From NCBI GenBank assembly GCA_019357535.2, contig CP079955.1:1984001-2048000 (forward strand): DNA of 64,000 bases, given 5' to 3'. The position numbers and the translations under genes are program-made. The notes below the pieces were generated by a model that had not been told where the DNA came from, did no database searches, and saw only the letters and a list, made by a program, of their open reading frames with translations. The stretch is from Macrococcus sp. 19Msa1099. GTDB taxonomy: Bacteria; Bacillota; Bacilli; Staphylococcales; Staphylococcaceae. Shown here in pieces: positions 1 through 64,000 of the stretch. Positions within the stretch are counted from its first letter, which is position 1. Each line of letters opens with the position of its first letter.

Positions 1-2408
1 TAACCAGAATCGGCTGTTTTAAGTGCTGTATCAGCAAGACCTTTACGGGCACCATGTGTCGAGATAAAGTATTCTAATACCGTTAAACCTTCACGGAATG
101 ATGATTTGATTGGTAACTCAATGATTCGTCCAGATGGGTTGGCCATCAGTCCACGCATACCTGCTAGCTGCGTAAAGTTAGATGCGTTACCACGGGCACC
201 AGAATCACTCATCATGAAGATTGGGTTTAAGTCATCTAAAGAGTTCATTAACTTCGCTTGAATATCATCTTTTGCTTTTGTCCAGATTTCGATAACAGCT
301 GCATAACGTTCACTCTCAGTAATTAAACCACGCGTGAATTGTTTTGTAACTCTATCTACTTTCTCTTCTGCAGCATCAATAATTTCCTGCTTATCTGGTA
401 ATACTACGATATCAGATACACCTACAGTAATACCTGCACGTGATGAATACTTAAATCCTAAGTCTTTCATTCTATCTAACATCATTGAAGTATCTGTTAT
501 ATGGAACTTATTAAATACTTCTGCAATGATCTGACCTAAGAATTTCTTATTAAAAGGTCTAACAAGTGGTGTTTCATCCAATAATTTGAGAAGTCCTTCT
601 TCAGTAATATCAGTTGCATTGATAAAGTATCTGTCTGGTGTTCTTGTTTCTAAGTTAGATAAAGTTGGTTCATTAATATATGGGAAAGATTCCGGCATAA
701 TTTCATTGAATATTACTTTACCAACAGATGTTAACAATAACTGTTTGTTTTGTTCGTCTGTAAATGTAGGATTATTAAATGACCCTGCATAAACGGCGAT
801 TCTTGAATGTAAATGAACATAACCATTCACATAAGCCATGATAACTTCATTTGCGTCTTTAAAGATTTTACCTTCACCAATAGAACCTACACGCTCTAAT
901 GTTAAGTAATAGTTTCCAAGTACCATATCCTGAGATGGTGTAACTACTGGCTTACCATCTTTCGGGTTTAAGATGTTTTGTGCTGCTAACATTAACATAC
1001 GTGCTTCAGCTTGTGCTTCTTTTGATAAAGGTACGTGAACGGCCATTTGGTCACCATCGAAATCGGCATTGTAAGCAGTTGTTACAAGCGGGTGAAGACG
1101 AATTGCACGTCCTTCAACTAATGTTGGTTCAAACGCCTGGATACCTAAACGGTGAAGTGTTGGTGCACGGTTTAACAGTACTGGATGTTCACGAATAACA
1201 TCTTCTAACACATCCCATACTTCTGCTTCCATGCGCTCAATTTTACCTTTAGCATTCTTAATGTTTGTAGCAATTTCACGTTCAACAAGCTCTTTCATAA
1301 CAAATGGCTTAAATAATTCAAGTGCCATTTCTTTAGGAAGACCACATTGATACATCTTTAAGTTAGGTCCTACTACGATAACCGAACGACCAGAGTAGTC
1401 TACACGTTTACCAAGTAAGTTTTGACGGAAACGACCTTGTTTCCCCTTAAGCATATGTGACAAAGATTTTAATGGGCGGTTACCTGGTCCAGTAACCGGA
1501 CGGCCACGACGACCATTATCGATTAACGCATCAACTGCTTCTTGTAACATACGTTTTTCGTTTTGAACGATGATGCCAGGAGCACCTAAATCTAATAAAC
1601 GTTTTAAACGGTTGTTACGGTTAATGACACGACGATATAAATCGTTCAAGTCACTTGTCGCAAAACGTCCACCATCTAATTGAACCATCGGACGAATTTC
1701 AGGTGGGATAATCGGCAGTACATCTAAAATCATCCATGAAGGATCATTTCCTGAGTTACGGAATGATTCTACTACTTCAAGACGTTTAATTGCACGTGTT
1801 AAACGTTGACCAGTTGCAGATTCTAGTTCTTCACGTAATGAACGCAACTCTTGATCTAAATCGATATCAAGAAGTAAATCTTTAATCGCTTCAGCACCCA
1901 TTTTTGCAGTAAATTGACCTGGGAATTTATCATAGTATTCACGATATTCTCTTTCAGATAATAACGTTTTCTTCTCTAGACCCGTTGGCCCTGGATTAAT
2001 TACCGCATAAGAAGCAAAGTAGATGACTTCTTCTAAAGAACGTGGTGACATGTCTAGTAATAATCCCATACGTGATGGAATGCCTTTAAAGTACCAGATA
2101 TGTGATACTGGTGCTGCAAGTTCAATGTGACCCATACGTTCGCGACGTACTTTTGATTTTGTTACTTCAACGCCACAACGGTCACAGACCATACCTTTGT
2201 AACGTACACGTTTATATTTTCCACAGCTACATTCCCAGTCTTTTGTCGGACCAAAAATCTTCTCACAGAATAAACCATCTCTTTCAGGTTTTAATGTACG
2301 GTAGTTAATTGTTTCTGGCTTTTTAACTTCACCGAAACTCCAAGAACGGATTTTTTCAGGTGAAGCGAGACCTATCTTCATGTAATGAAAGTTATTTACA
2401 TCAATCAA
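1..2408 (-). CDS. rpoC: RNA polymerase beta' subunit, N-terminal two thirds (cut by window edge)
   Basis: Largest subunit of DNA-dependent RNA polymerase, holding the catalytic Mg site. 802 complete codons are visible and the frame runs off the left edge; the family is about 1200 residues. The N-terminal zinc ribbon (CSCGKYKR ... CDRCGVEV, near residues 58-80) and the catalytic NADFDGD motif (near residue 450) are intact. The start is a TTG giving [11 protein letters not shown], the same N-terminus I recall from S. aureus, with AAGGAGG seven bases upstream; no ATG fits. It follows rpoB by 103 bases and is surely cotranscribed. Downstream genes lie outside the window. Confidence 0.97.
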
Positions 2409-2462
2409 AGCCCTACCTCCTTAGTATATTAAAAATTTTTCTATATCATAATGAAATTTAGA

Positions 2463-2488
2463 GATGATTCAGCCTCGGCCGAATCATC
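2463..2488 (-). other. Stem-loop in the rpoB-rpoC spacer
   Basis: GATGATTC and GAATCATC form a perfect 8-bp stem around a 10-base loop that contains TCGGCCGA. No U-run follows, so it is not an intrinsic terminator. It may be a processing or stabilising hairpin between the two subunit cistrons; that role is inferred. Confidence 0.4.
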
Positions 2489-2511
2489 GGTTAATTCTTC
2501 CGAGACAGTGA

Positions 2512-5500
2512 TTATTCAGTGATCTCAGCTTCTGGCATCGGCGCTTTAGCAATATTAATCTTAGAATCAACGAAATCGTCATCTTCTAAATCACGCATTT
2601 CAATTTCTTCATCTTTGTTATCCATTACTTTAACGTCTAAACCTAAACTTTGTAACTCTTTCATAAGTACACGGAATGATTCTGGAACACCTGGACGTGG
2701 AATGTTTTCACCTTTAACAATTGCTTCATAAGTTTTAACACGCCCTACAGTATCATCTGATTTGTACGTTAAGATTTCTTGTAAAGTATACGCCGCACCG
2801 TAAGCTTCAAGTGCCCATACTTCCATCTCACCAAAACGTTGTCCACCAAATTGCGCTTTACCACCAAGTGGTTGTTGTGTAACAAGTGAGTAAGGTCCAG
2901 TTGAACGTGCATGTAACTTATCATCAACCATGTGGGCTAATTTAAGCATGTACATTACACCAACTGATACACGGTTATCGAATGGTTCACCAGTACGTCC
3001 ATCATAAAGTACTGTTTTACCGTCACGTGCCATACCAGCTTCTTCGATTGTTGACCAAACATCTTCATCGTTCGCTCCATCAAATACTGGAGACGCAACA
3101 TGCAGACCTAAGTTTTTAGCAGCCATACCTAAGTGTAACTCTAATACTTGTCCGATATTCATACGAGAAGGTACCCCAAGTGGGTTTAACATGATGTCGA
3201 TTGGTGTTCCGTCAGGCATAAATGGCATATCTTCTTCTGGTAAGATACGTGAGATAACCCCTTTATTTCCATGACGTCCACACATTTTATCCCCAACGTG
3301 AATTTTACGTTTTTGAACGATGTAAACACGTACTAATTGGTTAACACCTGGTGGTAACTCGTCGCCATCTTCACGATTGAAGACTTTAACGTCTAATACG
3401 ATACCATCAGCACCGTGTGGTACACGTAATGAAGTATCACGTACTTCACGCGCTTTTTCACCGAAGATTGCATGTAATAAACGTTCTTCAGCCGTTAATT
3501 CAGTAACCCCTTTAGGCGTTACTTTACCAACTAAGATGTCACCATCACGTACTTCAGCTCCAACGAAAATGATACCACGATCATCTAAGTTTTTCAGTGC
3601 ATTATCTGAAACGTTCGGAATGTCACGTGTGATTTCTTCAGGTCCAAGCTTCGTATCACGCGCTTCTGATTCATATTCTTCAATATGGATAGAAGTATAT
3701 ACGTCGTCTTTCACAAGACGTTCGCTCATGATTACAGCATCCTCATAGTTATAACCATCCCAAGTCATAAATCCAACAACTACGTTACGTCCAAGTGCCA
3801 TCTCACCAAGTTCCATAGAAGGACCATCTGCTAAGATTTCACCTTTCGTTACGATGTCACCAGCTTCAACGATTGGACGTTGGTTGTAACAAGTACCAGA
3901 GTTTGAACGTGCGAATTTCGCTAATTTGTATACATCTAAATCTGTTTCGATTTCTTTTCCGCCTTCTTCAACAATACGGCGAACTTTAATTTGACGTGCT
4001 TCTACGTGTTCCACACGACCTTTATATTTCGAAACTACTGCAGCTCCAGAGTCACGCGCAGCTACGTGTTCCATACCCGTACCAACAAATGGCGCTTCTG
4101 GATTCATTAAAGGTACTGCTTGACGTTGCATGTTCGCACCCATTAATGCACGGTTCGAGTCATCGTTTTCTAAGAATGGGATACATGCAGTCGCTGCAGA
4201 AACAACCTGTTTCGGCGATACATCCATGTAATCCATACGTTCACGTGCCATGACTGTGTTATCTCCACGGAAACGACATACAACTTCATCGTCTAAGAAC
4301 TTACCATTGTCATCTAAACGCGCATTCGCCTGAGCAACTACGTAAGCATCTTCTTCATCTGCTGTTAAGTAGTCAATTTGGCTTGTTACTGTATTGGTCT
4401 CGATATCAACTTTTCTATATGGTGTTTCAATGAAACCAAATTCATTTACGCGCGCATAACTTGAAAGTGAGTTGATTAACCCGATGTTTGGGCCCTCAGG
4501 TGTTTCAATCGGACACATACGGCCATAGTGAGAATAGTGAACGTCACGTACTTCCATACCAGCACGTTCTCTTGTTAAACCACCAGGTCCTAATGCAGAT
4601 AAACGACGTTTATGTGTAAGCTCGGCTAATGGATTTGCCTGGTCCATGAACTGAGATAATTGAGAGCTACCAAAGAATTCTTTGATAGATGCAATTACAG
4701 GGCGGATGTTGATTAATTGTTGTGGTGTTACAGATTCAGTATCTTGCAAACTCATACGTTCGCGCACAACACGCTCCATACGACTTAACCCAATACGGAA
4801 TTGATTTTGTAGCAATTCACCTACCGAACGTAAACGACGGTTACCTAAGTGGTCAATATCATCCGTAAATCCAACACCTGCTAGTAAGTTAAAGAAGTAA
4901 CTTACAGAAGATAAGATATCTGCTGGGGTAATACATTTCACCTCATCATCTGGGAAAGCATTACCAATAATTGTCGTTGTACGTTTCTCTTCATCTCCAG
5001 GAACGTAAACTTTAACGGACTGAATTTCAATCGGTTCATCTAATAAGCCATTATCTAAATCATAAACTTTTTGGTTTGCATTGCTTTCTAGCACATCCAT
5101 AATTTGATCTAAATTACGACGGTCTAATAGTGTACCTTCTTCAGCTACGATTTCACCTGTCTCAGTATTCACAATCGGCTCAGCTAACACTTGGTTAAAT
5201 AGACGATGTTTTAAATGTAATTTTTTGTTCATTTTATAACGCCCAACGCTTGCTAAGTCATAGCGTTTTGGATCAAAGAAGCGAGAGTATAATAAACTCT
5301 TAGCATTCTCAACTGTCGGTGGTTCACCTGGACGTAAGCGTTCATAAATTTCAAGCAATGCAGCTTCTGTTGATTCAGTGTTATCTTTATCTAATGCGTT
5401 ACGCAAATATTCATTATCACCTAATAGGTCAATAATTTCTTGATCCGTACTAAATCCTAACGCACGGAGCAACACCGTAATTGGAAGTTTACGTGTACGA

Positions 5501-6054
5501 TCAATACGTACAAATACAACATCCTTCGCATCAGTTTCATATTCAAGCCATGCACCACGGTTAGGGATTACAGTCGCACCGAAGCTGACTTTACCGTTTT
5601 TGTCTACTTTGTCATTGAAATAAACTGACGGTGAACGAACAAGCTGAGACACGATAACACGTTCGGCACCGTTAATAACGAACGTACCTGTATCAGTCAT
5701 TAATGGGAAATCACCCATAAATACTTCTTGTTCTTTCACTTCACCTGTTTCTTTGATGATTAAACGAACCTTAACACGAAGTGGTGCAGCATAAGTTGCA
5801 TCACGGTTTTTCGATTCATCTAAATCGTACTTTGGTTCACCTAATTTGTAATCTACAAACTCTAATGATAAGTTACCTGTGAAGTCTTCAATCGGAGAAA
5901 TGTCTTTAAACATTTCGATTAAACCTTCTTTTAGGAACCAATCATAAGATTTCGTTTGAATCTCGATTAAGTTAGGTAGTTCTAGAATTTCGGAAATTCT
6001 CGCATAACTTCTACGTTTACGATGTCTTCCGTATTGGATAAGTTGACCTGTCAA
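2512..6054 (-). CDS. rpoB: RNA polymerase beta subunit
   Basis: Beta subunit of RNA polymerase, full length at about 1180 residues. The sequence tracks S. aureus RpoB closely from [13 protein letters not shown] to the acidic C-terminus. The rifampicin pocket ([25 protein letters not shown], near residues 460-490) shows the Asp, His, Arg and Ser residues of susceptible enzymes, so no common rifampicin-resistance change is visible. An in-frame GTG at 6063 lies inside the GAGGGG ribosome-binding site, so I prefer the TTG at 6054, eight bases behind it. That start also matches the S. aureus N-terminus. It has its own sigma-A promoter at 6222-6250 and is followed by rpoC. Confidence 0.97.
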
Positions 6055-6079
6055 CAGATTCACCCCTCAAAAAATTGTG

Positions 6080-6201
6080 GTGCACACTTATTCATATAGC
6101 GTTGTTAAGACAAAAAGAAAACGGAAATCAGATCATTCCATTTTCATTTTCTTTTGCTCATCCGACATCTATAAAAGATAGAAAAGTGCACACTTATTCA
6201 T
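6080..6201 (-). repeat. 16-base direct repeat in the rpoB leader
   Basis: The 16-mer GTGCACACTTATTCAT (plus strand) occurs at 6080-6095 and again at 6186-6201, on either side of the leader hairpin at 6112-6155. On the transcript each copy reads ATGAATAAGTGTGCAC and opens a tiny frame: MNKCALFYLL in the first, [11 protein letters not shown] in the second. The second stops at 6060, six bases before the rpoB TTG. Neither copy has a clear ribosome-binding site, so translation is uncertain. Confidence 0.6.
6112..6155 (-). terminator. Hairpin and U-run in the rpoB leader (possible attenuator)
   Basis: On the minus strand, GAAAATGGAA and TTTCCGTTTTC can form an A/T-rich stem around about 8 bases, followed by TTTTCTTTTT. 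It lies between the rpoB promoter and the rpoB start, so it could reduce read-through into rpoBC. It is weaker than the terminators after rplL or nupC. Confidence 0.45.
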
Positions 6202-6221
6202 TTAAAATTTTACATTCTATT

Positions 6222-6250
6222 ACTATAACAGACAGATTGTATAAGGTCAA
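6222..6250 (-). promoter_or_regulatory. Sigma-A promoter for rpoB-rpoC
   Basis: TTGACC (6250-6245), 17 bases, TATAGT (6227-6222) on the minus strand. The -35 hexamer overlaps the TGA stop codon of the upstream methyltransferase gene. This gives rpoBC a start independent of rplJL. Confidence 0.8.
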
Positions 6251-6843
6251 CCTTTTACACTCTTTAATATATAGTAGCCTTTATCTTTCTTAAGCACTGT
6301 GACATTACCAAAAACCTCATCCATCTTTTTCCTCGCTGATGGCATCCCTTGTTTCTTTTGTATTACAACATATAGTGCACCTCGATGTTCTAATATGTTA
6401 TAACTATCTGAAAGAATGCGATGTACAACATCTTTACCCGCACGAATAGGCGGGTTTGTAATAACTGCATCAAACTGTTCAGTTACTTCATTTAAACCAT
6501 CGCTTTTATAAATCATGGCGTTATTAATTTTGTTTGTCACGGCGTTTCTTTCTGATAAAGCTAACGCACGCGTATTCACATCCACCATATGTACTGTTGA
6601 TTCTGGGAAATGATTTGCTACCATCAATCCCATCGTACCGTATCCACATCCTACATCTAAAATACGTTCAGGTTGTGCATCATCCAAAAATGTTTGTACA
6701 AGTAATTTTGATCCGAAATCGACGCCGCCTTTAGAAAACACACCGGCATCGGTCGTAAGTTTTAAGCTATGACTCCCCATATTAAAATCGATTGTACTTT
6801 CATGACTTGCTACCGTTTGTTCTTCACTATAATAATGACTCAC
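6247..6843 (-). CDS. ybxB: YbxB/RsmC-like class I methyltransferase (probable rRNA guanine-N2 methylase)
   Basis: A 198-residue SAM-dependent methyltransferase of the RsmC/YbxB family. It shows the SAM-binding motif DVGCGYG near residue 62 and the catalytic NPPIRAG motif near 130, which is typical of enzymes that methylate exocyclic amino groups of nucleic acid bases. It is half the size of E. coli RsmC, like other Firmicute members with a single catalytic domain. The start is GTG, set by GAGGTG seven bases upstream. It lies between rplL and rpoB, as in staphylococci and Bacillus, consistent with a ribosome target. The exact methylated base is not shown here. Confidence 0.9.
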   Translation of the reverse strand: MSHYYSEEQTVASHESTIDFNMGSHSLKLTTDAGVFSKGGVDFGSKLLVQTFLDDAQPERILDVGCGYGTMGLMVANHFPESTVHMVDVNTRALALSERNAVTNKINNAMIYKSDGLNEVTEQFDAVITNPPIRAGKDVVHRILSDSYNILEHRGALYVVIQKKQGMPSARKKMDEVFGNVTVLKKDKGYYILKSVKG

Positions 6844-6859
6844 TCTGACACCTCACTTA

Positions 6860-6892
6860 TTTCAACTCAGCGCAATGCGCGCTCAGTTGAAA
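6860..6892 (-). promoter_or_regulatory. 14-base-arm palindrome at the 5' end of the ybxB transcript
   Basis: The arms 6860-6873 and 6879-6892 pair with one C-C mismatch (8 bp plus 5 bp) around a 5-base loop. A TATAAT (6897-6892) abuts the palindrome, though no good -35 precedes it, so a start site would fall inside the repeat. It could be a 5' mRNA hairpin or an operator over the start site. Confidence 0.45.
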
Positions 6893-6912
6893 TTATACTA
6901 ATATAAAGCAAG

Positions 6913-6944
6913 AAAAACCCGTTATATACATAACGGGTTTTAAA
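6913..6944 (-). terminator. Intrinsic terminator after rplL
   Basis: A perfect 12-bp stem (6914-6925 with 6930-6941), four-base loop and a U-run of five on the minus strand, 12 bases after the rplL stop codon. It should end most rplJ-rplL transcripts. Confidence 0.9.
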
Positions 6945-6955
6945 CAAAAGAGAAA

Positions 6956-7321
6956 TTATTTAACTTCTACAGTTGCTCCAGCTTCTTCTAATTTAGCTTT
7001 TAATTCTTCAGCTTCGTCTTTAGAAACAGCTTCTTTAACAACTTTAGGAGCGTTGTCAACTAAGTCTTTAGCGTCTTTTAATCCTAAACCAGTTGCTTCT
7101 TTAACAGCTTTAACAACTTTGATTTTTGAAGAACCAGCAGATACTAATTCTACGTCAAATTCAGTTTTCTCAGCAGCAGCACCTTCGCCACCAGCAGCAC
7201 CAGCTACAGCTACAGGAGCAGCAGCAGTTACACCAAATTCTTCTTCGATTGCTTTAACTAAATCGTTTAATTCTAAAACTGACATTTCTTTAATCATTTC
7301 GATAATTTTTTCGTTAGACAT
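6956..7321 (-). CDS. rplL: 50S ribosomal protein L7/L12
   Basis: Acidic stalk protein of the large subunit that recruits and activates translational GTPases. 121 residues: N-terminal dimerisation helices (to about residue 32), an Ala/Gly-rich hinge ([19 protein letters not shown], about 33-52) and the C-terminal factor-binding domain with [21 protein letters not shown]. The ATG is preceded by GGAGG at good spacing. It lies 55 bases after rplJ and is followed by a strong terminator, so rplJ-rplL form the L10 operon under the leader at 7908-8050. Base composition and length are normal. Confidence 0.98.
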
Positions 7322-7376
7322 GTTTTATTCCTCCATTTAAATTTTAATTAGTTTTTATGAAACTTGTTTTAAGAGC

Positions 7377-7895
7377 TTACGCTTCTTCAGCAGCAGTTTC
7401 TTCTCCGCCTTGTTGCTCTCCAACCGCTTTAACTGCATATGCGAAGTTGCGGATTGGTGCTTGTAATACTGAAAGAACCATAGAAATAAGTCCTTCTTTT
7501 GATGGTAAAGATGCAATAGCTTTAACATCTTCAGCAGACGTTACAGTTCCTTCGATGATACCAGCTTTAATATCTAACGCTTCGTTTTCTTTAGCGAAAT
7601 CAGCGATAATTTTAGCTGGAGCAACAACTTCCTCAGTTGAGAATGCGATAGCGTTTGGACCTGTTAAGAATTCATCAATTCCTTCAATTCCAGCAGCAAC
7701 AGCAGAACGACGAACTAAAGTGTTTTTATATACTTTGAATTCCACGCCAGCTTCACGAAGTTGTTTACGTAGTTCTGTTACTTGCGCAACTGTTAAACCA
7801 CGGTAGTCAACGATGATTGTTGATACTGAATTTTTTAACTGTTCAGTAATCACGTCAGCTTTTTGTTGTTTGATTTCGATCGCTTTTGTACTCAT
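7377..7895 (-). CDS. rplJ: 50S ribosomal protein L10
   Basis: L10 anchors the L7/L12 dimers to 23S rRNA to form the stalk. 172 residues from the ATG at 7895 ([12 protein letters not shown]), which has GGAGGTG eight bases upstream. An in-frame extension back to 7967 runs through the attenuator hairpin and lacks a ribosome-binding site, so it is rejected. The N-terminal RNA-binding part and the C-terminal helix that binds L12 are both present. The L10-L12 complex probably represses its own synthesis through the leader RNA just upstream. Confidence 0.97.
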
Positions 7896-7907
7896 TGTGA
7901 CACCTCC

Positions 7908-8050
7908 ATTAAGATTTTCGTGCTTTTCTAATAAGAGTATTAAAAAAGCACTTTTCACCCATGGCAAAAAGTGCTTGAAATGTTCAAGTCAAATTTCACC
8001 TCGGTAGGATTATTAAGCTTAACGCCCCTACTGTCTTAGGTTATTTATAA
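7908..8050 (-). ncRNA. L10 leader (autoregulatory mRNA element)
   Basis: The long leader between the promoter and rplJ carries a stem made by CAGTAGGGGCG and AATCCTACCGAGG with unpaired purines, resembling the kink-turn target of L10(L12)4. An intrinsic terminator follows at 7941-7976. A later stretch, AAAAGCACG (around 7919-7927), repeats part of the terminator arm and may take part in alternative pairing. Position and layout match the Firmicute L10 leader family; the individual pairings are my reading. Confidence 0.8.
7941..7976 (-). terminator. Attenuator terminator inside the L10 leader
   Basis: A 10-bp stem (7946-7955 with 7967-7976) followed by six U on the minus strand, ahead of rplJ. 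Its position before the gene makes it an attenuator rather than an operon end. Confidence 0.85.
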
Positions 8051-8062
8051 AATACAAATTAC

Positions 8063-8091
8063 ACTATATCGTGAAACTTGAATCTTGTCAA
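8063..8091 (-). promoter_or_regulatory. Sigma-A promoter for rplJ-rplL
   Basis: TTGACA (8091-8086), 17 bases, TATAGT (8068-8063) on the minus strand: a consensus -35 and a one-mismatch -10. It begins 14 bases after the rplA stop codon. Confidence 0.9.
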
Positions 8092-8104
8092 TTGTTTTTA
8101 AAAA

Positions 8105-8800
8105 TTAGTTTCTTACTTCTGATGGGTCGATTTTAATACCAGGGCCCATAGTTGTTGTTACAGCAACTGTTTTGAAGTAAGTACCTTTAGATGAAGCTGG
8201 TTTAGCTTTAGCTAAAACATCTTTAAGTGTGTTAAAGTTTTCAACTAATTTATCAGCATCAAATGATACTTTACCGATTGCAGCATGAACGATACCAGAT
8301 TTCTCAGCACGGTATTCTACTTTACCAGCTTTGATTTCTTGAACCGCTTTCGTTACATCCATAGTAACTGTTCCAGTTTTAGGGTTTGGCATTAAACCTT
8401 TAGGTCCAAGTACACGACCAAGTTTACCAACTTCTCCCATCATATCTGGAGTTGCAACGATAACATCAAAATCGAACCATCCTTGGTTAATTTTATTGAT
8501 GTATTCTGAATCACCAACGAAGTCAGCACCTGCTGCTTCAGCTTCTTTTAATTTTTCACCTTTAGCAAATACTAATACACGTTGAGTTTTACCAGTACCA
8601 TTTGGAAGTACTACAGCCCCACGGATTTGCTGATCGTTTTTACGCACGTCAATTCCTAGACGGAATGCAACTTCAACAGATGCATCAAAGTTAACAGTGC
8701 TCGTTTCTTTCGCAAGTTTGATTGCTTCTTCTACAGAGTAGAATTTTGTGCTATCAACTTTTTGAGCGGCTTCTTGATATTTTTTACCTTTTTTAGCCAT
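8105..8800 (-). CDS. rplA: 50S ribosomal protein L1
   Basis: L1 forms the mobile stalk near the ribosomal E site and, in bacteria, also represses translation of its own operon. 231 residues, normal length, with the conserved [18 protein letters not shown] segment near residues 125-145. The ATG start has AAGGAGG nine bases upstream. The second gene of rplK-rplA, it is preceded by 106 bases that hold two hairpins and a copy of the GTGGGAGG ... ACCAC motif, a likely L1 target. Confidence 0.98.
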
Positions 8801-8819
8801 TGTTCATTTCCTCCTTATA

Positions 8820-8845
8820 GTGGTTTTAGCGGAATTTCCTCCCAC
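8820..8845 (-). promoter_or_regulatory. Candidate L1-binding mRNA motif before rplA
   Basis: On the transcript GTGGGAGG (8845-8838) is followed by a small loop and ACCAC (8824-8820), just ahead of the rplA ribosome-binding site. The same two blocks occur before rplK (9356-9387). L1 is known to bind operators that mimic its 23S site; assignment of this copy is inferred. Confidence 0.5.
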
Positions 8846-8847
8846 GG

Positions 8848-8890
8848 GCATTGCTATATACAATGCAAGAGCAGACGAGTTAACGTCTGC
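8848..8890 (-). other. Two hairpins in the rplK-rplA spacer
   Basis: GCAGACG/CGTCTGC (8871-8890) and GCATTG/CAATGC (8848-8866) form two adjacent stems on the transcript right after the rplK stop. Neither has a U-run, so they probably structure or stabilise the mRNA. Confidence 0.5.
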
Positions 8891-8906
8891 TTAAATCTTG
8901 ATTCTA

Positions 8907-9329
8907 TTATTTAATTTCTACACCCATACTACGAGCAGTACCAGCAACAATTCTCATTGCCGCTTCTACGCTTGCTGCATTTAAATCTTCCATTTTAGCT
9001 TCAGCGATTTCACGTACTTGATCTTCAGTTACTGTAGCAACTTTATTTTTGTTAGGTTCACCAGAACCTTTCTCAATTTTAGCTGCTTTCTTAAGTAATA
9101 CTGCTGCAGGTGGTGTTTTAGTGATAAATGTAAATGAACGGTCTTCAAATACAGAAATTTCAACCGGAATAATTAAACCTGCTTGTTCTTGTGTACGTGC
9201 GTTAAATTCCTTACAGAATCCCATAATGTTTACACCCGCTTGACCTAATGCTGGTCCAACTGGTGGTGCTGGATTTGCTTTCCCCGCAGGGATTTGTAAT
9301 TTAACAACTTTGATTACTTTTTTAGCCAC
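8907..9329 (-). CDS. rplK: 50S ribosomal protein L11
   Basis: L11 binds the GTPase-associated centre of 23S rRNA and takes part in factor-dependent GTP hydrolysis. 140 residues from the GTG at 9329 ([12 protein letters not shown]), equal to the S. aureus length. An upstream GTG at 9338 is inside the AAGGAGGTG ribosome-binding site, so it cannot be the start. The proline-rich N-terminal segment [17 protein letters not shown] and the RNA-binding C-terminal domain are intact. It is the first gene of rplK-rplA, with its own promoter at 9417-9445. Confidence 0.97.
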
Positions 9330-9355
9330 GATGTGCACCTCCTTGATATCGTGAT

Positions 9356-9387
9356 GTGGTCACAGGGTATGATATTTACCCTCCCAC
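9356..9387 (-). promoter_or_regulatory. L1-binding mRNA motif before rplK
   Basis: On the transcript GTGGGAGG (9387-9380), a short stem GGGTA ... TACCC, then ACCAC (9360-9356) lie just upstream of the rplK ribosome-binding site. This fits the leader site through which L1 represses the L11-L1 operon. Confidence 0.65.
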
Positions 9388-9416
9388 TCATATACGTGCA
9401 TTTGCACGACTATAAA

Positions 9417-9445
9417 ATATTACCACTTTAAACCCATTTTGGCAA
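9417..9445 (-). promoter_or_regulatory. Sigma-A promoter for rplK-rplA
   Basis: TTGCCA (9445-9440), 17 bases, TAATAT (9422-9417) on the minus strand, starting 33 bases after the nusG stop. Confidence 0.75.
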
Positions 9446-9477
9446 GTGAAAATTTACAATTATTTATAAAATGAATA

Positions 9478-10023
9478 TTATAATTTTTCAATCTGGTCAA
9501 ATTCAACTTCAACAGGTGTTTCTCGTCCAAACATATCAACGAGCACTGTTAATTTATATTTCTCTGCATCGATTTCTTTTACTTCACCAACCTGATTCGT
9601 GAACGGTCCACTTGTAACACGCACTTGTTCACCAAGTTCAATCTCAACATCGATTGTCTTTTCATTCATACCCATAGATTTCAAGATAAATCTTGCTTCT
9701 TCAGGTAATAATGGATTTGGTTTAGATCCAGCGCCAGCCGAACCTACAAACCCAGTAACTCCTGGAGTATTACGTACGACATACCACGATTCATCTGTCA
9801 TCACAAGTTCTACAAGGACATATCCAGGGAACGTCTTTTTGAGACTCGTTTTCTTTTTCCCGTCTTTAATCGTTGTTTCTTCCTCTTCAGGAATTACTAC
9901 ACGAAAAATTTGATCCTGCATGTTCATTGATTCAAGACGTTTTTCTAAATTGTCTTTTACTTTATTTTCATATCCTGAGTATGTATGAACCGCATACCAG
10001 TGTTTTTTACTTTCCTCAGACAT
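9478..10023 (-). CDS. nusG: Transcription termination/antitermination factor NusG
   Basis: NusG binds the RNA polymerase clamp and modulates pausing and termination. 181 residues with the N-terminal NGN domain (WYAVHTYSGYENKV, residues 9-22; FPGYVLVE near 65) and a C-terminal KOW domain (about 125-181, VTSGPFTNQVGEVKEID). ATG start with AAGGAGG ten bases upstream, overlapping the secE stop region. Cotranscribed with secE, a common bacterial pair. Confidence 0.98.
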   Translation of the reverse strand: MSEESKKHWYAVHTYSGYENKVKDNLEKRLESMNMQDQIFRVVIPEEEETTIKDGKKKTSLKKTFPGYVLVELVMTDESWYVVRNTPGVTGFVGSAGAGSKPNPLLPEEARFILKSMGMNEKTIDVEIELGEQVRVTSGPFTNQVGEVKEIDAEKYKLTVLVDMFGRETPVEVEFDQIEKL

Positions 10024-10036
10024 TTAATATGCCTCC

Positions 10037-10216
10037 TTATTTAATTAATCGAATTAATTCCGTAATCCCCATATCGATAAGGAAAAAGAAAATGATAAAG
10101 AAGATAACTGTCGCTACAACAATTGATGTGTCTCTTACAACTTCTTGTCCCGTAGGCCAAGTCGTCTTTTTCATCTCAGAAACTACACCTTGAAAAAAGT
10201 TTTCTTTATTTTCCAT
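10037..10216 (-). CDS. secE: Preprotein translocase subunit SecE
   Basis: Small membrane subunit that clamps SecY in the SecYEG channel. 59 residues, the short Gram-positive form: MENKENFFQG VVSEMKKTTWP leads into one transmembrane helix (about residues 31-48, rich in Ile, Phe and Val) and a short tail. The KKTTWPT motif before the helix is diagnostic. ATG with GGAGG eight bases upstream. Its TAA stop overlaps the nusG ribosome-binding site. Confidence 0.96.
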   Translation of the reverse strand: MENKENFFQGVVSEMKKTTWPTGQEVVRDTSIVVATVIFFIIFFFLIDMGITELIRLIK

Positions 10217-10246
10217 TTGGTCTTGCCTCCAATTTTATTGAATGAT

Positions 10247-10284
10247 AAAAAATATACCGAACGTGAACATCCGATATATTTTTA
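10247..10284 (-). terminator. Intrinsic terminator or attenuator between sigH and secE
   Basis: About a 12-bp A/T-rich stem with a CG clamp (10247-10259 with 10272-10283, one G-U pair) followed by six U on the minus strand, 31 bases before the secE start. A TATAAT lies upstream at 10303-10298 with a poor -35. No promoter fits between the hairpin and secE, so secE-nusG may depend on read-through. Confidence 0.6.
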
Positions 10285-10358
10285 TTTATATTCACTTATT
10301 ATACTATGCATCGTTTTGTTATAATCCTAGTTAAATATACAAATTATCTTAAACTTTG

Positions 10359-10985
10359 TCAAACGTCTCCATCATCCAGTAAATGTTTTCTGATTTTACG
10401 TCTTAGTCTTACAATTGCATTTTGAATCGTCTTTATGGACTCATCTTCTAATAGTGCCATCGCTTTGACGGATAACCCATCTTGTACATAGTCTAAAACT
10501 TTACTTTCAAGCAGACTGAGTTTTAAGTTTGCTGGCGTAAGTGCGTCCGTCAATGCATAATACTCGCTCATAACTTCTGGCCTTAATGCATTGACATCGA
10601 CAATATGTTCAGCAACCGGGCGATCATAACGGTCCACCATATCAATACTGATTTCTTCTACATCACGTGAACCTTTATTTTGTTTCATCATATTTAATAG
10701 CGCGAATTTCAGCATATGATAGTAATAGCGTTCGAAAGAATCATTGCGCTCTTTTTTATAGTTCAGTGCAGTTTCATACAATGTTATTAAACATTGCTGA
10801 TAGACTATAGCACGTTCAATGTAGTAATACTTTCTAATATAAACTTCCATTCCATTTTGCATACGCACAACTAAAGTATCAAAGCAATCCAGATTTCCAT
10901 TTTGTATTTCATACACAATTTCCTCTAAAGTCATTACAACGTAAGGAGAAGATTTTTCACATAGTGTTAAGTATGTTATAAGCAT
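10359..10985 (-). CDS. sigH: SigH-like alternative sigma factor
   Basis: A 208-residue protein of the sigma-70 family in the SigH position, between rae1 and secE. The C-terminus (about 155-205, SLLESKVLDYVQDGLSVKAMALLEDE ending IRKHLL) has the helix-turn-helix form of region 4; the N-terminal half looks like a diverged region 2. In S. aureus the gene at this locus drives competence genes and is normally almost silent; a similar role is inferred. I chose the ATG at 10985 because AGAGGG lies five to six bases upstream; the Met at residue 18 has no ribosome-binding site. Confidence 0.8.
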   Translation of the reverse strand: MLITYLTLCEKSSPYVVMTLEEIVYEIQNGNLDCFDTLVVRMQNGMEVYIRKYYYIERAIVYQQCLITLYETALNYKKERNDSFERYYYHMLKFALLNMMKQNKGSRDVEEISIDMVDRYDRPVAEHIVDVNALRPEVMSEYYALTDALTPANLKLSLLESKVLDYVQDGLSVKAMALLEDESIKTIQNAIVRLRRKIRKHLLDDGDV

Positions 10986-11060
10986 GACGGCCCTCTAGTT
11001 TTTAACTATAGCGTAAATTGTTTTAAAGATTATTACAAACAATAGTTTTTACTCAAAAAA

Positions 11061-11579
11061 TTATTGTTTTCCTCTTCGTATACGTTCTAACTTTTGCAAA
11101 GTTTCTTTATCTAGCACGATTCTAGTTCTTGGTTTCACTTCATGCATCTGCTTCATATCTTTTTCAACGATCATTTTTTCTTCTTCAAGATTTGTAATAA
11201 ATTCACGTGATGGTATGCGTAGTGCACCACTGCCAAAGATTGCATGCTGTTCTGACATATCACTTGTTACGACTTTAATGGTCGTAATATGTTTTTTGTA
11301 CAACTCAAAAGTTAAACGCTCAATCACTGCATCCGCGGTTTCATTCTCTTTAGAATAAATCACACGGATACCATGGAATAATTCTTCTTGTTCATGAGAT
11401 TTTACATCATACGCATCGAAGACCACAATGACATCATCTTGAATCCTGGCATTATAATTCGCAAGTTCCAGTAATAAATTCATACGTGCTTCTTCTAGTG
11501 AATCCATAGCAATAGCGGATAGATGACGACTTTGCCCTATTACGTTATAGCCGTCTATAATTGTATAAAATTCTTTCAT
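11061..11579 (-). CDS. rae1: Rae1/YacP NYN-domain ribosome-associated endoribonuclease
   Basis: 172 residues. The NYN/PIN-like domain shows the acidic sites IIDGYNVIG (residues 7-15), VVFDAYD (about 50-56) and TSDMSEQ near 105. The B. subtilis homologue Rae1 cleaves mRNA at the ribosomal A site, and the same role is likely. ATG overlaps the rlmB TGA by one base, so it is translationally coupled. The basic C-terminal extension (KPRTRIVLDKETLQKLERIRRGK) is typical of the family. It ends the cysE-cysS-mrnC-rlmB-rae1 run. Confidence 0.92.
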   Translation of the reverse strand: MKEFYTIIDGYNVIGQSRHLSAIAMDSLEEARMNLLLELANYNARIQDDVIVVFDAYDVKSHEQEELFHGIRVIYSKENETADAVIERLTFELYKKHITTIKVVTSDMSEQHAIFGSGALRIPSREFITNLEEEKMIVEKDMKQMHEVKPRTRIVLDKETLQKLERIRRGKQ

Positions 11580-12322
11580 CAGTCTACTGGGTTCCTTTTA
11601 CGATACACTTCGTACATCAGCAAACTTGCCGCAACAGAAGCATTTAAACTGTTAACATGACCAACCATCGGTAAATGAACCAAGAAGTCGCATTTCTCTT
11701 TCACTAGTCGGCTCATCCCTTCGCCTTCTGAGCCAATAACGATTGCCAAATCCATATCAGCATTCATTTTACGATAGTCTACTGATTGCTTGGCGTCCGT
11801 TCCCGCTATCCAGTAACCCGCATCCTTTAACTTATCAATCGCCTGATTAATATTATTCACTCGCATTACTGGCACATGCTCCACTGCACCTGTAGAAGCT
11901 TTGACAACCGTTTGATTCAGACTTACAGAACGGCGCTTTGGTATCATGATACCATCTATACCAATAGCATCGGCAGTTCTAATAATTGAACCTAAGTTGT
12001 GTGGGTCCTCCAGTCCATCTAATATCATAATTGTATTTAACTTATCAGACGCTTTATTGCTCAGAAAATCTTCAAGTTCCGTATACTCATAAGGAGATAT
12101 CATTGCCAGTATCCCTTGATGCGGAACATCTGATAAATAATCCAGTTTTGATTTAGGAACTGTTTGAACGACAATCTTTTTTTCTTTACACAGATTCAAA
12201 AGACTGCTGATTTGAGACTTATTAATACCTTCTTGAATTAATACTTTATTGATTTCATGGTCTGAAGTTACAGCGCTTTTTACAGCATGCCTGCCTACGA
12301 TTATTTCATCAGTTGCTTTCAT
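11579..12322 (-). CDS. rlmB: 23S rRNA 2'-O-methyltransferase RlmB (SpoU family)
   Basis: 247 residues from the ATG at 12322 ([14 protein letters not shown]), which has GAGGGG six bases upstream; longer in-frame extensions lie within mrnC and lack a site. N-terminal substrate-binding domain (to about 75), then the SPOUT fold with its motifs [25 protein letters not shown] and [15 protein letters not shown], which form the knotted SAM site. The family methylates a G near 2251 in 23S rRNA. Overlaps mrnC by 14 bases and rae1 by one. Confidence 0.95.
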
Positions 12323-12719
12323 CTTTACCCCTCTTTTCACACAGTGATATGATTTCATTGAGCAGTGCATCGAGCCTTTCATTATCTTCATTCAAATGCA
12401 AGTACCCGATAACCGCTTCTAATCCCGTACTTTTTTTGTAAGTTACGACGTCTGTATTTTTTGCTTTTGTATGGCTCTTAGCGTTACGTCCACGCATTAA
12501 TATGTCCATTTCTTCCGTTGTAAAAAAGTTGTCTTCAACAAGTGAATCAAATGTCTGAGACTGACTCTTAGCAGAAACGAAGAATGTCGCATATCGATGC
12601 AGTTCATTGGGTTTACGATTTTTTTCGCGCACAATGTAATTGCGTATATATAAATCTAGAACTGCATCGCCTAAATATGCAAGCGTCAACGGATTATATA
12701 AACTTGCCTGATTAACCAC
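12309..12719 (-). CDS. mrnC: Mini-ribonuclease III
   Basis: 136 residues: an RNase III catalytic domain without the double-stranded RNA-binding domain. The catalytic [11 protein letters not shown] motif is at residues 16-26 and an ELHRYA helix follows. In B. subtilis this enzyme matures 23S rRNA ends. Start is GTG with GAGGT seven bases upstream, inside the cysS 3' end (8-base overlap). Confidence 0.95.
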
Positions 12720-14106
12720 GTTTGTACCTCACACCTTGCGCTGTATCTTCAAGAATAATATTTTGCTCTTTTAATGCATCACGAATCTCATCTGCACGTT
12801 TAAAGTCTTTATTCTTTCTCGCCTCTTGACGCTCTTCAATTAATCGTTCAACCTCTTCATCTAGCAATGTATCACTTGTATTCAGTTTCACACCTAGGAC
12901 TTCACTAAAAATTTCAAACACTTCGATAAATCGATTAATGACTTTTAAATCTGTAGATGAATTCTGATTATATATATTTGCCTGTTTCGCAAGTTCATAC
13001 CATGCAGTAATCGCATTAGCAGTATTGAAATCATCATCCATGGCAGTTTCAAATTGTTTCAATATGTTATCAATCACAAGGATTGTTTCAGCATGATCTA
13101 CAACATCCACCGATATTGCCTGACGTTCTTTCATCGCCTGGTACGCATTTTGAATACGCTCAAGCCCTGCTTTAGCGCTAGCAACAAGCTCCATATTATA
13201 GTTGATAGGATTTCTGTAGTGGACACTGATCATAAAGAAACGTAATACATTCGGATCAATTTCTTTAATAATGTCATGTACAAGAATGAAGTTTCCTAAA
13301 GATTTACTCATCTTCTCATTGTCTATATTAATAAATCCATTGTGTAGCCAATAATTAGCAAAAGTCGTGTCGTTGTGCGCTTCTGATTGTGCAATTTCAT
13401 TTTCATGATGCGGGAATGTTAAATCACTTCCTCCAGCATGGATATCGATAGAATCTCCTAAATGCTTCTTTGCCATTACAGAACACTCAATATGCCACCC
13501 CGGTCGTCCTTCTCCCCAAGGCGACTGCCAGCTGATTTCTCCCGGCTTTGCTGTTTTCCATAATGCAAAGTCAAGCGCATCATCTTTAAGTTCTCCAGTC
13601 TGGATACGTGCACCTATTTTAAGTTCATCGATTGACTGGTGGCTAAGCTTACCATAACCATCGAACTTACGTGTTCTAAAATAAACATCGCCACCACTTT
13701 CATAAGCGTAGCCTTTCTTAATTAATTCATCGATAAATTCAATAATGTCCTCCATATGATCCATTACACGAGGGTGGTGTGTTGCAGTCTTACAGTTTAA
13801 AGCATGTGTGTCCTCAAAGTATGCTTCAATAAAACGGTCTGCTATCTCTGGCACCGTCTCTCCAAGTTCATTTGCCGCTTTAATCAGCTTATCGTCTACA
13901 TCGGTGAAGTTAGAGACATAATCAACCTCATATCCTCGATATTCAAAATAACGACGTACCACATCAAAACTGATAGCCGGACGGGCATTTCCGATATGAA
14001 TATAATTGTAGACAGTCGGTCCACACACATACATTTTTACTCTTCCTTCTTCAATGGGTACAAACTTCTCTTTACTTCGAGTCAATGTATTATATAACGT
14101 AATCAT
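12712..14106 (-). CDS. cysS: Cysteinyl-tRNA synthetase
   Basis: 464 residues, class I synthetase charging tRNA-Cys. Shows the HIGH motif in YIHIGNARP, the zinc-site residues CGPTVYN near 28 and [15 protein letters not shown] near 235, and KMSKS in EKMSKSLGN near 270. The ATG at 14106 ([10 protein letters not shown]) has GGAGAG seven bases upstream and agrees with the S. aureus start; a Met five codons earlier lies in that site. It overlaps cysE by 17 bases and shares its cysteine-sensing T-box leader. Confidence 0.97.
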
Positions 14107-14737
14107 CCTGAATCTCTCCATTTCTTGACGCCTCTATATGACGTTCTAGTTCTTTTAATTTTTCATATACCGGGTCGGGCAAATTCGTATGTTCAAACGA
14201 CTTACCGACCTTTACCTTGACCCCATTTTGTCTTACAATACGTCCCGGTATTCCTACGACAGTAGAATAATCGGGAACACATTTCAGAACAACAGAATTC
14301 GCTCCAATATTTACATTATTCCCAATCTGTATATTTCCCAGCACCTTAGCCCCAGCTGCAATTAATACGTTATCTCCTATATCAGGATGACGTTTTCCGC
14401 GTTCTTTACCCGTACCACCAAGCGTTACTCCTTGATAGATTGTAACGTTATCTCCAATCGTACACGTTTCACCAATGACAATACCCATACCATGGTCAAT
14501 AAATAAACGCCTTCCTATCTTTGCACCTGGATGGATCTCAATTCCAGAGAAGAATCTTGAAATCTGACTGATACTTCGTGCAATGAAGTACATTCTACGC
14601 TTGAAGAACCAATGGGCAATTAAATGCCACCACACTGCGTGTAATCCCGAATATGTCAAAAATACCTCAATACTACTTCTCGCTGCCGGATCCTGTTCAA
14701 AGACCATTGCAATATCATCTTTAATACGTTTAAACAA
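14090..14737 (-). CDS. cysE: Serine O-acetyltransferase
   Basis: Makes O-acetylserine from serine and acetyl-CoA, the first committed step to cysteine. 215 residues with the left-handed beta-helix hexapeptide repeats ([43 protein letters not shown], about 95-160) and the active-site region [13 protein letters not shown] place the start at the TTG at 14737 (MFKRIKDDI): GGGAGG is six bases upstream. The ATG two codons earlier abuts that site directly. The length then equals S. aureus CysE. Confidence 0.95.
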
Positions 14738-14757
14738 CGGCATCCTCCCCTCTAAAT

Positions 14758-14947
14758 AAAAAGAAGCACCTCTTATTACAGAGGTGCTTCAGCACGGTTC
14801 CACTCTTATTAATAGATAGCATCTATTCACTCGTATTATATTCAATTTCATACATGAGGTGCATTCAGTCATCTATTTATCGTATTCTTCCACCAGCCGA
14901 ATACTCTCTAAAAGATAAATTGAAGACTTACTTAGTCTCATACCTTG
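14758..14947 (-). ncRNA. T-box leader specific for tRNA-Cys
   Basis: The leader carries the T-box sequence AAGAGTGGAACCGTGC (14807-14792), the arm that contacts the uncharged tRNA end. It is followed by a 12-bp terminator stem, GAAGCACCTCT with its complement, and five U (14790-14758). The specifier region reads GAA-UGC-A (UGC at 14863-14861), the normal context of a specifier codon, giving cysteine. This matches the downstream genes: low charged tRNA-Cys should switch on cysE-cysS. Confidence 0.9.
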
Positions 14948-14975
14948 ATTATAAAGGATAGCGATAATTTTTCAA
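14948..14975 (-). promoter_or_regulatory. Sigma-A promoter of the cysE-cysS T-box leader
   Basis: TTGAAA (14975-14970), 16 bases, TATAAT (14953-14948) on the minus strand, five bases after the gltX stop. Confidence 0.8.
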
Positions 14976-14980
14976 CGATT

Positions 14981-16435
14981 TTATTTCACGTACTTTTGAA
15001 CACGTGCAATAACTTTTTCTTTACCAAGTAATTCTAATGTATTTGGTAGCTCTGGACCATGCATTTGTCCTGTTGTCATAACACGAATCGGCATAAATAA
15101 ATTTTTCCCTTTGATACCTGTTTCTTTCTGTACAGATTTAATTGCCCCTTTAATACTTGGCGCATCAAATGTTTCTAATGCTTCTAACTGACCAATTAAA
15201 CTTTGAGCAAGTTCAGGGACCTGTTCTCCATTTACGACCTCAGACTCTGCTTCTCCAAGTTCAATTTCATCACGGAAGAATAACTCACTTAGTTCAACAA
15301 TTTCACCGGCGTAACTCATCTGCTCCTGATATAATCCAACTAAAGCTTTTGCCCAAGCAAGCTCTTCATCTGTCGGTTGTTCAGAAACAAGTTCAGCTTT
15401 TTTCATATGTGGTAACGTCATTTCAAATACAGTATCTAAATCTTTCGTTTTCATATACTGATTGTTGATCCACGCTAGTTTTTGTTTATCAAAGAATGCT
15501 GGTGATTTGCTTAGACGTTTCTCGTCAAACATTTCAATGAATTGTTCTTTTGTAAAGATTTCCTCTTCACCTTCAGGAGACCAGCCAAGCAGTCCAATAA
15601 AATTAAATAACGCTTCTGGTAAGTATCCAAGATCGTGGTATTGTTCAATAAACTGAATGATTGAACCGTCACGTTTAGACAATTTCTTACGGTCTTCGTT
15701 CACGATTAACGTCATATGACCAAACGTCGGGATTTCATATCCTAGCGCTTCATAGACCATCATTTGTTTTGGCGTGTTTGAAATATGGTCGTCACCGCGA
15801 ATGACATGAGTAATCTCCATAAAGTGATCATCGATTGCTACTGCAAAGTTATACGTTGGGATACCATCCTTCTTAACAATAACCCAGTCACCGATACCGT
15901 TAGAATCAAATGAAACTTCTCCTTTAACCATATCATTAAACGTGTATACCTTATCTTTCGGCACACGGATACGAATTGCAGGTTGTCTACCTTCAGCGAT
16001 CAGTGCTGCTTCTTCTTCTTTCGTTAAATGCGCATGCTTACCACCATATCTTGGCATTTCTCCACGCGCAAGTTGTGCCTCGCGTTCTGCTTCTAATTCT
16101 TCGGCAGTCATATAGCAGCGATAAGCTTTGTCTTCAGCTAATAATTTCTCGATAATTGGATTATAAATATCAGCACGCTCAGATTGACGATAAGGACCAA
16201 ATCCTCCATCTTTATCAATTGATTCATCCCAGTCCATTCCTAACCATTGTAAGAACTTTAACTGGCTCGCTTCTCCACCTTCTACGTTACGCGCAGTATC
16301 TGTATCTTCAATTCGGATAATAAAATCTCCACCGTTATGTCTGGCAAATAAATAGTTAAATAATGCCGTACGCGCATTTCCAATATGTAAGAACCCCGTT
16401 GGACTTGGTGCATATCTTACTCTTACTTTACTCAT
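14981..16435 (-). CDS. gltX: Glutamyl-tRNA synthetase
   Basis: 484 residues, class I synthetase. HIGH-type motif [13 protein letters not shown] (near 17-29) and KMSKS-type motif KKLSKRDGS near 250. In organisms with GatCAB this enzyme also mischarges tRNA-Gln; that is known of Firmicutes, not shown here. Start ATG at 16435 ([11 protein letters not shown]) with GGAG eight bases upstream; the GTG three codons earlier overlaps the site. It follows ispF by 17 bases and is followed by the T-box promoter. Confidence 0.97.
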
Positions 16436-16452
16436 CTTGTTCACTCCATTAA

Positions 16453-16929
16453 TTAGTTTGTTTTTAATAATAATACCACAGCTTGTGCCTGTATACCTTC
16501 TTGTCGTCCTAAATAACCCATCTTCTCGTTCGTTGTCGCTTTGACGTTCACGTTGAAAATGTCTGTATTTAAGACATTCGCAATCGACTCTCGCATAGCA
16601 TCGATATGCGGACGGAATTTCGGTTTTTCTGCAATAATTGTCGCATCTAAATTGCCTATTTCATATCCTAACTTAAGAACATGCTGGTACGCCTCTTTTA
16701 ATAAAATCTTAGAATCCGCACCTTTGTACTTCGGATCATCATCCGGAAAAAATTTGCCGATGTCACCAAGAGAGACAGCACCTAAAATTGCATCTGTAAT
16801 CGCATGGAGTAATACGTCGGCATCACTATGTCCAAGTAATCCTTTATCGTGTCCCAGTTCGATGCCGCCGATGATTAAAGGTCGACCTTCGACTAATTGG
16901 TGTACATCATATCCATATCCAATTCTCAT
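16453..16929 (-). CDS. ispF: 2-C-methyl-D-erythritol 2,4-cyclodiphosphate synthase
   Basis: 158 residues; fifth step of the MEP isoprenoid pathway. Metal-binding Asp and His in GYDVHQL (near residues 8-10), [16 protein letters not shown] near 33-48, and [16 protein letters not shown] near the end are all conserved. Its ATG overlaps the ispD stop by one base. The MEP pathway at this locus separates this organism from S. aureus, which as I recall uses mevalonate. Confidence 0.96.
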
Positions 16930-17609
16930 CAAATCCCTCTTTTCTTCAGTATTGCTTCCGCAAAGAACATATCTTCCGGCGTTGTAATCTTAATATTATC
17001 ATAATCACTTTCAACGATGTTAACTGGGTACAGCCGTTCAACAAGCGACGCATCGTCAGTACCTAAAAAGTCATCTTCATCTGCTTTATTATATGCTTCA
17101 AGTAATAAATGATAGCTAAATGCTTGTGGTGTTTGAATCTGCCAAAGTTCTTCTCTATTTAACGTTTCTTCTACCTGGAAATCAATCACACGCTTAACCG
17201 TATCTTTCACTTTAACAGCCGCAACAACGCTTTTATATTGTTGTACTTTTGTATATAACTTATACAATGTTTCTGGTGTAACAAAAGGTCTTGCCGCATC
17301 ATGTATAAACACATAATCGCATGGCTGAATTGCTTTGAGCACATTATAGATGCTATATTGTCTTTCACTACCGCCTACAGTCACTACTTCTATTTTGTTA
17401 TAAGCTTTAGACATTGCTTTAAGCATTTCCAATTCATCTTTTTGTGCTGCTAAATGAATGGCACGGCAATTATCATCACTCTGAAACGTTTCAAGTGTGT
17501 GTTCAAGAATCGATTTACTTTGCAGCTGTAGCAGAACCTTGTTTTTATCCGCCTGCATTCTTTTGCCCATACCGGCTGCGGGAATAATTACATCATACAT
17601 ATTAGTCAT
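16929..17609 (-). CDS. ispD: 2-C-methyl-D-erythritol 4-phosphate cytidylyltransferase
   Basis: 226 residues; third step of the MEP pathway, joining CTP and methylerythritol phosphate. Nucleotide-binding [18 protein letters not shown] near the N-terminus, [10 protein letters not shown] near 103 and GTDDASLVE near 185. Start could be the ATG at 17609 or the Met at 17600, which fits IspD N-termini equally well; neither has a strong ribosome-binding site. It overlaps yacL by eight bases. With ispF here and ispE at 59272-60123, three MEP genes lie in the window. Confidence 0.95.
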
Positions 17610-18651
17610 TCACTTTCTTCGTAAAAATAATTCGACCTGAAGATGTCTGCAATATGGATTGCACTTCCACTTGAATTTGTTTGTTGATATACTTCTTACC
17701 GTGTTCTACAACAACCATCGTACCATCTTCCATGTAGCCTACACCTTGATCTTCTTCTTTTCCTGATTTAGTGACATTTAATAACATCTTATCTCCTTGA
17801 GCGACAACAGGTTTAATTGCTTCTGACAGATCATTTACATTCAGCACTTGGATACCTTGCACTTGGCAGACTTTATTCAAATTGAAATCTGTAGTGATCA
17901 CACTCGCCTTCATGTCTTTCGCCATCGTAACAAGCAACTGGTCCACTTCTTTAATGTTCTTATTCCCTGGAATAATATTCAAAGGATGTCCTGTCTCTTG
18001 CAGTTCACTTAATATATCTAACCCACGTTGCCCCTTATCTCTCTTTATTCCATCTGTCGAATCAGCTATTAATTGTAATTCATCCAGCACACCTTGTGGC
18101 ACTACAATCGTACCATCTAAAAAACCGCACTTTACGATTGATAAAATACGCCCATCGATAATTGCAGAAGTATCTAATAGTTTTGGGAAATCGAATGATT
18201 TTCTCTTATTAGGCTGAAAACGTTCAGGCAAGAAACTTAATATCTCACCACGTTTTTGAATACCCACTTGAAAACCTAAATATCCTAATACAACTGCTAA
18301 AATAATCGGTACCGTATTCTTAAGAAAAGGAAACCCCATAAAGTTAAAGATTAAACTGATCATTGAAGCAATCATCAGACCAATAATCATACCGAAAGTT
18401 GCGATAATCAAATCAATAAAATTGATCTTAAGGAGGAGTTTCTCACCTCTTATAATTAAAGCCACAACACGATCGACAAGCCAGTAAAATAAAAGAAAAA
18501 AGACAGCGATACCTACGGCCCCATCGATATATGGATTAGATAATATATCAGGAACTTTAAAATCAAACAGTCCAACAAGCTCAGGTATCAAGAAGATACC
18601 TGCTGAAGCACCTACAACGAAAAATATTAATAAAACAAGCTTTCTTAACAT
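17602..18651 (-). CDS. yacL: YacL membrane protein with PIN and TRAM domains
   Basis: 349 residues. Four predicted membrane helices in the first 135 residues (about 4-24, 44-62, 80-105, 114-131). Then comes a PIN-type nuclease fold (LLDTSAIIDGRI near 158-169; VITTDFNLNKV near 258) with its acidic residues, and a C-terminal TRAM domain (about 285-345), usually RNA-binding. The family is conserved in Firmicutes between radA and ispD. The biochemical role is not established to my knowledge; a membrane-anchored RNase is the simplest inference. ATG with AAGGAGGTG upstream. Confidence 0.9.
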   Translation of the reverse strand: MLRKLVLLIFFVVGASAGIFLIPELVGLFDFKVPDILSNPYIDGAVGIAVFFLLFYWLVDRVVALIIRGEKLLLKINFIDLIIATFGMIIGLMIASMISLIFNFMGFPFLKNTVPIILAVVLGYLGFQVGIQKRGEILSFLPERFQPNKRKSFDFPKLLDTSAIIDGRILSIVKCGFLDGTIVVPQGVLDELQLIADSTDGIKRDKGQRGLDILSELQETGHPLNIIPGNKNIKEVDQLLVTMAKDMKASVITTDFNLNKVCQVQGIQVLNVNDLSEAIKPVVAQGDKMLLNVTKSGKEEDQGVGYMEDGTMVVVEHGKKYINKQIQVEVQSILQTSSGRIIFTKKVND

Positions 18652-18663
18652 CTATACACCTCC

Positions 18664-20025
18664 TTAAAATGCCATTTTTAATGCTTCGTTAATATTTGTT
18701 ACACCAATCACTTCAATATTTCCGGGGAAATCCCAGCCACCAATATTATTTTTGGGGATGATGACACGTTTAAAACCGAGTTTTTCAGCTTCTTGTACAC
18801 GTTGTTCAATACGTGCAACACGTCTCACTTCACCAGTCAGACCGACTTCTCCGATAAAACAGTCATCGCCTCGTGTCGGTTTATCATTATAGCTTGAAGC
18901 GATGCTTACGATAACACTTAAATCAACAGCAGGTTCATCAAGTTTTACACCACCCGCAACTTTCACATATGCATCCTGTTGCTGTAATAAATATCCTTGT
19001 TTTTTCTCTAGTACAGCCATCAATAGGTTCAGTCGATTATGGTCGACACCTGATGCCATTCTTCTTGGATTATGAAAAGATGTCGGCGTTACAAGTGACT
19101 GAACTTCAACTAGTAATGGACGCGTGCCTTCCATCGTTGCAACGATAGTTGAACCTGCTACATTTTTTGTACGTTCTTCAAGGAACATTTCTGAAGGATT
19201 CAGGACTTCTTTAAGGCCTGTATTCTTCATTTCAAATATACCCATTTCATTTGTCGAACCAAAACGATTCTTCACTGCGCGTAATATTCTGTAGCTATGA
19301 TGAGTATCTCCTTCAAAGTAAAGAACTGTATCAACCATATGTTCTAGTAACCTTGGACCTGCGATCTGTCCTTCTTTTGTCACGTGCCCTACGATAAATG
19401 TTGCAATGTTCATCTGCTTTGCGATACGCATTAACTCTTGTGTACATTCTCTGACTTGCGATACAGAACCAGGTGCACTTGTAACCTCTGGATGAAATAT
19501 TGTTTGAATTGAATCGATAACCAAAAATTTCGGTTTTGTTTTCCTTACCGTTTCGTGGATAATCTGAAGGTTGGTTTCTGCATATACATCAAGCTCACCT
19601 GCATCCTCTAATAGACGATCGGCACGTAATTTCGTTTGTCTTACCGATTCCTCTCCAGAAATATAGAGTACGGGATGGTTTTGTGAAAGCATTGCACAAA
19701 CTTGTAGTAGTAATGTGGACTTACCAATCCCCGGGTCTCCGCCGATAAGTATCAATGAACCCGGAACGATTCCTCCTCCAAGTACACGATCCAGTTCTTT
19801 CATCTGCGTATGATCACGAGGAACACTTTCTTTCGTTATATCTTTTAGTTTTTCAACTTTATTACCACTTTGTGATTCAGAAATCGCATTTTTAGGGCCC
19901 TTCTGTTTATGCTCAATAACTTCTTCCATTTGATTCCATGCACCACAATTCGGACACTTTCCCATCCATTTTGGTGACTGATAACCACAGGCCATACATT
20001 CAAATGTGCTTTTCACCTTTACCAA
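18664..20025 (-). CDS. radA: DNA repair protein RadA (Sms)
   Basis: 453 residues; RecA-family ATPase and branch-migration helicase in recombination. N-terminal zinc finger ([19 protein letters not shown], residues 10-28), Walker [11 protein letters not shown] near 95, the RadA-specific [10 protein letters not shown] motif near 252, and a Lon-like C-terminal domain. The start is a TTG ([10 protein letters not shown]) with GGAGG seven bases upstream. It lies downstream of clpC across a structured 223-base spacer. Confidence 0.96.
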
Positions 20026-20098
20026 AGCGATTCCTCCTCATTATGTATCTATTTATTTTAAAGCTTTTTAACTAATTAAACAATTATAACGAAAAAGT

Positions 20099-20200
20099 CG
20101 GTACAGAAGTGTTCTACCATAAGTAAAACCCGAATGATGCTAAGAAAATATTCTTTATTTCCAGCACTATTCGGGTTTGATTATAGTAATTTCTGTACCG
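20099..20200 (-). repeat. Nested inverted repeat between clpC and radA
   Basis: An outer perfect 10-bp pair, CGGTACAGAA (20099-20108) with TTCTGTACCG (20191-20200), encloses an inner perfect 10-bp pair, AAACCCGAAT (20126-20135) with ATTCGGGTTT (20169-20178). The inner stem extends by four pairs after two weak positions. On the minus strand the outer arm is followed by CTTTTT. It may act as the clpC operon terminator, or as a structured RNA leader of radA. Confidence 0.7.
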
Positions 20201-20248
20201 CTATTAATTAAAGATTATTAATCTGAAACTTATGTCCCTACTCATCAA

Positions 20249-22672
20249 TTATGCTTTTGCTTTATCAATTTTAAATGCATCATCCACATAATCTATAGTA
20301 ATGTGATGTCCAGTTAATTCTTCACCCTTTAATAGTTCTTCAGATAACTGATCTTCAATATGTTTTTGAATTGCTCTAGCAAGTGGTCTTGCTCCGTACT
20401 CAGGATCATAGCCTTCATCTGCGATTTTCTCTTTCGCTGCATCTGTCAATGAAATATGGATATCTTGCTCTTTCAGTCTGTTTGCAAGCCCTTCGACCAT
20501 TAATGTCACAATTTCTTTCAATTGATCTTTCTCCAATTTATGGAATACGATGATATCATCAATTCTGTTTAAAAACTCAGGGCGGAATTGTTTCTTAAGC
20601 TCATCCATCATCGTTTTACGGATTGTTTCATAATCCTGAGCTGCAGTCTGCCCCCCGAACCCAACAAATTTATTATCTTTAATTTCTTGAGCTCCGACGT
20701 TACTCGTCATAATAATAACCGTATTTCTGAAATCTACCGTACGACCTTTCGAATCTGTAAGACGCCCATCATCGAGTACTTGTAACAGAATGTTAAAGAC
20801 ATCTGGATGTGCTTTTTCTATTTCGTCAAATAAGATAACTGAATAAGGTTTACGACGTACCTTTTCTGTTAATTGACCGCCATCATCATGACCTACATAT
20901 CCTGGAGGAGAACCTACCATACGTGAGACGCTATGTTTCTCCATAAACTCACTCATATCTACGCGAATCATCGCATCCTCTTCACCAAACATTGCCTCAG
21001 CTAGTGCTTTCGCAAGTTCTGTTTTACCTACACCAGTAGGTCCTAAGAAGATAAAGCTCCCAATCGGACGTTTCGGATCTTTAAGACCAGCACGTGCACG
21101 ACGCACAGCTTTAGAAATAGATGATACGGCATCAGCTTGACCAATGACACGATTATGCAAGATTTCTTCCAGGTTCAATAGCTTTTGTGATTCAGTTTCT
21201 GCAATTTTAGCAATCGGAATACCTGTCCATTGCGCTACAACATTGGCAATGTCATCTGCAGTTACTGAAGTATTGTTTGAACCTTGTGTTTTTTGCCATT
21301 CTTTTTTAGTTTCTTCTAACTTTTTCTCAAGCTGTGTCTGTTTATCACGTAAACTTGCTGCCTGTTCGAACTCTTGAGAATGTACTGCAGCGTCTTTTTC
21401 ATTCTTCACTTTTTCTAATTCCGCTTCAAGCTCTTTTAAGCTTGGCGGTGTTGTATAATTGCGTAAGCGTACTTTAGAACCTGCTTCATCGATTAAGTCT
21501 ATCGCTTTATCTGGTAAGAAGCGATCTGATATATAACGATCACTCATCTTAACTGCAGCTACAAGTGCTTCATCAGAAATCTTAATTCTGTGATGTGCTT
21601 CATAACGGTCACGCAACCCTTTTAATATTTCTATTGCATCTTCTACATTCGGCTGATCCACTTGAACAGGTTGGAATCGACGTTCAAGTGCTGCATCTTT
21701 CTCTATATATTTACGGTACTCTTCCAATGTTGTCGCACCAATACATTGTAACTCACCACGTGCAAGTGCAGGCTTTAATATGTTAGAAGCATCGATTGCA
21801 CCTTCTGCACCTCCAGCTCCAATTAAAGTGTGTAATTCATCGATGAATAAGATAATATTACCTGCCTGATGAATTTCTTCCATCACTTTCTTAAGACGCT
21901 CTTCGAATTCGCCTCGATATTTAGTACCAGCAACAACAGTACCCATATCTAAACTCATTACACGTTTTCCTTTTAATGTTTCTGGCACTTCATTATTGAT
22001 AATTGCTTGTGCTAATCCTTCTACAATCGCCGTTTTACCTACACCCGGTTCCCCAATAAGCACAGGATTATTTTTTGTACGACGACTCAACACTTCAATA
22101 ACACGCGTAATTTCAGCACTACGCCCAATCACTGGATCTAGTGTGCCATCTTTTGCAATGACTGTTAGATCGCGCGCAAGTTCATCAAGTGTCGGTGTAT
22201 TTTGTGATTTTGAAGCATTCGTATCTTTGCCTGTCATCTCAGGACTACCAAGTAACTTCACCACTTGAGATCTTGCTTTTGTAATGTTTAAGTCAAGATT
22301 CGCTAGTACGCGTGCTGCAACTCCTTCATTTTCACGGATTAAACCAAGTAGAATATGCTCTGTCCCTACAAAGTTATGATTTAATTTACGTGCTTCATCA
22401 AGTGATAATTCGATGACCTTCTTAGCGCGTGGTGTATATTGTATTGTGCCACCCATGTCTGTACCATGACCGATAAGTTGTTCTACTTCAGATACAACTT
22501 TATCTTCTGTGATATTGTAAGCCGCTAAGACTTTTGCAGCGATACCATCAGGCTCTTTTACAAGACCCAACAATAAATGTTCTGTTCCAATGTTGTTGTG
22601 ATTTAAACGAATCGCTTCTTCTTGTGCATGTGCAAGTACTCTTTGAGCACGTTCTGTTAATCTACCAAACAA
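20249..22672 (-). CDS. clpC: ATP-dependent Clp protease ATP-binding subunit ClpC
   Basis: 807 residues, Hsp100 unfoldase partner of ClpP. Double Clp N-domain (1-145), first AAA+ module with Walker A GEPGVGKT at 207-214, coiled middle domain with a UVR-like segment (about 410-465) that binds adaptors, second AAA+ module with GPTGVGKT near 540, and a VGFG loop for docking on ClpP. Start is TTG ([10 protein letters not shown]) with AAGGAGG eight bases upstream. Last gene of ctsR-mcsA-mcsB-clpC, so under CtsR control. Confidence 0.98.
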
Positions 22673-22684
22673 TATAATTCCTCC

Positions 22685-23689
22685 TTATAGATGCGTTCGT
22701 AGCATCTCTGCTCTTTTTTCTTCTATTGTGCCTTGTGTATCATATACGGTATCTAAAAACGGTGCTTGAATTGCTACCATAAGTTCGTTAAACCTAAACG
22801 GAATATTGATGATATCCATATCAATTCCAAGCTTTACTTCACTTAGACGAAGGCTTGCTTCTTCTACTGAAATCTTACGGCTGTATTTCAAAATACCTAA
22901 ACTACGATAAATTCTATCAATAGTTTCAATATGATCGTAATTATTCATTCGTTTGCGCATATTGAGTTCTTCCTCAATAATCTGTTCGACAACTTGCTGA
23001 AGATCTTCAATAATACTTTCTTCATCTTTACCGAGTGTCAACTGATTAGATACTTGGTATATATGACCTAATGCTTGTGTCCCTTCTCCATATATACCAC
23101 GAATCGTAAAACCAAAACGATTGATAGCTTGAGCGATTCGATTCATACGATTCATAATAGAAAGTCCTGGTAAATGGAGCATTACACTAGCACGTAGACC
23201 TGTTCCTATATTAGTAGGACATGTCGTTAAATATCCATAATGCTCGTCAAAGGCCATTGTTAACTTTTCATCTAACCGCTTATCAATATCTTGAGCACGC
23301 ATATATAACTTCTGAAGAGATAAATCTTTACCGAGCACTTGTATTCTGATATGATCTTCCTCATTTACCATAATGCTCTCTGATTCATCATCGTTAATAT
23401 AGACGGCACCACCGTTATTATCCAATAATTCTTTACTCATCAAATGCTTTGCGACAAGCATTAAGCGCTCTCGTTCAGATATTTTGCTCATCTTTATTTC
23501 TTCATAATCATGAAGCACACTCCCCACCGCTTCAATAACACGTTCTGCATCTCCCTCACTAAACATCATCGGATGCACAAAATCTTCTAAGTTACGCGCC
23601 AATCTGATTCTAGAACTCAAGATGACCGGTTCATCTTTACCACTTTGCATCCAGTCGCTAAGTTCACTTTGAAGGTGTTTACTCAACAT
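22685..23689 (-). CDS. mcsB: Protein-arginine kinase McsB
   Basis: 334 residues. Phosphagen-kinase fold turned protein-arginine kinase: [13 protein letters not shown] (near residues 25-37), the catalytic [16 protein letters not shown] near 155-170 and IRGIYGEG near 205. It marks misfolded proteins and CtsR for ClpC-ClpP. Start ATG at 23689 ([13 protein letters not shown]) preceded by a GGTGGTG site inside the mcsA end; the genes overlap by 11 bases. Confidence 0.96.
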
Positions 23690-24065
23690 GAGTATCACCA
23701 CCTTCCTTTAATACTTTTATTTCGTCTCTTACATTTACAGCTTCTTCAAAGTTTTGTACTTCTATTAATTGCTGTAGTTGTTCTTCCAGTGCTTCAATAC
23801 GCTTTTTAAGTGCAATCTTTTCTTGAGACTTAAAAGGTTGCTGTCCGACATGTTCCAGATTACCTGCTTGAACTCTCTCTATTACTTGAGGGACATATTG
23901 ACTAAATGCGTCGTAACATTCACTACAACCAAACTTGCCGATATGCAACGCCTCTCTTAGCGAAAGACCACAGTTAGGACATTTATCAGGATGTGTTTGA
24001 AATTCTCCGCTATTAAGTAAATGTTTCAATAGCTGATTCATCGAAAATTCTTCTTCATAAGCCAT
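23679..24065 (-). CDS. mcsA: McsA, McsB activator, N-terminally shortened form
   Basis: 128 residues, against about 180-190 in staphylococci and Bacillus. It keeps the second zinc site (CPNCG at about 28-32, CSECY at about 49-53), the [16 protein letters not shown] signature and the C-terminal UVR/coiled-coil segment ([15 protein letters not shown]). The N-terminal zinc-binding domain with its own two CxxC pairs is absent. It has not merely been missed: ctsR ends only 10 bases upstream, and the ATG at 24065 has AGGAGG at good spacing. The activating function may be kept through the remaining domain. Confidence 0.93.
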
Positions 24066-24075
24066 ACTGTACCTC

Positions 24076-24537
24076 CTAGTTGTATTGGATGATTGCAAGT
24101 ACATTTTGTAATATATTCGCTCTAATATAATCACGGTACGGTACTTCCATCCTTAAAGTATCTCTGTGAATCGTTGACATGATCAACTTCTTCTCTCTTA
24201 ATGTAATCAATTCGTTATCATATAGACCCGCAATAATGCGCTCAGCGTTTTGCTGGGAAATCTGCTTACTTGTAAGCTCTTTAAGATGATTTAAAAAAGC
24301 TGACTTATCGTTTGATTCAATCTTTGTAATACGGATATAGCCACCGCCACCACGTTTACTTTCGATTTGATAACCATGTTCATTTGTAAACCTTGTTTTA
24401 ATGACATAATTTAACTGTGAAGGTACACAATCAAACTTCTCTGCAATATGGGCACGCTTAATTTCCACGACGTCATCTGTCGCTTCTTCAAGCAGTTGCT
24501 TTAAATATTGTTCAATTATATCCGACATATTGTGCAT
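24076..24537 (-). CDS. ctsR: CtsR, class III stress gene repressor
   Basis: 153 residues. N-terminal winged helix-turn-helix ([13 protein letters not shown] to about 70) with the glycine-rich wing [11 protein letters not shown] that senses heat, then the dimerisation domain. Represses clp genes by binding heptad repeats; McsB phosphorylates its arginines. Start ATG at 24537 (MHNMSDI), matching S. aureus, with an AGGTGGGTG site upstream. A CtsR operator sits between its promoter and start, so the operon is autoregulated. Confidence 0.96.
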
Positions 24538-24550
24538 GACATCACCCACC

Positions 24551-24567
24551 TTTGACCTTCTTTGACT
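24551..24567 (-). promoter_or_regulatory. CtsR operator
   Basis: AGTCAAA GAA GGTCAAA on the minus strand: the tandem heptad repeat with three-base spacing that CtsR recognises. It lies just downstream of the ctsR -10 box, ideally placed to block transcription. Confidence 0.9.
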
Positions 24568-24569
24568 TT

Positions 24570-24598
24570 ATTATATTTTGATTTGTCATTTAGTGCAA
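24570..24598 (-). promoter_or_regulatory. Sigma-A promoter of ctsR-mcsA-mcsB-clpC
   Basis: TTGCAC (24598-24593), 17 bases, TATAAT (24575-24570) on the minus strand, directly followed by the CtsR operator. Confidence 0.8.
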
Positions 24599-24619
24599 AC
24601 AATATGTTTATCTTTCATA

Positions 24620-24637
24620 TTTGAACATCTGTTCAAA
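24620..24637. promoter_or_regulatory. 18-base palindrome upstream of nupC (putative operator)
   Basis: TTTGAACA TC TGTTCAAA: perfect 8-base arms around two bases, in the divergent ctsR/nupC spacer, 13 bases upstream of the nupC -35. It resembles a dimeric repressor site. A nucleoside-responsive regulator is a plausible binder, but the protein is unknown. Confidence 0.55.
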
Positions 24638-24650
24638 ATGAAATTAAAAT

Positions 24651-24679
24651 TTGTTTAGCGCTTTCATAAATTATATAGT
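24651..24679 (+). promoter_or_regulatory. Promoter of nupC
   Basis: TTGTTT (24651-24656), 17 bases, TATAGT (24674-24679), 42 bases before the nupC start. Confidence 0.65.
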
Positions 24680-24721
24680 ATGATATGTATAGTTAAAATT
24701 AATATTAAAAGGAGCGATATT

Positions 24722-25930
24722 ATGAACTTTATAATAGGTATTATCGGACTTATTATCTTCTTGTCTCTCGCATGGATCATGAGTTCGGATAAAAAAGGCG
24801 TAAGATGGCAATATATTGGTATCATGCTTGTAATTCAATTCATACTTGCTTTCGTCTTGCTAAAAACAACAGCTGGGATTTGGCTCGTTACACAACTAGC
24901 AACTGGATTTGGTTATTTACTTAAGTATGCAGCAGAAGGTGTATATTTTGTATTCCCAGGTGTTAAAAATGATGGCGTAGCTAATTCATTTTTCTTTGAT
25001 GTATTGTTACCAATCACTTTTATTTCAGCATTAATAGGTATCCTTCAATATTTAAAAATCTTACCTTTTATCATCAAATATTTAGGATTAGTTATTTCTA
25101 AAGTAAACGGGATGGGCAAACTTGAATCTTTCAATGCAGTAGCCGCAGCAATTCTTGGGCAATCTGAAGTATTCATTTCATTAAAGAAGCAACTACCGTT
25201 TATACCGAAGCATAGGCTGTATACTTTAACAGCGTCGGCAATGTCTACCGTTTCGTTATCAATTGTCGGAGCTTACTTTCAGATGATTGAACCACGATTT
25301 GTTGTTACAGCCATCGTACTTAATTTATTTGGTGGATTTATTATCGCTTCAATCATCAATCCTTATAGAGTATCTGCTGAAGAAGAAGATGCGGTGATTA
25401 TGACTGAAGATGAAAAGAAACAATCATTCTTCGAGATGCTTGGCGAATATATTCTTGATGGATTTAAAGTTGCTATTATCGTTGCAGCAATGTTAATCGG
25501 TTATATCGCCTTAATTGCAATGCTTAATGGAATCGTCGAGGCGTTTACACCAGGCGAAATGAACTTCCAGACTATACTTGGGTATTTGTTTGCACCTCTT
25601 GCATTCTTAACAGGAATCGCTTGGGACGATGCGGTTCGCGCAGGATCTATTATGGCGACTAAACTCGTTTCGAATGAATTTGTTGCAATGCTAGATATTC
25701 AGGCCATCGTTAAAGGAAAGACTGGCGAATTATCAGAACATGCGGTCGGAATCGTTTCTGTATTCTTAGTATCTTTTGCTAACTTCTCATCTATCGGTAT
25801 TATCGCAGGGGCTATTAAGTCACTTAACGATAAGCAAGGTGATGTGGTCGCTAGGTTCGGTCTGAAATTATTATACGGCGCTACACTTGTATCATTCATT
25901 TCAGCAACAATTGCAGGTTTCTTTATATAA
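24722..25930 (+). CDS. nupC: Concentrative nucleoside transporter, NupC family
   Basis: 402 residues, an ion-coupled importer of nucleosides in the cytoplasmic membrane. Hydrophobic segments run through most of the protein. The family signature is visible (LESFNAVAAAILGQSEVFISLKKQL near 137-161; AWDDAVRAGSIMATKLVSNEFVAM near 300-323). Start ATG at 24722 with AAAGGAG upstream; an earlier in-frame ATG at 24680 overlaps the -10 box and is rejected. One of only two plus-strand genes. It has its own promoter and a strong terminator. A nearby palindrome suggests repression by an unidentified factor. Confidence 0.95.
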   Translation: MNFIIGIIGLIIFLSLAWIMSSDKKGVRWQYIGIMLVIQFILAFVLLKTTAGIWLVTQLATGFGYLLKYAAEGVYFVFPGVKNDGVANSFFFDVLLPITFISALIGILQYLKILPFIIKYLGLVISKVNGMGKLESFNAVAAAILGQSEVFISLKKQLPFIPKHRLYTLTASAMSTVSLSIVGAYFQMIEPRFVVTAIVLNLFGGFIIASIINPYRVSAEEEDAVIMTEDEKKQSFFEMLGEYILDGFKVAIIVAAMLIGYIALIAMLNGIVEAFTPGEMNFQTILGYLFAPLAFLTGIAWDDAVRAGSIMATKLVSNEFVAMLDIQAIVKGKTGELSEHAVGIVSVFLVSFANFSSIGIIAGAIKSLNDKQGDVVARFGLKLLYGATLVSFISATIAGFFI

Positions 25931-25936
25931 AAGATA

Positions 25937-25970
25937 AGTGGACTGTTTCATAAACAGTCCACTCTTTTTT
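25937..25970 (+). terminator. Intrinsic terminator of nupC
   Basis: A perfect 12-bp stem (25937-25948 with 25952-25963), three-base loop and six T on the plus strand, six bases after the stop codon. Confidence 0.93.
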
Positions 25971-26013
25971 ATGATAATATTGATTGTTTTGTTCCTACAA
26001 AATTCGTCTCTAA

Positions 26014-26640
26014 TTAATTATATGTCAATATTTCTGATACATCATATCTTGAGGATGGATAATGTTCTTTAGCTGCAATTCCAATTGCGATGAACATTAC
26101 AGGTGTGTATCGTCCTCCATCAATATTTAACGCTTGTAATACCGCTCCTCTGTCAAAACCACCAATTGGATTTGTATCGAAGCCATAATCTTTTGCGACA
26201 AGCATAAACTGCATTGCCGCCATGGCAGAATCCATCATTCCTTGAGTATACATAGATTCATCTGGCGTCTGATCCAGAAGCTGTTGAATCACCTTCGTAT
26301 TTTCATCTTTTATATTTTGATCCATATATCCTTCTTTTACATTTTGCTGCATAATTCTATCTAAGTCATTTTTATGGTTATTATCCGATAATACTAGTAC
26401 AAAAGCTGAGCTTGTATCTAATTGACGCGTATTAAAATGAACGTGATTTCTTATTGCCGCTTTCGATTCATCGGATTCTACTACAACAAATCTCCAAGGT
26501 TGTAAATTTAAAGAAGACGGTGCCTTCGTTGCTAAAGTAATCATTTCTTCCATTATTTCATGAGGAATTGTGATATCTGGATTAAACTCTTTTATTGAAT
26601 GACGTGATTCGATTGCTTGTTTTAATGATAAGTCTTTCAT
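26014..26640 (-). CDS. Nitroreductase-family FMN oxidoreductase
   Basis: 208 residues of the nitroreductase fold: RHSIKEFNPDITIPHEIMEEM (residues 12-32), then APSSLNLQPWRFVVV (about 39-53) which binds FMN phosphate, and the GGFDRGAVLQAL C-terminal segment. Such enzymes reduce quinones, nitro compounds or flavin with NAD(P)H; the substrate cannot be read here. ATG at 26640 with AAGGAGTG seven bases upstream. It has its own promoter and sits between nupC and pdxT, where S. aureus has no gene as far as I recall, so it may be a lineage-specific insertion. Confidence 0.9.
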   Translation of the reverse strand: MKDLSLKQAIESRHSIKEFNPDITIPHEIMEEMITLATKAPSSLNLQPWRFVVVESDESKAAIRNHVHFNTRQLDTSSAFVLVLSDNNHKNDLDRIMQQNVKEGYMDQNIKDENTKVIQQLLDQTPDESMYTQGMMDSAMAAMQFMLVAKDYGFDTNPIGGFDRGAVLQALNIDGGRYTPVMFIAIGIAAKEHYPSSRYDVSEILTYN

Positions 26641-26668
26641 GTAAGACACTCCTTTTTTATAATGATTG

Positions 26669-26696
26669 ATTATAACATGCATCTGAAATGTCACAA
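26669..26696 (-). promoter_or_regulatory. Promoter of the nitroreductase gene
   Basis: TTGTGA (26696-26691), 16 bases, TATAAT (26674-26669) on the minus strand, starting right after the pdxT terminator. Confidence 0.7.
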
Positions 26697-26700
26697 AATA

Positions 26701-26733
26701 AAAAAGCCTACATTTTTCAAATGTAGCCTTTTT
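26701..26733 (-). terminator. Intrinsic terminator of pdxS-pdxT
   Basis: A stem of about 15 bp with one mismatch, flanked by A and T runs on both sides, so it could work in either direction. It lies ten bases after the pdxT stop. Confidence 0.85.
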
Positions 26734-26742
26734 ACCAAAATA

Positions 26743-27303
26743 TTATTTCATTACCATTTCTTCTATAAAATATTTCATGATTTTAAAATCTTCAGTAAGT
26801 TCCGGATGAAATGATATACCGAGATATTTCCCTTGTTTGACTGCTACCATCTTATCGTCTACTATGCTCAGTACTTCCACTTCTGGCCCAACTGACACAA
26901 TATGTGGTGCACGGATAAAAACTGCATTTACTCGATCTTCAATACCCTTAACATCAAGATCAGCTTCAAAGCTATCGACTTGACGTCCAAATGAATTACG
27001 TTCAACTGTAATATCTATCTTCCTTAAATGACCTTCCTCATAACCGACGATATCATTTGCAAGTAAGATTAACCCTGCGCATGTGCCATACATCGGTAAT
27101 TCACTTTGGCGTAACGTTTCAGTAAAGCCATATAGATCCATCAGACGACGCATCGTTGTTGATTCTCCACCAGGCAATACTAATCCATCGATATCTTCTA
27201 GTTGTTCTACACGCTTTACAGGTAAACCTGTATGACCTGCTAGTTCAATATGATGAATATGCTCTCTTACAGCACCTTGCAATGCTAATACACCAATCTT
27301 CAT
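26743..27303 (-). CDS. pdxT: Pyridoxal 5'-phosphate synthase glutaminase subunit
   Basis: 186 residues; class I glutaminase that delivers ammonia to PdxS. Catalytic Cys75 in YGTCAGLIL, His166 and Glu168 in [10 protein letters not shown], and the LPGGESTT loop near 43-50. Start ATG at 27303, one base after the pdxS stop, so it is translationally coupled; a longer frame overlaps pdxS. Pair pdxS-pdxT makes PLP from ribose 5-phosphate, glyceraldehyde 3-phosphate and glutamine. Confidence 0.97.
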
Positions 27304-27304
27304 A

Positions 27305-28192
27305 TTACCAGCCACGTTCCTGCATTCTTTCTTCTAAAGAAAGCTTATTAATATCTAAACCTTTCATCGCTGCTCCTAACTCTTTAGAAAGTTCACCGAT
27401 TAATTTATAGTCTTGATAATGTGTTGTCGCTTGAACGATTGCTTTTGCAAATTTCTCAGGTGATTCTGATTTAAAGATACCAGAACCTACGAATACACCA
27501 TCAGCTCCTAGCTCCATCATTAATGCTGCATCCGCTGGTGTAGCAACACCACCTGCTGCAAAGTTCACAACTGGTAACTTACCTAAAGCTTTAATCTCTT
27601 TTAATACCTCATAAGGTGCGCCTAAAAGTTTAGCTTCCGTCATAATTTCATCATCGTTCATTACAGATAGTTTACGCACTTGTGCATTTACTTTACGTAA
27701 GTGACGTACAGCTTCAACGATATTTCCTGTACCAGGTTCACCTTTTGTACGTAACATCGCTGCTCCTTCACCGATACGACGCGCTGCTTCACCTAAATCA
27801 CGACATCCACATACGAATGGTACTGTAAATTCATCTTTCTTTAAATGAAACTCTTCATCTGCTGGAGTTAATACTTCTGACTCATCGATATAGTCAACGC
27901 CCATTGCTTCTAATACACGTGCTTCAGTAATGTGACCAATACGACCTTTTGCCATAACAGGTATAGATACTGCATTCATTACCTCTTCAACGATACGAGG
28001 GTCAGCCATACGAGCAACGCCACCTGCTGCACGAATATCACTAGGCACACGTTCTAATGCCATTACAGCTACTGCACCAGCAGCTTCAGCAATTTTTGCT
28101 TGTTCAGCGTTGACAACATCCATAATAACGCCGCCTTTTTGCATTTCTGCCATACCACGTTTAACTTTATCTGATCCTACGATTTTACTCAT
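27305..28192 (-). CDS. pdxS: Pyridoxal 5'-phosphate synthase, lyase subunit
   Basis: 295 residues, TIM-barrel subunit that forms a dodecamer. Catalytic lysines correspond to Lys82 ([10 protein letters not shown]) and Lys150 ([12 protein letters not shown]). Very well conserved throughout. Start ATG at 28192 ([10 protein letters not shown]) with GAGGTG seven bases upstream. Divergent from pdxR, its likely activator. Confidence 0.98.
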
Positions 28193-28249
28193 TAATATAC
28201 ACCTCATATTCTGAATTTACACTACAATTACTAATGTATAATATTATCT

Positions 28250-28270
28250 GATATTATAAAAGTATCAGTT
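28250..28270. promoter_or_regulatory. Inverted repeat in the pdxS/pdxR divergent spacer
   Basis: CTGATA (28250-28255) and TATCAG (28265-28270) are inverted with nine bases between, in the 104-base spacer that must hold both promoters. A PdxR site is a reasonable inference; the arms are short. Confidence 0.4.
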
Positions 28271-28296
28271 ATTAATAAAATAAAGGGGTCAGTTTC

Positions 28297-29631
28297 ATGG
28301 AGATACTTACATACAAATTCAGTGATCAAAAATATTTATATACGCAATTATATGAAAACATTAAAAGAGATATTTTATCTGGCAAATTAAAACATAAAGA
28401 AAAACTCCCTTCGAAACGTAAACTCAGTACACATCTGAACTTAAGTGGAACCACAATCGAGATCGCATATCAGCAATTACTGGATGAAGGATATATATAT
28501 TCAGTACCAAAAGTAGGTTTTTTTGTAGAAGATATTCAGACGATAAATATAGCACCTGAAAGTAAATCAGACATGCCAAATCATCATCATAAACAAAGAC
28601 AGTTATCTCTTAAAATAGAAGACAGTCACATAAAATCATTTCCATTTCACAAATTCAGAAAGTACGCACGAGATGCATTTGAACAAGAGCAATATCATTT
28701 ACTGGAACTTGGTGATGTTCAGGGAGAAGAAATATTGCGCAATGAAATTAGACGCTATCTATATCATTCTCGCGGAGTGAACTGCGAAAATTATCAAATC
28801 ATTATCGGCAGTTCTACAGAACAGCTGTTTACCCTCCTTACTAAAATATTAGGTAACAGCTCATATATATTAGAAAACCCTGGTTACCCACTCATTCGAA
28901 AAGTATTACAAAGCGAACACAAAGACTATCAGTATATCGATGTTGATGAAGAAGGACTCATCGTTTCATCACTTCCTGAAGATGTTGAAATTGTGCACGT
29001 TACACCAAGTCATCAGTTCCCAACAGGTGTCGTACTCAGCGCAAAGCGCAGAACTGAACTGATTAATTGGTCAAAGCAAAAACAAAATCGCTATATTATT
29101 GAAGACGATTACGATAGTGAGTTTAGATATAAAGGAAGGCCTCTCGCTGCATTACAAGGTATGAGCAATGATTGTGTGATATATATGAGTACATTCTCAA
29201 AATCTATCTATCCAAGCATCAGATGTGCCTATTTAGTACTGCCTGATAAACTGCTGAAATTGTATAAAGCGATGTCAAAGCCAAATAACACTGTTCCAAG
29301 ACATATTCAATATATGATAGCTGCATTTATGAAAGATGGTGAATTTGAACGGAATATTAACAGGATGAGAAAGGAATATAAGAAGAAATTAGAGCTTGTA
29401 CTTCAGTCTGTTAAAGAGACCTTTAAGCAAAGTAATATAACTGGCAGTGATGCGGGTATGCACTTCGTACTCGAGACGAAAGAAATTATCAATAAAGATA
29501 GTATTGCAATTAATACGATAGATGATTACTATTCTGGAGAAAAAACAAGTTATAAAAATAAATATATTATCGGATTTGGAAGTATCGAAGACGATGAAAT
29601 CTCTTCCATTATTAAACGACTAAAAAATTAA
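28297..29631 (+). CDS. pdxR: PdxR, MocR/GntR-type regulator with aminotransferase-like domain
   Basis: 444 residues. N-terminal GntR winged helix (about 10-75: LYENIKRDILSGKLKHKEKLPSKRKL is the typical entry) and a large fold-type I aminotransferase-like domain with IIEDDYDSEFRY near 267 and the PLP-lysine region STFSKSIYPSIRCAYLVLP near 296-314. Regulators of this form sense PLP and control pdxST. ATG with AAAGGGG upstream. Divergent from pdxS and followed by its own terminator. Confidence 0.93.
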   Translation: MEILTYKFSDQKYLYTQLYENIKRDILSGKLKHKEKLPSKRKLSTHLNLSGTTIEIAYQQLLDEGYIYSVPKVGFFVEDIQTINIAPESKSDMPNHHHKQRQLSLKIEDSHIKSFPFHKFRKYARDAFEQEQYHLLELGDVQGEEILRNEIRRYLYHSRGVNCENYQIIIGSSTEQLFTLLTKILGNSSYILENPGYPLIRKVLQSEHKDYQYIDVDEEGLIVSSLPEDVEIVHVTPSHQFPTGVVLSAKRRTELINWSKQKQNRYIIEDDYDSEFRYKGRPLAALQGMSNDCVIYMSTFSKSIYPSIRCAYLVLPDKLLKLYKAMSKPNNTVPRHIQYMIAAFMKDGEFERNINRMRKEYKKKLELVLQSVKETFKQSNITGSDAGMHFVLETKEIINKDSIAINTIDDYYSGEKTSYKNKYIIGFGSIEDDEISSIIKRLKN

Positions 29632-29644
29632 GCCCATAATAAAT

Positions 29645-29675
29645 AAAAGTAACTGCACTATGCAGTTACTTTTTT
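29645..29675 (+). terminator. Intrinsic terminator of pdxR
   Basis: A perfect 12-bp stem (29646-29657 with 29661-29672) with a three-base loop, ending in a run of T on the plus strand. Confidence 0.88.
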
Positions 29676-29679
29676 GTAT

Positions 29680-29703
29680 AAAAAAAGAGACCTAACAGGT
29701 CCC
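29680..29703 (-). terminator. Intrinsic terminator of the rRNA operon
   Basis: GGGACCT and AGGTCTC pair around GTT with one G-U, followed by a run of seven or so U on the minus strand, about 35 bases after the 5S gene. Confidence 0.8.
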
Positions 29704-29728
29704 CAATGTGCGGCTCATCGCATCCATT

Positions 29729-29856
29729 TATATATTGCCCGGCAACGTCCTACTCTCGCGGATCGTAAGACCAACTACCATCGGCGCTAGAGAGCTTAAC
29801 TTCTGTGTTCGGTATGGGAACAGGTGTGACCTCTCTGCCATCGTCACCAGACAAAT
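29729..29856 (-). repeat. 128-base exact duplication containing 5S (copy 1; copy 2 at 35581-35708)
   Basis: The two copies are identical over 128 bases, covering the whole 5S gene plus 5 to 8 flanking bases on each side. Sequence diverges immediately outside. Confidence 0.9.
29737..29851 (-). rRNA. rrf: 5S ribosomal RNA (distal copy)
   Basis: 115 bases, starting TCTGGTGACG and ending GTTGCCGGGC on the minus strand, with the conserved CACCTGTTCCCATACCGAA loop. Closes the 16S-Ile-23S-5S operon. Confidence 0.96.
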
Positions 29857-29881
29857 GAAAGAATAAATAGTTTATACTTTC

Positions 29882-32994
<3,113 letters not shown>

Positions 32995-33011
32995 CAAAGT
33001 ACAATATTTAA

Positions 33012-33088
<77 letters not shown>

Positions 33089-33125
33089 ATTATTAATTTG
33101 AATGTATAAACATTCAAAACTGAAT

Positions 33126-34833
<1,708 letters not shown>

Positions 34834-34867
34834 CATTCAGTTTTCAATGTTCATTTTTAAATAATAA

Positions 34868-34943
34868 TGGTGGAGACTAGCGGGATCGAACCGCTGACCT
34901 CCTGCGTGCAAAGCAGGCGCTCTCCCAGCTGAGCTAAGCCCCC
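34868..34943 (-). tRNA. tRNA-Ala (TGC)
   Basis: 76 bases, anticodon loop TTTGCAC, CCA encoded. The acceptor GGGGGCT/AGTCTCC holds two G-U pairs. Last of the eight tRNAs before 16S. Confidence 0.96.
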
Positions 34944-34955
34944 ATATTAAGTAAG

Positions 34956-35029
34956 TCGGGAAGACAGGATTCGAACCTGCGACCCCTTGGTCCCAAACCA
35001 AGTGCTCTACCAAGCTGAGCTACTTCCCG
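34956..35029 (-). tRNA. tRNA-Pro (TGG)
   Basis: 74 bases, acceptor CGGGAAG/CTTCCCG, anticodon loop TTTGGGA. The gene is followed by CTT, so CCA must be added after transcription. Confidence 0.95.
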
Positions 35030-35042
35030 TAGCTAATAATAA

Positions 35043-35119
35043 TGGCGCGCCCGAGAGGAGTCGAACCCCTAACCTTTTGATCCGTAGTCAAACGCTCTAT
35101 CCAATTGAGCTACGGGCGC
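35043..35119 (-). tRNA. tRNA-Arg (ACG)
   Basis: 77 bases, acceptor GCGCCCG/CGGGCGC, anticodon loop CTACGGA (ACG, expected to be read as ICG after TadA editing), CCA encoded. Confidence 0.95.
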
Positions 35120-35136
35120 ATATTATAAAAATTAAA

Positions 35137-35225
35137 TGGTGCCGAGGACCGGAATCGAACCGGTACGGTAATCACTTACCGCAGGATTTTAAGTCCTGTG
35201 CGTCTGCCAGTTCCGCCACCCCGGC
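35137..35225 (-). tRNA. tRNA-Leu (TAA)
   Basis: 89 bases with a long variable arm (GGTAAGTGATTACC), anticodon loop CTTAAAA, CCA encoded. Confidence 0.95.
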
Positions 35226-35240
35226 ATTTAATTTCTCCAA

Positions 35241-35315
35241 TGGAGCGAAAGACGGGATTCGAACCCGCGACCCCAACCTTGGCAAGGTTGTATTCTACCA
35301 CTGAACTACTTTCGC
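35241..35315 (-). tRNA. tRNA-Gly (GCC)
   Basis: 75 bases, acceptor GCGAAAG/CTTTCGC, anticodon loop TTGCCAA, CCA encoded. Confidence 0.95.
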
Positions 35316-35335
35316 GCACTTATTAAAAATAATTA

Positions 35336-35408
35336 TGAGCCATAGAGGATTCGAACCTCTGACCCTTTGATTAAAAGTCAAATGCTCTACCAACTGAGCT
35401 AATGGCTC
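35336..35408 (-). tRNA. tRNA-Lys (TTT)
   Basis: 73 bases, acceptor GAGCCAT/ATGGCTC, anticodon loop CTTTTAA. CCA is not encoded. Confidence 0.95.
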
Positions 35409-35413
35409 AAAAA

Positions 35414-35489
<76 letters not shown>

Positions 35490-35500
35490 GTAATATTAAA

Positions 35501-35576
35501 TGGTGGAGGATGACGGGCTCGAACCGCCGACCCTCTGCTTGTAAGGCAGATGCTCTCCCAGCTGAGCTAATCCTCC
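35501..35576 (-). tRNA. tRNA-Val (TAC)
   Basis: 76 bases, acceptor GGAGGAT/ATCCTCC, anticodon loop CTTACAA, CCA encoded. First of the tRNA series after the extra 5S gene. Confidence 0.95.
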
Positions 35577-35588
35577 TGGGTATATATT

Positions 35589-35703
35589 GCCCGGCAACGT
35601 CCTACTCTCGCGGATCGTAAGACCAACTACCATCGGCGCTAGAGAGCTTAACTTCTGTGTTCGGTATGGGAACAGGTGTGACCTCTCTGCCATCGTCACC
35701 AGA
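35589..35703 (-). rRNA. rrf: 5S ribosomal RNA (extra proximal copy)
   Basis: 115 bases identical to the 5S at 29737-29851. It stands alone, without 16S or 23S before it, and opens the transcript that continues through eight tRNAs into the complete operon. Three promoters lie directly upstream. Staphylococcal genomes often hold one more 5S than 16S genes, as I recall. Confidence 0.95.
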
Positions 35704-35724
35704 CAAATTTTCAATACTTATATA

Positions 35725-35752
35725 AGTATAACAGCTTCGAAGATATTTTCAA
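35725..35752 (-). promoter_or_regulatory. rrn promoter P3 (nearest to the 5S)
   Basis: TTGAAA (35752-35747), 16 bases, TATACT (35730-35725) on the minus strand, about 20 bases before the 5S gene. Confidence 0.6.
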
Positions 35753-35758
35753 TAGTAA

Positions 35759-35787
35759 ATTTTACACTGCGTTCATGAACTTTACAA
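35759..35787 (-). promoter_or_regulatory. rrn promoter P2
   Basis: TTGTAA (35787-35782), 17 bases, TAAAAT (35764-35759) on the minus strand. Confidence 0.6.
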
Positions 35788-35831
35788 TTGATTTATTTTC
35801 TTTAATGCCACTCGTTTCAAGCGACTTTTAT

Positions 35832-35860
35832 ATCTTACAAAATACTCATGTTAAAGTCAA
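35832..35860 (-). promoter_or_regulatory. rrn promoter P1
   Basis: TTGACT (35860-35855), 17 bases, TAAGAT (35837-35832) on the minus strand with TG one base before the -10, an extended -10. A/T-rich sequence upstream could act as an UP element. Confidence 0.75.
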
Positions 35861-35922
35861 CACTTTTTCAATACTTTTTTTCTCATTCTTAAAGTTTTAT
35901 TTTTCTGATAAATAATCATGCA

Positions 35923-35964
35923 ATAAAAAAACGCTAAAAACCCTTGTTTAAAGGGATTTAGCGC
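35923..35964 (-). terminator. Intrinsic terminator of lysS
   Basis: A stem built from CGCTAAA..CCCTT and its complement closes a four-base loop, followed by a run of seven U on the minus strand, 10 bases after the lysS stop. Confidence 0.9.
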
Positions 35965-35973
35965 TTAAATTCA

Positions 35974-38467
<2,494 letters not shown>

Positions 38468-38477
38468 ATCATTACCC

Positions 38478-38951
38478 TCACTTATATTGTCTTACTTCCG
38501 GGTCCATAGTTACAAGTTCTCTAATTTTCTTATTTAAGACAGGATGTACTGCTTCAGATGCAATTTCAGCTAACGGGATGAGTACGAAGCTTCGCTCATG
38601 CATAAAAGGATGTGGTACTTTCAACCTATCATGTTCAATAACAATCTCATCTATTAACAATACGTCTAAATCTATCGTTCTCGGACCCCAATGAATTTTA
38701 CGTTCGCGACCTAATTCAAGTTCAATACGCTGAATTTCATTTAAAAATGAAATCGGTGTTAAACTCGTTTCAACAACCGCTGCACCATTTAAAAAGTCGT
38801 CCTGCTCAACCCCACCAACAGGGACAGTTTCATACAAAGATGATACTGCTAAAAGCTTTGTATCTTGAATTTGCTCAAGCTTTCGCAATGCTTCGTTTAT
38901 TTGATATTCTCTATCACCTATATTGCTGCCAAAGCTAATATAAACTTTCAT
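38478..38951 (-). CDS. folK: HPPK, 6-hydroxymethyl-7,8-dihydropterin pyrophosphokinase
   Basis: 157 residues. [14 protein letters not shown] at the N-terminus, and the ATP/Mg site [14 protein letters not shown] near 90-103 with [11 protein letters not shown] after it. Transfers pyrophosphate from ATP to the pterin before condensation by FolP. ATG directly follows the folB TAA, so it is coupled. Confidence 0.96.
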
Positions 38952-39311
38952 TTATTGACGCTCCCTGACGATTTCTACACCCACACCATCATACACACCA
39001 GGTATTGGTGGATTTTGTTTTGTAATCTTTACTTTTAACGCCATTATCTGATTATAGTGATTGAAGAGTGTTTTTGCAATACGTTCTGCTACATGCTCAA
39101 GTAGTTTAGACTGAATTTGCATCTCGCGCTTCACATCTTCATATACTGCACCGTAGTTTACAGTATGTTCCAGATCATCTGTTTCGCCTGCATGCTTCAA
39201 ATCTACATCAAGAGAAACGTCTACGATAAAGATCTGACCTATTTCATTTTCCGCTTCAAACACACCATGATACGCATAGAATTGCATTCCATCTATAAAT
39301 ATTCTATCCAT
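38952..39311 (-). CDS. folB: Dihydroneopterin aldolase
   Basis: 119 residues. Active-site features of the family are present: [16 protein letters not shown] near residues 12-27, the [15 protein letters not shown] stretch and a conserved Lys near 100 ([11 protein letters not shown]). Start ATG at 39311, six bases behind GGAG; the GTG one codon earlier is less well spaced. Overlaps the folP end by eight bases. Confidence 0.95.
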
Positions 39312-40092
39312 CACAATCTCCTTTTAGTTGATCCATTACACGTAAAAATCTACTATTCATCAAAACATTATGAACGCGCACCGCATCTACACCTGCATTC
39401 ACACCAATTGCCGTTGTTGCAAGTGTTCCTTCATCACGATCGGCAGGTACTGAGTTGTCGTTCAGTAATTCTTTCACCATACGTTTACGACTAGTAGCTA
39501 ACAATACTTTATATCCTATTTGCGTAAGTTCTTCAAGCCTTCTCATAACCTCAACTTCTTGATTACGGTTCTTTGCAAACCCAATACCTGGATCAAGCCA
39601 AATTTTATCTCTTTCAATGCCAGCTTGTTCTGCTGCTCTTGCTTGTGTACATAAATCTGTGATCATATGTTCCATCACATCACCAACGACTTCCGTCTCT
39701 GCATTGTGCATCAATACAATATCTGCATCGTACTGTGCTACAACATCGAACATCGACTGATCAAACTTTCCAGCCCATTGGTCATTAATAATACTGCATC
39801 CTGCCTTCAGAGCTTCACGCGCTACTTCACTACGAAAAGTATCTACTGAAAGCAGTACCTTTTCATCTTTCAGCGCTTCTATCACCGGAATAACGCGATT
39901 TAATTCTTCTTCGATAGAAATCTCTGTATATCCAGGTCGCGTTGAATAGCCACCGATATCGATAATATCCGCACCTTCTTCAATCATCTCTCGCGCATGA
40001 CTTACCGCGGTTTGTAAAGTATTATATTTTCCACCATCCGAAAATGAATCAGGAGTTACATTCAGGATTCCCATTACTTGTGTTCGTTTCAC
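39304..40092 (-). CDS. folP: Dihydropteroate synthase
   Basis: 262 residues; joins p-aminobenzoate with the pterin and is the sulfonamide target. [15 protein letters not shown] (residues 7-21), [13 protein letters not shown] near 43-55 and the C-terminal AVRVHNV motif. Start is GTG with GAGGTGAG upstream. It follows the cysK terminator, so it probably begins a new transcript; a TATAAT at about 40123-40128 could be its -10. Confidence 0.96.
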
Positions 40093-40144
40093 TTATCTCA
40101 CCTCATCTTAGTTTGTAAATATTATATCAAAAATAGACAAGGTA

Positions 40145-40192
40145 TAAAAAAATAACAAAATCCCACAAAAATCAATCGATTTAAGTGGGATT
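40145..40192 (-). terminator. Intrinsic terminator of cysK
   Basis: AATCCCAC/GTGGGATT with an inner AAATC/GATTT extension, followed on the minus strand by TTGTTATTTTTTT, 11 bases after the cysK stop. Confidence 0.85.
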
Positions 40193-40203
40193 CAATAAGG
40201 TTA

Positions 40204-41136
40204 TTAATCCGCTAAGTTAGCAAATAATACTGTTGATAAATAACGCTCCCCGTTACTTGGGATGATTGCAATAACATTTTTATCTTCACCAAGTTCGACC
40301 GCTTTATCAATTGCAGCTTTGACCGCAGCACCTGATGAAATTCCTACAAGAATACCTTCTTCTTTGGCTATTTTTCGACTCATTTCTATCGCTTCATCAT
40401 TCGTTACTTGCTGAATGCTTGTATAAACCTCTGTATCTAAAGTTTGAGGTACAAAGCCTGCGCCGATACCTTGTATTTTATGCGGTCCAGGTTGTCCGCC
40501 ACCTAATACTGGAGAATCGGCAGGTTCTACCGCGACAATCTCAACATCTGGATTATGTTTTTTTAATACGCGTCCAGCACCTGTTAGTGTTCCGCCCGTA
40601 CCAACACCTGAAATAAAGGCATCAATCGATAACCCTTCCATCGCTTCAATAATCTCAGGTCCTGTCGTCAGTTCGTGCACTTTAGGGTTGGACATGTTTT
40701 CAAATTGTTGCGGCATAAAGTAACCATTTTGTTCTTTAAGTTCATTCGCTTTTTGAATTGCACCCTTCATTCCTTCAGCGCCAGGAGTAAGTACGAGCTC
40801 AGCACCATATGCACGTAACAATGTACGACGCTCTTGACTCATCGTATCCGGCATAACTAAAGTCGCTTTATAACCTTTTGCTGCTGCCACCATTGCAAGA
40901 CCAATTCCAGTATTTCCTGACGTCGGTTCGACAATCGTATCACCAGGTTTAATAATACCTTCTTTTTCGGCTGCTTCAATCATCGCAAGTGCGATTCTAT
41001 CTTTCACTGAGCTTCCTGGATTTTGATACTCTAACTTTACATAAATATTTGCTGCTCCAGCTGGAACAATATTGTTCAACTTAACTAAAGGTGTATTCCC
41101 GATTAAGTCTGTAATGCATTCAACTCTTTGTGTCAT
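40204..41136 (-). CDS. cysK: Cysteine synthase A
   Basis: 310 residues, PLP enzyme making cysteine from O-acetylserine and sulfide. PLP lysine in [14 protein letters not shown] (near residue 45), substrate loop [14 protein letters not shown] near 70, phosphate loop [13 protein letters not shown] near 178. Start ATG at 41136 ([11 protein letters not shown]) with GGAGG upstream; the longer frame lacks a site. Uses the product of CysE encoded at 14090-14737. Confidence 0.97.
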
Positions 41137-41229
41137 GATAATTCCTCCAAATTGTAATTTTATTCTTATTACACTTATCGGATTTATTATATCAAATTCA
41201 CACACAAGATAAAAATATTCAAGCTTATA

Positions 41230-42105
41230 TTAATCTGTAATCAATGCTCTAAGATCTTCTTCAGAATAATGATATTGTTCTCTACAGAAATGACACTCTA
41301 CTTCTGCACCATGATCTTCTTCAATCATGCTTACAATTTCCGCCTCTCCTAAGCCTTTAATAGCAGCAAGAAACTTCTCTCTACCACAATTACATTTAAA
41401 TTCTATAGGCATCTGATCGAGTATACGAATATTGTCTTCTCCAAGCACTTCTTCAAGCACTTGTTCAGGAGACAAACCACGATCAATCAAAGTTGAGATT
41501 GGAGTTAAGTTCGCAAGACGCTCTTCTAATAAAGAGATTGTTTCTTCGCTCGCACCAGGCATCAGCTGAATGATAAAACCACCTGCTGCTTCAGTAACTT
41601 CTTCAGGTGTACATAATACACCGAGACCTACAGCACTTGGTACTTGTTCACTTGTCGCAAAATAGTAGGTAAAATCTTCAGCAATTTCACCATTATGCAA
41701 TTCAGTAGATCCTGTAAAGTAGTCTCTCATCCCTATATCTTTAACCACTCGTAAAAACCCATTTGCTCCCACTGCGGCACCAACATTCATCTTACCTGGA
41801 CGAATAGATTCAACTTCTATATGTGGATTTTCTACGTAACCTCTTACTTCACCTTTACCATTCGCATCAACAACGATTTGTCCTAATGGTCCGCCACCAT
41901 TAATCGTTATCGTCAATTTTTCTTCATTCTTTAACATTGCACCCATCATCGCTCCAGCAGTAATCGTTCTACCTAACGCCGCTGTTCCTACACGCCATGT
42001 GTCATGCTTTTGTCTTGCAGTTTCAACTGTATTTGTAGTACGTACACTAAAGGCACGTACTTCATCATTAAATGCTAAGGCTCTTACTAAATAATCTTGT
42101 GTCAT
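41230..42105 (-). CDS. hslO: Hsp33 redox-regulated chaperone
   Basis: 291 residues. Holdase activated when its zinc cysteines oxidise; the C-terminal site CNCG (about 237-240) and CHFC (about 270-273) carries all four. ATG with AAAGGAGA upstream. Between ftsH and cysK, as in staphylococci and Bacillus. Confidence 0.97.
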   Translation of the reverse strand: MTQDYLVRALAFNDEVRAFSVRTTNTVETARQKHDTWRVGTAALGRTITAGAMMGAMLKNEEKLTITINGGGPLGQIVVDANGKGEVRGYVENPHIEVESIRPGKMNVGAAVGANGFLRVVKDIGMRDYFTGSTELHNGEIAEDFTYYFATSEQVPSAVGLGVLCTPEEVTEAAGGFIIQLMPGASEETISLLEERLANLTPISTLIDRGLSPEQVLEEVLGEDNIRILDQMPIEFKCNCGREKFLAAIKGLGEAEIVSMIEEDHGAEVECHFCREQYHYSEEDLRALITD

Positions 42106-42120
42106 CTTGACTCTCCTTTA

Positions 42121-42161
42121 AAAAATCCCTTTTCATCTCATAGTAAAGAAGAAAAGGGATT
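42121..42161 (-). terminator. Hairpin between ftsH and hslO (weak terminator or attenuator)
   Basis: An 11-bp perfect stem (42124-42134 with 42151-42161) with a 16-base loop, then only four or five U before the hslO ribosome-binding site. Partial read-through into hslO is likely. Confidence 0.6.
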
Positions 42162-42167
42162 GGTTTG

Positions 42168-44246
42168 TTAAAATTTATCTTTATCTAATCTATCTACTTT
42201 AGGTTCTGGTTCTTGTTCATTTTCTTCAACAGGTACATCTGGATTTTTTAACTGCTCTTTCACTTCTTCATAAGATGAGCCTGTTTCTTCTTCATCTTCA
42301 TCCTCATCCTTAATCGTAACACGGCTATTATCTGAAGTGTTGTCCATTACTTTCTCATCTTTTTCTTTAATATGATATAAATGAGAATCATCGTAGCTTA
42401 CTTCTGGTAGTGTCCCGTTTTCAAATAAGCTATTGATTTGGTTGGCAACTAGTGTTTCTTCTGTTAATAACGTCTTAGCAATTAAATTAAGTTTGTCTTG
42501 ATTTTCAAGTAAAATCTGTTTACAACGTTCGTAACTTTCTTTGATGATACGTTGTACTTCAAGGTCAATCTCATAAGCAATCTGATCTGAATAATTAGCT
42601 TCGTGACCCATATCACGTCCAAGGAATACTTCACCTTGTGATTGGCCGAATTGTAATGGTCCAAGCTTATCGCTCATACCATATTCAGTTACCATTTTAC
42701 GAGCAATTCCTGTCGCACGCTGGAAGTCATTGTGTGCACCTGTAGATACTTCACCGAATGTAATTTCTTCTGCTACTCGTCCACCAAGTAAACCAACAAT
42801 CTTGTCTAACAACTCAGGCTTCGTCATGAAATAACGATCTTGCTTCGGTAACATCATTGCATATCCACCGGCATTTCCACGTGGAACGATTGTTACTTTG
42901 TGAACCATCTCTGCTTCATCAAGTACACAACCGATAATGGTATGACCTGCTTCGTGCCATGCAACAATATTTCGTTCTTTTACCGAGATAACACGTGATT
43001 TCTTCGCTGGACCAGCAATTACACGGTCTGTTGCTTCATCAATATCACGCATATCAATTTTAGTCTTACCTTGACGTGCCGCAACAAGTGCTGCTTCATT
43101 TAATAGATTTTCTAAATCTGCTCCAGAGAACCCAGGAGTACGTTGGCTAAGTGCCTTTAAGTCTACTGTTTCATCGAATGGTTTGTTACGTGCATGTACT
43201 TTAAGTACTGCTTCACGACCCTTAACGTCCGGTGCACCTACTTGAATTTGACGATCAAAACGTCCTGGACGAAGTAAGGCAGGGTCAAGTATATCCGGTC
43301 TGTTCGTAGCTGCAATCATAATGATTCCTTCGTTTTCACCGAAACCATCCATTTCAACTAATAACTGGTTTAATGTTTGTTCACGTTCATCGTGACCGCC
43401 ACCGACACCAGCACCACGTTGACGTCCTACTGCATCAATTTCATCGATAAAGATAATACATGGTGCATTCTTCTTTGCATTTTCAAATAAATCACGTACA
43501 CGACTAGCACCAACACCGACAAACATTTCCACGAAGTCAGAACCACTAATTGAGAAGAATGGTACGCCTGCTTCACCAGCAACTGCACGTGCAAGCAATG
43601 TCTTACCTGTACCAGGAGGTCCTACTAAAAGAACACCTTTAGGAATTCTTGCACCCATCTTCTTAAATTTACGATTGTCTTTTAAGAAATCGACAATTTC
43701 AACAAGCTCTTGCTTCTCTTCATCAGCTCCAGCAACATCGCTGAAACGTACTTTTTTCTTCTTATCGTCATATAATTTGGCTTTCGATTTACCGAAATTC
43801 ATAACACGGCCACCGCCGCCGCCACCTTGTGATTGAGAGAGGAAGAAGATAAAGACGAATGCTAATAATAAAATCGGGATTAGTGTACTTAACATACCTA
43901 AAAATACATTTTCTTTATCAGCTGGTTTAATATCAAACTTTAAATCACCTTTTTGATCTTCGGCAATTTTAGTAATCTTCTCTAAATCTTTCTGGTTGTT
44001 ATACATCAGTACAGAAGTAAATGTTTCATTTGCTTTTGCACCTTTTAACTTTCCTTTTACGAGGTAAACTTCCTGTCCTGGCTGAATTGTCATTTCTTCA
44101 ACTTCGCCTTTTTCAAGTTCGGACATGAGTTTTGTATATGTCATTTGCTTGGGCATTGATCCAGTGCCGTTAATCATAGAGAACACACCGAATATTACAA
44201 TACCAACAAGCGCTACCATTAAAATACTACGAAAGGCTTTTTGCAT
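42168..44246 (-). CDS. ftsH: Membrane AAA+ metalloprotease FtsH
   Basis: 692 residues. Two membrane helices (about 5-24 and 114-136) flank an extracytoplasmic domain. Walker A GPPGTGKT is at 209-216; Walker [16 protein letters not shown] and the second-region-of-homology arginines follow; the zinc protease motif HEAGH is near residue 430. The last 60 residues form a very acidic tail. Degrades unneeded or damaged membrane proteins. ATG with GGAGG upstream; a TGG-TAAAAT at about 44295 may be an extended -10. Confidence 0.98.
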
Positions 44247-44333
44247 TCAAATTTTCCTCCTACTCCATATATAAAGCTAAAAAGCATTTTACCATATTTA
44301 ACTATATTCAATCTACTATTTAAACTTAAGGGG

Positions 44334-44358
44334 AAATAACAACATTTGAGTGTTATTT
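44334..44358 (-). other. Hairpin over the hpt stop codon
   Basis: AAATAACA and TGTTATTT form an 8-bp stem overlapping the TAA of hpt. There is no good U-run, so it may protect the mRNA end rather than terminate. Confidence 0.4.
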
Positions 44359-44892
44359 AGTATATACTTCTTCTTTCAGCAAACCGATATACGGCAGATT
44401 TCTATAATGCTCTTGATAGTCAAGGCCATATCCTACTACAAACTCATCCGGTATTTTTTCACCTACATATTTTGCTTCGATATCTACCTTTCTGCGCATT
44501 GGTTTATAGAGTAATGTGACGATTTCGATTGAGTTAGCCTTGCGATACTTTAATAAGTCTACAATAGCATTTAACGTAGTACCTGTCTCAAGAATATCTT
44601 CTATGATGATCAAATCACGACCTTCTACAGAAACATCTAAATCCTTCAAAATCTTTACTTCTCCAGTGGATTCCATTCCGCCATGATAACTAGACACATC
44701 CATAAATTCTAATTCAACATGGGTATCAATATTTTTAATAAGATCTGCCATGAATAAAATTGATCCCTTTAATATACCGATACACAGCGGGTTTTTCCCA
44801 GCGTAATCTTTAGTGATTTCACTTCCTAACCGTTTGCAAGTATCTTGAATTTGTTCGCTCGTTAAAATTGTACTTTTAATATCATTGTGCAT
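44353..44892 (-). CDS. hpt: Hypoxanthine-guanine phosphoribosyltransferase
   Basis: 179 residues; purine salvage of hypoxanthine and guanine with PRPP. PRPP loop LIIIEDILETGTTL near 95-108, GILKGSILFMADL near 39-51 and VGYGLDYQEHYRNLP near 153-167 give the family. ATG with AAAGGAG, one base after the tilS stop. tilS-hpt-ftsH is a conserved trio in Firmicutes. Confidence 0.97.
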   Translation of the reverse strand: MHNDIKSTILTSEQIQDTCKRLGSEITKDYAGKNPLCIGILKGSILFMADLIKNIDTHVELEFMDVSSYHGGMESTGEVKILKDLDVSVEGRDLIIIEDILETGTTLNAIVDLLKYRKANSIEIVTLLYKPMRRKVDIEAKYVGEKIPDEFVVGYGLDYQEHYRNLPYIGLLKEEVYTK

Positions 44893-44893
44893 A

Positions 44894-46105
44894 TTAATAC
44901 TCCTTTGAAATTTTTATATGTTGATTCATAAAATGGTTACTCGACTTTAAACTTCCAATAGCAATGATTATTCCCTCATATACTATGAGCGGAATAGTGT
45001 CTCTTTCATATATGGGAATCTTTAAATCTTTCATTATTCTAGAAACCTTTTGATGATGACCATCAGTAGAGAGCACATCTCCTTCTTGACGATTCCTTAC
45101 TATTATATCACTTTTTAAATAATTTACTTGAATCATATATTCATTAAATTTATACTTCCCTGGTAACGAAATGTGAAGAAAGTTATTCTTCTCTTCTTGT
45201 TTACGCACCGTAATGTGGTCATAGGCCATATACAATGTATATTCTCCAAATGTATATGACGCGTGCGTAGCCTCCGTCTTCATCACTCGTATGATCTCAT
45301 CAACTTCACGCACACTGATAGATTCATCTATAAAATGACTTAATAATGACTGGATGACATATTGCTGCACAAGATGATTCTCTTTCTTTAGCTGCGTACG
45401 GTTAACACTGTTAATTTCTATACCTTCTGAATACTTCACCGCACATTGTCTGACCAATGATTGTGCCAAGTCTATGTAATGGGCAACGTGTAGCAAGTTA
45501 TCTTTTGAAAGCTTTGCCTCATCTAACTTATCTATAATTTCATTCCTTATGTAATTACGAGTATACTTTATCTCTTCGTTTGATTCATCTTCCATAAATG
45601 GAACACGTTCACGCTCTGCATATTGATACAATTCTGATTTAGAATAATTTAATAGTGGCTTCCCGTAATTCACCGTACCCTTTACAATCATCTGCATACT
45701 TGGAGGCTGAAAAGTAAAACGGTTAGATAGCAACCTGAAGAATATCGTTTCAATCTGATCATCTTTATGATGCGCGGTCAGAACCCAGCTGATACCTTTT
45801 TCTTTTGCAGTCCACTCAAAAAAAGCATAGCGGAGTTTCCTCGCTTTGTGCTGAATACTTTTGCTTAAATCGAAAGTTCCTTGTGGTATCGTATAGACGA
45901 TAAGTTCGAGTCCATGTAATGTACAATATCGTTGCAACATCTCTTGTTCTTCTTGCGATATATCACGTAACTGATGATTAACATGTAGTACATATAACTG
46001 CTTAAAGCACCCTGATTGTCTTATTTTATCGAGTAATACCATACTATCAACACCGCCCGAAACAGCAACGCCAATGTTCTCATCTTTTTTCCAGAAACGT
46101 TCCAT
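44894..46105 (-). CDS. tilS: tRNA(Ile)-lysidine synthetase
   Basis: 403 residues. PP-loop SGGVDSMVLL at about 18-27 for ATP; it converts C34 of tRNA-Ile(CAU) to lysidine so that AUA is read as Ile. The C-terminal substrate-binding domains are present. Start ATG at 46105 (MERFWKKDENIG) with AAAGGTG upstream. It begins a transcript after the yabR terminator. Confidence 0.95.
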   Translation of the reverse strand: MERFWKKDENIGVAVSGGVDSMVLLDKIRQSGCFKQLYVLHVNHQLRDISQEEQEMLQRYCTLHGLELIVYTIPQGTFDLSKSIQHKARKLRYAFFEWTAKEKGISWVLTAHHKDDQIETIFFRLLSNRFTFQPPSMQMIVKGTVNYGKPLLNYSKSELYQYAERERVPFMEDESNEEIKYTRNYIRNEIIDKLDEAKLSKDNLLHVAHYIDLAQSLVRQCAVKYSEGIEINSVNRTQLKKENHLVQQYVIQSLLSHFIDESISVREVDEIIRVMKTEATHASYTFGEYTLYMAYDHITVRKQEEKNNFLHISLPGKYKFNEYMIQVNYLKSDIIVRNRQEGDVLSTDGHHQKVSRIMKDLKIPIYERDTIPLIVYEGIIIAIGSLKSSNHFMNQHIKISKEY

Positions 46106-46126
46106 TTCATCACCTTTTATCAATAA

Positions 46127-46169
46127 AATAAAACAATCTCACTAAAGTAATATTTAAGTGAGATTGTTT
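46127..46169 (-). terminator. Intrinsic terminator of yabR
   Basis: A perfect 13-bp stem (46131-46143 with 46157-46169), 13-base loop and TTTTATTTTATT on the minus strand. Confidence 0.8.
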
Positions 46170-46186
46170 AATGCTAAAAAATAATA

Positions 46187-46573
46187 TTAGCGTTTTGATC
46201 CACGACCACCACGACGAGATTCTGATTGTCGCTTAATTGAAGTTTGTCTGTCTTCACTGTCTTTTAGGAAGTTTGATAATTGTTTCTCAAAATCTTCCGG
46301 TTTTTTTTCAACTTTAGGGGCTACAGGTTTTTTAGGACGCTCTTTTGCTTTCTTAATAGAAAGACTAATTTTACCATCCTGACCAATCGTCAATACTTTA
46401 ACTTCTACTTCATCGCCGACTTTTAAATGATCTGCAACATTCTCTACATAGCTATCTGCAACTTCACTGATGTGTACAAGACCACTTTTTCCTTCAGGTA
46501 ATTCAACGAAAGCACCGAAATTTTTAACACCTGTAACTTTACCTTTTAATTTGTTTCCAACTTCAATTGACAT
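46187..46573 (-). CDS. yabR: S1-domain RNA-binding protein YabR
   Basis: 128 residues. One S1 domain (about 5-75: KLKGKVTGVKNFGAFVELPEGKSGLVHISEVA) plus a basic, unstructured tail ending ESRRGGRGSKR. General-stress-type RNA-binding protein next to divIC in Firmicutes; role unclear. The ATG gives the usual N-terminus, but its GGAGG site is 13 bases away, longer than usual. It has a separate promoter and terminator, so it is a single-gene unit. Confidence 0.92.
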   Translation of the reverse strand: MSIEVGNKLKGKVTGVKNFGAFVELPEGKSGLVHISEVADSYVENVADHLKVGDEVEVKVLTIGQDGKISLSIKKAKERPKKPVAPKVEKKPEDFEKQLSNFLKDSEDRQTSIKRQSESRRGGRGSKR

Positions 46574-46615
46574 AAGATTAATAAATCCTCCTGATAAAAT
46601 TCTTCATAATATACC

Positions 46616-46644
46616 ATTATATGCTTACTCACTACTTTTTACAA
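46616..46644 (-). promoter_or_regulatory. Promoter of yabR
   Basis: TTGTAA (46644-46639), 17 bases, TATAAT (46621-46616) on the minus strand. Confidence 0.7.
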
Positions 46645-46674
46645 CGCTATAAATCTAAATAGTCAGTGAATTCT

Positions 46675-47064
46675 TTATTGCCCTTCACTATCTGACTTCG
46701 AATCTTTATTATCCGGTAACTTAAAGATTACTTCTCCATCATTGCTCAGGAAATATTCACTTCTTGCTATTTTCTCAATATATTCTTTACTATTGAGTTG
46801 TTTTAGCTTTTCTCTAAGTACAATCTCTTTTTCCTGCAATTGCTTATATTCTGCACGTTGCTTAGCATGCTCTTCTTTTAGGTGGTTATTGACACTTATC
46901 TGATATAACAACACTCCTGTTAGAAGTAGCAAGATACTCAATAATCCTCCACCGAATACGAACAACCTTTTCTTTATTACTCGATTATTTTTTCTTTTCC
47001 TTCGTTCTCGCAACGCTTTTTCTGAAATATAGTCATTGTCCAGATTACTCACTTTTTTTGCCAC
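46675..47064 (-). CDS. divIC: Cell division protein DivIC (FtsB-like)
   Basis: 129 residues. Basic cytoplasmic N-terminus, one membrane helix (about 37-58, FGGGLLSILLLLTGVLLYQI), then a coiled coil and the conserved KEYIEKIARSEYFLSNDGEVIFKLP. Part of the FtsL-DivIB-DivIC divisome complex. An in-frame GTG at 47073 is within the GAGGTG site, so I use the GTG at 47064. Confidence 0.95.
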   Translation of the reverse strand: MAKKVSNLDNDYISEKALRERRKRKNNRVIKKRLFVFGGGLLSILLLLTGVLLYQISVNNHLKEEHAKQRAEYKQLQEKEIVLREKLKQLNSKEYIEKIARSEYFLSNDGEVIFKLPDNKDSKSDSEGQ

Positions 47065-47075
47065 GCATAACACCT

Positions 47076-47342
47076 CTATTCATCAGCGTGTATTTTTTCT
47101 TCTGACACCACTTCAAACATACCTTTTGCATTATCTTTTGTTGCATGCTCTTTTAAATCAGTCACTTTAACCGTGATAACACGTTGTCCAAGCCTTACTT
47201 CCAATACGTCATCAATCGTTACATTGCTTGAGGCCTTAGCCACATTGCCATTGATTTTAATGCGTCCCTGGTCACTGACTTCCTTTGCTAAAGTACGTCT
47301 TTTTATCAACCGTGATACTTTTAAATATTTATCGAGTCTCAT
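47076..47342 (-). CDS. rqcP: RqcP (YabO), ribosome quality-control S4-domain protein
   Basis: 88 residues: an S4 domain (MRLDKYLKVSRLIKRRT, residues 1-17, and GRIKINGNVAKASSNV). The B. subtilis homologue stabilises P-site tRNA during alanine tailing by RqcH on stalled 50S subunits. ATG at 47342 overlaps the yabN end by 14 bases, with AGGTG six bases upstream. Confidence 0.94.
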   Translation of the reverse strand: MRLDKYLKVSRLIKRRTLAKEVSDQGRIKINGNVAKASSNVTIDDVLEVRLGQRVITVKVTDLKEHATKDNAKGMFEVVSEEKIHADE

Positions 47343-48501
47343 TCTCTTCACCTACCAATACTTTAAGTGCTTGCTGAACTGTCATTTTCTGATTGTTAAC
47401 CAAATCATATAATTTTAAATATAAATCTGCAAAAATTTTCTCTTGTTTTATCTGTTTTTCTTCTTTACCTTCTGATTGCTTTGCATTTTTCCACACTTGA
47501 TTTAATTCTTCAATGCTGTTTACTTCTACTCCTTCTCCAAATATATGCGGATGACGTCTAATCATCTTTTCGCTAATAGCCTGGACAATTTCACGTGTAT
47601 CAAACATCATTGACTTCTTGCCAATCGCACCATGGAACACTACTTGAAGAAGTATATCTCCTAACTCTTCAAGTATATGGTCGATATCATCATTATCAAT
47701 CGCTTCAAATAATTCATATGCCTCTTCCAAAAGGTAACGTTTCAAGCTAGAATGGGTTTGAACTTTATCAAATGGACATTCGTCATCTGCAACTAATCTA
47801 TCCATAATGGATGTTAAATATTCAAAATCTCCAGCATAATGTTCTTGACTTAACGCAGGTACAAAAAGCGAAGTTAAATTAGATAGCTCAAAGTCATGAT
47901 CCATCTCATATAAAGGGCACCACTTAACTGCTGATCCTTGCCCTCTGGCACCTGTAACTATAGCAACTTTGTGATCGTCAGGGTATTTCTCCATCAATGT
48001 AACTTTCACATCTCCTGCTATCATCTGATCGTATACTTGCGTGATGATTAATGCATTTCTAATATTAATCGCTTCACTTGTCATCATCGTCCCGTCCAGC
48101 ATTTGAAATCCATTATTAGGATCAAATGATACTGCCTGGAATAAGTCATCGATAAAGCTTTTCCCACCTAACACTTCTATATCGATAGCTTTATCCTGTA
48201 ATAATAACTCCGTTGTAGATTCTGCCACCATTGGATGTCCAGGAACTGCATAAACAATATCATCATCCATCGCTTTTTCTTTTAAAGTCTGAACAATTTC
48301 TGCATATACTTCGCTAAATTGATCATGCTTTTCATACACTTCATCGAAACTGATCCACTCGATATCTTCTAAATCTTCTACTACCGGATGCGTTAATGTA
48401 CGAACATATACTTTATCTACTTTATTTAAAAAGCGATAAATACCAAACGGTAGTTCATCTAACCCATAGTTCCCTAATCCTACCACTGTTATCTTACCCA
48501 T
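47329..48501 (-). CDS. yabN: YabN: tetrapyrrole-methylase-like plus MazG nucleotide pyrophosphohydrolase
   Basis: 390 residues. N-terminal SAM methyltransferase-like domain (VVGLGNYGLDELPFG at residues 6-20, VPGHPMVAESTT near 86), then a MazG domain (about 215-330; LLEEAYELFEAIDNDD and LEELGDILLQVVFH bear the Mg-binding acids). MazG domains hydrolyse NTPs; the role of the methylase part is unknown. Start ATG at 48501 with AAGGATG upstream. Confidence 0.93.
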   Translation of the reverse strand: MGKITVVGLGNYGLDELPFGIYRFLNKVDKVYVRTLTHPVVEDLEDIEWISFDEVYEKHDQFSEVYAEIVQTLKEKAMDDDIVYAVPGHPMVAESTTELLLQDKAIDIEVLGGKSFIDDLFQAVSFDPNNGFQMLDGTMMTSEAINIRNALIITQVYDQMIAGDVKVTLMEKYPDDHKVAIVTGARGQGSAVKWCPLYEMDHDFELSNLTSLFVPALSQEHYAGDFEYLTSIMDRLVADDECPFDKVQTHSSLKRYLLEEAYELFEAIDNDDIDHILEELGDILLQVVFHGAIGKKSMMFDTREIVQAISEKMIRRHPHIFGEGVEVNSIEELNQVWKNAKQSEGKEEKQIKQEKIFADLYLKLYDLVNNQKMTVQQALKVLVGEENETR

Positions 48502-48505
48502 CAAA

Positions 48506-50014
48506 TCATCCTTTCATTAATTTTATCATTATATTTCCAAACGGTAGATGATACCACTCTTGTACACTGATAATCTTCCATTTCACCATAGCATACAATA
48601 CAACAGTCAATCCTATAACCACACCCATAATAGATACACCCATAGCTGTAAGTCTTGTACTATAAGGAATCACTAATATGCATTGAATGGCGATACTCAT
48701 TACAGTAAGTGCTAGCAACCAGCGTTTTATAAAGGTATTTAATTTTAGTTCATATATTTTTTGTACTTTGTAATAAAGACATAGTGTATACATTACAAGT
48801 CCAGCCACAGTAGCTATTGATGCCCCTGTGATGTCGAACTGTGGTATTAACAACAAGTTAAGCAGAAACTTCGTCATGATTCCGGCTATGACAGCTACCA
48901 ACTGAATACGAAATGCGTTATAGATTTGTAGCATGGCTGTAAACATAATAATCAGTGATACGAATATTACAGATAACATATATATGGCTAACGCTTCATA
49001 TCCCGTTATCGTTTCAAATAAAAATAAATTTAGAGGACGAATTAAATTCATCAATCCTACAGCAGCTGCACTACTGAAAACGATCGTTATCTTCAAAGCA
49101 CTATCCGCATAAGATTTCATTTCAGTTAATGCATTCTTAGCTCTGCACTCTGCTAATACTGGAATGAGCACGAGCGAAAATGACGTTGTTACTATAAGCC
49201 CCACTTGAATTAACGAGCTGCCTCGGTCATAAACTCCTTTTAGTTCTTTTGCTTCATCTAAACTCATTATTTGTTTCAGTTGATTAATCATCGTAAAACT
49301 GTCAACCAGCTGCCATAAAATGAGTACTAAATAACTTAAGCTATAAAAAAATATTAAAGTAAAGAAATCGAGATAATAGGTTCGTACCTCATTGTTTTGA
49401 TAATTACTTTCAAGATGCGTAAATCCTTTTACCTTTAAATAGATATAAGCAGCACTCAAACCTAAAAACGATCCGAATATACTGATGCTACCACTTTCAT
49501 ACACTGAAAAATCAGCTTTTACAAACAAGGTAATTGCAAACAATATCGTTGTAACCCTAACAATCTGTTCAATAACCTGACTGACAGCAATATGCTCCAT
49601 TTGATGTTTTCTTTGAAGCTGTCCACGCGCCAAAGCCACAAATGGAAATGGTAGGAGTACTAATGCAGATACTTGCAACATGCGCTCAAGCTCTGTATCT
49701 CCCATAAGAAATGCAATATGTTTACTAAATACAACAATTAACACTAAACTCAGTAAACTAACCATCGCCAGTATACTTCTTAACTGTTTCATAAATAAAG
49801 TGTCATACTGCGACTGACTGACAACGGAGGGAATCGCATTTAAAGATAGCACTGAGACAATTGCAATTAGCGGATACACTTGTTGATAAGCATATAACCC
49901 GGTATCCCCTAATACATTTTGGTATGGCACTCTATATATTGCACTTAATACCTTTACGAATAGCATTGTAAGCGTTAAGATAATTACGCTATTAAAGACT
50001 GGCTTATTCTCCAT
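48506..50014 (-). CDS. Polysaccharide/lipid II flippase-like membrane protein (MATE/Wzx superfamily, YabM type)
   Basis: 502 residues with about 14 hydrophobic segments. Resembles SpoVB/MurJ-type exporters placed between mfd and yabN in staphylococci and Bacillus. Whether it moves lipid II or another undecaprenyl-linked substrate is not decided by sequence. Its ATG overlaps the mfd stop by 11 bases. Confidence 0.88.
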
Positions 50015-53000
50015 CCATCATAATTCCTTCCTGAATTCGATGAGATAGCTGCACAAGTGCAGATAACCAATTTGATTGTTTCTTTAATATAAATGTCAGT
50101 TTATTATCTTTATATTCAATCTTCAAATCTCTGCCAAAAGATTCTGTCGCTTTAAATAAACGCTCACCATTAACTTTAGTCGTTGTTGCTTCTGAAGCTT
50201 CCAGTTCAATCGATTTTCCTGTGTCTCTCACTTGTACAATACCGAAGCTTAATGCATTTACTTTAATTTCAACAATTTTCATGAGGTGATCTACGGCTTC
50301 TGGATATTCCCCGTAACGATCGGTCATTTCGTCTTGGACATCGATCAGTTCCTGCTCTGTCGTAACACTACGTAATTTCTTATAAAATTCAATCTTTGCC
50401 TGTTCTTCTCTTATATATTCTGCCGGAATATATGCATCTATTTCTACATCAATCTCTAATTGTGGCACCGCTTCTTCCTCTTTAATCCCCCGTTTTTCAT
50501 TCACTGCTTGCTGTAGCATTTCTGAATACAGGTCATATCCCACTGAATCAATGAATCCGTGCTGTTGTTTTCCTAGTAGATTCCCTGCACCACGAATATT
50601 TAGATCACGCATCGCAATTTTAAAACCTGAACCAAGTTCAGTAAATTCCTTAATCGCTTGTAGTCTTTGCTCTGCAACTTCAGTGAGTACTTTATTCGGC
50701 GCATGAAGGAAGTATGCATAACTAATTCTATTACTACGACCAACACGTCCGCGCAGTTGGTACAGCTGACTTAATCCGAAACGATCTGCATCTTCAATTA
50801 TCAATGTATTTGCATTCGGCACATCCACCCCTGTTTCGATAATCGTAGTTGTAACAAGAATATCATATTCGCCATTAATAAAGCCGAGCATCGTTTCTTC
50901 CAATTCTCTTTCAGACATTTGTCCATGTGCTACCGCAATCCTCGCATCAGGCATCATCATCTCGAGCTGTTCTGCCTTTTGATAAATGGTAGCAACGCGA
51001 TTATAAAGGTAAAACACTTGTCCATTCCTTGATAATTCTCTTTCCATCGCTTCTTTTATGAAGTTATGCTGGTACTCAAGTACGTAAGTCTGCACTGGGA
51101 ATCTATTTTCTGGCGGCGTCTCAATCACCGATAAATCTCGTACACCTAACAAACTCATATGCAATGTTCTTGGAATTGGTGTCGCTGTTAGAGTTAATAC
51201 ATCTACATTCGTCTTTAATGCTTTAATCTTTTCTTTATGCGTCACGCCGAAACGTTGCTCTTCATCTACAATCAGCAATCCCAGATCTTTGTATACGATA
51301 TCTTTCCCGAGTAATTTATGTGTTCCGACAACGATATCTACAAACCCTGATTTGAGTCCTTTCTTTGTTTCATTAACTTCTTTCGTCGTTCTAAAACGAC
51401 TCATCATCTGCACTTCTACCGGATAATCCTGCATACGCTCAATAATTGTTTCATAATGTTGTTGGGCTAAGATTGTTGTAGGTACCAAGAACGCAACTTG
51501 TTTCCCATCCATAACAGCTTTAAATGCCGCGCGAATTGCAACTTCCGTTTTACCGTATCCAACATCTCCACATAACAGACGATCCATCGGCTTACTTTTT
51601 TCCATATCACCTTTAATTTCGATAAGACTTTGCTTTTGATCATGCGTCGGTTCATACGGAAAGTCCATTTCAAAGTTTTCTTGTTCTTCAGTATCCGGAC
51701 CAAATTGATACCCTTCTATGCGTTCGCGTTCTTGGTAGAGCTTTAATAATTCTTCCGCAATATCCTCAACGTTCTTTTGAACACGCGCTTTCGTTTTTTT
51801 CCACTCTGTTCCGCCAAGTTTATTGAGCTTTGGATCCTTATCTTCTGAACCAACGAATTTTTGTACTTGGCTCATCTGATCAACAGGGACAAACAGTTGA
51901 TCCGTACCTTTATATTGAATCTTAATATAGTCTTTATGCAGTTTATTAACGAGCAATGTCTCTACACCAAGATAACGGCCAACACCGTGATGTGTATGAA
52001 CAACATAATCACCTATATTTAGTTCTTGATACGATTTTATTTTCTCAGCATTTGATAATTTTTTTTGAGTACGTTTTGGTTTTTCTTTACGTAACTTAAA
52101 CAGTTCTCGCTCCGTTATAACAACTAGTTTCATATAAGGAAGTTCGAGCCCTTCTGAAAGATCCCCTTGTACAATTGTAGATATACCAGGCTTGCTTTCA
52201 TCGATATTAAATGTTACTGGAAGATTCATATCAGTGAGCATCGACTTAATCTTTTCTTTTCGCGTATCATTTGTTGCTAACACCACTATATTAAAGTCAT
52301 TCTTACGATAACGATCAAACTCTGAGAACATTAAGTCATATTGACCATAAAATTGTTGCACAGGTTTACATGAAAACTTAAAAACCTCATCGATCACTGC
52401 AGTCATACTTGCAGTAAATAAAGTGAAGTACGCAACTTTATGTTTATTCGTAAGTGCTTCTAAACTACCTTCTTTGATAAACGTCTGACCAATAAATCCA
52501 CGACCAGATTCGATCAGTGATTCCATAAATTCGCTGTTTTCTCGAATCGCCGCATCTTTAGCCTCTATCACACGATTATATTCATCAATCACAATGATGG
52601 CATCCTCTTTAAAATAATCTGCAATTGTCGTCTCTTCACGATAGGCAAATTTAACCATGCGACGCAGAATATTATGACTAAACAACTCCGTCATATTAAG
52701 TTTTACCGTTTCATAAGTTTCTCTTAAATCATCTCGGACATTCGTCTTAATCTTCGTACGTGTGTTCTCAAATGCTTCGCTGAGATTATCTGACATCAAC
52801 TTTAAATCTTCAGCAGAAAAAATAAATTCACTTGCAGTCGATAACTCCACCTTATCTATATTATGCAACGAACGTTGACTATCAATATCAAATGCACGAA
52901 TCGAGTCTACTTCGGTGTCAAATAGTTCGATACGTACAGGTTCACCAATCATTGGGTATATGTCAATGAGTCCTCCACGAACGGAAAATTCTCCTAATGT

Positions 53001-53504
53001 TGTTACACGTTCTGTCTTTTGATATCCCATATCAATGAGTCGTTGCTGCAATTCCACTAAGTCTATATCAATACCTAACGTAATTTCTAAATGATATTTT
53101 AGGAATGTTTCTTTTTGACTAATTAATTTCTCAAGCCCATTCACCGGAATGAGAAATAGCCCATTTTGGCCTTTTGCCAAATGGGTGAGGGTTCTTATAC
53201 GCTCTTGCATAAGGTCCGGACTCTTTGTAGAGAATTCTTCAATCATGATATCTTGTACAGGAAATTTGAAGACATCTTCTTCATTGACGAGCTGTACGAG
53301 ATCTCTTTCTAACCTTTCAGCCTGATAAAGGTTGCTTGTAACAACAACCATCTGTTTTTGATGATGCATATAACTTTCAGCGAGCATCATTGCTTTTGCA
53401 GATGGGTTTAATCCAGTGATTAGTATATTTTTATTACCGATTGCATTGTTATAATCTTGAAATCGCTCATCTTTATATATGAGTTTATCTATTATTTGTT
53501 TCAT
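50004..53504 (-). CDS. mfd: Transcription-repair coupling factor Mfd
   Basis: 1166 residues. UvrB-like N-terminal modules, RNA-polymerase-interacting CarD-like domain ([18 protein letters not shown] near 498-515), helicase domains with Walker [13 protein letters not shown] near 645 and DEEQRFGV, the TRG motif region, and the C-terminal regulatory domain. Displaces stalled polymerase and recruits UvrA. ATG overlaps the pth stop by four bases. Confidence 0.98.
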
Positions 53505-54070
53505 ACATCACCATTATACTGATTCATAATATTTTCAAATCTTTCACCTGCGATGAATGCCTCTACCGCCTTAATAGTCTGATCTATTACTTTATCCATA
53601 ATAATCATTTCATCATGGGTAAATTTCTGTAAAACAAAGTCAACGACCTTTAAATGGCCCGTCGGTCTACCAATACCGATTCTAATTCTTTTAAACTGAT
53701 CTGTTCCTAGATGCTGAATCAATGATCTAATACCATTATGTCCCCCAGCAGATCCTTTTTGGCGTAAGCGTAGTCTACCAGGCGGCATATCTAAATCATC
53801 ATATAATACAAGTAAATCTTCTGTTGAAACATTAAAGTAATCCATCAATGGCCTCACTGCTTCGCCAGACAAGTTCATATATGTCATTGGTTCAATTAGC
53901 AGGACTTTTTCACCATTTATCATCGCAATTGTATAGAGACCTTTAAATTTCTGTTGATTGAGCTCTAAATTATATGATTCAACCAAACGATCAACTACCA
54001 TAAAACCTATATTATGTCTTGTTAATTCATATTTCTTTCCAATATTCCCTAAACCAACAATGCACTTCAT
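53501..54070 (-). CDS. pth: Peptidyl-tRNA hydrolase
   Basis: 189 residues. Catalytic His in [12 protein letters not shown] (near residue 19), Asp in [15 protein letters not shown] (near 93), and [13 protein letters not shown] near 105. Recycles peptidyl-tRNA released by stalled ribosomes. ATG with GGAGG upstream. First gene of a long operon (mfd, flippase, yabN, rqcP, divIC). Confidence 0.97.
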
Positions 54071-54111
54071 AAATTATTCCTCCGAATTAATAATACTTCC
54101 ATTATAGACAA

Positions 54112-54140
54112 ATTATAATAATAATTCATTAAAGACACAA
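54112..54140 (-). promoter_or_regulatory. Promoter of the pth-mfd operon
   Basis: TTGTGT (54140-54135), 17 bases, TATAAT (54117-54112) on the minus strand. Its -35 overlaps the U-run of the ctc terminator. Confidence 0.6.
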
Positions 54141-54168
54141 AAAGAGATGAGACTATAAGCCTCATCCC
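54139..54168 (-). terminator. Intrinsic terminator of ctc
   Basis: An 8-bp stem GGGATGAG/CTCATCTC with one G-U pair, nine-base loop and five U on the minus strand, 14 bases after the stop. Confidence 0.85.
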
Positions 54169-54182
54169 TAAAAACTAACGTA

Positions 54183-54815
54183 TTATTCAGCTTTTTCTTC
54201 GCCTTGAGCGTCCTCTTCAGAAGCTTCTTCACCTTCAGCAGCTTCGCCTTCTTCTGACTCTACTTCGACTGTTGGTGGAACTACAGATACAATCGCTTCA
54301 TCGTCTTCATTATTAATTGTATAAGCTTTACCTGATTTCAAATCTCCTACCATAATTGAGTCTCCGATATTTAATTCAGTTACATCAACTTCAATCGTTT
54401 CAGGAATTTCATCTGGTGTAGCTGTTACAGATAACTGGAACAGTGGCTGTTGAACTACGCCACCTTCTTTAACACCTTGAGCTTCGCCTGTTAAATTTAT
54501 AACAACATCTACCGTTAATTCAGATTTCATATTAATTGCTAAGAAGTCAATATGCGTAACCTTATTTTTAAGAGGATCGACTTGATAATCTGAAACCATA
54601 ACTTTAATAGTTTTTGCACCCACTCCTAGTTCAATAACTCCGTTGCGCCCAACTTCACGAATAACTTTAACGAATTCAGGCTCATCTACTTTAACTGAAG
54701 TATTTGATGCACCGTAGCCATAAACAACTGCAGGAATCTTACCTTCATTTCTAATCTTGTTTAGTTCACCTTTAGTTTGTTTACCTTGTCTAATAATTGC
54801 TTTTAATGAAGTCAT
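54183..54815 (-). CDS. rplY: 50S ribosomal protein L25/general stress protein Ctc
   Basis: 210 residues. N-terminal L25 5S-rRNA-binding domain (about 1-90: [19 protein letters not shown]) and a C-terminal TL5-type beta domain, ending in an acidic tail of about 25 residues ([14 protein letters not shown] and on). In Bacillus the gene is called ctc and is a classic sigma-B target. ATG with AAGGAGA upstream. A sigma-B-like promoter lies 102 bases upstream. Confidence 0.95.
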
Positions 54816-54832
54816 AATATAATCTCCTTTTT

Positions 54833-54846
54833 GCGCACCATCGCGC
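54833..54846 (-). other. GC-rich hairpin in the ctc leader
   Basis: GCGC GATGGT GCGC lies just before the AAAAAGGAG ribosome-binding site of ctc. It may influence translation; it could as well be neutral. Confidence 0.35.
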
Positions 54847-54916
54847 TCCTACGTTTACCCATCAGTTGTGAAAACCTGCTTGTAAAACGTTTATTGTGTT
54901 CATCGATATATTATAA

Positions 54917-54942
54917 ATACCCATTATTTTTAACTAATAAAC
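54917..54942 (-). promoter_or_regulatory. Sigma-B type promoter of ctc
   Basis: GTTTAT (54942-54937), 14 bases, GGGTAT (54922-54917) on the minus strand, against the sigma-B consensus GTTTAA-N12-15-GGGTAT. Three tandem A-tracts (repeats of AAAAATT) lie upstream. No good sigma-A promoter is seen in the spacer. Confidence 0.8.
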
Positions 54943-55051
54943 ATAATTTTTAATTTTTAATTTTTACTTCGAAAGATGCAACAAAACCCTTTTTACTATT
55001 ATGATTGACGGCCTAGACGACTGAATGCTCCTACCCAATTTCTTCTTGTTA

Positions 55052-56017
55052 CTAATCAAATAAAATACTTACAGACTCTTGTTCATATACACGCACAATT
55101 GCCTGTGCTAAAAGTTCTCCTACAGATAATTGCTTAATCTTAGCTGGCTTATTCTCTTCTGGTAGAATAATGGAATTTGTTACAACCAGCTCTTTAATAG
55201 CCGAGTCCTCGATACGTTGATATGCTGGCCCTGATAGTACAGGGTGCGTACAACATGCATATACCTCTTTAGCACCTTTATCAATCAGCGCTTGAGCAGC
55301 AAGTGTAATTGTACCAGCAGTATCAATAATATCATCGATGATAATCGCCGTCTTACCATTGATATCTCCTACAATATTCATAACTTCTGCTACATTCGGT
55401 TTTGGACGACGTTTATCAATAATCGCAATCGGCGCTTTTAATCGATCTGCCATCTTACGTGCACGTGTCACCCCACCATGGTCAGGTGATACAACTACGA
55501 TAGACTCTTTGTCAATCCCTTCTTTCGCATCGAAATAATCTGAAAGAATCGGAACACCCATGAGGTGGTCAATTGGAATATTGAAAAATCCTTGAATTTG
55601 CGGCGCATGTAAATCAAGAGCAATTACACGGTCTGCTCCTGCTTTTTCCATCATATCTGCAACAAGTTTTGCCGTAATTGGTTCCCGACTTCTTGCTTTA
55701 CGATCTTGTCTTGCATAGCCATAATATGGCATCACGATGTTAATAGTTTCTGCTGAAGCACGCTTTAGTGCGTCAATCATAATTAATAGTTCCATTAAGC
55801 GTTCGTTAACAGGATTTGAAGTAGGTTGAACGATGAATACATCACATCCTCGAATACTTTCTTCAATATTAATTTGAACTTCCCCGTCACTAAAACGTTT
55901 AACACTTGATTTTCCTAAAGGAATACCTACGACTTTAGCAATTTCCTCTGCTAAAGGTTTATTACCATTTAATGCAAAGATTTTTAAAGACGTATTCTTA
56001 TATTCGCTGTTCATCAT
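55052..56017 (-). CDS. prs: Ribose-phosphate pyrophosphokinase
   Basis: 321 residues; makes PRPP from ribose 5-phosphate and ATP. Shows [17 protein letters not shown] near 41-57, the [18 protein letters not shown] flexible loop near 104-121, [18 protein letters not shown] and the PRPP loop [13 protein letters not shown] near 225. Two ATGs in tandem (MMNSEYKN); the first fits GGAGG spacing. Follows glmU by 31 bases. It feeds purine salvage (hpt) and the PRPP sensed by purR nearby. Confidence 0.97.
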
Positions 56018-56048
56018 TTTTTAAGCCTCCGTTTTGAAATATGAATAT

Positions 56049-57479
<1,431 letters not shown>

Positions 57480-57503
57480 TTAACATATTTTTTATCTATT
57501 TAG

Positions 57504-57545
57504 GGCAATTTTCGGAAGGCATTGAAAGCAAATTTCGAAAGTGCC
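57504..57545 (-). other. Imperfect inverted repeat between spoVG and glmU
   Basis: GGCA.TTTCG and CGAAA.TGCC (with a mismatch and a bulge) can pair across about 20 bases, just after the spoVG terminator. No clear sigma-A promoter was found in this spacer, though glmU-prs must be driven from here or by read-through. Confidence 0.35.
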
Positions 57546-57556
57546 AACAATCCATT

Positions 57557-57591
57557 AAAAAAAAAAAGATAGGCATCTGCCTACCTTTTTT
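57557..57591 (-). terminator. Intrinsic terminator of purR-ridA-spoVG
   Basis: AAAGGTAGGC AGAT GCCTATCTTTT stem followed by a run of about eleven U on the minus strand, starting at the spoVG stop codon. Confidence 0.92.
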
Positions 57592-57958
57592 ATGCTTTTA
57601 AATCTTCTGATAACGCCGTATCTGAATCAGACTCTTCTAATTGTGATGATACTTCACTTGTAGCACTATCAGCGATATCTATAGCACTTGTACCAGGTTC
57701 AACCGCTTCTGTTTCATCGTAAACCTTCATAACTGCTTCTTGAATTTCTTGTCGCATTTCGCTGTTAATAGGATGTGCGATATCACGGAATTCTCCATCA
57801 GATGTTCGTTTACTTGGCATCGCTACAAAAAGACCATTATTTCCGTCAATTACTCTCAAATCATGTATTACAAACGCTTCATCCAACGTAATGGATGCTA
57901 AAGCTTTCATCCTACTATCCGTAACCAACTTCCTCATTCTTACATCTGTGACCTTCAT
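57590..57958 (-). CDS. spoVG: SpoVG, RNA/DNA-binding regulator
   Basis: 122 residues. The core ([19 protein letters not shown] to about residue 85, with [19 protein letters not shown]) is the SpoVG fold, which in staphylococci affects capsule, virulence and cell wall genes. The last 35 or so residues are acidic and Ser-rich, making it longer than the roughly 100-residue S. aureus protein. ATG with AGGAGG. Ends the purR-ridA-spoVG operon. Confidence 0.96.
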
Positions 57959-57998
57959 TCTGAATAGCCTCCTAATATAAATGTAAGTTAATGATCGT

Positions 57999-58373
57999 TT
58001 ATAGTTTCAGGGCCACCGCTTCAATTTCAACTTTTACGTCTTTTGGTAATCTACTCACTTCAACACAGCTTCTTGCTGGTAAATGGGTATTAAAATATTC
58101 ACCGTAAACTTCATTAATTAACGGAAAGTCATTCATATCACTAATAAAGATTGTCGTTTTTACCACACTATCCAAATGAGCACCGCTATCTACAAGAACG
58201 GCAGATAAGTTGTCCAGCACTTGCTTTGTTTGTTCCTGAACATCTTCACTGACTAATTCACCTTGTAATGTCAAAGGAATTTGACCGCTTGTATAAACCA
58301 TATTGTTTACAACAACAGCATGACAATATGGCCCGATTGCTTCTGGCGCATTTTTAGAATAAATATTTTTCAT
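57999..58373 (-). CDS. ridA: RidA/YabJ family enamine/imine deaminase
   Basis: 124 residues. YjgF/RidA fold with SGQIPL near 29, the catalytic Arg in [13 protein letters not shown] (near 105) and the [12 protein letters not shown]-terminus. Hydrolyses reactive imines from PLP enzymes. ATG two bases after the purR stop, with AGGGAG upstream. Confidence 0.95.
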
Positions 58374-58374
58374 G

Positions 58375-59214
58375 TTAATTTCTCCCTGCTTCAGAAAATT
58401 TGTCTAAGCAATTACCTTCTTCAACAGTAAAAGATTGATTATATTCATCTACATTAGATAATTTAACCAAAGAGGTATAGTCCTGAATTAAACGATTCTT
58501 AACTTCTTTCGATTCTACTAATACTGTTACCCCTTTTACTGTTGCTTTAAACTCATTCATTAAATTCATGACCCCTGTTATAGAGCCTCCTGCACGCATG
58601 AAATCATCAACAACCAAAACTTTCGAACCTTCAGGAAGCGTGCGCTTTGATAATACCATCGTCTCTATCTTTCTCGAAGAACCAGATACATAGTTGATAG
58701 AAACCGTAGAACCTTCCGTTACTTTGTTATCTTTTCTTATTACTACAACCGGTAAGTTTAAAATGCTGGCTACTGCATTCGCCAATGAGATTCCTTTTGT
58801 CGCTATGGTAACTACTGCATCTATTTCTTCATTCATATACATTGTAGCAATCAGTTTTCCCACTTGCCCAAGCAATCTCGGATTACCCACAACATCTGAC
58901 ATGAATAAATAACCTCCAGGAAGCAGTCTTTCCTCCTCCTGCAACATATTACATAATGTTCTGATCAGTCCTTCGGCTTCATCATAATACATTCTATGTC
59001 TGAACGTTACTCCACCACTCGCTCCAGCTGTTGTTGTGATAATTCCAATCTCTTCTTTTTCAAAAGTATCTTTAATAATTTGTACGTCCTCGCTAATTGA
59101 AGACTTAGCCTGTCCAAACTTTTCTACAAAGTAGGTTAATGGCACAAGCTCATTTGGATGGCTTAGCAAATAACTCGTCATGTAGACGATACGTTCACTC
59201 CTCTTAAATTTCAT
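58375..59214 (-). CDS. purR: Purine operon repressor PurR
   Basis: 279 residues. N-terminal winged helix (about 1-72: [23 protein letters not shown]) and a phosphoribosyltransferase-like domain whose PRPP loop [13 protein letters not shown] (near 202-214) senses PRPP. Start ATG at 59214 ([10 protein letters not shown]) with GAGGG upstream, agreeing with S. aureus. A PurBox sits just upstream, so it is likely autoregulated. Confidence 0.96.
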
Positions 59215-59245
59215 AAAATCCCTCATTTACGCATGATGTATGTTT

Positions 59246-59269
59246 AATATACCACAAATGTTCGGTTTT
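59246..59269 (-). promoter_or_regulatory. PurBox and -10 region of purR
   Basis: AAAACCGAACATT (59269-59257) on the minus strand fits the Firmicute PurBox AWWWCCGAACWWT at every position. A possible -10, TATATT (59251-59246), follows, without a good -35. Only one box is visible here; a second inverted box was not found. Confidence 0.75.
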
Positions 59270-59271
59270 CC

Positions 59272-60123
59272 CTACCCCAGCATCCTTACCATATATACTT
59301 CTTTACAACATCCTTTTAATGCATTGACTACGCTTTTAGCTTGGCGTTCTTTTGCTGCTAATCCATATACAGTAGGTCCACTGCCGCTCATCATAGCAGC
59401 ATCTGCTCCGGCTTTCATCATCGTTTCTTTAAGCATTTGAATAACAGGATGCATTTCTATCGTTACAGCTTCTAGCCTATTCCCTAAAGAGCGTATCATC
59501 TCCAGGTAATCTCCTGCTTCAATGGCACGTCTGCATTTCTCATTTTCAATCTGTTCATGTGCTTGTGATAGATCAAGTGCACTATAAACCTCTTGCGTCG
59601 ATACACTGATCTCAGGTTTAGCTAAGATTACCCAGCATGAAGGTGGCTTCGGTAAATGTTCAAGTACTTCACCACGGCCTGTACATAGTGTCGTTCTTCC
59701 GTATATACAAAATGGAATATCTGACCCAATTTCACTTGACAGTTCTGCTAAAGTTTCAAGTGATAGGTTCAATTCAAACAGTTTGTTCATTCCGCGAAAT
59801 GTGGCAGCAGCATCACTAGAACCTCCTGCTAGACCTGCCGCTATCGGAATTGTTTTATCGAGCGTAATCGTTACTCCGCATTTTATATTGTAACGCTCTA
59901 TCATAAGTTCTGCAGCCTTATAAGCTAAGTTTCTATGATCGTTTGGCACGTATCGATGCTCTATTTTGAGTACAATTTTTTTATCTTTTCTCTTCTCAAA
60001 AGTCAGTCGATCATATAAGTCTACTGTTGTCATTATCATTTCTACTTCATGATAGCCATCATTTCTTTTATATAGTGTATCTAGTGTCAAATTTATTTTA
60101 GCTGGTGCATTCTCATAAATCAT
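59272..60123 (-). CDS. ispE: 4-diphosphocytidyl-2-C-methyl-D-erythritol kinase
   Basis: 283 residues, GHMP kinase of the MEP pathway. ATP loop [15 protein letters not shown] near 92-106, [10 protein letters not shown] at the N-terminus and [11 protein letters not shown] near 253. ATG with GAGGA upstream. Works with IspD and IspF encoded at 16453-17609. Confidence 0.96.
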
Positions 60124-60199
60124 ATCTCGTCCTCGCTCAATTAATTAATACAGTTATTTTATCACAATTCGATTTCTAAATTGTAGATTGATAAAGAAA

Positions 60200-60240
60200 A
60201 TAAAAAATAAAGCATATTCTCTACGTAGAGAATATGCTTC
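60200..60240 (-). terminator. Intrinsic terminator of veg
   Basis: A perfect 15-base-arm palindrome (60210-60224 with 60225-60239; in RNA a loop of about four) followed by TTATTTTTTATTTTC on the minus strand. Confidence 0.9.
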
Positions 60241-60245
60241 ACTAA

Positions 60246-60509
60246 TTATTGTACAAGAAATTCTTCTTGTTGATCATTTACAAATGTAACTTGCACGTTT
60301 TCTGTTAAAACGTCCGTGTATGTATAAGACACACGCTCAAAATTATGTTGCTCCTGGTCTAGTTCGACCACGAAAACTGATGGATAAGTTTCTTTAAGCA
60401 CACCACGACGCTCAATTAACTTTTTACGTCCTCCATTAGCTCTTAATACAATTCGATTACCCAACTGACAGTCAAGAATTTTTTTGATGTCTACTAATGT
60501 TTTTGGCAT
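60246..60509 (-). CDS. veg: Veg protein
   Basis: 87 residues, small Firmicute protein ([20 protein letters not shown]). In B. subtilis it is abundant and reported to promote biofilm formation; mechanism unclear. Start ATG at 60509 with GAGGTGGG upstream; the longer frame has no site. Tandem strong promoters precede it, and a terminator follows, so it is a single-gene unit. Confidence 0.95.
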
Positions 60510-60534
60510 AATGACCCACCTCGCTATGCCCTTC

Positions 60535-60563
60535 ATTTTAGCATTATAATGAAAAATAGTCAA
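60535..60563 (-). promoter_or_regulatory. veg promoter P2
   Basis: TTGACT (60563-60558), 17 bases, TAAAAT (60540-60535) on the minus strand. Confidence 0.8.
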
Positions 60564-60574
60564 TAAAATTTTTA

Positions 60575-60603
60575 ATTTTAACAATTTTATTTTCTGTTGT
60601 CAA
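60575..60603 (-). promoter_or_regulatory. veg promoter P1
   Basis: TTGACA (60603-60598), 17 bases, TAAAAT (60580-60575) on the minus strand. The -35 is consensus. Confidence 0.85.
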
Positions 60604-60607
60604 TGTT

Positions 60608-61498
60608 TTAAATCACCAACTCTGGATACTTTTTCATATTATTTGAAAGTTGTGCATAATCATTTAAATTAAGGCTCTCTCCACGACGTGAAGGTGCTAC
60701 GCCACTTGCCTCAAGCCATTCAATAATAAGTTCTTTGTGCTCCTTACTATCTTGTATCAAGCTCATATAGTTATTTAAGATTGTCTTCCTGCGCTGGACG
60801 AAAGCACCTCTAGTTAACTTAAAGAACAACGTTTCGTCTTCAACATCTACACGAGGGCTCTCTAATGTTGTCAGCTTAACTACGAGAGAGTCTACATTCG
60901 GCGGGGGCATAAAGACACCTTTAGGAACAACCATAATACGTTTCACATCCGTATAGTACTGCACTGCAATGGATAATGAACCATACGCTTTTGTTGAAGG
61001 GATTGCAGACAAACGCTCTCCTACTTCTTTTTGCATCATCACCACGTAACTGTTAATATTCAAGTTTTTTTCCAGTAAGCCCATTAATATCGGCGTTGTA
61101 ATATAATAAGGTAAATTGGCCACAACGAAAATTTCATCGCAATGATGTAGATACGTTTCTATAGCAGAAGCTACATCTGCTTTTAATATATCCTCGTTGA
61201 TTACAGTTACATTATCATAAGGACTTAACGTTTCTCCTAGTATCGGTATAAGTCGCTGGTCTATTTCAAATGCTAAGACTTGTTTCGCGTGTTTTGCTAA
61301 TTGTTCAGTTAAACTCCCCATTCCAGGACCAATTTCAATTACACCTGACGTCTTATCTATACCTGCAGCCTCAATTATATTTCTGATGACATTTGTATCC
61401 ACAAGAAAATTCTGGCCAAGACTTTTCTTAAACTTAAACCCGTATCGATCTAATAACTGTTTCGTTCTTGTTGGTGTTGCAATATCGTTATATTCCAT
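60608..61498 (-). CDS. rsmA: 16S rRNA dimethyladenosine transferase RsmA (KsgA)
   Basis: 296 residues. SAM motif [13 protein letters not shown] near 55, [10 protein letters not shown] near 25, catalytic NLPYYITTP near 131 and the C-terminal helical domain. Dimethylates two adjacent adenines in helix 45 of 16S rRNA. Loss gives kasugamycin resistance in other bacteria. ATG overlaps the rnmV stop by one base. Confidence 0.97.
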
Positions 61499-62043
61499 TA
61501 TTCCTCTCCTTTATCATATAGTGCTTGCTTTACATCCTGCTCAGTTATACCGAAAGCATTGAGTCTATGAAATAATTGCTTTCCATTGCAATAACCGATT
61601 CTTAAGTACTTGCATACTTGCTTCCTTTTTTCCTTCGCATAAGGACCGATAATTAAGCCGTTATCTACTAAAAACGCTTTACTTACCGTTTCAGAAGTAT
61701 AATCAAACGGCGTTGATACATGCATTAATGCATCTTGAATTGCTTCAATGGGTGCATGTTCGATACCAATCTTACCACGTTTACTTACAGCAATATCAGC
61801 ATCAATAAACGCATGCTTTACTGCAGGTACATGACTTTCAATCGTCTTCCTGATTTTATTTCCTGGGTAATCAGGATCTGTAAGTACAATAACACCTCTC
61901 ACTTCGGCTGCATGTCTAATCGCTTCAATGGTCTCTTCGTTAATAGCAGAACCATTCGTTTCAAGCGTATCACATTCTACTGCAAGCTTTACACGTGTTG
62001 TATCATCTTTACCTTCCACTACAATAATTTCGTTAATTTTCAT
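61498..62043 (-). CDS. rnmV: Ribonuclease M5
   Basis: 181 residues. TOPRIM domain with the catalytic Glu in [10 protein letters not shown] (residues 6-15) and [11 protein letters not shown] near 56. Matures the ends of 5S rRNA in low-GC Gram-positives. ATG with AAAGGAT upstream. Pairs with rsmA; both act on rRNA. Confidence 0.96.
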
Positions 62044-62095
62044 ATATATCTATCCTTTACTTTTATACAACTAAATATTATACGTTATATATATA

Positions 62096-62126
62096 TAAAA
62101 GACCACGTGAGTAATACGTGGTCTTT
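62096..62126 (-). terminator. Intrinsic terminator of metG-tatD
   Basis: A perfect 11-bp stem AAAGACCACGT (62116-62126 with 62098-62108 in plus coordinates), 7-base loop, a short U-run and A/T-rich tail on the minus strand. Confidence 0.8.
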
Positions 62127-62140
62127 ATCGCTAAAGTTAT

Positions 62141-62917
62141 TTAATCCCTATTTGCCATTTTAAATAATCTCTCAGCGTTAGCTGTTGTTTGTAGTGCCAC
62201 CTCTTCTAATGTGATACCGCGTAGTTCCGCAATCTCTTCTGCCACCAACTTTACGTGCATCGGTTCATTACGCTTTCCACGATAAGGATGCGGTGTTAAA
62301 TACGGCGCATCTGTTTCAACAAGTAGTTTATCGAGTGGTACATGCTTCGCAACTTCTTTAGGCTGTTTGGCATTTTTAAACGTTACAGGTCCCCCTAAAG
62401 AAATAACAAAGTTTAGTTTTAATACTTCATCGCAAGTTTCTGGGCTGCCACTGAAGCTATGCATTACGCCGCCAACTTCTTGGGCATTTTCTGATTTCAA
62501 TATTTCAATTACATCATGAGTTGCTTCACGATTATGAATAACAATTGGAAGTTTCACTTCTTTTGCAAGTTGAATTTGTCGCTTAAATACTTCTTTTTGT
62601 ATATCTTTTGGAGACTTATCCCAGTGATAATCAAGACCCATTTCACCAATCGCAACAATTTTAGGATGTTTTGAAAGTTCTTTTATCCATTCGTAATACT
62701 CATCAGTGAAATCGATAGCATCAACTGGATGCCACCCAATAACACCGTATACGAAATCATAATCCTCTATTAATTTCATTGTCCGTTTAATCGTTTTTTC
62801 ATCAAATCCCACGACAATCATACGGTCTATTCCATTTTTACGTGCTCTATCAATAACTTCCTGTAAATCTTCATCATATTGGTCTGCGTTTAAATGTACA
62901 TGTGTATCGATTAACAC
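62141..62917 (-). CDS. tatD: TatD-family metal-dependent hydrolase (DNase)
   Basis: 258 residues. TIM-barrel amidohydrolase fold with metal ligands in IDTHVHL (residues 3-9), AIGEMGLDYHWD near 92, VIHNRE near 126, GVMHSFSG near 148 and LLVETDAPYLTPHP near 200. Probably a 3'-5' DNase in DNA damage control. Start is GTG with AGGAGTG upstream. 14 bases after metG. Confidence 0.96.
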   Translation of the reverse strand: MLIDTHVHLNADQYDEDLQEVIDRARKNGIDRMIVVGFDEKTIKRTMKLIEDYDFVYGVIGWHPVDAIDFTDEYYEWIKELSKHPKIVAIGEMGLDYHWDKSPKDIQKEVFKRQIQLAKEVKLPIVIHNREATHDVIEILKSENAQEVGGVMHSFSGSPETCDEVLKLNFVISLGGPVTFKNAKQPKEVAKHVPLDKLLVETDAPYLTPHPYRGKRNEPMHVKLVAEEIAELRGITLEEVALQTTANAERLFKMANRD

Positions 62918-62931
62918 AAAATCACTCCTAT

Positions 62932-64000
<1,069 letters not shown>

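Follow-up and report, generated by a model that had tools for sequence, protein, structure and literature searches.

A short McsA that has lost its first zinc finger in Macrococcus, a recurrent variant in Staphylococcaceae

The ctsR-mcsA-mcsB-clpC locus of Macrococcus sp. 19Msa1099

The window, the whole stretch of 64,000 nucleotides, carries on its minus strand the genes ctsR, mcsA, mcsB and clpC in the order of the clpC operon. In low-GC Gram-positives, protein arginine phosphorylation marks damaged proteins for ClpCP. A perfect CtsR operator (RGTCAAA-N3-RGTCAAA) lies on the minus strand at 24551-24567, matched once in the window and 0 times in 100 shuffles, and is followed by the repressor gene ctsR (24076-24549, minus strand; PF05848 and PF17727), the start of which may be the ATG at 24537. 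By eye, the 10-base spacer between the ctsR stop and the mcsA ATG (24066-24075) contains an AGGAGG ribosome site. mcsA itself (23679-24065, minus strand) encodes 128 amino acids plus a stop. The protein arginine kinase gene mcsB (22685-23689, minus strand), identified by NF002193, PF00217 and alignment to S. aureus McsB, encodes 334 amino acids from its ATG; its open frame spans 22685-23701, and from the ATG it overlaps mcsA by 11 bases. clpC (20249-22672, minus strand) was assigned by its Clp/AAA+ Pfam families.

The kinase scored 577 bits against NF002193, for which the cut-off is 471. In a hand-counted alignment with S. aureus McsB (8gqd_D) it retains the active-site Cys157, within GYLTTCPTN, as well as Arg262, Arg271 and Glu277 of the interface, while Tyr replaces Phe261 and Phe replaces Tyr147; the roles of these residues are those given in PMC12467219. 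The genome also holds two low-molecular-weight phosphatase genes, one of which may encode the arginine phosphatase YwlE. Elsewhere in the window are an L10 leader (7933-8058) and, on the minus strand, an rRNA operon that includes nine tRNA genes and an additional 5S gene (29737-35703), about 4 kb upstream of pdxST-like genes.

The translated mcsA frame contains a single CxxC-14-CxxC set, CPNC and CSEC, at residues 29-50. By alignment this is the second zinc finger of McsA (23916-23981, minus strand), which includes the GKFGC motif and matches solved McsA chains. It is preceded by a conserved linker helix (codons 5-22; 24000-24053, minus strand), which forms the present N-terminus and is kept across the short forms, and is followed by the UVR motif of the C-terminal coiled coil (codons 87-121; 23703-23807, minus strand; PF02151, E=1.3e-9). 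The first zinc finger (ZF1), which stands at the N-terminus of other McsA proteins, is absent. Consistent with this, the NCBIfam McsA profile NF053706 (182 positions) aligns over positions 46-172 only, with about 45 N-terminal positions missing. The score, 109.8 bits, falls below the curated cut-off of 210 bits; this cut-off is non-discriminating in Staphylococcales, since it was reached by 0 of 157 genomes of the order, full-length McsA included (89 of 170 genomes of a class-wide sample reached it). The predicted structure of the protein is weak (mean pLDDT 69, pTM 0.35), with helices at residues 78-102 and 106-125 and a low-confidence helix at 9-18 (pLDDT ∼47-59).

Since a missing domain could be an artefact of assembly or annotation, with ZF1 lying upstream or in another frame, the surrounding sequence and related genomes were inspected. 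The mcsA frame does remain open for 29 codons further upstream, into ctsR, which is the one point found in favour of an artefact, but these codons contain no CxxC, and thus no hidden ZF1. Short mcsA was present in 9/9 genomes of the same genus, which excludes a sequencing error, and the same form recurred in independently named assemblies; these replicate genomes refute the artefact, which we regard as extremely improbable. The initial annotation had described a 128-residue protein with one CxxC set, a UVR segment and no hidden extension, and both the frame and the start of the NF053706 match at position 46 bear this out.

The genome was also searched for a relocated ZF1 with a profile (A1) built from 10 sequences and 43 positions long. 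No copy was found with this profile, the best match being a chance-level partial one (E=5.1, positions 23-35 of 43). Across Staphylococcales A1 matched 97 of 157 genomes, namely 96 with ZF1 in McsA and one ZF1-less genome (G092) in which the match is partial, chance-like (E=0.0056) and crosses a stop, so that A1 results agreed with direct reading within the order. On distant sequences false negatives are possible, since A1 missed 8/8 genomes of genus g29 in family f19, three of which carry ZF1 when read directly.

Distribution and loss of the first finger

The ctsR-mcsA-mcsB region was read in all 142 McsA-bearing Staphylococcales genomes of the collection, ZF1 being scored as present where two CxxC lie ahead of the second finger. 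The second finger, CxxC-14-CxxC, was found in all 142, whereas 96 have ZF1 and 46 do not. Those without it comprise the Macrococcus-type genomes (g1, 9/9; g2, 6/6; g4, 1/1), the single genome of family f2 and 29 of the 84 genomes of the Staphylococcus-type genus g5. ZF1 was present in the Mammaliicoccus-type genomes (g3, 8/8), in family f4 (33/33) and in the other 55 g5 genomes. A McsA of 125-130 aa without ZF1 in 16/16 Macrococcus-type genomes confirms that no sequencing error is involved. A scan of named genomes agreed: among the best 80 loci, ZF1 was absent from 13/13 Macrococcus/Macrococcoides loci and from nine Staphylococcus loci (S. simulans (2), S. agnetis, S. microti, S. canis, S. intermedius, S. 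pseudintermedius, S. rostri and S. cornubiensis), and present in 3 Mammaliicoccus, 30 other Staphylococcus and 25 other Bacilli loci.

Two kinds of ZF1-less McsA were apparent within the family. In the Macrococcus type the N-terminal region is deleted and the protein starts at the linker helix. In two groups of Staphylococcus, which we take to correspond to the hyicus-intermedius and simulans-carnosus groups, a cysteine-free tail of similar length remains and the proteins are 168-191 aa long. This tail is fast-changing: its mean pairwise identity is 0.41 in one group (21 genomes) and 0.54 in the other (8 genomes), compared with 0.71 for the N-terminal region in the 55 g5 genomes with ZF1, and the linker helix and second finger of the two ZF1-less groups stand at 0.85-0.94. 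A fourth, distant McsA without ZF1 occurs in the family f2 genome (G108, locus L073), which sits on a very long branch (2.21) for CtsR/McsB, so that its placement is unsure.

Four changes in the ZF1 trait are needed on a tree of 102 genomes built from CtsR+McsB, and three (bootstrap range 3-4) on a more careful tree of 50 genomes, from which the f2 genome was left out; well-supported branches alone force just two. A single clade of all ZF1-less sequences was rejected (AU p=4e-5), and one shared loss for the two Staphylococcus groups was moderately rejected (AU p=0.026). The changes were read as losses because almost every outgroup has ZF1, and the trees would need three of these within the family, plus the one distant genome.

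Outside the order, ZF1 loss was seen in 0 of 136 McsA-bearing genomes checked. These came from an evenly drawn class sample of 170 genomes, 156 of them outside Staphylococcales. The McsA profile aligned from position 1 or 2 in 129 (counted by hand), all of which also match A1 in some form, although for a small number of them a ClpE-type protein may account for the best match. In family f19 the profile match begins only at positions 73-78, and these genomes were considered as further losses; this was rejected, since both upstream CxxC pairs, with a short linker, are present in all seven of the 12 f19 genomes that were read directly. The other 20 genomes are five unread f19 genomes and 15 with weak matches only, taken as being without McsA. 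The f19 proteins (L267-L273), with both fingers and a very short linker between them, represent another architecture variant.

Taken together these findings indicate that the domain loss is real and fixed, that other lineages share it, and that the short protein is a recurring form of one already known. The statement that staphylococcal McsA carries an additional N-terminal CxxC set holds for 55 of the 84 g5 genomes and fails for 29, and the loss is lineage-wide in the Macrococcus type but extends beyond it to the two Staphylococcus groups. Since ZF1 is typical in the order (96/142) yet not universal, the Macrococcus protein is a variant of McsA and not a standard member. In the literature searched, no paper joining Macrococcus with McsA, no relevant paper joining McsA with pseudintermedius and no paper on the McsA first finger were found; the repeated loss may come as a mild surprise to the specialist.

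Selection on the short gene and the role of the retained finger

The ratio dN/dS for mcsA was 0.03-0.08 in seven of eight Macrococcus-type genome pairs, similar to mcsB and ctsR; the values are rough, the eighth pair being saturated and dS exceeding 0.8 in five of the other seven. These ratios point to strong purifying selection on the short gene. Family f3 (G109-G123) illustrates what decay could lead to, since McsA matches are absent from 15/15 of its genomes in Staphylococcales, bar two weak ones (E ∼4e-4), and the short form might be a step toward the same full loss. Such decay is very unlikely for Macrococcus, where the low dN/dS is joined by a frame intact in 16/16 genomes, a conserved second finger and UVR motif, and an intact operon and operator; the operator is present in 46/46 ZF1-less loci. 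An uncontrolled comparison of McsB columns gave five weak ones that two ZF1-less groups have in common and that are seldom seen where ZF1 is present, and no clear signature of compensation.

What the loss means for the pathway depends on what each finger does. According to PMC7235348, the second finger mediates the McsA-McsB interaction and is oxidised under thiol stress, the latter citing Elsholz et al. 2011. For the S. aureus complex 8GQD, PMC12467219 describes a C-terminal finger that binds zinc through Cys87, 90, 105 and 108 and acts on the Tyr147-Tyr153 loop of McsB, and in PMC12387690 McsA binds the kinase domain by way of its second zinc domain and the loop that follows it. Excerpts of PMC5506225 describe a redox switch and leave the finger unassigned, and PMC12634643 summarises the pathway. 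The initial annotation had linked the absent N-terminal CxxC motifs with activation of McsB and with metal or thiol stress sensing; PMC7235348, PMC12467219 and PMC12387690 place binding and activation of McsB and the oxidation under thiol stress in the second finger, and in the passages cited they explain McsA through that finger only. The domain loss on which it had based an altered stress input is real; the altered input itself does not follow as argued, because these functions sit, according to the same papers, in the second finger, which is retained with the right spacing.

From this we infer that the Macrococcus protein is a working, naturally minimal activator of McsB that has lost an accessory domain, a reading to which we give a probability of about 0.75. 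A deletion of some 50 codons would have removed ZF1 before the Macrococcus-type genera diverged, leaving the linker helix, second zinc finger and UVR coiled coil. The short McsA would most likely still bind and activate McsB via the second finger, and could still release it upon thiol oxidation. The lost finger, a homologue of the one at the N-terminus of ClpE, would be an accessory module and would probably tune assembly of the McsA-McsB complex rather than decide whether McsB switches on. Since the finger that switches on the partner kinase has been kept, the stress pathway has probably been trimmed rather than broken, and, judging by what is known of the second finger, stress sensing is probably less affected than first proposed; altered assembly or tuning of the complex is possible.

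It is also conceivable, although we consider it unlikely, that loss of ZF1 does change the stress input, either by abolishing metal or thiol sensing or by weakening stimulation of McsB. Four conserved cysteines are gone, and a domain kept in 96 of 142 genomes of the order, as well as in those checked outside it, has some function. An earlier study of S. aureus is reported to have found that McsA binds several metals, and a 2024 PNAS paper on McsAB reportedly assigns to the first zinc domain, together with the coiled coil, a further activation of McsB through reassembly of the oligomer; were this so, Macrococcus would lack part of the activation. Such a change is disfavoured by the cited papers, which locate binding and activation of McsB as well as thiol oxidation in the second finger, and by the lack of a clear compensating signature in McsB. 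The minimal activator is therefore preferred. More tentatively, ZF1 could be a separable module, its repeated loss in Staphylococcaceae recording natural changes in how the arginine kinase holoenzyme is assembled; arginine phosphorylation in these lineages would then run on an activator with a single finger, which would correspond to the proteolysed crystal core and be uncoupled from any ZF1 partner. In either case, repeated loss of ZF1 with the rest of the protein under strong selection amounts to a natural experiment on ZF1 function, and the McsA architecture of S. aureus should not be assumed for all staphylococci, S. pseudintermedius being an example.

Comparison with ClpE and with solved McsA complexes

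With the A1 profile, solved McsA gives a match at E=4.1e-7 and the N-terminus of ClpE a weaker one at E=0.0015. The zinc finger of ClpE (29hb) is thus homologous to the lost McsA finger; unlike ZF1 of McsA, it sits on an AAA+ unfoldase. In A1 searches no ClpE-type finger was found in the Macrococcus genome or in the rest of its family. Within Staphylococcales such fingers were confined to 28 of 33 f4 genomes, each of which also carries ZF1 in its McsA, and occurred in 0 of 46 ZF1-less genomes. Absence of ClpE was considered as a predictor of ZF1 loss and rejected, since many genomes keep ZF1 with no detected ClpE-type finger: five of f4 (g12 and g13), eight of the Mammaliicoccus type and 55 of g5. 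A functional link between the ClpE finger and ZF1 is, on this pattern of occurrence, only a thought.

The closest known systems are McsA of S. aureus (8gqd) and of the 8wtb/8wtc complexes. The solved complexes contain about 100 ordered residues (Foldseek targets of 99-100) of a 187-residue McsA, and their chains (8wtb_B, residues 80-175; 8gqd_E, 59 residues) match precisely the part retained in Macrococcus, from which we conclude that the short protein resembles the ordered core of these structures. In Foldseek the predicted model matched over 95 columns, weakly (8wtc_B, TM just 0.37, rmsd 9.7). The Macrococcus protein shares with these systems its place between ctsR and mcsB-clpC, the linker helix, the second finger, the loop and the UVR coiled coil, and differs in lacking ZF1 (profile positions 1-45). 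McsA of the eight Staphylococcus species named above, S. intermedius, S. pseudintermedius and S. simulans among them, likewise lacks the first CxxC pairs, but there the cysteine-free, fast-changing tail persists, whereas in the Macrococcus type the region has been deleted altogether.
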